A DNA stretch of 44,716 nucleotides. Source: Pseudorhodobacter antarcticus (GTDB taxonomy: Bacteria; Pseudomonadota; Alphaproteobacteria; Rhodobacterales; Rhodobacteraceae). Position 1 is the stretch's first letter, and the number at the start of each line of letters is the position of its first letter. Location of the stretch: positions 1 through 44,716 of the forward strand of contig CAMAYO010000013.1 in assembly GCA_945862465.1 (NCBI GenBank), in the 5' to 3' direction. The notes below the pieces were generated by a model. The model was not told where the DNA came from, did no database searches, and worked only from the letters and a program-made list of their open reading frames with translations. Position numbers and translations under genes: made by a program. Of this stretch, positions 1-44,716 are shown one piece after another.

Positions 1-14
1 CCCCCCCCCCCCCC
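1..14. repeat. poly(C) run at the left edge
   Basis: Fourteen consecutive C bases open the window and are followed directly by an AT-rich stretch (to about 50). It may be a genuine homopolymer tract or a contig-end artefact; the sequence alone cannot decide. Confidence 0.6.
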
Positions 15-102
15 AGGAAACACTATATTGTACACAAAAGTCATATTTCGCGGACAAGACCGGGCCTCCCCCCTGAGCGGCTTGAGGGTCGCTCATCGAA
101 CA

Positions 103-136
103 ACAAAAAACGCGCGCCGGTTTTGCGCGCGCTTTG
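103..136 (-). terminator. Rho-independent terminator of the hom-glpX direction
   Basis: Read on the minus strand, a G+C-only stem (CGCGCGC at 131-125 pairing with GCGCGCG at 117-111) with a short loop is followed by a run of six T residues (110-105). It lies about 30 bases past the glpX stop, as expected for the end of that transcript. Confidence 0.75.
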
Positions 137-164
137 ACCTTTTCAAACCCAGAAACGTCGCCCC

Positions 165-1142
165 CTACCTTACAGGGCTGCGGTAGCTCATCCGGCGGAT
201 CGATCCGGTCTTGGACCGCATCAGGATGGTTTCCGTCGTGATATACCCCGGGGCGCGTTCTATCCCGCGCAGGATCGACCCTTGGGTCACGCCGGTGGCC
301 GCAAAGATCACGTCGCCGCGCACCAGATCGTCGCGGGTATAGACGCGGTCAAAGTTGGTGATGCCGGCCTTCCGCGCGCGGGCACGCTCATCATCATTGC
401 GAAACATCAGCCGGCCATAGAACTGCCCGCCCATGCATTTAAGCGCCGCCGCAGCCAGCACCCCCTCGGGCGCGCCGCCAGAGCCCATATACATATCAAT
501 GCCCGTCACGTCAGGTTCGGCGCAGTGCATCACGCCTGCCACGTCACCGTCGGGGATCAGCCGGATCGAGGCCCCCGTGCCGCGCAGCTCTTCAATCAGC
601 GCCTCGTGCCTTGGGCGTTCCAGCACGCAGACGGTGATGTCCATCGTCGAGACGCCCTTGGCCGCCGCAAGGGCTGATACGCGCTCGGATGGCGACATAT
701 TGAACGTCACCGTGCCGGGCTTGAACCCCGGGCCAATGGCCAGCTTGTCCATATAGACGTCGGGCGCGTGCAAAAGCGTGCCGCGCGGGGCCATGGCGAT
801 CACGGTCAGGGCGTTGGGCATATCCTTGGCGGTCAGCGTGGTGCCTTCCAAGGGGTCAAGGGCGATATCCACGGCGGGGCCTTTGCCCGTGCCCACCTCC
901 TCGCCAATGAACAGCATCGGGGCCTCGTCGCGCTCGCCCTCGCCAATCACCACCACGCCGGAAATGTCGAGCAGGTTCAACTGGTCGCGCATGGCATTCA
1001 CAGCCGCTTGATCTGCGGCCTTTTCATCGCCGCGCCCGATCAGGGGCGCGCAGGCAATCGCCGCCGCCTCTGACACGCGGGCCAAGCCCAATGACAGCAG
1101 GCGGTCTTGGAACACTTGGGCTTCGGCAAGGGGGGCAACCAT
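165..1142 (-). CDS. glpX: Class II fructose-1,6-bisphosphatase (GlpX)
   Basis: Hydrolyses fructose 1,6-bisphosphate to fructose 6-phosphate in gluconeogenesis (cytosolic, metal dependent); some alphaproteobacterial members also act on sedoheptulose 1,7-bisphosphate. The 325-residue length fits the family. Visible motifs are the early metal-site segment GRGDEKAAD (about 37-45), GEGERDEAPML (67-77) and the phosphatase signature DPLEGT (96-101). A longer frame runs upstream to 1202, but the ATG at 1142 is preceded by AAGGAA about eight bases upstream and gives the usual N-terminus, so I chose it. The gene follows hom by 77 bases on the same strand, the arrangement common in Rhodobacterales, and ends before an intrinsic terminator. 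Confidence 0.95.
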   Translation of the reverse strand: MVAPLAEAQVFQDRLLSLGLARVSEAAAIACAPLIGRGDEKAADQAAVNAMRDQLNLLDISGVVVIGEGERDEAPMLFIGEEVGTGKGPAVDIALDPLEGTTLTAKDMPNALTVIAMAPRGTLLHAPDVYMDKLAIGPGFKPGTVTFNMSPSERVSALAAAKGVSTMDITVCVLERPRHEALIEELRGTGASIRLIPDGDVAGVMHCAEPDVTGIDMYMGSGGAPEGVLAAAALKCMGGQFYGRLMFRNDDERARARKAGITNFDRVYTRDDLVRGDVIFAATGVTQGSILRGIERAPGYITTETILMRSKTGSIRRMSYRSPVR

Positions 1143-1219
1143 GGCAAATTCCTTTTGGTCAGGGCTTGCGGCCCCCATATAGGGCAGGGGCCGAGCCGGC
1201 AAGGACGGTTGCGCTAACG

Positions 1220-2518
1220 TTAGACCTCTTCGATGCGCAGGGCGACGGGCGCCCCCACCAGCACGCCCGTTGCGCCAAACCGCGACAAGGCGTGGTCGAT
1301 ATCTTCCCGCGTGGCCTTGTGCGTCACGATCAGCACCTGCGCATTGGCGCCTGGGTGGCCGTATTGGCGCATTTGGTCAATCGACACGCCCGCCTCGCCC
1401 AAGCAGGTGGCGATCTTGGCCAAGGCGCCGGGCTTATCCAGCAGCATCATGCGCAGATACCACGCGGCGGGGGTGGCGGTTTTGGCGGCAATGGGTTTGA
1501 CAAGGCTGGCGGCGGGCTGGCCAAAGGTCGGCATGCGGAAGCCGCGCGCCAAGTCCATCACGTCTGCCATCACGGCGGAAGCCGTCGGCCCCTCGCCAGC
1601 GCCTGCGCCGCGCAGCACAATCTGGCCCACGGCGTCGCCTTCCAGCACCACCATGTTCGTCCCGCCCTGCAGCTGGCCCAAGGGGCTGTCTGCGGGCACA
1701 AGGCAGGGGGTCATGCGCTGTTCCAGCCCACGGCCCGTCATCTGCGCCACGCCCAAAAGCTTGATGCGGTAGCCCATATCGCGGGCCAGACCAATGTCAT
1801 CCAGCGAGACGTTCTGGATCCCCTCAAGCTCCACCGCGTCAAATGACACCTGCGTCCCGAAGGCGATGGACGACAGCAGCGACAGCTTGTGCCCCGCGTC
1901 AATCCCGCCCACGTCAAGGTTCGGGTCAGCCTCCAGATAGCCAAGTTTCGCGCATTCGTCGAAGAGCACGTTGTAACCTTGGCCCGTGGCCTCCATCCGC
2001 GTCAGGATGTAATTGCAGGTGCCATTCATCACCCCCATCACGCGGCGGATCTGGTTGGCGGCGAGCCCTTCTGTCAGGGCCTTGATCACCGGAATGCCCC
2101 CCGCCACGGCCGCCTCAAACCTGATCACGCGGCCAGCGGCTTCGGCGGCCAGTGCCAAGCCGTGGCCGTAATGCGCCAGAAGTGCTTTGTTGGCTGTGAC
2201 CACATCATGGCCCGCGGCAATTGCCGCCTCAGTAGCCAAGCGGGCTGGGCCCTCGTGGCCGCCCATCACCTCGACAAAGACGTCAATGTCGCCGCGTTTG
2301 GCCAGCGCCACGGGGTCGCTTTCCCAAGCGTAGCCCGACAAATCCACGCCGCGATCTTTCTTGGGGTCGCGGGCCGATATGGCCACAATCTCTACCCTGC
2401 GGCCCGCGCGCGCGGCCAAAAGGTCGCCGTGGCGCTGCACGATCTTGACCACGCCAATTCCAACCGTGCCAAGGCCTGCCAATCCAAGACGCAGGGCGGG
2501 AAGGGGGGACTGGCTCAT
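1220..2518 (-). CDS. hom: Homoserine dehydrogenase
   Basis: Reduces aspartate semialdehyde to homoserine with NAD(P)H, the branch point to threonine and methionine. The protein has 432 residues: an N-terminal Rossmann fold with GLAGLGTVG (12-20), the central catalytic dimerisation domain with GGIPVIKAL and the GTCNYIL segment, and a C-terminal ACT domain (begins near WYLRMMLLDKPG) for allosteric control, typically by threonine. The start at 2518 has a GAGG ribosome site seven bases upstream; an in-frame extension to 2548 lacks one. It is followed by glpX. Methionine synthesis reappears at 37.9-39.9 kb in this window. Confidence 0.95.
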   Translation of the reverse strand: MSQSPLPALRLGLAGLGTVGIGVVKIVQRHGDLLAARAGRRVEIVAISARDPKKDRGVDLSGYAWESDPVALAKRGDIDVFVEVMGGHEGPARLATEAAIAAGHDVVTANKALLAHYGHGLALAAEAAGRVIRFEAAVAGGIPVIKALTEGLAANQIRRVMGVMNGTCNYILTRMEATGQGYNVLFDECAKLGYLEADPNLDVGGIDAGHKLSLLSSIAFGTQVSFDAVELEGIQNVSLDDIGLARDMGYRIKLLGVAQMTGRGLEQRMTPCLVPADSPLGQLQGGTNMVVLEGDAVGQIVLRGAGAGEGPTASAVMADVMDLARGFRMPTFGQPAASLVKPIAAKTATPAAWYLRMMLLDKPGALAKIATCLGEAGVSIDQMRQYGHPGANAQVLIVTHKATREDIDHALSRFGATGVLVGAPVALRIEEV

Positions 2519-2582
2519 GCTTAACCTCGGGCTGGCGTGTTGGGCCACCTGTTAGCGGTTTCGCGGGGCCAGTGCAACGAGG

Positions 2583-2783
2583 TCAGCGGGCGACAGACCC
2601 CGCCCAAGCCCGCAAACCCGCAGCCCGTGGCCCAAGTGAGGCGTCTGCAGCCTCGCTCGCAGGGGCCATCTGCAAGTCCGCCTGCGTCAGCAGGGCGGGC
2701 GTAGGCCCACCGCCCTGCGGCCACTGCACGGCGGGGTAGGCCGAACAGGCCGACAGGAGGCAGGCGAGGATCAGGTAGCGCAT
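2583..2783 (-). CDS. Small predicted lipoprotein, unknown function
   Basis: A 66-residue protein starting with a short basic/hydrophobic signal and a lipobox LLSAC (acylated cysteine predicted at residue 13). The mature part is only about 53 residues, rich in Ala, Pro and Gly, with an Arg/Ala-rich C-terminus (about 52-66). A TAGGATC ribosome site precedes the ATG. It lies 64 bases upstream of hom on the same strand and may share its transcript. Small lipoproteins of this kind occur next to hom in related genomes as far as I recall; no function can be assigned. Confidence 0.6.
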   Translation of the reverse strand: MRYLILACLLSACSAYPAVQWPQGGGPTPALLTQADLQMAPASEAADASLGPRAAGLRAWAGSVAR

Positions 2784-2858
2784 GGGTCCGATCCTAAAGC
2801 GGGACCGGCCCCAATTGCACGTGATCTTTGCAAGTTTGGCAACAATCCACCGCCGCGC

Positions 2859-3770
2859 TTAGTGGGCGGGGCGAATAAACGTGCCGTTGCGCAATTCTGC
2901 CATGGCTTGGCGAATTTCGGCGTCGGTGTTCATCACAATCGGGCCATGCCATGCGACAGGCTCTTGCAGCGGCGCGCCGGAAATCAGCAGGAACCGCACC
3001 CCGTTCTCGCCCGCCTGCACCGTCACCTCATCGCCCGCGCCAAAATTGATCAGCGTGCGGTTGCCCGACATGTCGCGGATATTCACCTCTTGGCCGCGCA
3101 CTTCCTTTTCCGTCAGCACGCCACGCGGGCGGCTGGCGTCATGGAAATTGCCTGACCCTTCAAAGACATAAGCAAAGGCATTGCGCCGCGTGTCGACCTT
3201 GAACGTCTTGCGCCGCCCCTCGGGGACAAAGATGTCCAGATATTGCGGGTCCGCCGCAATTCCATCGACCGGCCCGCGCTTGCCGCGAAACTCACCCACG
3301 ATCACCTTCACGACCGTGCCGTCATCTTCCAAGATGTCGGGAATGTCTCGGCCCTTCACGTCTTGATAGCGCGGCGCTGTCATCTTCAAGGCGCTTGGCA
3401 GGTTGGCCCAAAGCTGAAAGCCGTGCATCTGGCCCTTGGCGTTTCCAAAGGGCATTTCCTGATGCAAGATGCCTGACCCCGCCGTCATCCACTGCACATC
3501 GCCGCCCTTTAGACTGCCGCGATTGCCCAGGCTGTCGCCGTGTTCCACGGTGCCCGCCAGCACATAGGTGATGGTTTCAATCCCGCGGTGGGGGTGCCAC
3601 GGAAAGCCCGCCATGTAATCGCGCGGGGCCTCGCCGCGAAAATCGTCAAACAGCAGGAAGGGGTCAGTGTCGCTGGTCTGACCAAAACCAAAGGCGCGGT
3701 GCAGGTGAACGCCGGCACCCTCCATCGTGGGGCGGGCAATCATGGCGCTTTTGACGGGGCGGATCGACAT
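2859..3770 (-). CDS. Pirin family protein (bicupin)
   Basis: Cupin-superfamily protein of 303 residues. The metal-binding residues typical of pirin are in place: H59 and H61 in WHPHRGIET, H103 and E105 in GILHQEMP. Bacterial pirins include quercetin 2,3-dioxygenases and regulators of pyruvate metabolism, so the precise role is open. The frame extends upstream to 3977, but the ATG at 3770 has an excellent AAAGGAG site seven bases before it, and the upstream extension looks non-coding. Divergent from soxB, with a 236-base shared upstream region in which I see no convincing operator. Confidence 0.9.
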   Translation of the reverse strand: MSIRPVKSAMIARPTMEGAGVHLHRAFGFGQTSDTDPFLLFDDFRGEAPRDYMAGFPWHPHRGIETITYVLAGTVEHGDSLGNRGSLKGGDVQWMTAGSGILHQEMPFGNAKGQMHGFQLWANLPSALKMTAPRYQDVKGRDIPDILEDDGTVVKVIVGEFRGKRGPVDGIAADPQYLDIFVPEGRRKTFKVDTRRNAFAYVFEGSGNFHDASRPRGVLTEKEVRGQEVNIRDMSGNRTLINFGAGDEVTVQAGENGVRFLLISGAPLQEPVAWHGPIVMNTDAEIRQAMAELRNGTFIRPAH

Positions 3771-4006
3771 GGGGTTCTCCTTTTCGCTTTGAGTGTCATT
3801 TAGGGCGTTGCGGCGCTGTGCGCCAGAGGTGCGAGTGTGCTGATAAGCGCTGAATGTTGCGCAAAGGCGCACAAAGACCGCCGCTTTGCCGCAAACTTTG
3901 CCCAAGCCCGACATGCATTGTCGCGCCCAAGCCAGTTGTTGACGCGAACCTCTTGAATAAGGATGGAAAACCCGCAACAGTTTGCGCGGGGTAAGGGGAG
4001 TGCGCG

Positions 4007-5257
4007 ATGCGCTATTCGGGTTGGAAAGTCATAACCGAGGGGCTTTTGGGCAACACAGGCTGGGGCCGCGCGTGGCGCGATCCGGCGCCCAAGGCCGAAT
4101 ATGACGCCATCGTGATCGGCGGCGGCGGGCATGGGCTGGCCACGGCCTATTATTTGGCCAAGAACCACGGGCTGACCAATATCGCTGTGCTGGAAAAGGG
4201 CTACCTTGGCTCTGGCAATATTGGCCGCAACACCACGATTGTGCGGGCCAACTACTTCTTGCCGGGCAACTCGGAATTCTACTCTCACTCGCTGAAGCTT
4301 TGGGAAAAGCTGGAAGGCGAGTTGAACTACAACGTCATGCATTCGCAGCGCGGCCATATCATCCTGTTCCACTCCGATGGGCAAAGGGATGCGGCGGTGC
4401 GGCGCGGCAATGCGATTGTCAATCAAGGCGACGATGCGGAACTTCTCTCGGTGGCGCAGTTGAAAGACATGCTGCCCTATCTGGATTACAACCAGACCCG
4501 CTTCCCGATCTACGGCGGGCTGATCCAACGCCGCGCGGGCACGGCGCGCCATGACGCCGTGGCTTGGGGCTACGCGCGGGCGGCGGACAAGCTGGGCGTC
4601 GATTTGATCCAGAATTGCGAAGTGACGGGCATTGATACGGTCGACGGCAAGGTCGTGGGCGTGCAAACCACGCGCGGCCCGATCCGCGCCAAGAAGGTCG
4701 GCATGGTGGTCGCAGGGCGCTCCTCCCAAGTCGCGGCCATGGCGGGCATGCGCCTGCCCATCGAAAGCCACGTCCTGCAAGCCTTTGTCACCGAGGGGCT
4801 AAAGCCCGTGATCGACCATGTCGTCAGCTACGGCATGGGCCACTTCTACATCAGCCAGTCCGACAAGGGTGGCTTGGTCTTTGGCGGCGATATCGACATG
4901 TATTCCAGCTACGCCTCACGCGGGAACCTGCCCATGGTCGAACACGTGATGGAGGCGGGGATGACCCTGATGCCGATGCTGGCGCGCGCCCGCGTGCTGC
5001 GGTCTTGGGGTGGGATCATGGATATGACGCCCGACGGCTCGCCCATCATCGACAAGACCCATATCGACGGGCTCTTTGTGGATGCGGGCTGGAACTACGG
5101 CGGCTTCAAGGCCGCCCCCGCCTCTGGCTGGTGCATGGCCCACCTGATGGCCACCGGCCAAAGCCACGAAGTTGCCCGCCGCTTCCGCCTTGACCGGTTC
5201 CGCACCGGCCACGTGATGGACGAAGAAGGCACCGGCAGCCAACATAACTTGCACTAG
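4007..5257 (+). CDS. soxB: Sarcosine oxidase subunit beta
   Basis: Flavoprotein subunit of heterotetrameric sarcosine oxidase, which oxidatively demethylates sarcosine to glycine, H2O2 and 5,10-methylene-tetrahydrofolate. The 416-residue protein has the FAD-binding GGGGHG (38-43), GSGNIGRNTTIVRANY typical of the subunit, and HSQRGH (112-117), around the region where FMN is covalently attached to a histidine in characterised enzymes. The C-terminus has WGGIMDMTPDGSPII and GWNYGGFKAAP, the flavin-closing motif. A GGGGAG site precedes the ATG. First gene of soxBDAG, but separated from soxD by 171 bases holding a large palindrome. Confidence 0.95.
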   Translation: MRYSGWKVITEGLLGNTGWGRAWRDPAPKAEYDAIVIGGGGHGLATAYYLAKNHGLTNIAVLEKGYLGSGNIGRNTTIVRANYFLPGNSEFYSHSLKLWEKLEGELNYNVMHSQRGHIILFHSDGQRDAAVRRGNAIVNQGDDAELLSVAQLKDMLPYLDYNQTRFPIYGGLIQRRAGTARHDAVAWGYARAADKLGVDLIQNCEVTGIDTVDGKVVGVQTTRGPIRAKKVGMVVAGRSSQVAAMAGMRLPIESHVLQAFVTEGLKPVIDHVVSYGMGHFYISQSDKGGLVFGGDIDMYSSYASRGNLPMVEHVMEAGMTLMPMLARARVLRSWGGIMDMTPDGSPIIDKTHIDGLFVDAGWNYGGFKAAPASGWCMAHLMATGQSHEVARRFRLDRFRTGHVMDEEGTGSQHNLH

Positions 5258-5310
5258 GGGTGCCGCGATGATCCTGACACATGCGGCCCCTATGCCAAAC
5301 CTTGCAGCCT

Positions 5311-5378
5311 CCGGCGGGGATATTTTTACACATATGAAACCGGCTTTCATATGTGCCCAAATATCCCGGGGTGAGGCC
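5311..5378. repeat. Head-to-head palindromic repeat (copies A1 and A2)
   Basis: Two units face each other: GGGATATTT followed by ACACATATGAAA (about 5317-5339), then, after a CCGGC turn, TTTCATATGTG followed by AAATATCCC (5344-5367). Together they can fold into a long stem. The same core recurs at 11097-11134 and 20780-20809, so this is a dispersed element of the genome and not a private hairpin. It lies inside the sox operon between soxB and soxD, where it could attenuate transcription or protect mRNA ends. Confidence 0.8.
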
Positions 5379-5428
5379 GCAGGCCGAGGGGCGGCGCCCC
5401 TGCTTTCTTTTGGTGAAAGGGCAATCCC

Positions 5429-5701
5429 ATGCGCCTGACCTGTCCGCTTTGTGGCCCCCGCGACCGGCGCGAGTTTTATTACTCGGGCACGGAAGACTAC
5501 CTCAACCGCCCGCCTGAGGGCGCGTCGATTGAGGCTTGGGATGACATGCTGCACCTGCGCACCAACCCTGCGGGGGTGACCAAGGATCTGTGGTATCACG
5601 AAACAGGCTGCGGGTCGTGGCTGCTGGTGACGCGCAACACCGTCACCCACGCCGTGCTGGCAACCGAACTGGTCGCCGCGCGCAAAGGCGGTGCGGCATG
5701 A
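5429..5701 (+). CDS. soxD: Sarcosine oxidase subunit delta
   Basis: Small zinc-binding structural subunit of heterotetrameric sarcosine oxidase. The 90 residues include CPLCG (5-9), the probable zinc ligands His and Cys in WYHETGCGSW (about 54-63), and the conserved REFYY segment. The length fits the family. An AAAGG ribosome site lies just upstream of the ATG. Its stop overlaps the soxA start (ATGA at 5698-5701), implying translational coupling within the operon. Confidence 0.93.
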   Translation: MRLTCPLCGPRDRREFYYSGTEDYLNRPPEGASIEAWDDMLHLRTNPAGVTKDLWYHETGCGSWLLVTRNTVTHAVLATELVAARKGGAA

Positions 5702-8607
5702 GGATTGCAGGCAAGGGTCTGATCGACCGCACCAAGCCCGTCACATTCACCTTCGACGGCAAGACCTACTCCGGCTTTCAGGGCGACACGCTGGCCTCGG
5801 CCCTGATGGCCAATGGCGTGCGTCTGGTGGGGCGCAGTTTCAAATACCACCGCCCGCGCGGCATTTTGACCGCCGGCCCCGAAGAGCCAAACGCCATGGT
5901 CGAGGTGCTGGATGGCGGCAGCCAGTCGCCCAACACCCGCGCCACCGTGCAAGAGATTTACGATGGTATGGCCGCCCAAAGCCAGAACCGCTGGCCGTCG
6001 CTGCGCTATGACCTGCTCTCAATCAACGACTTGGCAGCGCCCTTCCTAAGTGCCGGTTTCTACTACAAGACCTTCATGTGGCCGCGCGCCTTCTGGGAGG
6101 CGCTTTACGAGCCCATCATCCGCCGCGCCGCGGGTCTTGGGCGCTTGAAACGGCAGATCGAAACCGCCAGCTACGAGAAGGCCTTCGCCTTTTGCGACCT
6201 GTTGGTGATAGGCTCTGGCCCCGCTGGCCTGATGGCGGCGCTGACCGCCGCACGGGCGGGGGCCGATGTGATCTTGGCGGAGCAGGACAGCCTGATGGGC
6301 GGCCGCTTGCTGTCTGACGGCGGCACGCTTGGCGCGCCTTGGGTCGAGGCCACCCTGACAGAACTGCGCGCGCTGCCCAACGTGCGCCTGATGCCCCGCA
6401 CCACCGTCGTGGGGGCCTATGACCAAGGCACCTATGCGGCGCTAGAACGCGTGGGCCTGCACCGCCCCGCAGCCCCGCACCTGCCGCGCGAGTGTTTCTG
6501 GCGCATCGTGGCGGGCCAAGCCATTCTGGCCACCGGAGCCTTAGAGCGCCCCATTGCCTTTGAGAACAACGACCGACCTGGCATCATGCTGGCCTCGGCG
6601 GCGCTAAGCTACCTCAACCGCTTTGGCGTGGTGCCCGGCCAAAAGGTCACGCTGTTTGCCAACAACGACAACGCCCGCCACGCCGCGCGCCAGCTGATGG
6701 CCGCGGGCGTGCAAGTTGCAGCTATCCTAGACAGCCGCGCCGATGCCTCTGCCGTCGAGGATTGCCCCGTCTATCTGGGCGCTGCCGTCACCGACACGAA
6801 AGGCCGTCACGGCTTAACCCAAATATCTGGCACGCACGCGGGGGGCGATTTCAAGATCGACACCGACTGCCTGCTGATGTCGGGCGGTTGGAACCCCTTG
6901 GTCAACATCGCCTGCCACCAAAATGCCCGCCCCACTTGGCGCGAGGATATCGCAGCCTTCGTGCCGCAGGCTGGCATGGTCCCCGGCCTTCACGCCGCGG
7001 GCTCGGCCAACGGCGCATTCTCGACCCATGCAGCGCTGCGCGAGGGGGCCGATGCCGCCGTGATGGCCCTTGACGCCATGGGCCGCAGCGCCAAGGCGCC
7101 CGACCTGCCGCAGGCTGAAGACGCACCCTACCGGCTTCAGCACCTTTGGGCCGTGCCGGCCAAGGGCCGCGCTTGGCTGGATTTCGCCAATGACGTCACC
7201 GTCAAGGATGTGAAACTGGCAGCCCAAGAAGGCTACACCTCGGTCGAGCATATGAAGCGCTACACGACCCAAGGCATGGCCCCCGATCAGGGCAAGAACT
7301 CCAACGTCTCGGCCTTGGCCGTGCTGGCCGATGCCACGGGGCGCGGCATTGCCGAAACGGGCACCACCACCTTCCGTGCGCCCTTTACACCTGTATCCAT
7401 CGGCGCAATGGGCGCGGGCGGGCAGGGGGCTGGCTTTGCCCCGCAACGTTTTATGACATCGGATCAAGCCTCCCGCGATCGCGGCGCGCCGATGATTGAG
7501 GCGGGGCTGTGGTATCGCCCCTCGTATTTCCCCAAGCCCGGCGAAACCACATGGCGGCAGTCTTGCGACCGTGAGGTGTTGATGGTGCGCTCGTCGGTCG
7601 GCGTGGCCGATGTGTCGACCTTGGGCAAGATTGACATCCAAGGCCCCGACGCCGCGCGCTTCTTGGATTTTGTCTACACCAACACCTTCTCCACCCTGCC
7701 CGTGGGCCGCGTGCGCTATGGCTTGATGCTGCGCGAAGATGGCTTTGTGCTGGATGACGGCACGACCGCCCGCTTGGGCGAAAACCACTACCTGATGACC
7801 ACGACCACCGCCGCCGCGGGCCAAGTCATGCGGCATCTGGACTTTGTCCACCAAGCCTATTGCCCCACTTGGCAGGTGCGCTTCATCTCTGTCACCGAAA
7901 GCTGGGCGCAGTTCGCCGTCGCGGGCCCCTTGGCCAAAATGCTGCTGAACGCGCTGTTGGATGAGCGGATCGAGGATTTCCCCTTCATGACCCACGCCGA
8001 GGTGTCGGTTGAGGGCGTCAAGGCGCGGCTCTTCCGCATCTCGTTCTCGGGCGAGGAGGGCTACGAGATCGCCGTCCCGACCGCCTACGGCGAGGCCCTC
8101 TTCCGCGACCTTCTGGCCAAGGCCGAAACCTTGGGCGGCGGCGCCTACGGGATGGAGGCGCTGAATGTCATGCGCATCGAGAAGGGCTTTATCACCCACG
8201 CCGAAATTCACGGGCGGATCACCGCCTTTGACATCGGCATGGCCAAGATGGTGGCGTCGAAGAAAGACTGCATCGGCAAGGCCGCCAGCCAACGCCCCGG
8301 CCTGCACGGGCCGGAACGCGAGCAACTGGTGGGCCTGCGCCCCGTCACCAAGACCGAGATTGGCGCGGGCGCGCATCTGTTCAACCCCGCCGACAAGGTC
8401 GAACGGGTCAACGATCAGGGCTATGTCACCTCGGTCTGCTGGTCGCCCGTGTTTGAAAGCTATCTGGGCCTTGCCTTCCTCAAAGACGGCCGCGCGCGGC
8501 ATGGCCAGCGGGTCCGCTTGGTGGATCATATGCGCAAAACTGATGTGCTGTGCGAGGTGACCGATCCCGTCTTCCTCGATCCGGAAGGAGCGAAACTGCG
8601 TGCCTAA
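5698..8607 (+). CDS. soxA: Sarcosine oxidase subunit alpha
   Basis: Large subunit (969 residues) carrying the NAD-binding and folate-transfer parts of heterotetrameric sarcosine oxidase. The N-terminus has a ferredoxin-like fold segment (FTFDGKTYSGFQGDTLASAL). A dinucleotide-binding motif GSGPAGLMAA sits near residue 172, with a second pyridine-nucleotide-oxidoreductase half to about 480. A C-terminal GcvT-like aminomethyltransferase domain (about 595-965) moves the sarcosine methyl group to tetrahydrofolate. The frame is open from 5590, but the ATG at 5698 overlaps the soxD stop and gives the family N-terminus (MRIAGKGLIDR). The end overlaps the soxG start by eight bases. Confidence 0.95.
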   Translation: MRIAGKGLIDRTKPVTFTFDGKTYSGFQGDTLASALMANGVRLVGRSFKYHRPRGILTAGPEEPNAMVEVLDGGSQSPNTRATVQEIYDGMAAQSQNRWPSLRYDLLSINDLAAPFLSAGFYYKTFMWPRAFWEALYEPIIRRAAGLGRLKRQIETASYEKAFAFCDLLVIGSGPAGLMAALTAARAGADVILAEQDSLMGGRLLSDGGTLGAPWVEATLTELRALPNVRLMPRTTVVGAYDQGTYAALERVGLHRPAAPHLPRECFWRIVAGQAILATGALERPIAFENNDRPGIMLASAALSYLNRFGVVPGQKVTLFANNDNARHAARQLMAAGVQVAAILDSRADASAVEDCPVYLGAAVTDTKGRHGLTQISGTHAGGDFKIDTDCLLMSGGWNPLVNIACHQNARPTWREDIAAFVPQAGMVPGLHAAGSANGAFSTHAALREGADAAVMALDAMGRSAKAPDLPQAEDAPYRLQHLWAVPAKGRAWLDFANDVTVKDVKLAAQEGYTSVEHMKRYTTQGMAPDQGKNSNVSALAVLADATGRGIAETGTTTFRAPFTPVSIGAMGAGGQGAGFAPQRFMTSDQASRDRGAPMIEAGLWYRPSYFPKPGETTWRQSCDREVLMVRSSVGVADVSTLGKIDIQGPDAARFLDFVYTNTFSTLPVGRVRYGLMLREDGFVLDDGTTARLGENHYLMTTTTAAAGQVMRHLDFVHQAYCPTWQVRFISVTESWAQFAVAGPLAKMLLNALLDERIEDFPFMTHAEVSVEGVKARLFRISFSGEEGYEIAVPTAYGEALFRDLLAKAETLGGGAYGMEALNVMRIEKGFITHAEIHGRITAFDIGMAKMVASKKDCIGKAASQRPGLHGPEREQLVGLRPVTKTEIGAGAHLFNPADKVERVNDQGYVTSVCWSPVFESYLGLAFLKDGRARHGQRVRLVDHMRKTDVLCEVTDPVFLDPEGAKLRA

Positions 8608-9118
8608 TCTCATCGCCAAATCCGCCCTCTTCGGGCGCGCGCCGCTGACCCTAGGGGGCACCACCTTGGCCGAGGCTCAGCTGGGCCCCATCACATCGGT
8701 TGCGGTCTTTCCGGGCAAATTGGCCAAGGTCAAGAAAGCCCTCGGCGGCTTTCCCGCGCCCAATACCGTGGCGGGCAAACTGATCTGGACGGGCCCCGAA
8801 CAGGTTTTTGTTCTGGGGGATGCCCCCAATCTGGCGGGCCTTGCCGCCGTCACCGACCAATCTGGTGGCTGGGCCGCCCTGCGCCTGTCTGGCCCCCATG
8901 CCGCCGATGCCCTGATGCGCCTCTATCCGCTGGATCTGCGCGCCGCGCACTTCCCCAAAGACACCTGCGCACGCGCGCCCTTGGGCCATATGCAATCCAT
9001 CCTCATCGCGGAAGAGGCGGGCTTCTTGATCTTGATCTTCCGATCTATGGCCCGCACCGCTTGGCACGAGATCGAAACCGCCCTGCAAGCCCTCACGGCC
9101 CGCGCGGCAGCCATCTGA
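8600..9118 (+). CDS. soxG: Sarcosine oxidase subunit gamma
   Basis: Last and least conserved subunit of heterotetrameric sarcosine oxidase, 172 residues, structurally related to the GcvT fold. Family-like segments are GPEQVFVLGD, DQSGGWAALRLSGPHAADALMRL and the C-terminal FRSMARTAWHEIETAL. The start is GTG at 8600 with GAAGGAG upstream, overlapping the soxA end by eight bases. The tight overlaps across soxD-soxA-soxG argue for one translationally coupled operon. No purU or glyA follows, unlike some sox operons; the next gene is unrelated accessory DNA. Confidence 0.9.
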   Translation: MPNLIAKSALFGRAPLTLGGTTLAEAQLGPITSVAVFPGKLAKVKKALGGFPAPNTVAGKLIWTGPEQVFVLGDAPNLAGLAAVTDQSGGWAALRLSGPHAADALMRLYPLDLRAAHFPKDTCARAPLGHMQSILIAEEAGFLILIFRSMARTAWHEIETALQALTARAAAI

Positions 9119-9249
9119 AACCTCTGCGCCCTGCCAACGCGACCGGCGTTCAACCTTCTCTGAGGACCCGCGCGTTGCGTTCGCACGGTTAACGATTTCT
9201 TGACCTTGAGCGCGTCTAATCTCTCCGACCTAATCGGGGTAGGAATAGA

Positions 9250-10524
9250 ATGCGGCACGAGAGCAAGTTCTCAACTTGGATCAGATCAGGCGGACACAGC
9301 CCATTCGTCTTGCCATTGACTGGCCTCGCCAATCTGGAAACCAAGTTTTCGGTCGTTCCCGACAGATTGCTTGACAGCATCATTGATGATGCACTCGTGG
9401 CAGCGGTCAGCCGACTGAACCAATACCTCCCGAGCGGAGTCTCTGTCGACATCAGCGCCGTCGATCTGACACCGATCCGTGATCAACTTCGCGCCGAGGT
9501 TGCTGCCCGTTTGACCGAAACGGGTGTGGCAGTTGACCCGAATGATCCGGTCATAACTGCGATCATTGCCCGATATGCGGAAATCTTGAACGGCTTCCTT
9601 CAGACGGAGGGCTTGCATGTCGAGCGGTATATCTGGCGAAGCCGCGACGATTCTCGCGTGCGCTCCGCCCATGCAGGCTACGACGACCAAATCTTTTTCT
9701 GGTCCACGCGCCCCAAAGGCGGTCACCCGGGCCAAGATTGGAACTGCAGATGCACCGCAGAACCCATCATTGATCCGAACGCCATCCCCGAGGGGGCCAC
9801 CTGCGACATCGTAACGGGTGACCGACTGGCGACCGTGTTCCCAGATGCGGACAAGGAAAAGCTCAAGGCAATCGCACGCGAGTTGGATTTTAGGATCGTA
9901 TCGGGCCAGCTCGATACGCGAGAGCGGTTGATCCATTTTCTGGCCCAGATGAAGCAGGAGGCCGGCGACGATGCGCGACTGGTCGAAAACCTGAACTACC
10001 GACCTGGCAGGATGCAGGCAATATACCGCTACTTTGAACGCCACCCGGACGAAGCAGAGCGCTATGGCAAGACGCCCGATCATCCTGCCGACCCGGTTGC
10101 CATTGCAAACCATGCCTACGCCAGTCGGAACGGAAATGGTGATGTCGACAGCGGCGATGGCTGGACCTATCGCGGTCGCGGTCTGTTACAATTGACTGGT
10201 CGCGCCAATTATCGGGCATTCACGGATTGGCATGAGAGCACTTTCGGAGGCGGAATTGGTTTTGAGGCTGATCCGGACCGTGCGGCCGAGCCCGTCTATG
10301 CTGTCCGTTCTGCGGTATACTTCTGGCTGGAACACGACCTGCCTGCGCTTGCGGATAACGGCTTGAACGCATCAGCGGTGAGAGAAATCACGATTCGCAT
10401 CAATGGGAGCGACGACACGGCAAAAGAACGCATGGAAAAGATGACCGATATTCGAGATGGCGGGCAGTTCGATGGGGTTTGCCGATTCTCGGTCGCACGA
10501 CCAAGGTTTGAGGACGCGCAATGA
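9250..10524 (+). CDS. MuF-like domain fused to a GH19-type peptidoglycan hydrolase
   Basis: A 424-residue two-domain protein. Residues about 100-172 match the phage Mu gpF/SPP1 gp7 minor-head (MuF) family: RYIWRSRDDSRVRSAH (126-141), then HPGQDWNCRC (159-168), the hallmark end of that domain. Residues about 222-395 match GH19 chitinase-like endolysins: FLAQMKQEAG with putative catalytic Glu237, ENLNY (246-250), GNGDVDSGDGW, YRGRGLLQLTGRANY (307-321). MuF domains head polymorphic toxins in temperate phages, and GH19 endolysins cut peptidoglycan glycan strands. Joining them suggests a delivered wall-degrading effector (inference). No signal peptide is visible and no other phage genes lie nearby. 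The stop overlaps the start of a small exported protein (ATGA). The stretch is less G+C-rich than its neighbours, suggesting transfer. It could instead be a phage morphogenesis remnant. Confidence 0.8.
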   Translation: MRHESKFSTWIRSGGHSPFVLPLTGLANLETKFSVVPDRLLDSIIDDALVAAVSRLNQYLPSGVSVDISAVDLTPIRDQLRAEVAARLTETGVAVDPNDPVITAIIARYAEILNGFLQTEGLHVERYIWRSRDDSRVRSAHAGYDDQIFFWSTRPKGGHPGQDWNCRCTAEPIIDPNAIPEGATCDIVTGDRLATVFPDADKEKLKAIARELDFRIVSGQLDTRERLIHFLAQMKQEAGDDARLVENLNYRPGRMQAIYRYFERHPDEAERYGKTPDHPADPVAIANHAYASRNGNGDVDSGDGWTYRGRGLLQLTGRANYRAFTDWHESTFGGGIGFEADPDRAAEPVYAVRSAVYFWLEHDLPALADNGLNASAVREITIRINGSDDTAKERMEKMTDIRDGGQFDGVCRFSVARPRFEDAQ

Positions 10525-11051
10525 GATCGCTTTTTTCAGCGGCGTTTGGCATAGCGATTGGCTCGTCATCCGCTTTCGCAGATGACTTGAGGCACTTTCA
10601 GACACTCTTTGATGCGCATAGCGTAGAAACCCGGGAACTGGTGATCGAAGTTCATTCAACGAAGGACGACGTCCACTTTTCGATTGCCTTGCGCGACAAG
10701 GAAAGCGGACTAGAGAGAAAATACGAGTTTGAAGGAGAGGGCAGCACCGACCCTTCACCGTTCCAACTTGCGGAAAGCTATCTATGTGGCATCCCCGTCA
10801 TCCTACTGACGGTAAAATACCCTTGGCAGAATGCCTTGCCGCAGTATGGCTGGCTTCTCGACACTTTCGCCTTCCGCGAAACTGACTTCGCCTTCATCGA
10901 CGTGGCCTTCGGTCCATTGACCGATATCGCGCTGGCCGACGACTCAGCCTACGATCCAGCAGACCTTGAAATGCTTCCGCCGATCCGTGTGCGCTGCCTT
11001 ACCGGTCAGGTTGAAAAACCCTTTGAATTCTTTCGCCAAGAAACCAAGTAA
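10521..11051 (+). CDS. Exported protein, putative immunity partner of the MuF-GH19 protein
   Basis: A 176-residue protein of no family I recognise. It begins with a clear Sec signal peptide (MRSLFSAAFGIAIGSSSAFA, cleavage expected after residue 20) and has no lipobox or later membrane helix, so it should be periplasmic. The two remaining cysteines (89 and 159) could form a disulfide. The mature protein is acidic and rich in aromatic residues (PWQNALPQYGWLLD, FAFRETDFAFIDVAFG). The start overlaps the upstream stop (ATGA), so both are made together. A periplasmic partner coupled to a peptidoglycan hydrolase fits an immunity protein, as with periplasmic immunity to secreted wall-lytic effectors; this is inference. 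Composition matches the partner gene and not the host. Confidence 0.65.
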   Translation: MRSLFSAAFGIAIGSSSAFADDLRHFQTLFDAHSVETRELVIEVHSTKDDVHFSIALRDKESGLERKYEFEGEGSTDPSPFQLAESYLCGIPVILLTVKYPWQNALPQYGWLLDTFAFRETDFAFIDVAFGPLTDIALADDSAYDPADLEMLPPIRVRCLTGQVEKPFEFFRQETK

Positions 11052-11096
11052 GGATCCATCGAACCCACAGAAGGTTCGACCGCAGTCGCTTCTTCA

Positions 11097-11134
11097 CCCC
11101 CTTTCATATGTGCGCAAACATCCCACAGGGTGAT
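11097..11134 (-). repeat. Dispersed GGGATRTTT...CACATATGAAAG repeat, copy B
   Basis: Minus-strand reading gives GGGATGTTTGCG followed by CACATATGAAAGGGG, the same core as the copies at 5311-5378 and 20780-20809. It sits just past the exported-protein gene and before dnaG, at the right boundary of the low-G+C cassette. Confidence 0.75.
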
Positions 11135-11176
11135 GAGCGATCAGAACTCCTCCAGTGGAGGATTTCCGGCAAGACC

Positions 11177-11217
11177 GCCCGGCCCGTGGCCGGGCTGGGG
11201 GGGTGACTCCCCCCCCC
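11177..11217. other. Two adjacent G/C hairpins upstream of dnaG
   Basis: A perfect eight-pair stem GCCCGGCC-cgt-GGCCGGGC (11177-11195) is followed at once by a G-run/C-run hairpin (seven G at 11197-11203, C-run from 11209). A similar G-run hairpin accompanies repeat copy C at 20755. Without a T-run these are not standard intrinsic terminators. They probably form part of the same intergenic repeat element or a weak terminator before dnaG. Confidence 0.5.
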
Positions 11218-11276
11218 GCGCGCTGGCCGCAAGCGCGGCGCTGGACAGATGGCCGTGAAGGCCCGATATAAGCACC

Positions 11277-13193
11277 ATGTCCCTGCCGCCCGGTTTCTTG
11301 GATGAATTGCGCAGCCGTCTGACCCTGTCTCAGGTCGTCGGGCGCAAAGTCACGTGGGATGCGCGCAAGTCCAATATGGCCAAGGGCGACTACTGGGCGC
11401 CTTGCCCCTTCCATCAGGAAAAATCGCCCTCGTTCCACGTCGATGACCGCAAGGGGTTTTACTATTGCTTTGGCTGCCACGCCAAGGGCGACGCGCTGAC
11501 CTTTGTGAAGGAAACCGAAAACCTGTCCTTTATCGAGGCGGTCGAGCTTTTGGCCCGCGAGGCTGGCATGGTCATGCCCGCCCGCGACCCGCAAGATGTG
11601 CGGCGCGCCGATACCCGCAACCAGTTGACCGATGTCATGGAAGAGGCGGTCAAGTGGTTCCGCCTGCAGCTTAAAACCTCGGCCGCAGCGGAAGCCCGCA
11701 CCTACCTTGCCAAGCGCGGGTTGAGTGAGGCGGCGCAAGATCGCTGGCACCTAGGCTTTGCGCCCGACACACGGCAGGGCCTGTTTCAGGCGCTGACGCA
11801 AAAGGGCATCGCCGCCGCCCGCCTTGTCGAGGCGGGCCTGTGCATCCAGCCCGAAGACGGCACGGCCCCCTACGACCGCTTTCGCGGCCGCATCATCTTT
11901 CCCATCCGCGACGGGCGGGGCAGGGCGATTTCGCTGGGCGGTCGCGCGATGGACCCCAACGCCCGGGCCAAGTATCTGAACGGGCCAGAGACGGCCCTGT
12001 TCGACAAGGGCCGCAACCTGTTCAACATCGGCCCCGCGCGGGAGGCTGCGGGCAAGGGTCAGCCGCTTATTGTGGCTGAAGGCTACATGGATGTGATTGC
12101 CCTGTGCGAGGCGGGCTTTACCGCCGCCGTGGCCCCCTTGGGCACGGCCATCACCGAAGACCAAGTGCGTCTGATGTGGCGCGTGTCGGATGAACCGCTG
12201 ATTGCCCTTGATGGCGACACGGCGGGCATCCGCGCCGCCCTTCGGTTGGTGGATCTGGCCCTGCCGCTGCTAGAGGCGGGCAAGGGCCTGCGCTTTGTGC
12301 TGCTGCCGGGCGGGCAAGACCCCGACGATCTGATCAAATCCCAAGGTGCCCCTGCTATGAAGGCGCTCTTGGATGCGGCGCAGCCAATGGTCAACCTGCT
12401 GTGGCAGCGCGAGACGGAGGGGAAGGTTTTTGATAGCCCCGAACGCAAGGCAGCCCTTGATAAAACCCTGCGCGCCCTGATTGCGCGCATCGCTGACCCG
12501 TCGATCCGCAGCCACTACACCGAAGAAATCCGCCGCCTGCGTGGCACGCTCTTTGGCCCCGCCGTCAAACCCTTCCGCCCGTGGACGCCCCGCATCAAAG
12601 GCCAGCGGGTCGAGGTTGATCCCCACCCCCTGTCGTCCACCCGCGCCTCCGCGCTGGTGCGCGGCGACGAGGCGACCGATGAAGCCCTGCGCGAGGCGGT
12701 GATCCTTGCCATCCTCATCGCCCACCCCAGCCTGATCCGCCGCTTTGAGTCTGATCTGGAACGGCTGGAGTTGACCAGCGAGGGCCACCGAAACCTGCGC
12801 GCCACGCTTCTAACCTCATCTCCCGATGACCTGCGCGCCAACCTTCAAGGCCTTGCCGCCCTTGACGATCTGATGGCGCGCCCCCATGTGCTGATTGCAC
12901 CCCCCGTGCGCAATCAAAAGGACACAGACCTTGCCCTGATGTGCTTGGCCGAAGAATTCGCCAAACTCGACGCCCGCAGGGGCGCGCGGCGCGAAGTGGA
13001 GGACGCAGTCGAAGACCTGACAGGTGTGGCAGATGAAGGGCTTACGTGGCGCTTGGCCCAAGCCGCGTCGGCCCGCCACCGCGCCGATCACCCCAACCGC
13101 GACGACACAGCCGATCTGGGCGAAGACCGCAACGCCCTGTCAAATCACCTGCAAAGCCTGATTGATTCAAAAGTCTGGGAAAAGAAACGTTAG
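11277..13193 (+). CDS. dnaG: DNA primase
   Basis: Synthesises RNA primers at the replication fork. The 638-residue protein has the N-terminal zinc-binding domain (C43, H46, C64, C67 in CPFH and CFGC), the catalytic core with a TOPRIM fold (EGYMD about 267-271 and LDGDTAG about 310-316), and a helicase-binding C-terminal region whose sequence is variable, as usual. It lies immediately before rpoD, a remnant of the classic macromolecular-synthesis arrangement without rpsU. The ribosome site before the ATG at 11277 is weak, which may keep primase levels low (inference). Confidence 0.95.
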   Translation: MSLPPGFLDELRSRLTLSQVVGRKVTWDARKSNMAKGDYWAPCPFHQEKSPSFHVDDRKGFYYCFGCHAKGDALTFVKETENLSFIEAVELLAREAGMVMPARDPQDVRRADTRNQLTDVMEEAVKWFRLQLKTSAAAEARTYLAKRGLSEAAQDRWHLGFAPDTRQGLFQALTQKGIAAARLVEAGLCIQPEDGTAPYDRFRGRIIFPIRDGRGRAISLGGRAMDPNARAKYLNGPETALFDKGRNLFNIGPAREAAGKGQPLIVAEGYMDVIALCEAGFTAAVAPLGTAITEDQVRLMWRVSDEPLIALDGDTAGIRAALRLVDLALPLLEAGKGLRFVLLPGGQDPDDLIKSQGAPAMKALLDAAQPMVNLLWQRETEGKVFDSPERKAALDKTLRALIARIADPSIRSHYTEEIRRLRGTLFGPAVKPFRPWTPRIKGQRVEVDPHPLSSTRASALVRGDEATDEALREAVILAILIAHPSLIRRFESDLERLELTSEGHRNLRATLLTSSPDDLRANLQGLAALDDLMARPHVLIAPPVRNQKDTDLALMCLAEEFAKLDARRGARREVEDAVEDLTGVADEGLTWRLAQAASARHRADHPNRDDTADLGEDRNALSNHLQSLIDSKVWEKKR

Positions 13194-13215
13194 TCACACC
13201 CTGCAACTCCCCCAC

Positions 13216-13273
13216 GATTCGGAGTATTAGTCCGAACCTGTGCCTGATTCGCTACTGATTCGTTCCCTGATTC
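13216..13273. promoter_or_regulatory. Cluster of four GATTCG (GANTC) motifs upstream of rpoD
   Basis: GATTCG occurs with GATTC at 13216, 13246, 13257 and 13269, all in the same orientation. The last three share CTGATTCG and are 11 and 12 bases apart, about one helical turn. GANTC is the target of the alphaproteobacterial cell-cycle methyltransferase CcrM. The stretch lies in the 100-base dnaG-rpoD gap just before the rpoD ribosome site, so methylation-sensitive or repeat-binding control of rpoD is possible. No clear -35/-10 pair was identified. Confidence 0.45.
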
Positions 13274-13294
13274 GCATCCTTTATCGGAGTCCCC

Positions 13295-15298
13295 ATGGCC
13301 CTCAAAGACAATGACGACGTGAAGCCCGAAGGCGACGAACAGGATGTCTCGCTTGACCTAAGCCAAGCCGCCGTCAAACGCATGATCGCCGATGCCAAAG
13401 AGCGCGGCTATATCACCTACGATCAGCTCAATTCCGTGATGCCCCCCGAACAGGTGTCGTCCGAGCAGATCGAAGACGTGATGTCGATGCTGTCGGAAAT
13501 GGGCATCAACATTATTGAGAACGAAGACGGCGAAGAGGCCGAGGTTGAGGGTGGCGAACTGGTCGAAACCTCTGCCACCTCACGCGATGTGGCCGTGGTG
13601 ACATCCACGACCGAGGCGCTCGACCGCACCGATGACCCCGTGCGGATGTATCTGCGCGAAATGGGCTCGGTTGAACTTTTGTCGCGCGAAGGCGAAATCG
13701 CCATCGCCAAGCGGATTGAAGCTGGCCGCAACACGATGATCCAGGGCCTGTGCGAAAGCCCCCTGACCTTTCAGGCCATCATCATCTGGCGCGACGAACT
13801 TCTGACCGAAGACATTTTGCTGCGCGATGTGATCGACCTTGAAGCCACCTTTGGCCGCAGCCTTGAGGGCGAAGAAGGCATCGTTGGCGCCGAAATTGAC
13901 GGGCTGGATATTGACGGCGTCTCGGCCGCCCCGCGCCGTGCTGCGGGCGACGAACCCGAACTGGACGCTGACGGCAACCCCCTGATGGGCGCCGTGGAAG
14001 ACGACGAAGACGACGAAGACGGCGTGGCCATGTCTTTGGCTGCGATGGAGGCGGCGCTCAAACCGCAGGTCTTGGAAACGTTGGACAAGATCGCCGATGA
14101 CTACGGCAAGCTGGAAGAAATGCAAAACCTGCGCATGGATGCCGCCTTGAACGTAAAGACCCAGTTTTCCGCCGTAGACGAGGCGGCTTACCAACAGCTG
14201 CGCTCGGAAATCGTTAAGCTGGTCAACGAGCTGCACCTGCACAACAACCGCATCGAAGCGCTGATTGACCAGCTTTACGGCATCAACCGCAAGATCATGG
14301 TGATCAATTCCGGCATGGTGAAGCTGGCCGACGCCGCCCGCATCAACCGCCGCGAGTTCATCGACGAATACCAAGGCTACGAGCTTGATCCGACATGGGT
14401 TGACCGCATGGCCGCCAAGGCTGGCCGAGGCTGGCAGGTTCTGATCGAGAAAAGCCGCGCCGCCATCGACGATCTGCGCGGCGAGATGGCCGAAGTGGGC
14501 AAATATGTCGGCGTCGACATTTCCGAATTCCGCCGCATCGTGAACCAAGTCCAAAAGGGCGAGAAAGAGGCGCGGCAGGCCAAGAAGGAAATGGTCGAAG
14601 CCAACCTGCGTCTGGTGATCTCGATTGCCAAGAAATACACCAACCGCGGCCTGCAATTCTTGGACCTAATCCAAGAGGGCAATATCGGCCTGATGAAGGC
14701 CGTTGATAAGTTTGAATATCGCCGTGGGTATAAGTTTTCCACCTATGCCACATGGTGGATCCGTCAGGCCATCACACGTTCTATCGCCGATCAGGCCCGC
14801 ACCATCCGCATTCCGGTGCATATGATCGAGACGATCAACAAACTGGTGCGCACCGGTCGGCAAATGCTGCACGAAATAGGCCGCGAACCCACGCCCGAAG
14901 AATTGGCCGCCAAGTTGCAGATGCCCTTGGAAAAGGTCCGCAAGGTGATGAAAATCGCCAAGGAACCTATTTCGTTGGAAACCCCCATCGGCGATGAAGA
15001 AGACAGCCAGCTTGGCGATTTCATCGAAGACAAAAACGCCATCCTGCCCTTGGATTCGGCCATTCAGGAAAACCTGAAAGAAACCACGACCCGCGTGCTG
15101 GCCAGCCTGACCCCCCGCGAAGAGCGCGTGCTGCGGATGCGCTTTGGCATCGGCATGAACACCGACCACACTCTGGAAGAAGTGGGCCAACAGTTCTCGG
15201 TGACGCGTGAGCGTATCCGTCAGATCGAAGCCAAGGCGCTGCGGAAGCTGAAGCACCCCAGCAGAAGCCGGAAGTTGCGCAGTTTCTTGGATCAATAA
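13295..15298 (+). CDS. rpoD: RNA polymerase primary sigma factor RpoD
   Basis: Housekeeping sigma-70 factor, 667 residues. Region 1.1 is at the N-terminus ([21 protein letters not shown]). Region 1.2 follows ([31 protein letters not shown]), then an acidic non-conserved insert ([11 protein letters not shown], about 230-240). Region 2 has [27 protein letters not shown] and the -10-reading [20 protein letters not shown]. Region 4 has [13 protein letters not shown] and the helix-turn-helix [23 protein letters not shown] site precedes the ATG. Its upstream region has four GATTCG motifs and its downstream region a REP-like cluster. Confidence 0.97.
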
Positions 15299-15303
15299 TG
15301 TGC

Positions 15304-15471
15304 GGTGCGTGCTTGCACGCACCCTACCAACGGGGATTGAGACCGTAGGGTGCGTGCTTGCACGCACCGCCTCGCCCCCGAGCAAGGGTGCGTGAAATCA
15401 CGCACCCCGCCGCACCGCACCGGCAGCGTAGGGTGGTTGCAACCAAACGCACAAGTTTGGTGGGGTGCGCC
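15304..15471. repeat. Cluster of REP-like palindromes
   Basis: At least three G/C palindromes follow the rpoD stop: GGTGCGTGCTTGCACGCACC at 15304-15323 and again, identical, at 15349-15368 (preceded by GTAG), and GGGTGCGTG-aaat-CACGCACCC at 15386-15407. A fourth, related part (GTAGGGTGGTTGCAACC, about 15428-15444) continues into CAAAC/GTTTG arms up to about 15471. GTAGGGTGCGTG-type palindromes are widespread dispersed elements in bacteria. Here they could also end rpoD transcription. No transposase or RAYT gene is present in the window. Confidence 0.8.
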
Positions 15472-15513
15472 CACCCGACCTTGACACTCTGCGAGAAAAC
15501 ACCAACAAAAGTG

Positions 15514-15541
15514 TTGACTTCGAACCTAAAGTTGATATTTT
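15514..15541 (+). promoter_or_regulatory. Possible sigma-70 promoter
   Basis: TTGACT (15514-15519), a 16-base spacer and TATTTT (15536-15541) lie about 40 bases before the TTG start at 15581 in an AT-rich stretch after the REP cluster. Confidence 0.4.
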
Positions 15542-15580
15542 GAAGCTAAGTGGTGTCACTCTTTGGCATTGGAGGATTTT

Positions 15581-16057
15581 TTGAACGCTATTGATTATCT
15601 CGATCAAGTAGTTTCACCTTCTTTGGAAGAGGCGCAAAACGAACCCCTTTCCATGCATCGTGTTCTCACGCTTGTTGCGGTCGTTGACGCATTTGCCGCA
15701 AGAGTTTTCCAGCATCGCAGCGACAATGGCCCTGCCGTAGATTTTCCAAAAGACATGAATAACCCTGATGATACGGCTTACCGAGAGCTACTTTCAAGAA
15801 GCAGCGAAAGCTTTAGGCTGTTCCGTGACTTGGCCAAGTCACAAAAGCACGCCAGGCTAACCCATGGTTCCCCGAAGGTCACCGGTGCCGACCAGACCAA
15901 TGTAAAAAGTCTCGGCTATGGCCAGGGCGGATATGGCGAGGGGCCTTACGGGGGTGGGGAACAAATTGTGGTCACGTCAAATGACGGGACCATCAGGAAC
16001 GTCATTTCGCTTTGTGAAGTGGCTTTGGATTTGTTGAAGTCTGAACTGCAGAAGTAA
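15581..16057 (+). CDS. Hypothetical protein with a Gly/Tyr-rich segment
   Basis: I do not recognise this 158-residue protein. A strong GGAGG ribosome site (15571-15575) lies five bases before a TTG at 15581, which I take as the start; an earlier TTG at 15563 lacks such a site. The N-terminal half is helical-looking (SMHRVLTLVAVVDAFAARVF), the middle has charged helices (AYRELLSRSSESFRLFRDLAKSQKHARL), then a flexible GYGQGGYGEGPYGGG segment and a C-terminal helix (ISLCEVALDLLKSELQK). No signal peptide or membrane segment. G+C is lower than in rpoD (a sampled line gave about 53%), suggesting acquired DNA. It is followed by a toxin-antitoxin pair. Confidence 0.65.
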   Translation: MNAIDYLDQVVSPSLEEAQNEPLSMHRVLTLVAVVDAFAARVFQHRSDNGPAVDFPKDMNNPDDTAYRELLSRSSESFRLFRDLAKSQKHARLTHGSPKVTGADQTNVKSLGYGQGGYGEGPYGGGEQIVVTSNDGTIRNVISLCEVALDLLKSELQK

Positions 16058-16087
16058 ACGCAAGGCGCGTACTTGCGCCCTCCTCCC

Positions 16088-16116
16088 TTGACCACCTGTA
16101 CGCAATCACGTACAAT
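16088..16116 (+). promoter_or_regulatory. yefM promoter with overlapping TGTAC operator
   Basis: TTGACC (16088-16093), a 17-base spacer and TACAAT (16111-16116) form a near-consensus sigma-70 promoter. Inside it, TGTAC (16097-16101) and GTACA (16110-16114) form an inverted repeat whose right arm overlaps the -10 box. TGTACA-core palindromes are the known YefM operator type in E. coli, so autorepression by YefM/YoeB is expected. Initiation six or seven bases past the -10 box would fall at the ATG (16123), giving a leaderless mRNA; no ribosome site is present. Confidence 0.7.
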
Positions 16117-16122
16117 CCCCCC

Positions 16123-16395
16123 ATGAAAACCCTCTCCTCCACCGAACTGCGCGCCAATCTTTCCGCTGTCATGGACCGCGTGAACGACGACCACGAGCCG
16201 GTCATCGTCCACCGCGCCAAGGGCAAGCCTGTGGTTATGGTCAGTCTGGAAGACTGGGCCAGCATGGATGAGACGACCTATCTTCTGTCTTCTCCGGCCA
16301 ATAGGGCCGAGCTTTTGGCTTCTATCGCTGACGCCGATGCTGGCCTTGGCATCGTCAAGACGATGGAAGAGCTAGAGGCGATGGCGCAAGAGTGA
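16123..16395 (+). CDS. yefM: Type II antitoxin, Phd/YefM family
   Basis: Labile antitoxin and autorepressor, 90 residues. The N-terminal DNA-binding Phd/YefM fold (MKTLSSTELRANLSAVMDRVNDDHEPVIVHR, about 1-31, then KPVVMVSLEDW) is followed by a less ordered acidic C-terminus that would wrap the toxin. The stop overlaps the GTG start of yoeB (16392-16395), the normal antitoxin-first coupled order. The promoter and operator sit immediately upstream with no room for a leader, so translation probably starts on a leaderless transcript. Confidence 0.93.
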   Translation: MKTLSSTELRANLSAVMDRVNDDHEPVIVHRAKGKPVVMVSLEDWASMDETTYLLSSPANRAELLASIADADAGLGIVKTMEELEAMAQE

Positions 16396-16649
16396 ACGTG
16401 CTTTTCCGACCGCGCGCGTGGAACCATCTGCTTTACTGGCAAGATGCTGATAAGGCCGTTGTTAAGAAAATCAATGGCTTGATCAAGGAATGTCAACGCC
16501 ATCCCTTTGACGGCACGGGCAAGCCGGAACCGCTCAAGGGCGATCTTGCGGGGTATTGGTCACGCCGGATCGACCGTGAGCATCGCTTGGTCTATCGTGT
16601 TGTGGGAGACGACCTCGAAATCTTATCCTGCCGCTTTCACTACAGTTGA
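16392..16649 (+). CDS. yoeB: Type II toxin YoeB (ribosome-dependent mRNA interferase)
   Basis: RelE-superfamily endoribonuclease that cuts mRNA at the ribosomal A site. The 85 residues match the family length, and the residues known as catalytic in E. coli YoeB fall at the same numbers here: E46, R65, H83 and Y84 (KPEPLKG, REHRLVYRV, CRFHYS). The toxin looks intact. The start is GTG overlapping the yefM stop, which would link toxin output to antitoxin translation. The pair lies in a small accessory stretch behind rpoD. Confidence 0.93.
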   Translation: MNVLFRPRAWNHLLYWQDADKAVVKKINGLIKECQRHPFDGTGKPEPLKGDLAGYWSRRIDREHRLVYRVVGDDLEILSCRFHYS

Positions 16650-16672
16650 TCTATAACCTGCGAGTGCCCCCC

Positions 16673-16942
16673 ATGTCCCTCCTCTCCCGCCTCTTCGGCA
16701 AATCCGCCCCCAAGGCCCCTGACCCCATCCTGCACAAAGACTGCCGCATCTTTGCCCAGCCTGTGGCCGCTTCGGGCGGCTACCGTGTCACGGCGCGCAT
16801 TGAAAAAGACCTCGCGGGCCAGACCAAGACGCATCTGTTGCAGCGCGCCGACACTTGCGCCTCGCTGCAAGAGGCCACCGACCTTTCCATCGCCAAATCC
16901 CGCCAAGCGATTGACCAGTTGGGCGACGCGCTTTTTGCCTAA
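16673..16942 (+). CDS. HlyU family protein
   Basis: An 89-residue protein similar to the HlyU family: a short basic N-terminus (MSLLSRLFGKS), a core with HKDCRIFAQPVAASGGYRVTARI, and the characteristic end (HLLQRADTCASLQEATDLSIAKSRQAIDQLGDALF). In this family, HKxxRIxAxP-GGxYRVxxRI followed by FxRADTxxxxxEA is typical. The name comes from a Vibrio haemolysin regulator, but most alphaproteobacterial members are uncharacterised and a regulatory role is not shown here. The ATG at 16673 was preferred to the upstream in-frame ATG at 16646 because it gives the usual MSLxSRLFG start. Confidence 0.75.
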   Translation: MSLLSRLFGKSAPKAPDPILHKDCRIFAQPVAASGGYRVTARIEKDLAGQTKTHLLQRADTCASLQEATDLSIAKSRQAIDQLGDALFA

Positions 16943-17005
16943 GCCATAGACGCCGCGCGTCACTTGGCCTAAGGCCATGCCATGCCCCCCTTGCCGGAGC
17001 CTGCC

Positions 17006-17398
17006 ATGACTGATCCCGATACCACCGTCACCCCGCTGACCGCCCAACGCGCCCGCGCCGCGATCCGCATCATGGGGCAGGCCCTGCAGGCGGGTGAGAT
17101 GGCTGTGACCTACTCCGAACTCGCCCGCCGTTTGGGGATGTCGAAGGTGAACGGGCAGGGGCTGAACGCCTATCTGATCGAAGCCGCAGCCATTTGCGCT
17201 GAACAGGGCCTGCCCAATATTGGCGTGCTGGTCGTCTCGCAAGACAGCCTTGCTGCGGGCCAGCCGATGCCAGCGGAAGGGTCGCTGTCGAACGCCTTCT
17301 ACGCCAAGACGGGCCTGAACCGCGAGGAAGTTCCCGCCGAACAGGCCCGCTTGCGTGCGGTCGATTGGGCCACAGCCTTGGCGCGTCTTGACGCCTAA
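17006..17398 (+). CDS. Small unknown protein with a winged-helix-like segment
   Basis: A 130-residue cytosolic protein. The central part (RIMGQALQAGEMAVTYSELARRLGMSK, then ICAEQGLPNIGVLVVSQ) resembles a widespread small domain of unknown role in which a TYxELAxxLG helix-turn-helix-like unit is followed by CxxxGLPxLxVLVV. Its C-terminus (VPAEQARLRAVDWATALARL) ends shortly before the nrdR upstream region. The ATG at 17006 has GGAG six bases before it; an alternative ATG at 16982 exists. No function can be assigned; DNA binding is only a guess from the fold. Confidence 0.6.
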   Translation: MTDPDTTVTPLTAQRARAAIRIMGQALQAGEMAVTYSELARRLGMSKVNGQGLNAYLIEAAAICAEQGLPNIGVLVVSQDSLAAGQPMPAEGSLSNAFYAKTGLNREEVPAEQARLRAVDWATALARLDA

Positions 17399-17482
17399 GT
17401 GAGTCCGATCCGCCACAGGTTCATCTCTATATCTAGCGGGCGCATATTCCCCCTAGCCTAAAGCTGTCCTCTGCCCCTATAG

Positions 17483-17491
17483 TTATCCACA
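17483..17491 (+). promoter_or_regulatory. DnaA box upstream of nrdR
   Basis: TTATCCACA matches the strongest E. coli DnaA-box form exactly and lies about 60 bases before the nrdR start. It overlaps by one base a -10-like TATAGT (17478-17483) without a clear -35. DnaA control of ribonucleotide-reductase genes is known in E. coli; here it would act on the repressor gene. Confidence 0.5.
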
Positions 17492-17551
17492 AGGCGCGGG
17501 CCAACCGCTTAGACGTCCCTTGGCAGGTAACAACAATAAAGGTGCAAACAA

Positions 17552-18019
17552 ATGCGCTGCCCATTCTGCGGAAATATTGACACACAAGTGAAAGACTCTC
17601 GTCCAGCCGAAGATCACGTTTCGATCCGGCGCAGGCGCTTTTGTCAGGCCTGCGGTGGCCGCTTTACCACGTATGAGCGCGTGCAGTTGCGCGATCTGGT
17701 GGTGATCAAATCATCGGGCAAGCGCGAGGATTTTGACCGCTCCAAGCTGGAACGCTCGATCCGCATCGCTATGCAAAAGCGCCCGATTGATCCTGACCGT
17801 ATTGATCAGATGATCTCAGGCATCGTGCGGCGCTTGGAAAGTCTGGGTGATACCGACATCCCATCCAAAACGATCGGCGAGATTGTGATGGAAAGCTTGG
17901 CGCGGATCGACACCGTGGCTTACGTGCGCTTTGCCAGCGTTTACAAGAACTTCCAAGCGGCGGATGATTTTGACCGCTTTGTCTCTGAACTGCGGCCAAT
18001 GCCCAGCACGGATGACTGA
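17552..18019 (+). CDS. nrdR: Transcriptional repressor NrdR
   Basis: Nucleotide-sensing repressor of ribonucleotide reductase genes. The 155 residues have the N-terminal zinc ribbon (C3, C6, C31, C34) followed by the ATP-cone domain ([27 protein letters not shown], about 50-76, to about 140), the usual composition and length. An AAAGG site precedes the ATG. The gene overlaps ribD by eight bases, the common nrdR-ribD order. A perfect DnaA box lies in its upstream region. Confidence 0.97.
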
Positions 18020-19100
18020 CGATGACCACATGGCCCACGCCCTGCGCCAAGGTGCGCGGGGCTTGGGTGGCACTTGGCCCAATCCGGCGGTGGGCTGCGT
18101 GATCGTGAACGGCGCTGTGGTGGGGCGCGGCTGGACGCAGCTTGGCGGCAGACCCCATGCCGAGGCTATGGCCTTGGCGCAAGCGGGCGAAGCGGCGCGG
18201 GGTGCCACGGCCTATGTCACGCTGGAACCCTGCGCGCATCACGGCAAGACCCCGCCCTGTGCACAGGCGTTGGTTGATGCGGGCGTTGCGCGGGTTGTAA
18301 CCGCGCTGACCGATCCAGACCCTCGCGTGGCGGGCAGGGGCCATGCCATGCTGCGGGCCGTGGGCATTGCCGTGACCGAGGGCGTGCTGGAACAAGCCGC
18401 GCGCGATGCCAATGCGGGCTTTCTCAAACGCATCACCCAAGGCCTGCCATTGGTGACGCTGAAAATGGCTGCGACCCTAGATGGCCGCACGGCGACCCAA
18501 AGCGGCGAAAGCCGTTGGATCACCGGTCCGCAAGCCCGCCGTGCGGTGCATGCCCTGCGCCTGACCCATGACGCTGTGCTGGTGGGGGCGGGCACGGCGC
18601 GGGCGGATGATCCTGATCTGACGGTGCGCGATATGGGGGCCACCCGCCAACCCGTGCGGATCGTGATCGACGCAGCGCTGTCCCATGCCCCTGACAGCAA
18701 ACTTGGCCGCAGCGCGCAGTTGTCGCCGGTTTGGCTGCTGCATGGCCCGAATGCGCCCCAAGATGCCCGCAAGGCTTGGGCCGCCACGGGCGCGCGGCTG
18801 ATCGAACTCCCCGCCTCGCCCCATATCTTGCCCCGCACAGCCCTTCAGGCACTGGCTGGCGAAGGCATAACGCGCGTTTTGTGCGAAGGGGGGGCGACGC
18901 TTGCCGCGCTTTTGGTCGCAGACGATCTGGTTGACCGCGTGGTGCTGCACACCGCGGGCGCCTTGATCGGGGCCGAAGGCGCGCCTGTCTTTGGCCCCTT
19001 GCGCCTGACCCAATTGTCCAACGCCTCACGCTGGGCCCGCCAGTCTCTACGCGCGCTCGGAGGCGATGTCGAAACCATCTGGCAGCGCCTGCCTGCCTGA
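18012..19100 (+). CDS. ribD: Bifunctional riboflavin deaminase/reductase RibD
   Basis: Carries out the second and third steps of riboflavin synthesis (deamination of the pyrimidinone, then side-chain reduction with NADPH). In 362 residues the deaminase domain has zinc-site residues H49 and E51 (HAEAMAL), C74 and C83 ([12 protein letters not shown]). The reductase domain begins near [16 protein letters not shown] and contains [25 protein letters not shown] and a C-terminal CEGGATLAA. The ATG at 18012 overlaps the nrdR stop; the ATG at 18030 is an alternative. The usual neighbour ribE is not next; an epimerase gene follows. Confidence 0.95.
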
Positions 19101-19157
19101 ACCCACCCCTTGTTCGGCGGACCTACTTGCGCCATCGTGGCGCAAACGGGGGGCGCT

Positions 19158-20081
19158 ATGCATATTATGATCCTAGGGGCTGCGGGCATGATTGGCCGCA
19201 AACTGGCGCAGTGTTTGTCCGCCGACGGCCACCGCCTGACGCTGGCCGATATGGTGCCGCCGCCCGTCTTGCCCAATGCCACAGGCCTAACCCTAGACCT
19301 AACCGCCGCCGCAGCCCCCAGCCTGATTGCGGGGCGGCCTGATGCCATCATCCACTTGGCAGCCATTGTCTCGGGCGAGGCTGAGGCCGATTTTGACAAG
19401 GGTTACGCCACCAACCTCGATTCCACCCGCGCCCTGCTGGAAGCCATTCGCGCCACGCCGGGCTATGTGCCCAAGGTGATCTTCGCCTCGTCCATCGCGG
19501 TCTTTGGCGCGCCCTTTCCGGCCAAAATCCCCGACGATTTCTTCACCACGCCGCGCACATCCTATGGCACCCAAAAAGCCATCACCGAACTGCTGATTTC
19601 CGACTATTCGCGCCGGGGCTTCATTGACGGCGTATCTATCCGCCTGCCCACCATCTGCGTGCGCCCCGGCCTGCCCAACAAAGCGGCCTCGGGCTTTTTT
19701 TCCAACATCATCCGCGAACCTTTGGCGGGTAAGCCTGCCATCCTGCCCGTCTCCGATACGGTGCGACACTGGTTCGCCAGCCCCGGCGCTGCGGTAGGCT
19801 TTTTCCGCCACGCCTTGACCTTGGACCTAACCCGCCTTGGCGACCGCCGCGCTGTGTCGATGCCCGGATTGTCGGCCACCGTGGCCGATCAGATCGAGGC
19901 GCTGCGCCGTGTGGCGGGGCAGAAGGCAGTCGATCTGATCACGCGTCAGCCGGATGAGACGATTGCAAAGATCGTCGCCACTTGGCCCAGCGACTTTGAC
20001 ACGGCCCGCGCCAATGCCTTGGGCTTTGTGGCCGAGGCCAGCTTTGACGACATTATCGCAGCCCACCTAAAGGACATCTGA
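19158..20081 (+). CDS. NAD-dependent epimerase/dehydrogenase, DenD-like
   Basis: Extended short-chain dehydrogenase of 307 residues. It has the N-terminal NAD motif GAAGMIG (7-13), a catalytic SYGTQK near residue 136, and SIRLPTICVRPGLPNKAASGF, a stretch shared with the D-erythronate dehydrogenase (DenD) group. DenD oxidises D-erythronate to the 2-keto acid in erythronate catabolism, but the otnK/denD neighbours are absent here, so the substrate is uncertain. The ATG at 19158 has GGGGGGC before it; the frame is open from 19110. It overlaps the next SDR gene by one base (TGATG), implying co-translation. Confidence 0.8.
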   Translation: MHIMILGAAGMIGRKLAQCLSADGHRLTLADMVPPPVLPNATGLTLDLTAAAAPSLIAGRPDAIIHLAAIVSGEAEADFDKGYATNLDSTRALLEAIRATPGYVPKVIFASSIAVFGAPFPAKIPDDFFTTPRTSYGTQKAITELLISDYSRRGFIDGVSIRLPTICVRPGLPNKAASGFFSNIIREPLAGKPAILPVSDTVRHWFASPGAAVGFFRHALTLDLTRLGDRRAVSMPGLSATVADQIEALRRVAGQKAVDLITRQPDETIAKIVATWPSDFDTARANALGFVAEASFDDIIAAHLKDI

Positions 20082-20752
20082 TGCCCCGCCCCACAACCCC
20101 CACAGCCTTGGTCACCGGCGGCAATCGCGGCATTGGCTACCAAATCGCCCAAGGCCTGATCGCCCAAGGCGTTGCTGTCACCATCGGCGCGCGGTCTGAA
20201 GGCGAGGGCCACACCGCAGCTGAGGCCTTGGGCTGCCGCTTTACCAAGATCGACCTGTTGAACCCCGACAGCTATTTTGACGCCTACGCCAAATCGGGCG
20301 GCTGGGATATTTTGGTCAACAATGCGGGCATCTTAAAGGATGTCTCGCTGCTGGACAAAGGGTCAGACTTTGACGAGGCGATGGAGGTGATGGTGGCAGC
20401 CCCGCTTGATCTGATCCGCCTGAACACGCCCCATTGGCGGCGCACGGGCTGGGGGCGGATTGTGAACCTGTCGTCCAGCCTTGGCGCGCATGAGCGTGGA
20501 TTGCAGGGGCCGGGGGCCTATTCGGTGGCCAAGGCGTCTTTGAACGCGCTGACACGCGTTTTGGTGCGCGACCTGCCCTTGGGCGTTAAGATCAACTCTT
20601 GCGACCCGGGCTGGGTCGCCACCCGCATGGGCGGCCCGACAGCGCCTGTGAGTGTGGAAGAGGGGGCCGATACCCCGATCTGGCTGGCGCTTTTGCCCGA
20701 TGATGGCCCCACAGGCGGGTTCTTTCGAAAGCGCGACGTGGCCGCGTGGTGA
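20081..20752 (+). CDS. Short-chain dehydrogenase/reductase (SDR)
   Basis: Classical SDR oxidoreductase, 223 residues. The N-terminal cofactor motif is TGGNRGIG (13-20), NNAG lies near 80, the catalytic Ser is in VNLSSSLG, and Tyr/Lys are in YSVAK. The N-terminal arginines of the cofactor pocket suggest NADP(H), but this is tentative. Length is slightly short because the C-terminus ends with GGFFRKRDVAAW. Substrate unknown. It is translationally coupled to the DenD-like gene and is followed directly by a perfect G/C hairpin and repeat copy C before a convergent gene. Confidence 0.85.
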   Translation: MPRPTTPTALVTGGNRGIGYQIAQGLIAQGVAVTIGARSEGEGHTAAEALGCRFTKIDLLNPDSYFDAYAKSGGWDILVNNAGILKDVSLLDKGSDFDEAMEVMVAAPLDLIRLNTPHWRRTGWGRIVNLSSSLGAHERGLQGPGAYSVAKASLNALTRVLVRDLPLGVKINSCDPGWVATRMGGPTAPVSVEEGADTPIWLALLPDDGPTGGFFRKRDVAAW

Positions 20753-20754
20753 CA

Positions 20755-20809
20755 GCGGGGGGCCAGCCCCCCGCACCCCCCGGGATATTTGAGCACGTAT
20801 GAAAGGGGA
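20755..20809 (+). repeat. G/C hairpin plus dispersed repeat, copy C
   Basis: A perfect stem GCGGGGGG-ccag-CCCCCCGC (20755-20774) begins two bases after the SDR stop. It is followed by CCGGGATATTTGAG and CACGTATGAAAGGGG (about 20780-20807), the core seen at 5311-5378 and 11097-11134. It fills the space between the convergent SDR and GNAT genes, so it could serve as a bidirectional transcription end. Confidence 0.75.
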
Positions 20810-20813
20810 GGGG

Positions 20814-21260
20814 TCAGGCTTCGACGGGAACTGAATACAGGATAAAATCTGATTTCGGGCGATAGCTGTCGTACAGTCTGCGGCCCGCATAGTTGAACTC
20901 TTGCGTCAGCCAGCGCACGTTGGTGAAGCCGTTTGATTTGGCAAAGCCAATGACATGGTCAATCATCGCCCGCCCGATGCCGCCGCCGCGCAGGTCGGGG
21001 CGCACGTAAAGGTCTGACAGGTAGACGACCTTGGCGCCGGAAAGCGAGCGGTGCATCAGTTGGTATTGGCACAGGCCCACCACTTTGCCGTCTTGCAGGG
21101 CAAGGTCGGCCCAGAAGTCTTCGGCGCTGAAAATCCACTCCCAAGTGGCCTGTTTGCCGGCTGGCGTGGTGGTGGTTTTGTAAAAGGCGGCGTAGGCGTC
21201 AAACAACTCTTCCCAGACGGCGCGGTCAGATGGCTGCAGGGGGCGGATTTCGATGTGCAT
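20814..21260 (-). CDS. GNAT family N-acetyltransferase
   Basis: A 148-residue acetyl-CoA-dependent acetyltransferase. Visible are the N-terminal IRPLQPSDRAVWEELFDAY and the acetyl-CoA loop (YVRPDLRGGGIGRAMI, near 92-107, of the Q/RxxGxG/A type). The C-terminus has NVRWLTQEFNYAGRRLYDSY, the usual fourth-motif position. Substrate unknown. The ATG at 21260 has GGAGAG just upstream; the longer frame to 21383 would run into the murD start. It is divergent from murD with about 109 bases between them. Confidence 0.88.
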   Translation of the reverse strand: MHIEIRPLQPSDRAVWEELFDAYAAFYKTTTTPAGKQATWEWIFSAEDFWADLALQDGKVVGLCQYQLMHRSLSGAKVVYLSDLYVRPDLRGGGIGRAMIDHVIGFAKSNGFTNVRWLTQEFNYAGRRLYDSYRPKSDFILYSVPVEA

Positions 21261-21369
21261 GGCTCTCTCCAATTTGGCGCAACCTTTGCGCCCCAAGCGG
21301 CCAGCGTCAAGCGCTTGCGGATGGGGCCCGCCTTCGGGCATGGTCACCGCTGCATAAGGGGGCGCGCAG

Positions 21370-22773
21370 ATGATTCCTGTCATTGGCTATAGGGGGCACA
21401 AAGTGGCCGTGTTGGGCCTTGGCCGATCCGGCCTTGCCAGTGCCGCGGCCCTGCTGGCGGGCGGGGCCGAACCGCTGGTGTGGGACGAGTCTGCTCAGGC
21501 GCGGGAAAAGGCCGAAGCTGCGGGCTATGCCCTGACCGATCTGTCGCGCGCCGCAGCCTTTGACGGCGTGGCAGCCCTGATCACCAGCCCCGGCATCCCG
21601 CATCTTTACCCCAGCCCCCACCCCATCATCGCCCGCGCGATGGAATTGGGCATTCCGGTGGATAACGACATTGGCCTGTTTTTTCGCAGCTATGCCACGC
21701 CCGAATGGGACAATTTTGAAACAGCCCCCCGCGTGATTTGCGTCACAGGGTCAAACGGCAAGTCCACCACCACGGCGCTGATCCATCACATCTTAAAGGA
21801 ATGCGGCCGCCCCACCCAGATGGGCGGCAACATCGGGCGCGGCGCGCTTGACCTTGACCCCGCCACCGACGGCGAGGTGGTGGTGCTGGAACTGTCCTCT
21901 TACCAAACCGACCTTGCGCGCTGCCTGACCCCCGATGTGGCGATCTTCACCAACTTGTCGGCCGACCATCTGGATCGTCACCACGGCATGGGCGGCTATT
22001 TCGCCGCCAAGCGCCGCCTGTTTGCCGAAGGCGGACCTGACCGTGCGATTATTGGCGTGGACGAGGTTGAGGGGCGGCATCTGGCCAACCAAATGGCCGA
22101 AGGTGCCGGTGATGATCGGGTGATCCGCATCTCTTCGGGCCAGAAGCTGGACGGGTTTGGCTGGACGGTTTTCGCCCGCAAAGGGTTCCTGTCAGAATGG
22201 CGGCGCGGCAAGCAGGCGGCCTCGATCGACCTGCGCGACGTGGCGGGCCTGCCCGGCGCGCACAACCACCAAAACGCCTGCTGCGCCTATGCCGCCTGCC
22301 GCACGCTGGGCTTTTCGCCCAAGCAGATTGAAGCCGCCCTGCACAGCTTTGCAGGCCTTGCCCACCGCGCCCAAGTGATAGGCCAGCGCGGCGGAGTGCG
22401 CTTTATCAACGACAGCAAGGCCACCAATGCCGACAGCGCCGCCAAGGCACTGCAATCCTATCCCAAGATCCGCTGGATCGCGGGCGGCATGGGCAAAGAG
22501 GGGGGGATCACAGGGTTGGTGCCCTTCCTTGGGTCGGTGCAAAAAGCCTACCTTATCGGCCAATCTGCCGCCGACTTTGCCGCTGATCTGGGCGACACGC
22601 CCTTTGAGATTTGCGAAACAATGGAGCGTGCGGTTGTCGCCGCCGCCGCCGAGGCGCAAGAGGGCGAGGTGGTGCTGCTTTCCCCCGCCGCAGCCTCGTT
22701 CGACCAATACCCCAACTTTGAAAAGCGTGGCGAGGATTTCACCGCCCGCGTTCTTGCTCTGATCGGAGGCTGA
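21370..22773 (+). CDS. murD: UDP-N-acetylmuramoylalanine-D-glutamate ligase
   Basis: Adds D-glutamate to UDP-MurNAc-L-Ala in peptidoglycan precursor synthesis (cytosolic). The 467 residues show the N-terminal UDP-binding [13 protein letters not shown], the ATP loop GSNGKST (127-133), and the Mur-ligase central and C-terminal domains ([31 protein letters not shown]). First gene of the division cluster portion in the window; mraY, murE, murF, ftsI, ftsL and mraW are not next to it. The ATG at 21370 has only a weak G-rich ribosome site. The next gene starts one base after its stop. Confidence 0.95.
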
Positions 22774-22774
22774 T

Positions 22775-23242
22775 ATGGAAGGTTCCTGCACCTGCGGCGC
22801 TGTCACCTATAGGATGACGCACAGCTCGATCTTCACCCACTGCTGCCATTGCACATGGTGCCAGCGCGAGACGGGAAGCGCCTTTGCCCTGAACGCCATG
22901 ATCGAAACCGAAAACCTTCAGGTATTGGGCGCGGTTGAGGAAGCCGTGATCCCCTCTCACTCTGGCAAGGGCCAGACCATCGCGCGGTGTCCGACTTGCA
23001 AGGTGGCGCTTTACAGCCACTATGCGGGGGCAGGGCGGCTTATGGCTTTTGTGCGCGTGGGAACCCTGAACGATCCCAGCACTTGTCCGCCCGATATCCA
23101 TATCTACACCTCCACCAAACTGCCGTGGCTGGTGCTGGACCCTTCCGTCCCGATCCTGCCCGAAGGCTACGACCGCAAGGCCTATTGGCCGCAAGCCAGC
23201 CTTGACCGTCGCTTGGCGCTTTTGGCCAAACACCCCAGATAG
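22775..23242 (+). CDS. GFA family protein (glutathione-dependent formaldehyde-activating enzyme-like)
   Basis: Zinc-binding GFA/CENP-V fold protein, 155 residues. The ligands typical of the family are visible: C5 and C7 (SCTCG), C24, C26 and C29 (CCHCTWC) and C72, C75 (RCPTC). The prototype enzyme makes S-hydroxymethylglutathione from formaldehyde and glutathione, but family members are diverse, and sequence does not assign this one. GGAGG sits before the ATG and overlaps the end of murD, so it is co-translated with a wall-synthesis gene. It looks like an insertion in the murD-ftsW stretch, because it has no obvious role in division. Confidence 0.88.
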   Translation: MEGSCTCGAVTYRMTHSSIFTHCCHCTWCQRETGSAFALNAMIETENLQVLGAVEEAVIPSHSGKGQTIARCPTCKVALYSHYAGAGRLMAFVRVGTLNDPSTCPPDIHIYTSTKLPWLVLDPSVPILPEGYDRKAYWPQASLDRRLALLAKHPR

Positions 23243-23249
23243 CCCTTGC

Positions 23250-23292
23250 CCTTTGCCGAAATACTCTCGCCGAAGGCGAAGGCTGGCCAAGG
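23250..23292 (-). repeat. Possible divergent member of the dispersed repeat family
   Basis: Minus-strand reading gives a small TCGCC-ttc-GGCGA stem followed by GAGTATTTCGGCAAAGGG, resembling the GC-hairpin plus GATATTT plus AAAG layout of copies A to C without matching it closely. It lies in the gap between the GFA gene and ftsW. Confidence 0.4.
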
Positions 23293-23434
23293 GCGTTCGG
23301 CTTGCCTTTTGCGGCCCTGACCAACTTCCGCCCAAGGCGCAAATCTGTCTAGCCAGCCCCCTTCGTTTGGGCTACTCTCCTCCTTGATCTGGGAACAACC
23401 CAGACATATCGGCAGTCAGGCAAGCAGGCGATCT

Positions 23435-24601
23435 ATGACAGAAATGGTTTACGGCTCCATGCCCGCACGGGTGCAAGAGCCGGTCCTTCCCCGTTGGTGG
23501 CGCACCATTGATAAGTGGACGCTGACCTCGATCTTTGTCCTCTTTGGCATCGGGATGCTCTTGGGGCTTGCGGCCTCTGTGCCGCTGGCCTCGCGCAACG
23601 GGTTGCCGCCCTTCTATTATGTGCAACGCGAAGCCGCCTTTGGCGCTGTGGCCCTGGCCACAATGTTTGGCTTTTCGCTTCTGTCGCCCAATGCGATCCG
23701 GCGCGCGGGGGTGATGGGCTTTGCCGTGGCCTTTTTGGCCTTGGTCTGCCTGCCCCTTCTAGGCACCGACTTTGGCAAGGGCGCAATACGCTGGTATTCG
23801 TTGGGCTTTGTGTCCTTCCAGCCGTCCGAGTTTCTTAAACCCGGCTTTGTCATCGTTGCCGCATGGCTGATGGCCGCCTCGACCGAGGTGGCGGGGCCAC
23901 CGGGCAAGTTGATCTCGTTCGGGCTTCTTTTGGTGCTGGTGGCCTTTCTGGCCCTGCAGCCCGACTTTGGCCAAGCCATGTTGGTGATCTTTGGCTGGGG
24001 GGTGATTTACTTCGTCGCGGGCGCCCGCATGACATGGATCGCCGTGTTCTTGGGCATTATCGGCTTTTCTGGAAATTTCGCCTACCACAATTCGGAACAC
24101 TTCGCCCGCCGCATCGACGGCTACCTGAACGCCGATGTCGACCCGCGCAGCCAGATTGGCTATGCCACCAACGCCATCCAAGAGGGGGGCTTCTTTGGCG
24201 TGGGCGTGGGCAATGGGCAGGTCAAGTGGACGCTGCCAGATGCCCATACAGATTTCATCATCGCGGTCGCGGCCGAGGAATATGGCCTGATCTTGGTGCT
24301 GGTGATCCTTGCCCTTTACGGCACGGTGGTGGTGCGATCACTTCTGCGCTTGACCAAAGAGCGCGATCCCTTCGTGCGATTGGCGGGCACGGGGCTGGCC
24401 TGTATCTTTGGCGTCCAAGCCATGATCAACATCGCCGTCGCCGTGCGCCTTTTGCCCGCCAAGGGCATGACGCTGCCCTTTGTCTCTTACGGCGGATCCT
24501 CTGTCATCGCTGCGGGCATCACGGTGGGCATGCTTTTGGCCCTGACCCGCAGCCGCCCGCAGGGAGAGATCAGCGACCTCTTCAAGCGGGGCGGCCGTTA
24601 A
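23435..24601 (+). CDS. ftsW: Peptidoglycan glycosyltransferase FtsW
   Basis: Inner-membrane SEDS-family polymerase of septal peptidoglycan. The 388 residues have about ten hydrophobic segments and hallmark motifs: [15 protein letters not shown] in the N-terminal half, the catalytic Asp region LQPDFGQ, and the C-terminal [14 protein letters not shown]. The ATG at 23435 ([10 protein letters not shown]) has AGGCGA upstream and gives the N-terminus usual in related species; the frame is open from 23384. It is tightly followed by murG (one base). About 190 bases separate it from the GFA gene. Confidence 0.95.
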
Positions 24602-24602
24602 C

Positions 24603-25700
24603 ATGGCCAAGCGCCCCTATCTTTTGATCGCCGCCGGTGGCACCGGCGGCCATATGTTCCCCGCCCAAGCCTTGGCCGAGGCGATGGTGGCCAAGGGCTG
24701 GCGGGTGCGTCTGTCGACCGATCCGCGCGGCGCGCGCTATGCGGGCGGCTTTCCGGCCGAGGTGGAGCGGGTCGTCGTCTCATCTGGCACTTTCGCCCGT
24801 GGCGGCGCTGTGGCGCGGATTTTGGTGCCGTTTCAAATTGCGGGCGGGGTTTTGTCGGCCCTTGCGCGCGCGGTGTGGGACAGGCCCTCGGTCGTGGTGG
24901 GATTTGGCGGCTATCCGTCTATCCCCGCGCTGTCGGCGGCGTGGCTGTTGCAATTGCCCCGCATGATCCACGAACAAAACGGCGTCTTGGGCCGTGTGAA
25001 CCAAATCTTCGCCCGCCGTGTGGCCCAAGTGGCCTGTGGCACATGGCCCACCCAGCTTCCCGCTGGTGTGGAGGGCCATCCCGTGGGCAACCCCGTGCGC
25101 CAAGCCGTGCTGGACCGCGCCGCTGCCCCCTATATGCCGCCCGGAGATTACCCGATGAGCGTGGTGGTCATCGGCGGCAGCCAAGGGGCGCGGGTGCTGT
25201 CAGATGTCGTGCCCGCAGCCCTCGCTGCGCTGCCTGCTGCGCTGAAACCCTTGCTGCGCATCGCCCATCAAGCCCGCGACGAAGACCACGCCCGCGTGGT
25301 CGCGGCTTATCAGGCGGCGGATATGACAGCCGAGGTTGCCCCATTTTTCACCGACATCCCTCGCCGCTTGGCCGAGGCGCAGTTGGTGATCTCGCGCGCG
25401 GGGGCCTCGTCGGTGGCGGATATTTCGGTGATCGGCCGCCCCGCCATTCTGATCCCCTTTGCCGCCGCCACCGCTGACCATCAAACCGCCAACGCGCGCG
25501 GCTTGGTCGAGGCGCAGGCCGCCGTTCTGTGTGCCGAAGGGGGCCTGGATGCGGCCCAACTTTCGGCTCAGATCGCCTCTATCCTCACTATGCCAGAACG
25601 CGCTGAACAGATGGCCGCCGCCGCCCATGCCCAAGGCCGCCCTGACGCCACCATCCGCCTTGCCGCCATGGTCGAGGCTCTTGCCGGACTGAAAACATGA
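24603..25700 (+). CDS. murG: UDP-GlcNAc:lipid I GlcNAc transferase MurG
   Basis: Peripheral membrane GT-B glycosyltransferase that converts lipid I to lipid II. The 365 residues have the N-terminal glycine loop [16 protein letters not shown], the [11 protein letters not shown] loop, the C-terminal [11 protein letters not shown] and the UDP-GlcNAc-binding segment [24 protein letters not shown]. The stop overlaps the murC start (ATGA), so translation is coupled. Confidence 0.96.
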
Positions 25701-27112
25701 ACGCTGCTGCGACCAAACTTCCGATGGAACTGGGGCCGATCCACTTGGTGGGCATCGGTGGCATCGGGATGTCGGGCATTGCCGAGGTTTTGATGACCTT
25801 GGGCTACCAAGTGCAGGGGTCTGATGCGCGCGCATCAAAGATCACCGACCGCTTGGTGTCCTTGGGGGCAACCTTCTTTGAGGGCCAGGCTGCCGCCAAT
25901 ATCGGGGCTGCTGCGGTGGTTGTGATTTCCTCGGCCATCAAAAAGGGCAATCCTGAACTGGAGGAAGCCCGCCGCCGCAAACTGCCCGTGGTGCGCAGGG
26001 CCGAGATGCTGGCCGAACTGATGCGGCTGAAATCCAACATCGCCATTGCGGGCACGCATGGCAAAACCACGACCACCACGATGGTCGCCACCCTGCTGGA
26101 TAAGGGCGGCTTTGACCCCACGGTCATCAACGGCGGGGTGATCCACGCTTACGGGTCCAACGCACGGGCGGGCGCTGGCGAGTGGATGGTGGTTGAGGCT
26201 GACGAATCCGACGGCTCGTTCAACCGCCTGCCCGCCACGATTGCCATCGTCACCAACATCGACCCCGAACATATGGAGCATTGGCGCACCTTCGATGCGC
26301 TGCGCAAAGGCTTCTTCGACTTTGTGTCCAACGTGCCCTTCTACGGGCTGGCTGTCTGCTGCACCGACCACCCCGAGGTGCAAGCCTTGGTGGGCCGTGT
26401 CACGGATCGGCGCATCGTGACCTTTGGCTTTAACGCCCAAGCCGATGTGCGCGCTGTGAACCTGCGCCACGATCCGGGCCGCACGACCTTTGATGTGGTG
26501 CTGCAAGGCGAAGCGGGGGCCCCCGTGATCGAAAACTGCACCCTGCCCATGCCGGGGGATCACAACGTGTCCAACGCTTTGTCGGCCATCGCCGTGGCGC
26601 GCCATCTGGGCATGAAACGTGCCGAAATCCGCGATGCTTTGGCCAGTTTCGCCGGCGTGAACCGCCGCTTTACCACCGTGGGCACTGTGGGGGGGGTGAC
26701 GATCATCGACGATTACGGCCACCATCCGGTCGAGATTGCCGCCGTTTTGAAAGCCGCCCGCCAGTCTATCGCCAAAGTGCCTGGCGCCAAGGTGATCGCC
26801 ATCCACCAACCCCACCGCTACACGCGCCTTGCCAGCCTGTTTGAAGACTTCTGCACCTGCTTTAACGAGGCTGATGTGGTGTCCATCGCCGATGTCTACG
26901 CCGCAGGCGAAGACCCCATCGCAGGCGCTGCCCGCGATGACCTTGTCGCTGGCCTAATCGCCCACGGCCACCGCCATGCCGAGGCTTTGATGGGCGAAGC
27001 CGATCTGACGCGCCTCGTGCGCCAAAACGCCCGTCCGGGGGATTTGGTGGTGTGCTTGGGGGCAGGGTCAATCTCGGCTTGGGCCAACGCGCTGCCGGGG
27101 AAGTTGGGGTAA
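25697..27112 (+). CDS. murC: UDP-N-acetylmuramate-L-alanine ligase
   Basis: Adds L-alanine to UDP-MurNAc, the first amino acid of the peptide stem. The 471 residues include the N-terminal UDP-binding [13 protein letters not shown], the ATP loop GTHGKTT (near 119-125), EADESDGSF, and the C-terminal [16 protein letters not shown] and DVYAAGEDP. Starts within the murG stop and is followed, after 42 bases, by murB. DUF2484 genes found between murC and murB in some relatives are absent. Confidence 0.96.
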
Positions 27113-27154
27113 GCTGATCTTGCACCCGCTTTGCCCGCCCTATACCACCCTCTC

Positions 27155-28084
27155 ATGACCTTGCTTCCCACCCCTCGCGGTACGCTCACCGCACAGCGGT
27201 CCTTGGCGGACCTGACTTGGCTGCGCGTGGGCGGGCCGGCGGATTATTTGTTTCAGCCTGCGGATGAGGATGATCTCGCACAGTTTCTGGCAGCACTTGA
27301 CCCTTCGGTTGCGGTGTTTCCCATGGGTGTCGGCTCGAACCTCATCGTGCGCGATGGGGGTATTCGGGCTGTCGTGATCCGGCTGGGGCGGGGGTTTAAT
27401 GATATTGCGGTGCAGGGTGACCGTGTGGTGGCGGGGGCTGCGGCCCTTGATGCCCATGTGGCGCGCCGCGCGGCCGAAGGCGGGTTGGACCTGACCTTTT
27501 TGCGCACCATCCCCGGCACAATTGGCGGCGCGGTGCGGATGAATGCGGGCTGCTATGGGTCTTATGTGAAGGACCATCTGATCGAGGTGCGCGCGATCAC
27601 GCGGCAGGGGCAGGTCGTGACGATCCAAGCCGCTGACTTGCACCTAGCTTATCGTCAATCGACCCTCCCTGACGGCTGGGTGATCGTGCAGGCCACCTTT
27701 GCGGCCGGTGCGGGTGACCCCACCGCGCTAGAGGCCAAGATGGTCGACCAAATCGCCAAGCGAGATGCCAGCCAGCCCACCAAAGACCGCTCGGCGGGGT
27801 CAACCTTTCGCAATCCGATCGGCCATTCCTCTACCGGTCAGGCCGATGACACCCACGAGTTGAAAGCGTGGAAGGTGATCGACGATGCCGGTTTGCGCGG
27901 CGCCACCCTTGGTGGGGCGCAGATGTCGCCCAAACATTCCAACTTTTTGATCAACATTGGCCACGCCACCGCCGCCGATTTGGAAAATCTTGGTGAAGAA
28001 GTGCGAAAGAGGGTTTTGCAAAACCTACAGATCAGGTTAGAGTGGGAAATTATGCGGGTCGGCGAACCGTCCGCAGATAAATAA
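27155..28084 (+). CDS. murB: UDP-N-acetylenolpyruvoylglucosamine reductase
   Basis: FAD-dependent reduction of UDP-enolpyruvyl-GlcNAc to UDP-MurNAc. The 309 residues have the FAD-binding [41 protein letters not shown], the catalytic Ser in [10 protein letters not shown] and the C-terminal Glu near LEWEI. This is the shorter type I or II arrangement typical of alphaproteobacteria. The ATG at 27155 was chosen; an upstream in-frame TTG at 27131 is less likely. No ribosome site is obvious before either. Confidence 0.95.
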
Positions 28085-28115
28085 CAATAACCGGCAAAGT
28101 CCGGATGAGGCAGTG

Positions 28116-29036
28116 ATGGTGGGCAAGCTTGCAGGCGCAGGCTCCCGCGTGGCGGTACTGATGGGGGGGCTTTCCGCAGAACGGGAAGTGTCGCTGTCAT
28201 CGGGGCACGAATGTGCCAAAGCCTTGCGGGTGGCAGGATATGACGTGGTGGCGGTTGACGCTGGCCGCGATCTTTCTGCACGTTTGCAAGACATCAAGCC
28301 CGACTGCGTGTTCAACGCGCTGCATGGCCGCTACGGCGAAGACGGCTGCGTGCAGGGTCTGCTGGAATGGCTGGAAATTCCCTATACCCATTCTGGGGTG
28401 CTGGCCTCGGCCCTTGCCATGGACAAAACCGCCACCAAGGCCGCTTACACAGCGGCGGGCCTGCCCGTCGTGGCGTCGGTTCTGGCATCGCGGGAAGATG
28501 TGGCGCAGGGTCATGTGATGGCGCCGCCCTATGTGGTCAAGCCCAACAACGAAGGCTCCTCGGTCGGGGTTTATATGGTCCGCCCGGGCGAGAATGCGCC
28601 GCGCTTGGCTGAAACCATGCCCGAAACTGTGATGGTCGAAGCCTATGCGCCGGGGCGCGAGATGACGGTGGCGGTGATGGGCGCGCGCGCCTTGGCTGTC
28701 ACTGATATTCTGACCGACGGCTGGTATGACTTTGATGCCAAATACAAACCCGGTGGCAGCCGCCATGAAATCCCCGCGCGCTTGCCCGATGAAATTTCCC
28801 AGGCTTGCCTAGATTATGCCCTGCGCGCGCACCGCACTTTGGGCTGCCGTGGTCTTAGCCGCACCGACTTTCGCTGGGATGAAAGCCGGGGCTTGGCGGG
28901 GCTGATCTTGCTGGAAACCAACACGCAACCCGGGATGACGCCCACCTCGCTCGCCCCTGAACAGGCGGCCTATTGCGGCATTTCGTTCCCAGAACTGTGC
29001 GACTGGATCGTAAAGGACGCCTCATGCAATCGTTAA
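28116..29036 (+). CDS. ddl: D-alanine-D-alanine ligase
   Basis: ATP-grasp ligase joining two D-alanines for the pentapeptide terminus. The 306 residues have the N-terminal [15 protein letters not shown], the ATP-grasp lid region [14 protein letters not shown], and the C-terminal metal/phosphate segment [24 protein letters not shown] precedes the start; the in-frame GTG at 28113 directly before the ATG is an alternative. The end overlaps the ftsQ start by 13 bases, so the two are coupled. Confidence 0.95.
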
Positions 29037-29914
29037 GCCGCGCCCTGCCGCCGCGCCGTGATCCGGCCCCATCCCGCTGGGCCTATAAGATGCAGCGCCT
29101 GTGGCTGACGCCCGCTTTCCGCGTCTTTATGCGCTTTGGCTTGCCCGTTCTGGTGGTGGCACTGGTGGTGGGGATTGTTCTGGCCAGCCAAGCACGGCGC
29201 GATGCCTTGTGGGGGATGATGACCTCGGCCAAGGACCAAGTGACCGAGCGGCCGATGTTCATGGTGAACTTGGTGTCGATTGACGGGGCCTCGCCCGAAT
29301 TGGCCGATGCGGTGCGTGCAAAACTGGCGCTGCGCTTGCCACAATCGGCGCTAGAGCTTGACCTGAATGCCATCCGCGTTTCAGCGGAAAATCTGGATGC
29401 CGTGGCCCGTGCCGTGGTGCGCTTGGGAACCGGCAATGTGCTGCAAATCACCATCACCGAACGCCAGCCCGCTTGGGTCTGGCGCACCGATGCGGGGCTG
29501 ATCTTGCTGGATGACACCGGCCACCGCATCGCTGGCTTGGCCGACCGCGCCGACCGCGCCGATCTGCCGCTGATCGCGGGGCAGGGGGCGGACAAAGCCA
29601 TACCAGAGGCGATGGCCCTGTTGCAAACGGCCAGCCCCTTTGAAAGCCGCATCCGTGGTTTGGTGCGTGTGGGCACGCGCCGCTGGGATCTGGTGCTGGA
29701 CCGCAATCAAAGCATCCTCTTGCCCGCCGAAAATCCGGTGACCGCCCTGAACGGGCTAATCGCCTTAAACGCCGCCGAAAACATCCTTGCGCGCGATTTG
29801 ACATCTGTTGATCTGCGCAACCCGCAACGCCCCGTTCTTCGCCTTGCCCCGGCAGCCCTTGATGCCCTGCGCGCGGCTCATGGCATCAAAGTTCCCACGG
29901 AGTCAAAATCATGA
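29024..29914 (+). CDS. ftsQ: Cell division protein FtsQ
   Basis: Bitopic inner-membrane divisome scaffold that links FtsA/FtsZ-side proteins to the septal wall enzymes. The 296 residues have a basic cytoplasmic tail, one membrane helix ([17 protein letters not shown], about 39-55), a POTRA domain and the beta domain with [15 protein letters not shown]. The ATG at 29024 lies inside ddl with AAAGGA upstream; the frame is open from 28973. The stop overlaps the ftsA start (ATGA). Confidence 0.93.
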
Positions 29915-31245
29915 CCGACCTGTACCAATCCCAACGTGCCATGCGGAATTTGCGCAAAGCTGCCCTGCAACGGGGCATGATTGCGATTTTGGATGTGGGC
30001 ACCTCGAAGATCGCCTGTCTGATCTTGCGCTTTGACGGGCTTGACGAAGCGGGCGATGTCGATGGTGTGGGGTCGATGGCGGGTCAGTCGAACTTCCGCG
30101 TCATCGGGGCGGCTACGACCCGCTCGCGCGGGGTGCGCTTTGGCGAGATCAGCGCCATGAACGAAACCGAACGCGCCATTCGCACGGCAGTGCAAGCGGC
30201 ACAGAAAATGGCAAACGTGCGGGTGGATCATGTGATCGCTTGCTTCTCGGGCGGTGAACCGCGCAGCTATGGCCTTGCGGGCGAGATTGAGCTGCACGAT
30301 GCCTTGGTGCACGAAAACGATGTGTCGCGCGTTCTGGCCGCCTGTGATGCCCCCGATATCGGCGAGGGGCGCGAGGTGATCCACGCCCAACCCGTAAATT
30401 TCGCGCTGGACCACCGCACAGGCCTGGCCGATCCGCGCAATCAAAGCGGCAACCGCTTGGCCTGCGATATGCATCTTTTGACGGTGGATGCCGCCGTGGT
30501 GCAAAACCTGCTTTACTGCATCAAGCGATGCGACCTTGATTTGGCGGGCATCGCCTCGTCGGCTTATGCTTCGGGGATTTCTTCGCTGGTCGAGGACGAG
30601 CGCGAGTTGGGTGCTGCGTGCATCGACATGGGCGGAGGGTCAACCGGCCTGTCGATTTTCATGAAAAAGCACATGATCTTTTCGGACTCGGTGCGCTTGG
30701 GGGGCGATCACGTCACCTCTGACATCGCGCAATGCCTGCACGTGCCCTTTGCCGTGGCCGAGCGTATCAAGACCAAACACGGCGGGGTGCATGCCACGGG
30801 CATGGACGACCGCGAGATGATCGAGATCGGTGGCGACAGTGGCGATTGGGAAAAAGATCGCCGCCAAGTCAGCCGCACCGAATTGATCGGCATCATCCGC
30901 CCGCGCGTCGAAGAGATTTTAGAGCAAGCCGCTGAACGGCTAGAGGCTGCGGGCTTCTCGCACTTGCCCAGCCAGCAGATCGTGCTGACGGGTGGGGCAA
31001 GCCAGATCCCTGGGTTGGATGGTTTGGCCAGCCGCATCCTTGGCCAGCGTGTGCGCATGGGCCGGCCCCTGCGTGTGCAGGGCCTGCCGCAAGCTGCTAC
31101 GGGGCCGTCTTTTGCCTCGACTGTGGGCCTGTGTCTTTTTGCCGCCCACCCGCAAGACGAATGGTGGGATTTCGACATTCCCGCCGAACGCTATCCGGCG
31201 CGGTCGATCAAACGCGCGTTAAAATGGTTTAAGGACAACTGGTAA
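29911..31245 (+). CDS. ftsA: Cell division protein FtsA
   Basis: Actin-like ATPase that tethers FtsZ filaments to the membrane. The 444 residues have the phosphate-1 loop DVGTSKIAC (29-37), the SHS2 insertion domain (1C) in the first third, DMGGGSTGLSIF (phosphate 2), the adenosine motif TGGASQIPGL, and a C-terminal amphipathic helix (RSIKRALKWFKDN) for membrane binding. It overlaps ftsQ by four bases. Downstream, 229 bases separate it from ftsZ, so ftsZ may also have its own promoter. Confidence 0.95.
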   Translation: MTDLYQSQRAMRNLRKAALQRGMIAILDVGTSKIACLILRFDGLDEAGDVDGVGSMAGQSNFRVIGAATTRSRGVRFGEISAMNETERAIRTAVQAAQKMANVRVDHVIACFSGGEPRSYGLAGEIELHDALVHENDVSRVLAACDAPDIGEGREVIHAQPVNFALDHRTGLADPRNQSGNRLACDMHLLTVDAAVVQNLLYCIKRCDLDLAGIASSAYASGISSLVEDERELGAACIDMGGGSTGLSIFMKKHMIFSDSVRLGGDHVTSDIAQCLHVPFAVAERIKTKHGGVHATGMDDREMIEIGGDSGDWEKDRRQVSRTELIGIIRPRVEEILEQAAERLEAAGFSHLPSQQIVLTGGASQIPGLDGLASRILGQRVRMGRPLRVQGLPQAATGPSFASTVGLCLFAAHPQDEWWDFDIPAERYPARSIKRALKWFKDNW

Positions 31246-31295
31246 CCCCCTATATCCTGCGCTTTAAGCGACATGGCGGGGTTGCATGAAACAAA

Positions 31296-31316
31296 TTCAC
31301 CATATTTTGTGGTGAA
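31296..31316. promoter_or_regulatory. Inverted repeat in the ftsA-ftsZ gap
   Basis: TTCACCA (31296-31302) and TGGTGAA (31310-31316) form a seven-pair inverted repeat with a TATTTTG spacer, about 160 bases before the ftsZ start. It could be an operator or a small mRNA hairpin. A weak TTGCAT/TATTTT promoter-like pair with a short 15-base spacer overlaps it. Confidence 0.4.
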
Positions 31317-31474
31317 GATGCGGTTTTTTAGTGACGTTTCCCTGCAGAGTGTCTAGGATCGCGAACAAGTCGGCAGCTTTAGCGGCAAAAGCGGGGCGCG
31401 TCGGCACGAAAGACGATAAAGAAAAAGGCAGCGCGGGGCCGCTGCTTCTCAACAAAAAAACGGCGGGACGTGAA

Positions 31475-33001
31475 ATGGCTTTGAACCTTACAGTCAGTGC
31501 AGAGCGCGAAGACTTGAAGCCGCGCATCACGGTGTTTGGCGTCGGTGGCGCCGGTGGCAACGCGGTCAATAACATGATCGACAAAAAGCTCGAAGGCGTC
31601 GAGTTTGTGGTTGCCAACACAGATGCGCAGGCGCTGCAGCAAAGCCGCTCGGCGCATAAGATCCAGATGGGTCTGAAAGTCACCGAAGGTTTGGGCGCAG
31701 GTGCGCGCCCCTCTGTCGGATCGGCCGCCGCCGAGGAATCTATCGAGCAGATCGTCGACCATCTGGCTGGCGCGCATATGTGCTTTATCACCGCGGGCAT
31801 GGGTGGCGGCACCGGCACGGGCGCTGCCCCCATCATCGCGCAGGCTGCGCGGGAACTGGGTGTGCTGACCGTAGGTGTTGTGACTAAGCCCTTCCAGTTC
31901 GAAGGTAACAAGCGGATGCGTCAAGCCGAAGAGGGCATCGAGGCGCTGCAAAAGGTTGTCGACACCCTGATCGTGATCCCCAACCAGAACTTGTTCCGCC
32001 TTGCCAATGAGCGCACGACCTTTACCGAAGCTTTCGCCATGGCAGACGACGTGCTGTATCAAGGCGTTAAGGGTGTGACCGACCTGATGGTGCGCCCAGG
32101 TTTGATCAACCTTGACTTCGCCGACGTCCGCGCCGTGATGGACGAGATGGGCAAAGCCATGATGGGCACGGGCGAGGCCTCGGGCGATGACCGCGCCGTT
32201 CAGGCCGCAGAAAAGGCCATTGCCAACCCGCTCTTGGATGAAATCAGCCTGCATGGCGCCAAGGGTGTGCTGATCAACATCACCGGCGGCTATGACCTGA
32301 CCCTGTTCGAATTGGATGAAGCCGCCAATATCATCCGCGAAAAGGTTGATCCTGACGCCAATATCATCGTGGGCTCCACCTTGGACACCACGATGGAAGG
32401 TGTGCTGCGCGTGTCGGTTGTGGCGACGGGCATCGACATCAAGAATGCCAAGGCCGAACCGCCCCACGCCCGCCGCCCGATGCACGAACCGCTCAAGCCG
32501 GCACCCGTGGTCGAGGCCCCAGCCGCCCCGGTGGCTGCAGAAGTTGAGCCGGCCCCCGTGCGCGCGCAGTTTGAACAACCGCGCAGCTTCACCCCCGAAG
32601 TGGACGAAGTGCCCGCCCCCGTTTACCGCCCCGCAGAAGAGCAGCGCGTAACCCAAGCGGCCCCAGCTCTGCCGCGTGACAATGACGCCGCCAACTTCAT
32701 CGCCCCGCGTCCGCGCCCAATGGGATCGCCTTCGCCCGAAGCCATGGCGCGTTTGCAAGCCGCCGTCAGCAAGGCCCCCGCCCAACCGACAGCACGGCCC
32801 GTGGCCCCAGCGCCCAAGCCTGCCGAACGCCCGCGCTTTGGCATCGGATCTTTGATCAGCCGGATGTCTGGCGGCAGCGCCGAAGCGGCCCAACCGCAGC
32901 GCGCCCAGCCCCCCGTCACCAGCTACGACGACGAGGCAGAGCCTGCTTCGGATCAAGACAGGATGGAAATCCCAGCCTTCTTGCGCAGGCAGGCAAACTG
33001 A
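31475..33001 (+). CDS. ftsZ: Cell division GTPase FtsZ
   Basis: Tubulin-like GTPase forming the Z ring. The 508 residues have [13 protein letters not shown] at the N-terminus, the tubulin signature [10 protein letters not shown] (about 111-120) and the T7 loop [11 protein letters not shown] (about 212-222). A long Pro/Ala-rich intrinsically disordered linker (about 325-490) leads to the C-terminal [11 protein letters not shown] peptide, which binds FtsA in alphaproteobacteria. The ATG at 31475 ([18 protein letters not shown]) was chosen because the upstream frame to 31331 is not family-like. A strong intrinsic terminator follows, closing the dcw unit. Confidence 0.96.
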
Positions 33002-33027
33002 CCCTTTTGGTCCTGTGTAACAATGCG

Positions 33028-33058
33028 AAAAGCCCGAACGCAAAGTTCGGGCTTTTTT
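33028..33058 (+). terminator. Intrinsic terminator of the dcw cluster
   Basis: AGCCCGAAC at 33031-33039 pairs with GTTCGGGCT around a short loop, followed by six T (33053-33058) and preceded by A residues. It starts about 27 bases after the ftsZ stop. Confidence 0.9.
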
Positions 33059-33201
33059 CATATCTATCAACGCATTGTGTGGGTTTTTCGATTGTTACAA
33101 GACGTCACAAAGCGTGAATTGAGCTTCTGCGTTTAGGCCGCTAAACGAAGGGGATAGACGGGCAAATGCGCCCAAGACGGGCGTTTGTTTTAGAGGTGTC
33201 G

Positions 33202-34122
33202 GTGCAAAATACGGTGAAATCGGCGGTAAGCTTCAAGGGCACGGGCCTGCATAATGGCAAGCCGGTGCGTTTGGTTGTGCGCCCCGCTTCGGCCGATTAC
33301 GGCATATGGTTCCGCCGCACTGATCTGCGCGGGGTTGACCCATTGGTTCCCGCCCGCTGGGATGCGGTGGTGGCCTCAAAACTGTGCACCCAGATCGCCA
33401 ATGACGATGGCGTGCAGGTGTCTACCATCGAACATCTGATGGCGGCGCTGGCCGGTTTGGCGATCAACAATGCCCTGATCGAAATCGACGGCCCCGAAGT
33501 GCCGATCCTGGATGGCTCTGCCGCCCCTTTTGTGGCCGCAATTATGGCCAAGGGCATTCAGCCCCAATCCGCCCCCGCCCGCGCCATTCGCGTTCTGATG
33601 CCGATCGAGGTGCAAGACGGCGCAGCCCTTGCCCGCCTAGACCCCGCCGAAATGCTGGAAATTGATTTTCGAATCGACTTTGCCGATGCCAGCATTGGCC
33701 AACAATCGCGCCACCTGAACATGGCCAACGGCGCCTTTGTGCGCGAGCTGTGCGATTCGCGCACCTTCTGCCGCCAATCGGATGTGGACGCCATGCGCGC
33801 GCTTGGCTTGGCCCAAGGTGGTACGCTGGACAATGCTGTGGTGTTTGATGGCGACAAGGTGCTCTCTCCGGGTGGGTTGCGCTATGCCGATGAACCTGTG
33901 CGCCACAAGATGCTGGACGCTTTGGGCGATCTTTCCTTGGCCGGCGCGCCGCTTTTGGCCCGCTATACCGGCATTCGGGCCGGTCACGCCCTGACAAATC
34001 GGCTGCTGCACAAGCTTTTCACCACGCCGGGCGCCTTTGTCTTTGATGATTGCGATGCGTTGGCGGGCGGCAAGTTGCCCGGTGTTGGCGTGCATCGTGG
34101 GGATTTCCCGCTTTACGCCTAA
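33202..34122 (+). CDS. lpxC: UDP-3-O-acyl-N-acetylglucosamine deacetylase
   Basis: Zinc-dependent deacetylase, the committed step of lipid A synthesis. In 306 residues the family motifs are FKGTGLHNGKPV, the zinc-site His in STIEHLMAAL, and the H-x3-D pair in HKMLDALGDL, with GIRAGHALTNRLL near the C-terminus. I took the GTG at 33202 as start: it has GAGG five bases upstream (33193-33196) and gives the usual QNTVKSAVSFKGTGLH N-terminus; the longer ATG frame from 33166 is an alternative. It lies directly after the ftsZ terminator, as in many proteobacteria. Confidence 0.93.
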   Translation: MQNTVKSAVSFKGTGLHNGKPVRLVVRPASADYGIWFRRTDLRGVDPLVPARWDAVVASKLCTQIANDDGVQVSTIEHLMAALAGLAINNALIEIDGPEVPILDGSAAPFVAAIMAKGIQPQSAPARAIRVLMPIEVQDGAALARLDPAEMLEIDFRIDFADASIGQQSRHLNMANGAFVRELCDSRTFCRQSDVDAMRALGLAQGGTLDNAVVFDGDKVLSPGGLRYADEPVRHKMLDALGDLSLAGAPLLARYTGIRAGHALTNRLLHKLFTTPGAFVFDDCDALAGGKLPGVGVHRGDFPLYA

Positions 34123-34242
34123 GCTTGGGGCAAAAGCGGTGAAAGCCGTTTTGCGCAGCGGATTTTTATGTGTTAGGAAACCTTCAAGGATGGCAGGGCA
34201 CAGGTTGTGTCTGGCCGCGATTGGTTGGGGATAGGCAAGACG

Positions 34243-35103
34243 ATGGCAATCGCAAGATCAAGCTTACGGCGCGGTCTGGGAATTGCGCTGATTTTGGCCA
34301 TGCTGGTCGCTTGCAGCCCAAAGACCAAAGATGTTGTAGATCCTTTGGCGGGTTTGACCGCCGAGCAAATCTATATGAAGGGCGAGTTGGCTTTTAATGG
34401 CAAAGGCGATGCCAAGACCAATGCCAAAAATGCTTTGGCCTATTTCCAAGATGTCGAGCGGCTTTACCCCTATACCGAATGGGCCAAGCGCGCCGTGATC
34501 ATGCAGGCCTTTACCCTGCACAAACGCAAGAACTACGAAGAATCCCGTGTGGCGGCGCAACGCTACCTTGATTTTTATCCCGCTGGCGAAGATACGGCCT
34601 ATGCGCATTATCTGATCGCCCTGTCCTATTACGACCAGATCGACGAAGTGGGCCGCGATCAGGGCCTAACCTTCCAAGCGCTGCAAGCCCTGCGCGTGGT
34701 GATCGAACAATATCCTGACAGCGAATATGCCAAATCGGCCATGCTCAAGTTTGACTTGGCCTTTGACCATTTGGCCGCCAAGGAAATGGAAATTGGCCGC
34801 TATTACCTGAAAAAGCGGCAATACAGCGCCGCTTTGAACCGCTTCCGCAATGTGGTGCAAGACTACCAAAACACTGCGCAAACCGCAGAAGCTTTAGAGC
34901 GGTTGGTGGAATGTTACCTTGCCCTTGGCATGCCGGACGAAGCGCAGACGGCGGGCGCTATCTTGGGCTATAACTACCAGTCAAGCCCCTTCTACCAAGA
35001 CGCCTTTAATCTCTTGAAAGATCAGGGCCTTGCGCCAGAAGCCAAGGGCACGGGCTGGCTGTCAACGATCTACCGCCAGATGATCAAGGGCGAGTGGCTG
35101 TGA
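34243..35103 (+). CDS. bamD: Outer-membrane assembly lipoprotein BamD
   Basis: Lipoprotein of the Bam complex, which folds beta-barrel proteins into the outer membrane; also called ComL. The 286 residues start with a signal and lipobox (LVAC, lipidated cysteine at 24) and continue with tetratricopeptide-like repeats: AFTLHKRKNYEESRVAAQRYLDFYP, HYLIALSYYDQID, YYLKKRQYSAALNRFRNVVQDYQ. The ATG at 34243 has AGGCAAG upstream; the frame is open from 34207. It lies between lpxC and recN, a usual alphaproteobacterial order. Confidence 0.93.
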   Translation: MAIARSSLRRGLGIALILAMLVACSPKTKDVVDPLAGLTAEQIYMKGELAFNGKGDAKTNAKNALAYFQDVERLYPYTEWAKRAVIMQAFTLHKRKNYEESRVAAQRYLDFYPAGEDTAYAHYLIALSYYDQIDEVGRDQGLTFQALQALRVVIEQYPDSEYAKSAMLKFDLAFDHLAAKEMEIGRYYLKKRQYSAALNRFRNVVQDYQNTAQTAEALERLVECYLALGMPDEAQTAGAILGYNYQSSPFYQDAFNLLKDQGLAPEAKGTGWLSTIYRQMIKGEWL

Positions 35104-35127
35104 CCCCAAAGGCCTGCGGGTGGCGTT

Positions 35128-36771
35128 ATGCTGCGCAGCCTTGAAATCCGCGATGTGCTGATCATTGATCGGCTGGACCTGACGTTCCAGCCGGGCCTGA
35201 ATGTGCTGACGGGCGAAACGGGGGCGGGCAAGTCGATCTTGCTGGATGCTTTGGGCTTTGTTCTGGGCTGGCGCGGCCGTGCCGATTTGGTGCGGATGGG
35301 GGCCGATCAGGGCGAAGTGACGGCCGTGTTTGATCTGCCCCAAGATCACGCCTCCCGCGCGGTGTTAGAGGCTGCGGGGCTTGAACCGGCTGACGAGTTG
35401 ATCCTGCGCCGCATCAACAGCGCCGATGGCCGCAAAACCGCCTATATCAACGACCGCCGCGCCTCGGGAGAGGTGCTGCGCGATCTGTCGGACACGCTGG
35501 TCGAACTTCACGGCCAGCACGACGATCGGGGCCTGTTAAATCCGCGCGGCCACCGCCAATTGCTGGACAGTTTCGCAGCCCTTGATCTGTCTGGCCTGCG
35601 CGCTGCATGGCGCGCGCGCGCCGATGCCCTGCGTGATCTGTCCTTGGCCGAAACGGCCCTTGCCGCCATTCGGGCCGAAGAAGACTTTTTGCGCCACGCT
35701 GTGGCCGAGTTAAACAAGCTTGATCCCAAGGCGGGCGAGGAAGCGGCCCTGGATACCCAACGCCGCGCGATGCAAGGCGCTGCCCGCATCCGTGAAGACA
35801 TCGCCCGCGCGCATCAGGTGCTGGGGCAGGGGGCGGACCCCGCCCTGCAAGACGCGCTGCGCTGGCTGGCAGGCGTGTCTGACAAGGCCGAAGGCCGGCT
35901 TGATGCGCCGCTTGCCGCGCTGGAACGTGCGATCTTCGAACTGGCCGAAGCGCAATCAGGCGTTGAAACCTGCCTTGATGCTTTGGATTTTGACGAGTCT
36001 GCCCTTGAGCGTTTGGAAGAGCGCCTGTTCGCCATCCGCGCCCTTGCCCGCAAGCACGGCGTTCTGCCCGATGATCTGGGCCCCTATGCCGATGTGCTGC
36101 GCACAAGGTTGGAAGCGCTGGATGGCGGTGAGCGTGGTTTGATCCGCTTGCGCCAAGCGGCCGCTATGGCCGAGGCCGAGTATAAAACCCGCGCCCAAGC
36201 CATGACCCAAGCGCGCCTTGCTGCGGGCCTGCGGTTGGATGCGGCGATGCAGGGCGAACTGGCCCCGCTGAAAATGGAACGCGCGGTCTTTCGCACCGAC
36301 TTAACCGCGCAACAGCCCGGCCCCGATGGCCAAGACGAGGTGACCTTTACCGTCGCCACCAACCCCGGCGCGCCTGCGGGCCCCTTGAACCGCATCGCTT
36401 CGGGCGGAGAGTTGAGCCGGTTCTTGTTGGCGCTGAAAGTCTGCCTGACAGGCCAAACCCCCGGCCTGACGATGATTTTCGACGAGATTGATCGCGGCGT
36501 GGGCGGGGCCACCGCTGATGCCGTGGGCCGCCGTTTGGCGCATCTATCCCGTGAGGCGCAAGTGCTGGTTGTGACCCATTCGCCGCAGGTGGCAGCCCTT
36601 GGGGCACATCATTGGCGGGTGGAAAAGCGGGTCGAAAACGAGATGACCCTGTCGACCGTCGTGGCGCTGAACCCGCAAGCGCGGGTGGAAGAAATCGCGC
36701 GTATGCTGGCGGGCGATACGATCACCCAAGCCGCCCGCGATGCCGCCCGCGCCCTATTGGCCGGCGGCTGA
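35128..36771 (+). CDS. recN: DNA repair protein RecN
   Basis: SMC-like ATPase that helps double-strand break repair. The 547 residues have the Walker A GETGAGKS (29-36), a central coiled-coil part (about 150-350), the ABC signature IASGGELSRFLLALK and the Walker B MIFDEIDRGVGG near the C-terminus. The 3' end overlaps the convergent minus-strand gene by 18 bases. Confidence 0.95.
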   Translation: MLRSLEIRDVLIIDRLDLTFQPGLNVLTGETGAGKSILLDALGFVLGWRGRADLVRMGADQGEVTAVFDLPQDHASRAVLEAAGLEPADELILRRINSADGRKTAYINDRRASGEVLRDLSDTLVELHGQHDDRGLLNPRGHRQLLDSFAALDLSGLRAAWRARADALRDLSLAETALAAIRAEEDFLRHAVAELNKLDPKAGEEAALDTQRRAMQGAARIREDIARAHQVLGQGADPALQDALRWLAGVSDKAEGRLDAPLAALERAIFELAEAQSGVETCLDALDFDESALERLEERLFAIRALARKHGVLPDDLGPYADVLRTRLEALDGGERGLIRLRQAAAMAEAEYKTRAQAMTQARLAAGLRLDAAMQGELAPLKMERAVFRTDLTAQQPGPDGQDEVTFTVATNPGAPAGPLNRIASGGELSRFLLALKVCLTGQTPGLTMIFDEIDRGVGGATADAVGRRLAHLSREAQVLVVTHSPQVAALGAHHWRVEKRVENEMTLSTVVALNPQARVEEIARMLAGDTITQAARDAARALLAGG

Positions 36772-37140
36772 GAAGGTCAGGCTGACCGCCTGCCACCCCG
36801 TGCTGCGCGCCGTCAAGACCGCCGTCAAGATAGCCCCAAAGCGCGGCATCTCTGCGCCTTGATCATCGCGCGCGCCGCTGACGACAAAGCGTTGTGTCAC
36901 CACACAAGCCCCCGGCCCCAGCATCCGCAAGCGGTGCTTGCCCGTCACCAACCGCGCCGCGGCAAAGATGCCCGCAAACTCGCCGGCAAAGGCCGCCTCG
37001 GCCTCGGCCGCCGTCTCAAGCACCGCCCCTGTCAGGGTCAGCACATCGGCATCCTCGGCCAAAAAGCCCGCCAGTTCGGCGGCGTCTTGGCGGCCAAAGG
37101 CGCCAGCAAACAGCTTTGCAAACTCTTCTGGGCCGGTCAT
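36754..37140 (-). CDS. NTF2-like/SnoaL-type protein of unknown function
   Basis: A 128-residue cytosolic protein with the cone-shaped alpha+beta NTF2-like composition: an N-terminal helix FAKLFAGAFGRQDAAELAGFLAEDADVLTLTG, a central Ala/Glu helix, and repeated beta strands (CVVTQRFVVSG, ILTAVLTARSTGWQAVSLTF). Members are enzymes, transport factors or binding proteins; nothing assigns a substrate. Its start overlaps the DUF1638 stop (ATGA), so it is coupled to that gene and possibly to the corrinoid cluster. Its last 18 bases overlap the end of recN on the other strand. Confidence 0.7.
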   Translation of the reverse strand: MTGPEEFAKLFAGAFGRQDAAELAGFLAEDADVLTLTGAVLETAAEAEAAFAGEFAGIFAAARLVTGKHRLRMLGPGACVVTQRFVVSGARDDQGAEMPRFGAILTAVLTARSTGWQAVSLTFSAAGQ

Positions 37141-37778
37141 TGCGCAATCCGTTCCATCGTTGTGGCCAGATCGCCGTATCCGGTGAAGCGGCGCTCATAG
37201 GCAAGCCCCAGTCGGTTGGCACAGTCGGCGGCTTTGGCGTCTAGGGCAGGGTCGTTGGTTTGGGCCTGATAGACCAGCTTGGTGTAATTGCCAAAGTAGG
37301 TGTCGCGCAGCTGGGGGTAGCGGTCTAACCCCATCGGCTTCCAGACAAAGGCATCAAACTGGCGCACCAAAAAGTCGGTCAGATAAAAGGCTGAGATTTC
37401 GGTATCAAGATGCGTGGCAAAGGTCGCATTGCCCTCAAAGAACGAATAGCAATGCGGGCCTTCGATCATCTCGACCCCCAGTTCCGCGCATTTGGCCTGT
37501 AGCAACCCGCCCGTGCCGCAATCGGCATACAGCACAAACAGCGACTGATACTGCGCGCGGTGCTCTTGCACGGTGCGCTCTACCTCGGTGGTGATCTTTT
37601 CTGGGTAAAGGTGCAGCTTGGCGGGCAGGCATTGCACATCCATATGCTGCCAATCGTTGGCCTTGATCAGCGCCAGCACCTCATGCGCCAAAGCGCCACA
37701 GGCAATCAACAGCACCGACCCGCTTTGGCGCGGGGCAAGGCCGGTTTCGGTTAGGTCGATGTCGTTTGGCTGATCCAT
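37137..37778 (-). CDS. DUF1638 family protein
   Basis: A 213-residue cytosolic protein of a family without a settled function. The N-terminal half has LLIACGALAHEVLALIKAN, then QSLFVLYADCGTGGLLQAKC and IEGPHCYSFFEGN, with several conserved cysteines/histidines that may bind metal. In related genomes it commonly sits with corrinoid-protein and methyltransferase genes, so a role in cobalamin-dependent methyl transfer, such as reactivation, is plausible but unproven. The ATG at 37778 has AAGGGCGC before it. It follows the corrinoid gene after a terminator, so it may have its own promoter. Confidence 0.75.
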   Translation of the reverse strand: MDQPNDIDLTETGLAPRQSGSVLLIACGALAHEVLALIKANDWQHMDVQCLPAKLHLYPEKITTEVERTVQEHRAQYQSLFVLYADCGTGGLLQAKCAELGVEMIEGPHCYSFFEGNATFATHLDTEISAFYLTDFLVRQFDAFVWKPMGLDRYPQLRDTYFGNYTKLVYQAQTNDPALDAKAADCANRLGLAYERRFTGYGDLATTMERIAQ

Positions 37779-37821
37779 GCGCCCTTCTAAAGGGATGCGG
37801 GCCAAAGCCCAAGCCCAAATG

Positions 37822-37846
37822 AAAACCCCGGGCACTTGGCCCGGGG
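37822..37846 (-). terminator. Intrinsic terminator after the corrinoid gene
   Basis: CCCCGGGC (37826-37833) pairs with GCCCGGGG (37839-37846). On the minus strand it is followed by four T (37825-37822), about 20 bases past the corrinoid gene stop. Confidence 0.75.
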
Positions 37847-37866
37847 CTAAAGGCAATTTTCAGCGC

Positions 37867-38565
37867 TTAGGCTGTGGCGCGGTTATGCTTGCGCAGCATA
37901 TAGGCCTTGGCAGTTTCCACAGCCACTGCGGCATCGCGGCAATAGGCATCTGCGCCAATGGCCTTGGAGAATTCTTCGTTCAAGGGCGCACCGCCCACCA
38001 GCACGATATAATCCTCGCGCATGCCCTTTTCTTTCATCGTGTCGATCACGACTTTCATATAAGGCATCGTCGTGGTCAGCAGGGCCGACATGCCCAAGAT
38101 ATCGGGCTTTTCGGCTTCCATCGCCTCAAGATACTTCTCGACCGAGTTGTTGATGCCAAGGTCTTTGACTTCAAAGCCTGCACCTTCCATCATCATGCCG
38201 ACAAGGTTCTTGCCGATGTCATGGATATCGCCCTTGACCGTGCCAATCACCATCTTGCCCATGCGCGGAGCGCCCGTTGCAATCAGCAAGGGCTTCAGAA
38301 TGGCCATGCCACCCTTCATCGCGTTTGCGGCCAGCAGCACTTCGGGCACAAACAAAATGCCATCGCGGAAGTCTGCGCCCACAATCGTCATGCCCGCGAC
38401 CAAGGCTTTGGTCAGTACGTCATAAGGTGTCCATTTGCGAGCGATCAGGATGTTGACGCCTTCTTCGATCTCTTCTTTCAGACCGTCGTAGAGGTCGTCG
38501 TGCATTTGCAAGACAAGTTCATCGTCAGACAGTTCAGACAGGATGATTTCGTCGTCGTCGGCCAT
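37867..38565 (-). CDS. B12-binding corrinoid protein
   Basis: Methyl carrier of 232 residues. A helical cap domain (about 1-95) is followed by a cobalamin-binding Rossmann-like domain with the base-off/His-on signature GDIHDIGKNLV (D113, H115, G118) and GMSALLTTTM, as in the middle of MetH and in MtbC/MttC-type proteins. It should shuttle the methyl group to a homocysteine methyltransferase such as the one encoded 364 bases upstream. GAAGGAG precedes the ATG. This resembles a split methionine synthase system reported for Rhodobacterales (see findings). Confidence 0.9.
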   Translation of the reverse strand: MADDDEIILSELSDDELVLQMHDDLYDGLKEEIEEGVNILIARKWTPYDVLTKALVAGMTIVGADFRDGILFVPEVLLAANAMKGGMAILKPLLIATGAPRMGKMVIGTVKGDIHDIGKNLVGMMMEGAGFEVKDLGINNSVEKYLEAMEAEKPDILGMSALLTTTMPYMKVVIDTMKEKGMREDYIVLVGGAPLNEEFSKAIGADAYCRDAAVAVETAKAYMLRKHNRATA

Positions 38566-38929
38566 GCTGATGCTCCTTCACGCGTTTCTTCGTCAATGGG
38601 GCCAAAGCCCGCCCGCCACTTTTCCTTTAGCGACATGCCCCGAATGAAAGCCGACAGCAAGGGGGGATGTGGGAAGAGAATTGTAAAGGATTTTGGCTGT
38701 TTGGCCTTTGCTCTGCGTCGGCCGCGACATTTGGGGATGCGCGATTTGCGACAAGTTTGGCAAAAGCCACCCGCTAAGTTTTTATTTTGTTCTAAAATAT
38801 TGCGTTGAACAGCCCCAACTTTCGCCTTGATCCTACGCTCAACCTGCGCTGCGATTTGTTCCGCGTGCCCCCCTCGCACGGCGCGCAGATGGGGTTTGAT
38901 CTGTAAGGGGCAGCAAGCCCTCCCCAAGA
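38566..38929. other. 364-base gap between the methyltransferase and corrinoid genes
   Basis: No convincing gene. An AT-rich part (about 38780-38810) may contain a promoter for the corrinoid gene. I looked for SAM-II, SAH and cobalamin riboswitch signatures and did not recognise any. Open frames here run without a ribosome site or family-like sequence. Confidence 0.5.
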
Positions 38930-38932
38930 TCA
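38897..38932 (-). terminator. Nested hairpin over the methyltransferase stop
   Basis: TGATCT (38897-38902) and AGATCA (38927-38932) form an outer six-pair arm enclosing a G-rich/C-rich inner hairpin. Lacks a T-run, so it is a candidate terminator or 3' stabiliser only. Confidence 0.35.
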
Positions 38933-39946
38933 GCCCCGCTTGTTGCGCCGTTCGCGCTTGGGGTCGCCCGACGTGTCGCCTGTGCCATCCTTGGCCGAGG
39001 AAAACGCCCCAAGCTGGGCCTGAATATCCTCGACCGAGGGTTTTGGCCCCTTCGCCCGTGTTTCCAAAGCGTGGCGCATGGCTTTCAGGTGTTCGGGCAT
39101 CGTGCCGCAGCACCCGCCGATGATCTTGACCCCTGCATCCCGCGCCAAAACCGCATAGTCGGCCATCAATTCAGGCGTGCCGTCATAATGGATATGGCCA
39201 TCGTGATACTTGGGAATGCCCGCGTTGCCCTTGGCAATGATCGGGCGGCTGGTGTTTGTCATTTCAAACCCCAGAACCGTGCGCATCAGATCGGCAGCGC
39301 CCACCCCGCAATTGGCCCCAAAGGCCAGCGGCGGATGCGCCATCTTATCGACCAGTGCTGCCATTCCAGCCGAAGTCAGGCCCATCATCGTGCGCCCTGC
39401 GGTGTCAAAGCTCATCGTGCCGCACCACGGCAAGCCCGCCATGGTCGCAGCCTCGGCGGCAGCGGCGTATTCCTCAAAGGCTGACATGGTTTCAATCCAC
39501 AGCACATCCGCGCCGCCCGACTTCAGCGCCTCGGCCTGTTCGTGGAAAATCTCGACCGCTAGGGCATGGGTCATCGTGCCCATGGGTTCAAAAATCTCAC
39601 CCGTGGGGCCCATTGATCCCGCCACAACCACAGGGCGGCCAGCGACATCGGCAATCTCGCGGCCAAGGCTTGCTGCCACACGGTTCAACTCGCCCACGCG
39701 CCCTTGGGCGCTGTGCAGCTTCAACCGCGCGGCATTGCCGCCGAAAGAGTTGGTCAGGAACAGGTCAGACCCGGCCTGCACCGCATTGCGATACAGGCTG
39801 CGAATATTGTCGGGCTGTTCGATGTTCCAAAACTCGGGCGGTTCGCCCGAGGACAGACCCATGTTGAACAGGTTCGTGCCCGTGGCCCCATCTGCCAAAA
39901 GCCAGTCATGCGTCGCCAGCAAGCGGGACAGAAGGTCTTGTGCCAT
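38930..39946 (-). CDS. Homocysteine S-methyltransferase (BMT/MetH N-domain type)
   Basis: A 338-residue zinc-dependent thiol methyltransferase of the pfam02574 family. Family features are DGATGTNLF (19-27), the zinc cysteines C213 in GANCG and C279/C280 in GGCCG. It is usually annotated betaine-homocysteine methyltransferase, but its pairing with a corrinoid protein suggests transfer of a methyl group from methylcobalamin to homocysteine, as in the first module of MetH. The ATG at 39946 has a G-rich site; four residues upstream another ATG exists. It lies 18 bases downstream of the ATPase inhibitor gene, on the same strand. Confidence 0.85.
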   Translation of the reverse strand: MAQDLLSRLLATHDWLLADGATGTNLFNMGLSSGEPPEFWNIEQPDNIRSLYRNAVQAGSDLFLTNSFGGNAARLKLHSAQGRVGELNRVAASLGREIADVAGRPVVVAGSMGPTGEIFEPMGTMTHALAVEIFHEQAEALKSGGADVLWIETMSAFEEYAAAAEAATMAGLPWCGTMSFDTAGRTMMGLTSAGMAALVDKMAHPPLAFGANCGVGAADLMRTVLGFEMTNTSRPIIAKGNAGIPKYHDGHIHYDGTPELMADYAVLARDAGVKIIGGCCGTMPEHLKAMRHALETRAKGPKPSVEDIQAQLGAFSSAKDGTGDTSGDPKRERRNKRG

Positions 39947-39964
39947 GTGGCCCCCCAAGTCAGA

Positions 39965-40279
39965 TCAGAGTTCGCTCATCAGTTGCGCCTTGGCTTCGGG
40001 CAGTAGGGCCACCAGTTTGGCGCGCACGGCATCGGCGCTGGAAAGGGCAGCCAAATCGTTGACAACCTTGGCCACCACATCTTCAGATCCAGCCTCTGCC
40101 ATGTCCGCCATCACGACTTCCATCGCATAGGCATCGGCATCTGCGCCAGATTTGCCCAAAAGCCCAGCGGCCCACAGGCCCAAAAGCTTGTTGCGCCGCG
40201 CTTCCGCGCGAAACTGCATTTCGGAATCATGGGCAAATTTGCTTTCAAACGCATTTTCGCGGTCGTTGAACGTGGTCAT
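39965..40279 (-). CDS. F1-ATPase inhibitor zeta (DUF1476)
   Basis: A 104-residue regulator of alphaproteobacterial F1Fo-ATP synthase that blocks ATP hydrolysis, first described in Paracoccus. The sequence (MTTFNDRENAFESKFAHDSE, then RNKLLGLWAAGLLGK) is characteristic. The N-terminal basic/acidic helix is the inhibitory part in the characterised protein. The ATG at 40279 has GAGGGCC upstream; the frame to 40369 is not needed. It lies divergent from purC and directly upstream of the methyltransferase gene. Confidence 0.92.
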   Translation of the reverse strand: MTTFNDRENAFESKFAHDSEMQFRAEARRNKLLGLWAAGLLGKSGADADAYAMEVVMADMAEAGSEDVVAKVVNDLAALSSADAVRAKLVALLPEAKAQLMSEL

Positions 40280-40393
40280 GCTATGGCCCTCGGCTGCACG
40301 TTGCGGTCTGTCTCCATATGCCCTCCCCAAGGCCTTACCGCAAGGGCCCGATGGCACTTTCCGCGCCAAGAACCGTGTTGCGCCCGATCCGTC

Positions 40394-40422
40394 TTGCCGC
40401 AGGGCGGGCCTTGGCGTATAGC
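40394..40422 (+). promoter_or_regulatory. Possible purC promoter
   Basis: TTGCCG (40394-40399), a 17-base spacer and TATAGC (40417-40422) form a plausible sigma-70 promoter about 70 bases before the purC start. No clear PurR-like or riboswitch signature was recognised. Confidence 0.4.
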
Positions 40423-40493
40423 GCCCCGAAGGGGCCGGCGCCCACGGTGCCGCTTAAGGCATGCGCCGCCCTGTGGAAGGTTTCGGAGCGTTC

Positions 40494-41255
40494 ATGGCAC
40501 GGCGCAAGAAGATTTATGAAGGCAAGGCGAAGATCCTGTATGAAGGACCAGAGCCGGGCACTTTGGTGCAGTATTTCAAAGATGAAGGGGCCGCTGGCCC
40601 CACCGCAACCGAAGGCGAAAACCTCGCTCCCGAGGGCAAGGGCGTGTTGAACAACCGCCTGTCTGAATTCTTCATGTCGGGCTTGAACTCTATCGGCGTT
40701 CCAACCCATTTCATCCGCCGCATCAACATGCGCGAGCAGTTGGTGCGCGAAGTTGAAATCGTGCCGCTCGAGGTTGTCGTGCGCAACTTTGCGGCAGGCG
40801 ATCTGTCAGCCCGCTTGGGCATTCCCGAAGGCACGGCCTTGCCACGCCCGATTGTGGAGTATTTCTACAAAGACCCGCGCCTGAATGCACCCTTGGTGAG
40901 TGAAGAACATATCATCGCCTTTGGCTGGGCCAGCCAGCAAGACCTAGATGATATCATAGCCCTTGCCCTGCGCGTGAATGACTTTTTGTCGGGCGTGATG
41001 CTGGGTGTGGGCATCAGGCTGGCCGATTTTCGCATCGAGGTTGGCCGTGTCTGGGAAGGCGATTTCATGCGCCTGCTTTTGGCCGATGAAATCAGCCCCG
41101 ATTCTTGCCGCCTGTGGGATCTGCGCCGCCCCGAGGGGGCTGGTGGCGTGGCCGAACCAGGCCCCTTGGCCGATGTTTACACCGAACTGGCACGGCGCTT
41201 GGGGGTTTTGCCTTCCAACGTCACGCACGCACCCAAACCGACCCTGATCAACTGA
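40494..41255 (+). CDS. purC: SAICAR synthetase
   Basis: Condenses CAIR with aspartate in de novo purine synthesis. The 253 residues have the N-terminal [11 protein letters not shown] (8-18), the ATP/substrate segments [42 protein letters not shown], and the C-terminal [17 protein letters not shown] site precedes the ATG; the frame is open from 40461. It is followed by purS after 19 bases, with which it shares the transcript. purQ, often third in this order, does not follow. Confidence 0.95.
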
Positions 41256-41274
41256 TCCAACCCAGGAGCCTGCC

Positions 41275-41514
41275 ATGAAAGCCCGTGTCACCGTTATGCT
41301 CAAAACCGGCGTTCTGGATGTGCAAGGCGAGGCTGTGCGCTTTGCCTTGGGCACTTTGGGCTTTGCGGGCGTGAACGGCGTACGCCAAGGCAAGGTGATC
41401 GAATTGGATTTGGCTGAAACCGATGCTGCGGCGGCAGAAGTTGCGGTGAAAGCCATGTGTGAAAAGCTTTTGGCCAATACGGTGATCGAAAGCTACAAGG
41501 TCGAAATCCTCTAA
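41275..41514 (+). CDS. purS: FGAM synthase small subunit PurS
   Basis: A 79-residue ferredoxin-like structural subunit that joins PurL and PurQ in the formylglycinamidine synthase complex. The sequence has MKARVTVMLKTGVLDVQGEAV, then LGFAGVNGVRQGKVIEL, and the C-terminal TVIESYKVEI typical of the family. AGGAG precedes the ATG. Co-directional with purC; its partner purQ must be elsewhere. Confidence 0.95.
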   Translation: MKARVTVMLKTGVLDVQGEAVRFALGTLGFAGVNGVRQGKVIELDLAETDAAAAEVAVKAMCEKLLANTVIESYKVEIL

Positions 41515-41571
41515 GCCGCTTGACCTTAGCGCCGCCCTGCGCCACCCCTTAAGCCCAAAGGGGAGCCTACC

Positions 41572-42609
41572 ATGCGCGCAGCCGTTATCCGACAGTATCG
41601 GGCCGATCTTAGCCTTGAAACCGTGCCCGATCCGGTGTGTGAGGCGGATGGCGTGGTGGTCAAAGTGCTGGCCTGCGGGATTTGTCGCAGCGATTGGCAC
41701 GGCTGGGTGGGCGAACACGCCAAGGTCAAACCCGGCGCTATTCCCGGCCACGAATATTGCGGCGAGGTGGTGGAGGCTGGCCCCCTAGCCCGCTGGAAAG
41801 CGGGTGACAAAATCATCGCGCCCTTCATCCTCGCTTGCGGGGAATGCCCGGAATGTCGTTCGGGCCAAACCACCACCTGCCGCGCCCAGCGCGTGCCGGG
41901 CTTTGGCGAACCGGGGGCTTACGCGGAATATGTTTCCGTTCCCCACGCCCATAACCTGACGCGCTTGCCCGATTTTCTAACCCCCGCGCTAGCAGCGGGC
42001 CTAGGCTGCCGTGTCACCACCGCCTACCACGCCCTAACCGGTCGGGCGGGGTTGCAGGCGGGTGAGTGGCTGGCCATCCACGGCACCGGCGGCATTGGCC
42101 TTTCGGCCCTGCTGATCGGCAAAGCCCTTGGCGCGCGGATTGTGGCCGTCGATGTTGTGCCCGCACGCCTGACCCATGCCCTGTCTTTGGGGGCCGAACA
42201 CGTGATCAACGCTGCCGAAGGCGACACTGCCGCGCGCATCCGTGAAGTGACAGGCGGCGGGGCCCACGTGTCTATCGAAGCCTTGGGGATCGAGGCCACC
42301 GCCAACGCATCCATCGAATGCCTGCGCCCCTTGGGGCGGCATGTGCAGGTGGGCTTGCCCACGGGGCACACGGCCACGATGCAGATCAATATGAACGCCG
42401 TTTACATGAAGCAACTGGCGCTGTTTGGCACGCGCGGAATGCCCGCTTGGCGCTATCCATCCCTGCTGTCGCTGATCGAAACCGGTCGTGTCGATGTGCG
42501 CCCGATTGTTGCGCGCCATGTGGCACTGTCTCAAGCGACCACAGAGCTGCGCGCGTTTGACGCACCCATGCCCCCCGGTGTGGCCGTGATCACTGATCTT
42601 TTGGGCTGA
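41572..42609 (+). CDS. Zinc-dependent alcohol dehydrogenase
   Basis: Medium-chain dehydrogenase of 345 residues. The catalytic zinc ligands appear as C35 (ACGICRSDWH) and H60-E61 (GHEYCGE); the structural zinc site uses C89, C92, C95 and C103. The NAD(P)-binding GTGGIGLSALL follows near 168-178. Substrate unknown; it resembles alcohol/polyol dehydrogenases. AGGGGAG precedes the ATG. It starts 57 bases after purS and ends next to a convergent gene, leaving no space for a classical terminator. Confidence 0.88.
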   Translation: MRAAVIRQYRADLSLETVPDPVCEADGVVVKVLACGICRSDWHGWVGEHAKVKPGAIPGHEYCGEVVEAGPLARWKAGDKIIAPFILACGECPECRSGQTTTCRAQRVPGFGEPGAYAEYVSVPHAHNLTRLPDFLTPALAAGLGCRVTTAYHALTGRAGLQAGEWLAIHGTGGIGLSALLIGKALGARIVAVDVVPARLTHALSLGAEHVINAAEGDTAARIREVTGGGAHVSIEALGIEATANASIECLRPLGRHVQVGLPTGHTATMQINMNAVYMKQLALFGTRGMPAWRYPSLLSLIETGRVDVRPIVARHVALSQATTELRAFDAPMPPGVAVITDLLG

Positions 42610-42610
42610 C

Positions 42611-44158
42611 TTAGCGCGCCTTGGGCGCTTGCCCCTTGGTCAGGTCATAAAACCCGTCGCCCGTAACCTTGGCCCAGTCCGATGCGCTGCCATCGGGCCA
42701 AATCACCCGCACTTCGGCTTGCGGGTCAGCCCCAAGGCCAAAGTGCCACCAGCCCAACTGCCCACCCGCATGGCCGCCGCCGGACGTGATCTCGCGCCGC
42801 TGCACCCGCTCGCCTTGGCGCAGCTCAATCCAAGCGCCAATCGCATCGCGGTTGGGCCCGTCTTGATGCAGCGCCAGTTGCAGCCAGTGGCCTTGGCTGG
42901 CGCCTTCATTGCGCCAAACCTCAGCACCGGCGTTGCGGTTGACCACCACGATGTCCAACTGCCCATCGCCGTTCAAATCGACCACCGAAGCGCCCCGCGC
43001 TTGGGCAAAGCTTGCGATCCCCGCCTTATCCCCCGCCTCGGCAAATGTGCCGTCGCCCAAGCCCAACAGCAGGTTGTTGGGGTCTTTCATCGCGAAATCT
43101 GGCATGGCCGACACATTGCCCTTGGCCACAAACAAATCCTGCACCCCGTCGTTGTTCACATCCTGAAACTCGGCGTGCCATCCGGTCGAGGGGCGAAAAT
43201 CGCCGCCGGTATAGGGCCGCTGCGCTATCGCATGGCTGGCAAAGGCGATGTCTTTGAACGTGGCTTTGTCAGGCCCTGCTGCCAGCACCTGCAACTTGCT
43301 GTCTGACATCGAGGTCAGGAAGTAATCGGGAAAGCCATCACCATTCACATCGGTGCTGGCAATGCCCATGCCCCAGATTTTCAAGGGCTTCCAGCCTTCG
43401 TCCGCCGTATAAAGTGAGGGCGCTTGGTTGGGCTTTATGTGCCACATCTGCTCACTTCCGCCCTTGTAATACTCGCGGTCGTTTGACACCCGCAAGGCCG
43501 GCGTACCAGAGCGGTTCCAGTCGGTGAACAGCATCGACAGGCTGCAAAAGCTTGGTTTCAGGTCTAGAGGAGCGGCAAAACCTTGGGCTTTGGGGCGATA
43601 CAGCGCATTGGGCGTGCACGATCCCCAAGGAAAAGCCTCCTGCGTCAGGTCGGTGTAGGTGCCAATGGCCAAGGTGGGCCAGTCTTGCCCCTTCTCCCAA
43701 GTCGCGGCAAAGGCGGTTGACCACAGGTTGCGCCCGTCAAAGCCCCAAGCTTCGTTGGCGCGGGTGAACTGGCACTGGCCCAAGCCGCGCATGACGACAT
43801 CTTCGCCCGACCGCAGCAGCACAAGGTCAAGGATGCCGTCGCTGTCGATATCCAGCGGATAGGCCCCCGTCACGCGGTCAAGCTCAACGCCAGCGGTCAA
43901 AGCGGTGAACTTCAACGCCCCGCCCGTCAGGCTGTCATTGCGATATAAAGTGGCCTTTTGCGTGCCCCCCGCCAGAAGCAATTCCGGCTTGCCATCGCCC
44001 GAACAGTCAAAGGCCGCAACCCCGCCGCCGGTCATAAACTCCCAATCGCCGGCATAGACGCTTGAAATGCCAGCACTGGCGGTTTCGTTGGCATAGCGTG
44101 GAATGTTGACATCGGCGAAGGCGGGAGAGGCCAGCAAGGCCAAAGCAAACCAGCGCAT
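42611..44158 (-). CDS. Secreted FG-GAP/ASPIC-UnbV repeat protein (CRTAC1-like)
   Basis: A 515-residue exported protein. A short signal peptide (MRWFALALLASPAFA, residues 1-15) is followed by calcium-binding FG-GAP/VCBS-like blades: AAFDCSGDGKPELLLAGG, YPLDIDSDGILDLVLL, STDVNGDGFPDYFLTS, QDVNNDGVQDLFVAKG, VVDLNGDGQLDIVVVNRN, several with D-x-(D/N)-x-D-G loops. A C-terminal ASPIC/UnbV domain has WLQLALHQDGPNRDAIGAWIELRQGERVQRREI, then WHFGLG and VRVIWPDGS. Adhesive or extracellular binding roles are typical; none can be fixed. It begins one base after the stop of the haloperoxidase-like gene, indicating co-transcription. Confidence 0.9.
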   Translation of the reverse strand: MRWFALALLASPAFADVNIPRYANETASAGISSVYAGDWEFMTGGGVAAFDCSGDGKPELLLAGGTQKATLYRNDSLTGGALKFTALTAGVELDRVTGAYPLDIDSDGILDLVLLRSGEDVVMRGLGQCQFTRANEAWGFDGRNLWSTAFAATWEKGQDWPTLAIGTYTDLTQEAFPWGSCTPNALYRPKAQGFAAPLDLKPSFCSLSMLFTDWNRSGTPALRVSNDREYYKGGSEQMWHIKPNQAPSLYTADEGWKPLKIWGMGIASTDVNGDGFPDYFLTSMSDSKLQVLAAGPDKATFKDIAFASHAIAQRPYTGGDFRPSTGWHAEFQDVNNDGVQDLFVAKGNVSAMPDFAMKDPNNLLLGLGDGTFAEAGDKAGIASFAQARGASVVDLNGDGQLDIVVVNRNAGAEVWRNEGASQGHWLQLALHQDGPNRDAIGAWIELRQGERVQRREITSGGGHAGGQLGWWHFGLGADPQAEVRVIWPDGSASDWAKVTGDGFYDLTKGQAPKAR

Positions 44159-44159
44159 C

Positions 44160-44716
44160 CTAAGCCCTCGTCTTCAAAGCAATGGCATAGGCCGCAATGC
44201 AGCGCCCCTGATCTTGGCCGTGTTTGATGGCGGGCATAAAGTGAATGCCGCCGTAAAGCCGCGATATTGCAGCCTCATCCGCCGCGGCCCAGAAGCTGGC
44301 AAAGCTGCGGGTTGGCACGCCGTCCGGGGTGGGGCTTTCATCGGTGAAGCTGTACCCTTCGCCAAACAGTGCCGTCAAAACCGCCGCCGCCGCCGCCGAT
44401 TGGGTGGAATGGCCCGAAGGGTATTCGGGGAAGGGCGGGGTGATCAGCAAAGGCTCCCATTTGGGATCGATCACCTGTTTGATATAGCTGATCGGGCGGA
44501 CCAGATCGTATTGGTATTTCGCCGCCCAGCACCCAATGAAGGCATCCGCCATAGCCACACCCATCCGCGCCAAGGCTTCGACTTGCGCTGTCAGGTCCAG
44601 CCCCTTTTCAACCGCCACCTGCGTCATAATGGCGATCCAATGGCCGGGCGGGGTGTAAGACAGCATGGCATCATCCGACCAAAACCGCGCGATTTGCTTT
44701 TGTTCGTCGGTTAGGG
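44160..44716 (-). CDS. Vanadium-dependent haloperoxidase-like (PAP2 fold), 5' part outside the window
   Basis: Partial gene reading from the right edge (first visible residues LTDEQKQIARFW) to the stop at 44160, about 185 codons. All active-site motifs of vanadium haloperoxidases/PAP2 phosphatases are visible: KYQYDLVRP (K-x6-RP), EYPSGHST, and SRLYGGIHF. A TPPGHW segment lies near the start of the visible part, as in the family. Enzymes of this fold oxidise halides with H2O2 or hydrolyse phosphomonoesters, so activity cannot be decided from the motifs alone. The N-terminus, including any signal peptide, lies outside the window. Confidence 0.85.
   Translation of the reverse strand, partial: LTDEQKQIARFWSDDAMLSYTPPGHWIAIMTQVAVEKGLDLTAQVEALARMGVAMADAFIGCWAAKYQYDLVRPISYIKQVIDPKWEPLLITPPFPEYPSGHSTQSAAAAAVLTALFGEGYSFTDESPTPDGVPTRSFASFWAAADEAAISRLYGGIHFMPAIKHGQDQGRCIAAYAIALKTRA

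Follow-up and report, generated by a model that had tools for sequence, protein, structure and literature searches.

In the yefM-yoeB operon of Escherichia coli, a long repeat lies on the -10 box and a short one surrounds the transcription start site (PMC7730913). The axe-txe operon of the Enterococcus plasmid pRUM differs in register, with one repeat in the spacer between the -35 and -10 boxes and the other partly on the -10 box, and the locus analysed in this work is arranged alike; axe-txe is plasmid-borne and, in the available text of the same source, is not described as leaderless (PMC7730913).

Leaderless antitoxins have so far been discussed, as far as the accessible parts of the sources go, for mycobacteria, in which many genes of all kinds are leaderless. 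In Mycobacterium tuberculosis, 32 of the 37 toxin-antitoxin pairs with a primary start site are reported to be leaderless (PMC3898074), and the species carries a YefM/YoeB pair, Rv3357-Rv3358 (PMC3968373). Leaderless mRNAs have also been catalogued in Caulobacter (375; PMC4117421), S. meliloti (171; PMC3616915) and Zymomonas (119, counting leaders of up to 5 nt; PMC7566282). These sets come from the same class as the organism studied here and consist of messages of the same form, and the portions of the publications available to us name no antitoxin among them. Within the literature that we searched, namely the main text of freely accessible papers, we came across neither a leaderless yefM from an alphaproteobacterium nor an rpoD-linked yefM-yoeB pair.

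The window analysed here is a stretch of 44,716 nucleotides from Pseudorhodobacter antarcticus (contig 13 of genome G000, a 2.9-Mb assembly of 155 contigs that is 92% complete). The gene at 16123-16395 on the + strand encodes a 90-aa antitoxin that matches PF02604 (E 1e-23; 83.3 bits, cut-off 29.8), as expected for the YefM/Phd antitoxin family, and also matches E. coli YefM (2a6q, 2a6q_A; E 2.6e-16) and M. tuberculosis RelJ (3oei; E 4.2e-11). Its score against the E. coli-type YefM equivalog NF008499 is 79.1 bits and lies below the cut-off of 121; judged by these profiles, the window antitoxin is a YefM relative and not the enterobacterial equivalog. The toxin gene yoeB (16392-16649, + strand, 85 aa) begins with GTG and overlaps the yefM stop by 4 nt (GTGA). 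Its product matches PF06769 (E 2.4e-37) and exceeds the cut-off of the Txe/YoeB toxin model TIGR02116 (112.9 bits over 51.8), and its alignment with E. coli YoeB (2a6q; E 2.7e-31) is ungapped and keeps E46, R65, H83 and Y84. We take these four to be the catalytic residues of YoeB, and because they align with the E. coli toxin the window YoeB looks intact.

The promoter, operator and start codon of yefM are packed into 38 bases. A -35 box TTGACC (16088-16093, + strand) and a -10 box TACAAT (16111-16116, + strand) are read directly with a 17-nt spacer between them, and a consensus promoter scan picks exactly this pair, with 10 of 12 consensus matches, among 3 promoter-like sites in the scanned 1.8 kb (shuffled mean 0.6). 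As the preliminary description had reported, the promoter ends six bases 5' of the yefM ATG (16123-16125), leaving the all-pyrimidine 6-nt discriminator CCCCCC (16117-16122, + strand). Counted from the end of the -10 box, the A of the ATG is the seventh nucleotide and also the first purine; from this spacing and the purine preference, transcription is predicted to start on this very base (16123, + strand). The same description had seen no ribosome site, and we likewise detect no Shine-Dalgarno sequence (SD) before the ATG, where the anti-SD pairing amounts to +0.5 kcal/mol. A search for an in-frame ATG, GTG or TTG upstream of this ATG found none. We rejected Met17 as the start of yefM, since it has no SD and its use would remove conserved residues (L9 and L13 are invariant, R10 nearly so); Met17 is itself invariant in the YefM alignment, and E. 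coli YefM also has Met at this position, inside a longer protein.

The putative YefM/YoeB operator TGTACG-CAATCA-CGTACA (16097-16114) is a perfect 6+6 palindrome whose left arm lies within the spacer and whose right arm overlaps the -10 box by four bases, which bears out the reported overlap of a TGTAC/GTACA operator with TACAAT. Paired arms 12 bp apart centre to centre over a promoter (TGTACG-N6-CGTACA) are the geometry of a YefM-YoeB operator, as described for E. coli and for Axe-Txe (PMC7730913), and binding of the complex to this site would be expected on that ground.

An ordinary palindrome may resemble a promoter by chance, and pattern searches within the assembly go only part of the way in judging this. 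The motif GTACGN6CGTAC occurs once in the window and in 0 of 100 shuffles, and TGTACGN6CGTACA, with up to one mismatch, is found at a single place in the 2.9-Mb assembly. The promoter-plus-ATG pattern TTGACN17-19-TANNNT-N5-7-ATG, on the other hand, is found at 6 places in the assembly versus 3 for the reversed control, which speaks for a chance match. In a gene-start scan of a 444,716-base sample, where starts were not curated and yefM was too short to be included, a promoter-like pair 5-9 nt upstream was seen at 1 of 587 in-frame ATG candidates from 345 ORFs of at least 150 aa, and 250 of these ORFs had a candidate start bearing an SD. The bare pattern is thus weak evidence and not decisive, whereas the comparison with relatives gives strong evidence. 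Another leaderless candidate was noticed on contig 6 of the assembly (L121; 39947-39983, minus strand), where TTGACA and TAACAT precede an ORF of ~249 aa, with 6 nt between TAACAT and its ATG; the product, as we judge it, resembles a GntR-type regulator. The idea of a YefM regulon received no support, as the operator (up to one mismatch) was seen nowhere else in this 92% complete assembly.

For the comparison we gathered YefM relatives, with matches in 8 of 16 genomes of the genus (the window genome included), 29 of 394 of the family, 47 of 385 of the class and 26 of 292 of the order. Contigs were scanned with peptides from the window YefM and 80 of 108 relatives were kept; at most 30 loci from each of the class and order searches entered the comparison, fewer than the class matches. 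A first set of 117 loci contained 14 duplicates, and 5 of the other 103 were dropped for unclear starts, which left 98 unique loci; L194 is without an N-terminal match. The final set of 151 loci was reduced to 135 by dropping 11 duplicates, 4 loci of odd length and 1 without a start codon; the odd-length loci include the decayed L007 (early stop, eroded operator) and L008 (deletion). Loci were called leaderless-type when the operator lay within 12 nt of the start and the core anti-SD pairing was weaker than -5.5 kcal/mol, limits that we chose ourselves, and were assigned to the SD class when the pairing was -5 kcal/mol or stronger, although L016 (-5.0) was nonetheless placed with the leaderless type.

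The results show that the distance from operator to start is sharply two-valued across the 98 unique loci. GTAC-N8-GTAC, with up to one mismatch, lies 9-12 nt before the start in 50 of them (26 at 9, 21 at 10, 1 at 11 and 2 at 12), and in the remaining 48 it is at least 14 nt away or was not detected. The median anti-SD pairing is -1.3 kcal/mol in the 50 close-operator loci versus -11.0 in the other 48, and pairing of -5 or stronger is seen in 7 of the 50 versus 45 of the 48. Four of the seven have only GATC outside the SD core, and L016 has GAGG three bases before its ATG; of the last two, L064 (-5.3) has no 4-base SD match and L084 has AGGAG.

The 135 YefM loci of the final set comprise 53 of the leaderless type (operator 9-12 bases before the start codon, no clear SD), 74 with an SD and 8 with neither. 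Here L016 is the sole leaderless-type locus with pairing of -5 or stronger, and L084 is the single one that combines a close operator with an SD. In L084, whose operator lies 12 nt from the start, the SD directly adjoins the operator, which may represent an intermediate between the two layouts. Recurrence in 53 unique loci with nearly fixed spacing contradicts a chance match, the probability of which we regard as negligible.

Conservation is concentrated on the promoter-operator block: the 16-bp core of the operator has a mean pairwise identity of 0.81 (52 loci) versus 0.27 for the 20 bases at -60 to -41. In 47 of the 53 leaderless-type loci the -35 box agrees with TTGACA at four or more of its six positions; the spacer is 17 nt in 46 and the -10 box reads TACATT in 26. 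Weak boxes count against the leaderless reading, with only 3 of 6 matches at -35 in 6 of 53 loci and 3 or fewer at -10 in 19 of 53. In two genera, YefM relatives (L030/L185 and L191) are preceded by tandem CGTATCAGCATCT-like repeats that replace the GTAC operator, again with no SD.

We then related the two layouts to descent in a quick tree of the 135 YefM proteins, which was built on 90 columns and leaves many forks unresolved. In this tree, one branch (support 92, not starred) is leaderless throughout and unites 46 of the 53 leaderless-type loci; the other seven (L020, L027, L083, L145, L147, L149 and L155) fall outside it. The window locus follows a sigma-factor gene (13295-15298, + strand; sigma-70 regions 1.1 to 4) which we name rpoD, presumably the primary sigma factor. 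In all 46 loci of the branch the 3' end of rpoD lies 93-1474 bp upstream of yefM on the same strand. Six of the seven off-branch loci have no rpoD in about 1.5 kb, and the record of L083 has only 38 bases upstream. Among the SD loci, rpoD is upstream in 1 of 74 (L188, a divergent YefM copy with no full yoeB match), and among those with neither feature in 0 of 8; the flanks covered some 1.5-2 kb and are much shorter in some SD and 'neither' loci (e.g. L148, L031).

YefM identity tracks rpoD identity (Spearman 0.53, 0 of 999 permutations, 44 loci), and the linkage to rpoD together with this agreement favours mostly vertical descent. A mobile element was rejected on the same two grounds and because 470 plasmid records yielded only YefM relatives below 60% identity. 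On the quick tree at least 4 changes of layout are required, but placing the leaderless loci in one clade, as a single origin would have it, is not rejected (AU p 0.348). The rpoD-linked records, many of them metagenome assemblies, are titled Pseudorhodobacter, Pseudotabrizicola, Tabrizicola, Rhodobacter, Xinfangfangia, Gemmobacter, Amaricoccus, Frigidibacter, Roseovarius and Robiginitomaculum, and the class search added leaderless-type loci with other family codes (f13, f16, f96). One record titled Exiguobacterium profundum (L042, CP059262.1) has an rpoD 97% and a YefM 83% identical to those of the window, and its label looks wrong. Judged from these sequences, the arrangement appears to be an inherited property of one YefM lineage beside rpoD in Rhodobacteraceae and some other Alphaproteobacteria, and the leaderless layout seems to be present also in a few YefM loci beyond that lineage.

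The main leaderless yefM-yoeB locus thus has a fixed chromosomal place and is mostly vertically inherited, with patchy loss. Within the genus, a full-length pair follows rpoD in 6 of 16 genomes (G000, G006, G007, G008, G011, G013), the right operator arm and -10 box being weakened in G011 (L002; GTCC). In G003 yoeB is gone and the yefM start runs in frame into an HlyU-like gene (L008/L253, about 610-1032), which matches along its length, and in G004 (L007/L246) an early stop interrupts yefM and the operator is eroded, while yoeB still matches along its length. In G014 rpoD is followed directly by the HlyU-like gene, an empty site. No yefM was found in the 1.5 kb after rpoD in G001, G002, G005 and G015, nor in the shorter stretch of G010, and in G009 and G012 (79 and 86% complete) the search did not find rpoD itself. 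The locus looks like an old chromosomal pair that was repeatedly lost in the genus, and gain by exchange through the rpoD flanks may also have occurred. In the window, the HlyU-family gene (PF10115, 16670-16942) lies directly 3' of yoeB, and it is also downstream in many sister loci.

Fixed spacing in the rpoD-linked loci bears on the start of the message. The operator-to-start distance is 9 in 23 and 10 in 21 of the 46 loci, and the discriminator measures 6-7 nt in 44, the window locus included, although the bases themselves differ among loci (mean identity 0.45 for the last six). Repression would tie the operator to the promoter, but a leadered message would not obviously tie the ATG to the -10 box, and the fixed discriminator length therefore argues for a leaderless one. 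These loci share ancestry and so are not 46 independent observations. A -10 box 6-7 nt before the AUG and no SD, the combination expected of a leaderless gene, is present in the window and kept in the relatives.

The discriminators are also purine-poor (75 of 329 bases in the 50 close-operator loci). In one alternative, most transcripts have a very short leader, starting 1-3 nt before an ATG from which translation would begin near the 5' end of the message. Many promoters show a one- or two-base scatter in their start sites, and the discriminator is 7 nt long in 21 of the 50 loci, where a start one base upstream would be possible, and 8-9 nt in 3. A purine at -1 in 5 of the 53 leaderless-type loci and at -3 in 2 also counts against a start on the ATG. 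In the window, however, the discriminator is all C, so that no purine comes before the A of the ATG, and the same A is the first purine 6-9 nt past the -10 box in 46 of the 53 loci; we consider a very short leader unlikely. The start codon is ATG in 51 of 53 leaderless-type loci, and the GTG of the other two (L027, L074) counts against the leaderless reading, GTG being a poor leaderless start in E. coli according to the passages available (PMC3898074, PMC3616915).

A second alternative to a start on the ATG is that the main yefM message is longer and leadered, coming from rpoD, from the upstream ORF or from 15514-15541, with the promoter at 16088 playing a minor part. Such a message would suit the orientation of rpoD, which shares its strand with yefM in all 46 linked loci, and the + strand promoter-like site at 15514-15541 (9 of 12 matches), which stands before a 164-aa ORF. 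It would also meet few obstacles: the only + strand terminator-like site before yefM is weak and lies inside the upstream ORF (16001-16023), and a terminator-like hairpin is found within 300 nt of rpoD in just 11 of the 46 rpoD-yefM intervals. Counting both strands, the terminator scan gave 3 terminator-like sites versus 1.4 in shuffles. Against this, the rpoD gap varies (93-1474 bp) and the bases just 5' of the promoter are unconserved, whereas the promoter-operator block is conserved, and a leadered mRNA would offer yefM no SD. We hold a longer main message to be very improbable. The 164-aa ORF itself (15563-16057) has no Pfam/NCBIfam match at E 0.001 and was not seen in the sister loci examined, except for a weak 35-residue match in L244.

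The beginning of the coding sequence is consistent with initiation at a leaderless 5' end. The first 36 coding nt of the window yefM fold at 0.0 kcal/mol. In leaderless-type loci the median for this segment is -0.2 versus -8.5 kcal/mol internally, and the segment is the less structured in 53 of 53; in SD loci the values are -3.7 versus -7.0 kcal/mol, and 58 of 74. Measured against a synonymous-codon null, 51 of 53 leaderless-type loci fall on the less structured side of the null mean (mean z 1.50) versus 51 of 74 SD loci (0.52). An unstructured region near the start has been reported for Caulobacter leaderless mRNAs, as far as the accessible text shows (PMC4117421).

Taken together, the 6-7 nt discriminator, the lack of a clear SD, the position of the purine, the unstructured 5' coding end and the YefM operator geometry support both parts of the preliminary prediction, a yefM mRNA without a leader and its autorepression by way of an operator overlapping the -10 box. 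Comparison supports this prediction well: the message is probably leaderless, and autorepression of yefM-yoeB is likely.

The idea that antitoxins of the family are leaderless as a general habit was rejected, since an SD precedes 28 of the 30 ParD and RelB starts that we examined. These 30 were drawn from 41 loci, 7 ParD and 4 RelB (below the cut-off) being omitted for poor or late N-terminal matches. Pairing of -5 or below was seen in 21 of 23 ParD starts (L222 is weak), and an SD in 7 of 7 RelB genes, for which the best start was taken, 12 nt upstream of the one expected from the profile. One ParD-type antitoxin, L213, is leaderless-like, with TTGACA-17-TACCTT-7-ATG and no SD.

The explanation which we consider highly probable as a whole is that of a chromosomal YefM-YoeB operon with a leaderless mRNA, an operator-blocked promoter and a coupled toxin. 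The housekeeping RNA polymerase would use TTGACC-17-TACAAT and start at the A of the ATG, producing a leaderless yefM-yoeB mRNA. The YefM-YoeB complex would bind TGTACG-N6-CGTACA over the spacer and the -10 box and so keep the polymerase off. YefM would be initiated at the 5' AUG without SD pairing, aided by the unstructured 5' coding end, and YoeB would be made mainly through coupling at the GTGA overlap, perhaps helped by a weak SD of its own.

An NTGA overlap between yefM and the toxin gene is present in 51 of 53 leaderless-type versus 39 of 74 SD loci. The SD-like pairing before the window yoeB start is moderate (-6.2 kcal/mol), and pairing of -5 or stronger precedes the toxin start in 30 of the 51 overlapping leaderless-type loci. 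Independent initiation of the toxin is therefore possible, and coupling as its only route is doubtful. We also considered that, in the one alphaproteobacterial lineage where the operon settled next to the housekeeping sigma-factor gene, a leaderless, unstructured antitoxin was selected to escape SD-guided initiation while the toxin depends largely on coupling, a proposal that we find unlikely. If true, antitoxin synthesis would persist through a failure of 30S initiation or a toxin attack on initiating ribosomes and would reset the operon, and leaderlessness would belong to the regulation itself instead of simply following from the compactness of the promoter.

That leaderless antitoxins would be translated differently under stress, as had been suggested, is speculative and does not follow from a leaderless yefM. 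The accessible portions of the literature report that in Caulobacter the translation of leaderless mRNAs is no less efficient than that of leadered mRNAs (PMC4117421) and that the MazF 'specialised ribosome' model in E. coli is disputed (PMC7167474). In M. tuberculosis, likewise from partial texts, a leaderless reporter was less affected by starvation and by nitric oxide than an SD reporter (PMC8485053), and RelE1 cuts off the anti-SD (PMC12620021). This cut by RelE1 lends appeal to the idea of an antitoxin message that needs no SD; about the window YoeB it says nothing. The picture is mixed: as far as these sources go, the Caulobacter data would argue against stress-only use and the mycobacterial data would favour a milder form of the suggestion.

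One leaderless lineage beside SD-type YefM, ParD and RelB in the same family provides a natural comparison by which to ask if being leaderless has consequences for toxin-antitoxin control. The intact, decayed and empty rpoD-linked versions within one genus, in turn, make it possible to test what a chromosomal toxin-antitoxin pair costs its host and what it brings.

Compared with the described systems, the locus resembles E. coli yefM-yoeB in its homologous proteins, in TGTAC(A/G) arms 12 bp apart centre to centre and in an operator over the -10 box, as given in the available part of the source (PMC7730913). Unlike in E. coli, the spacer takes the left arm and the -10 box the right one, and the predicted start is on the ATG. 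In M. tuberculosis leaderlessness extends, in the accessible account, to most antitoxin operons, whereas here it belongs mainly to one YefM lineage. We conclude that the locus is a conserved variant of YefM-YoeB autoregulation and that, with leaderless antitoxins already known in M. tuberculosis, an antitoxin whose transcription starts on its first codon is an uncommon but not unheard-of arrangement.
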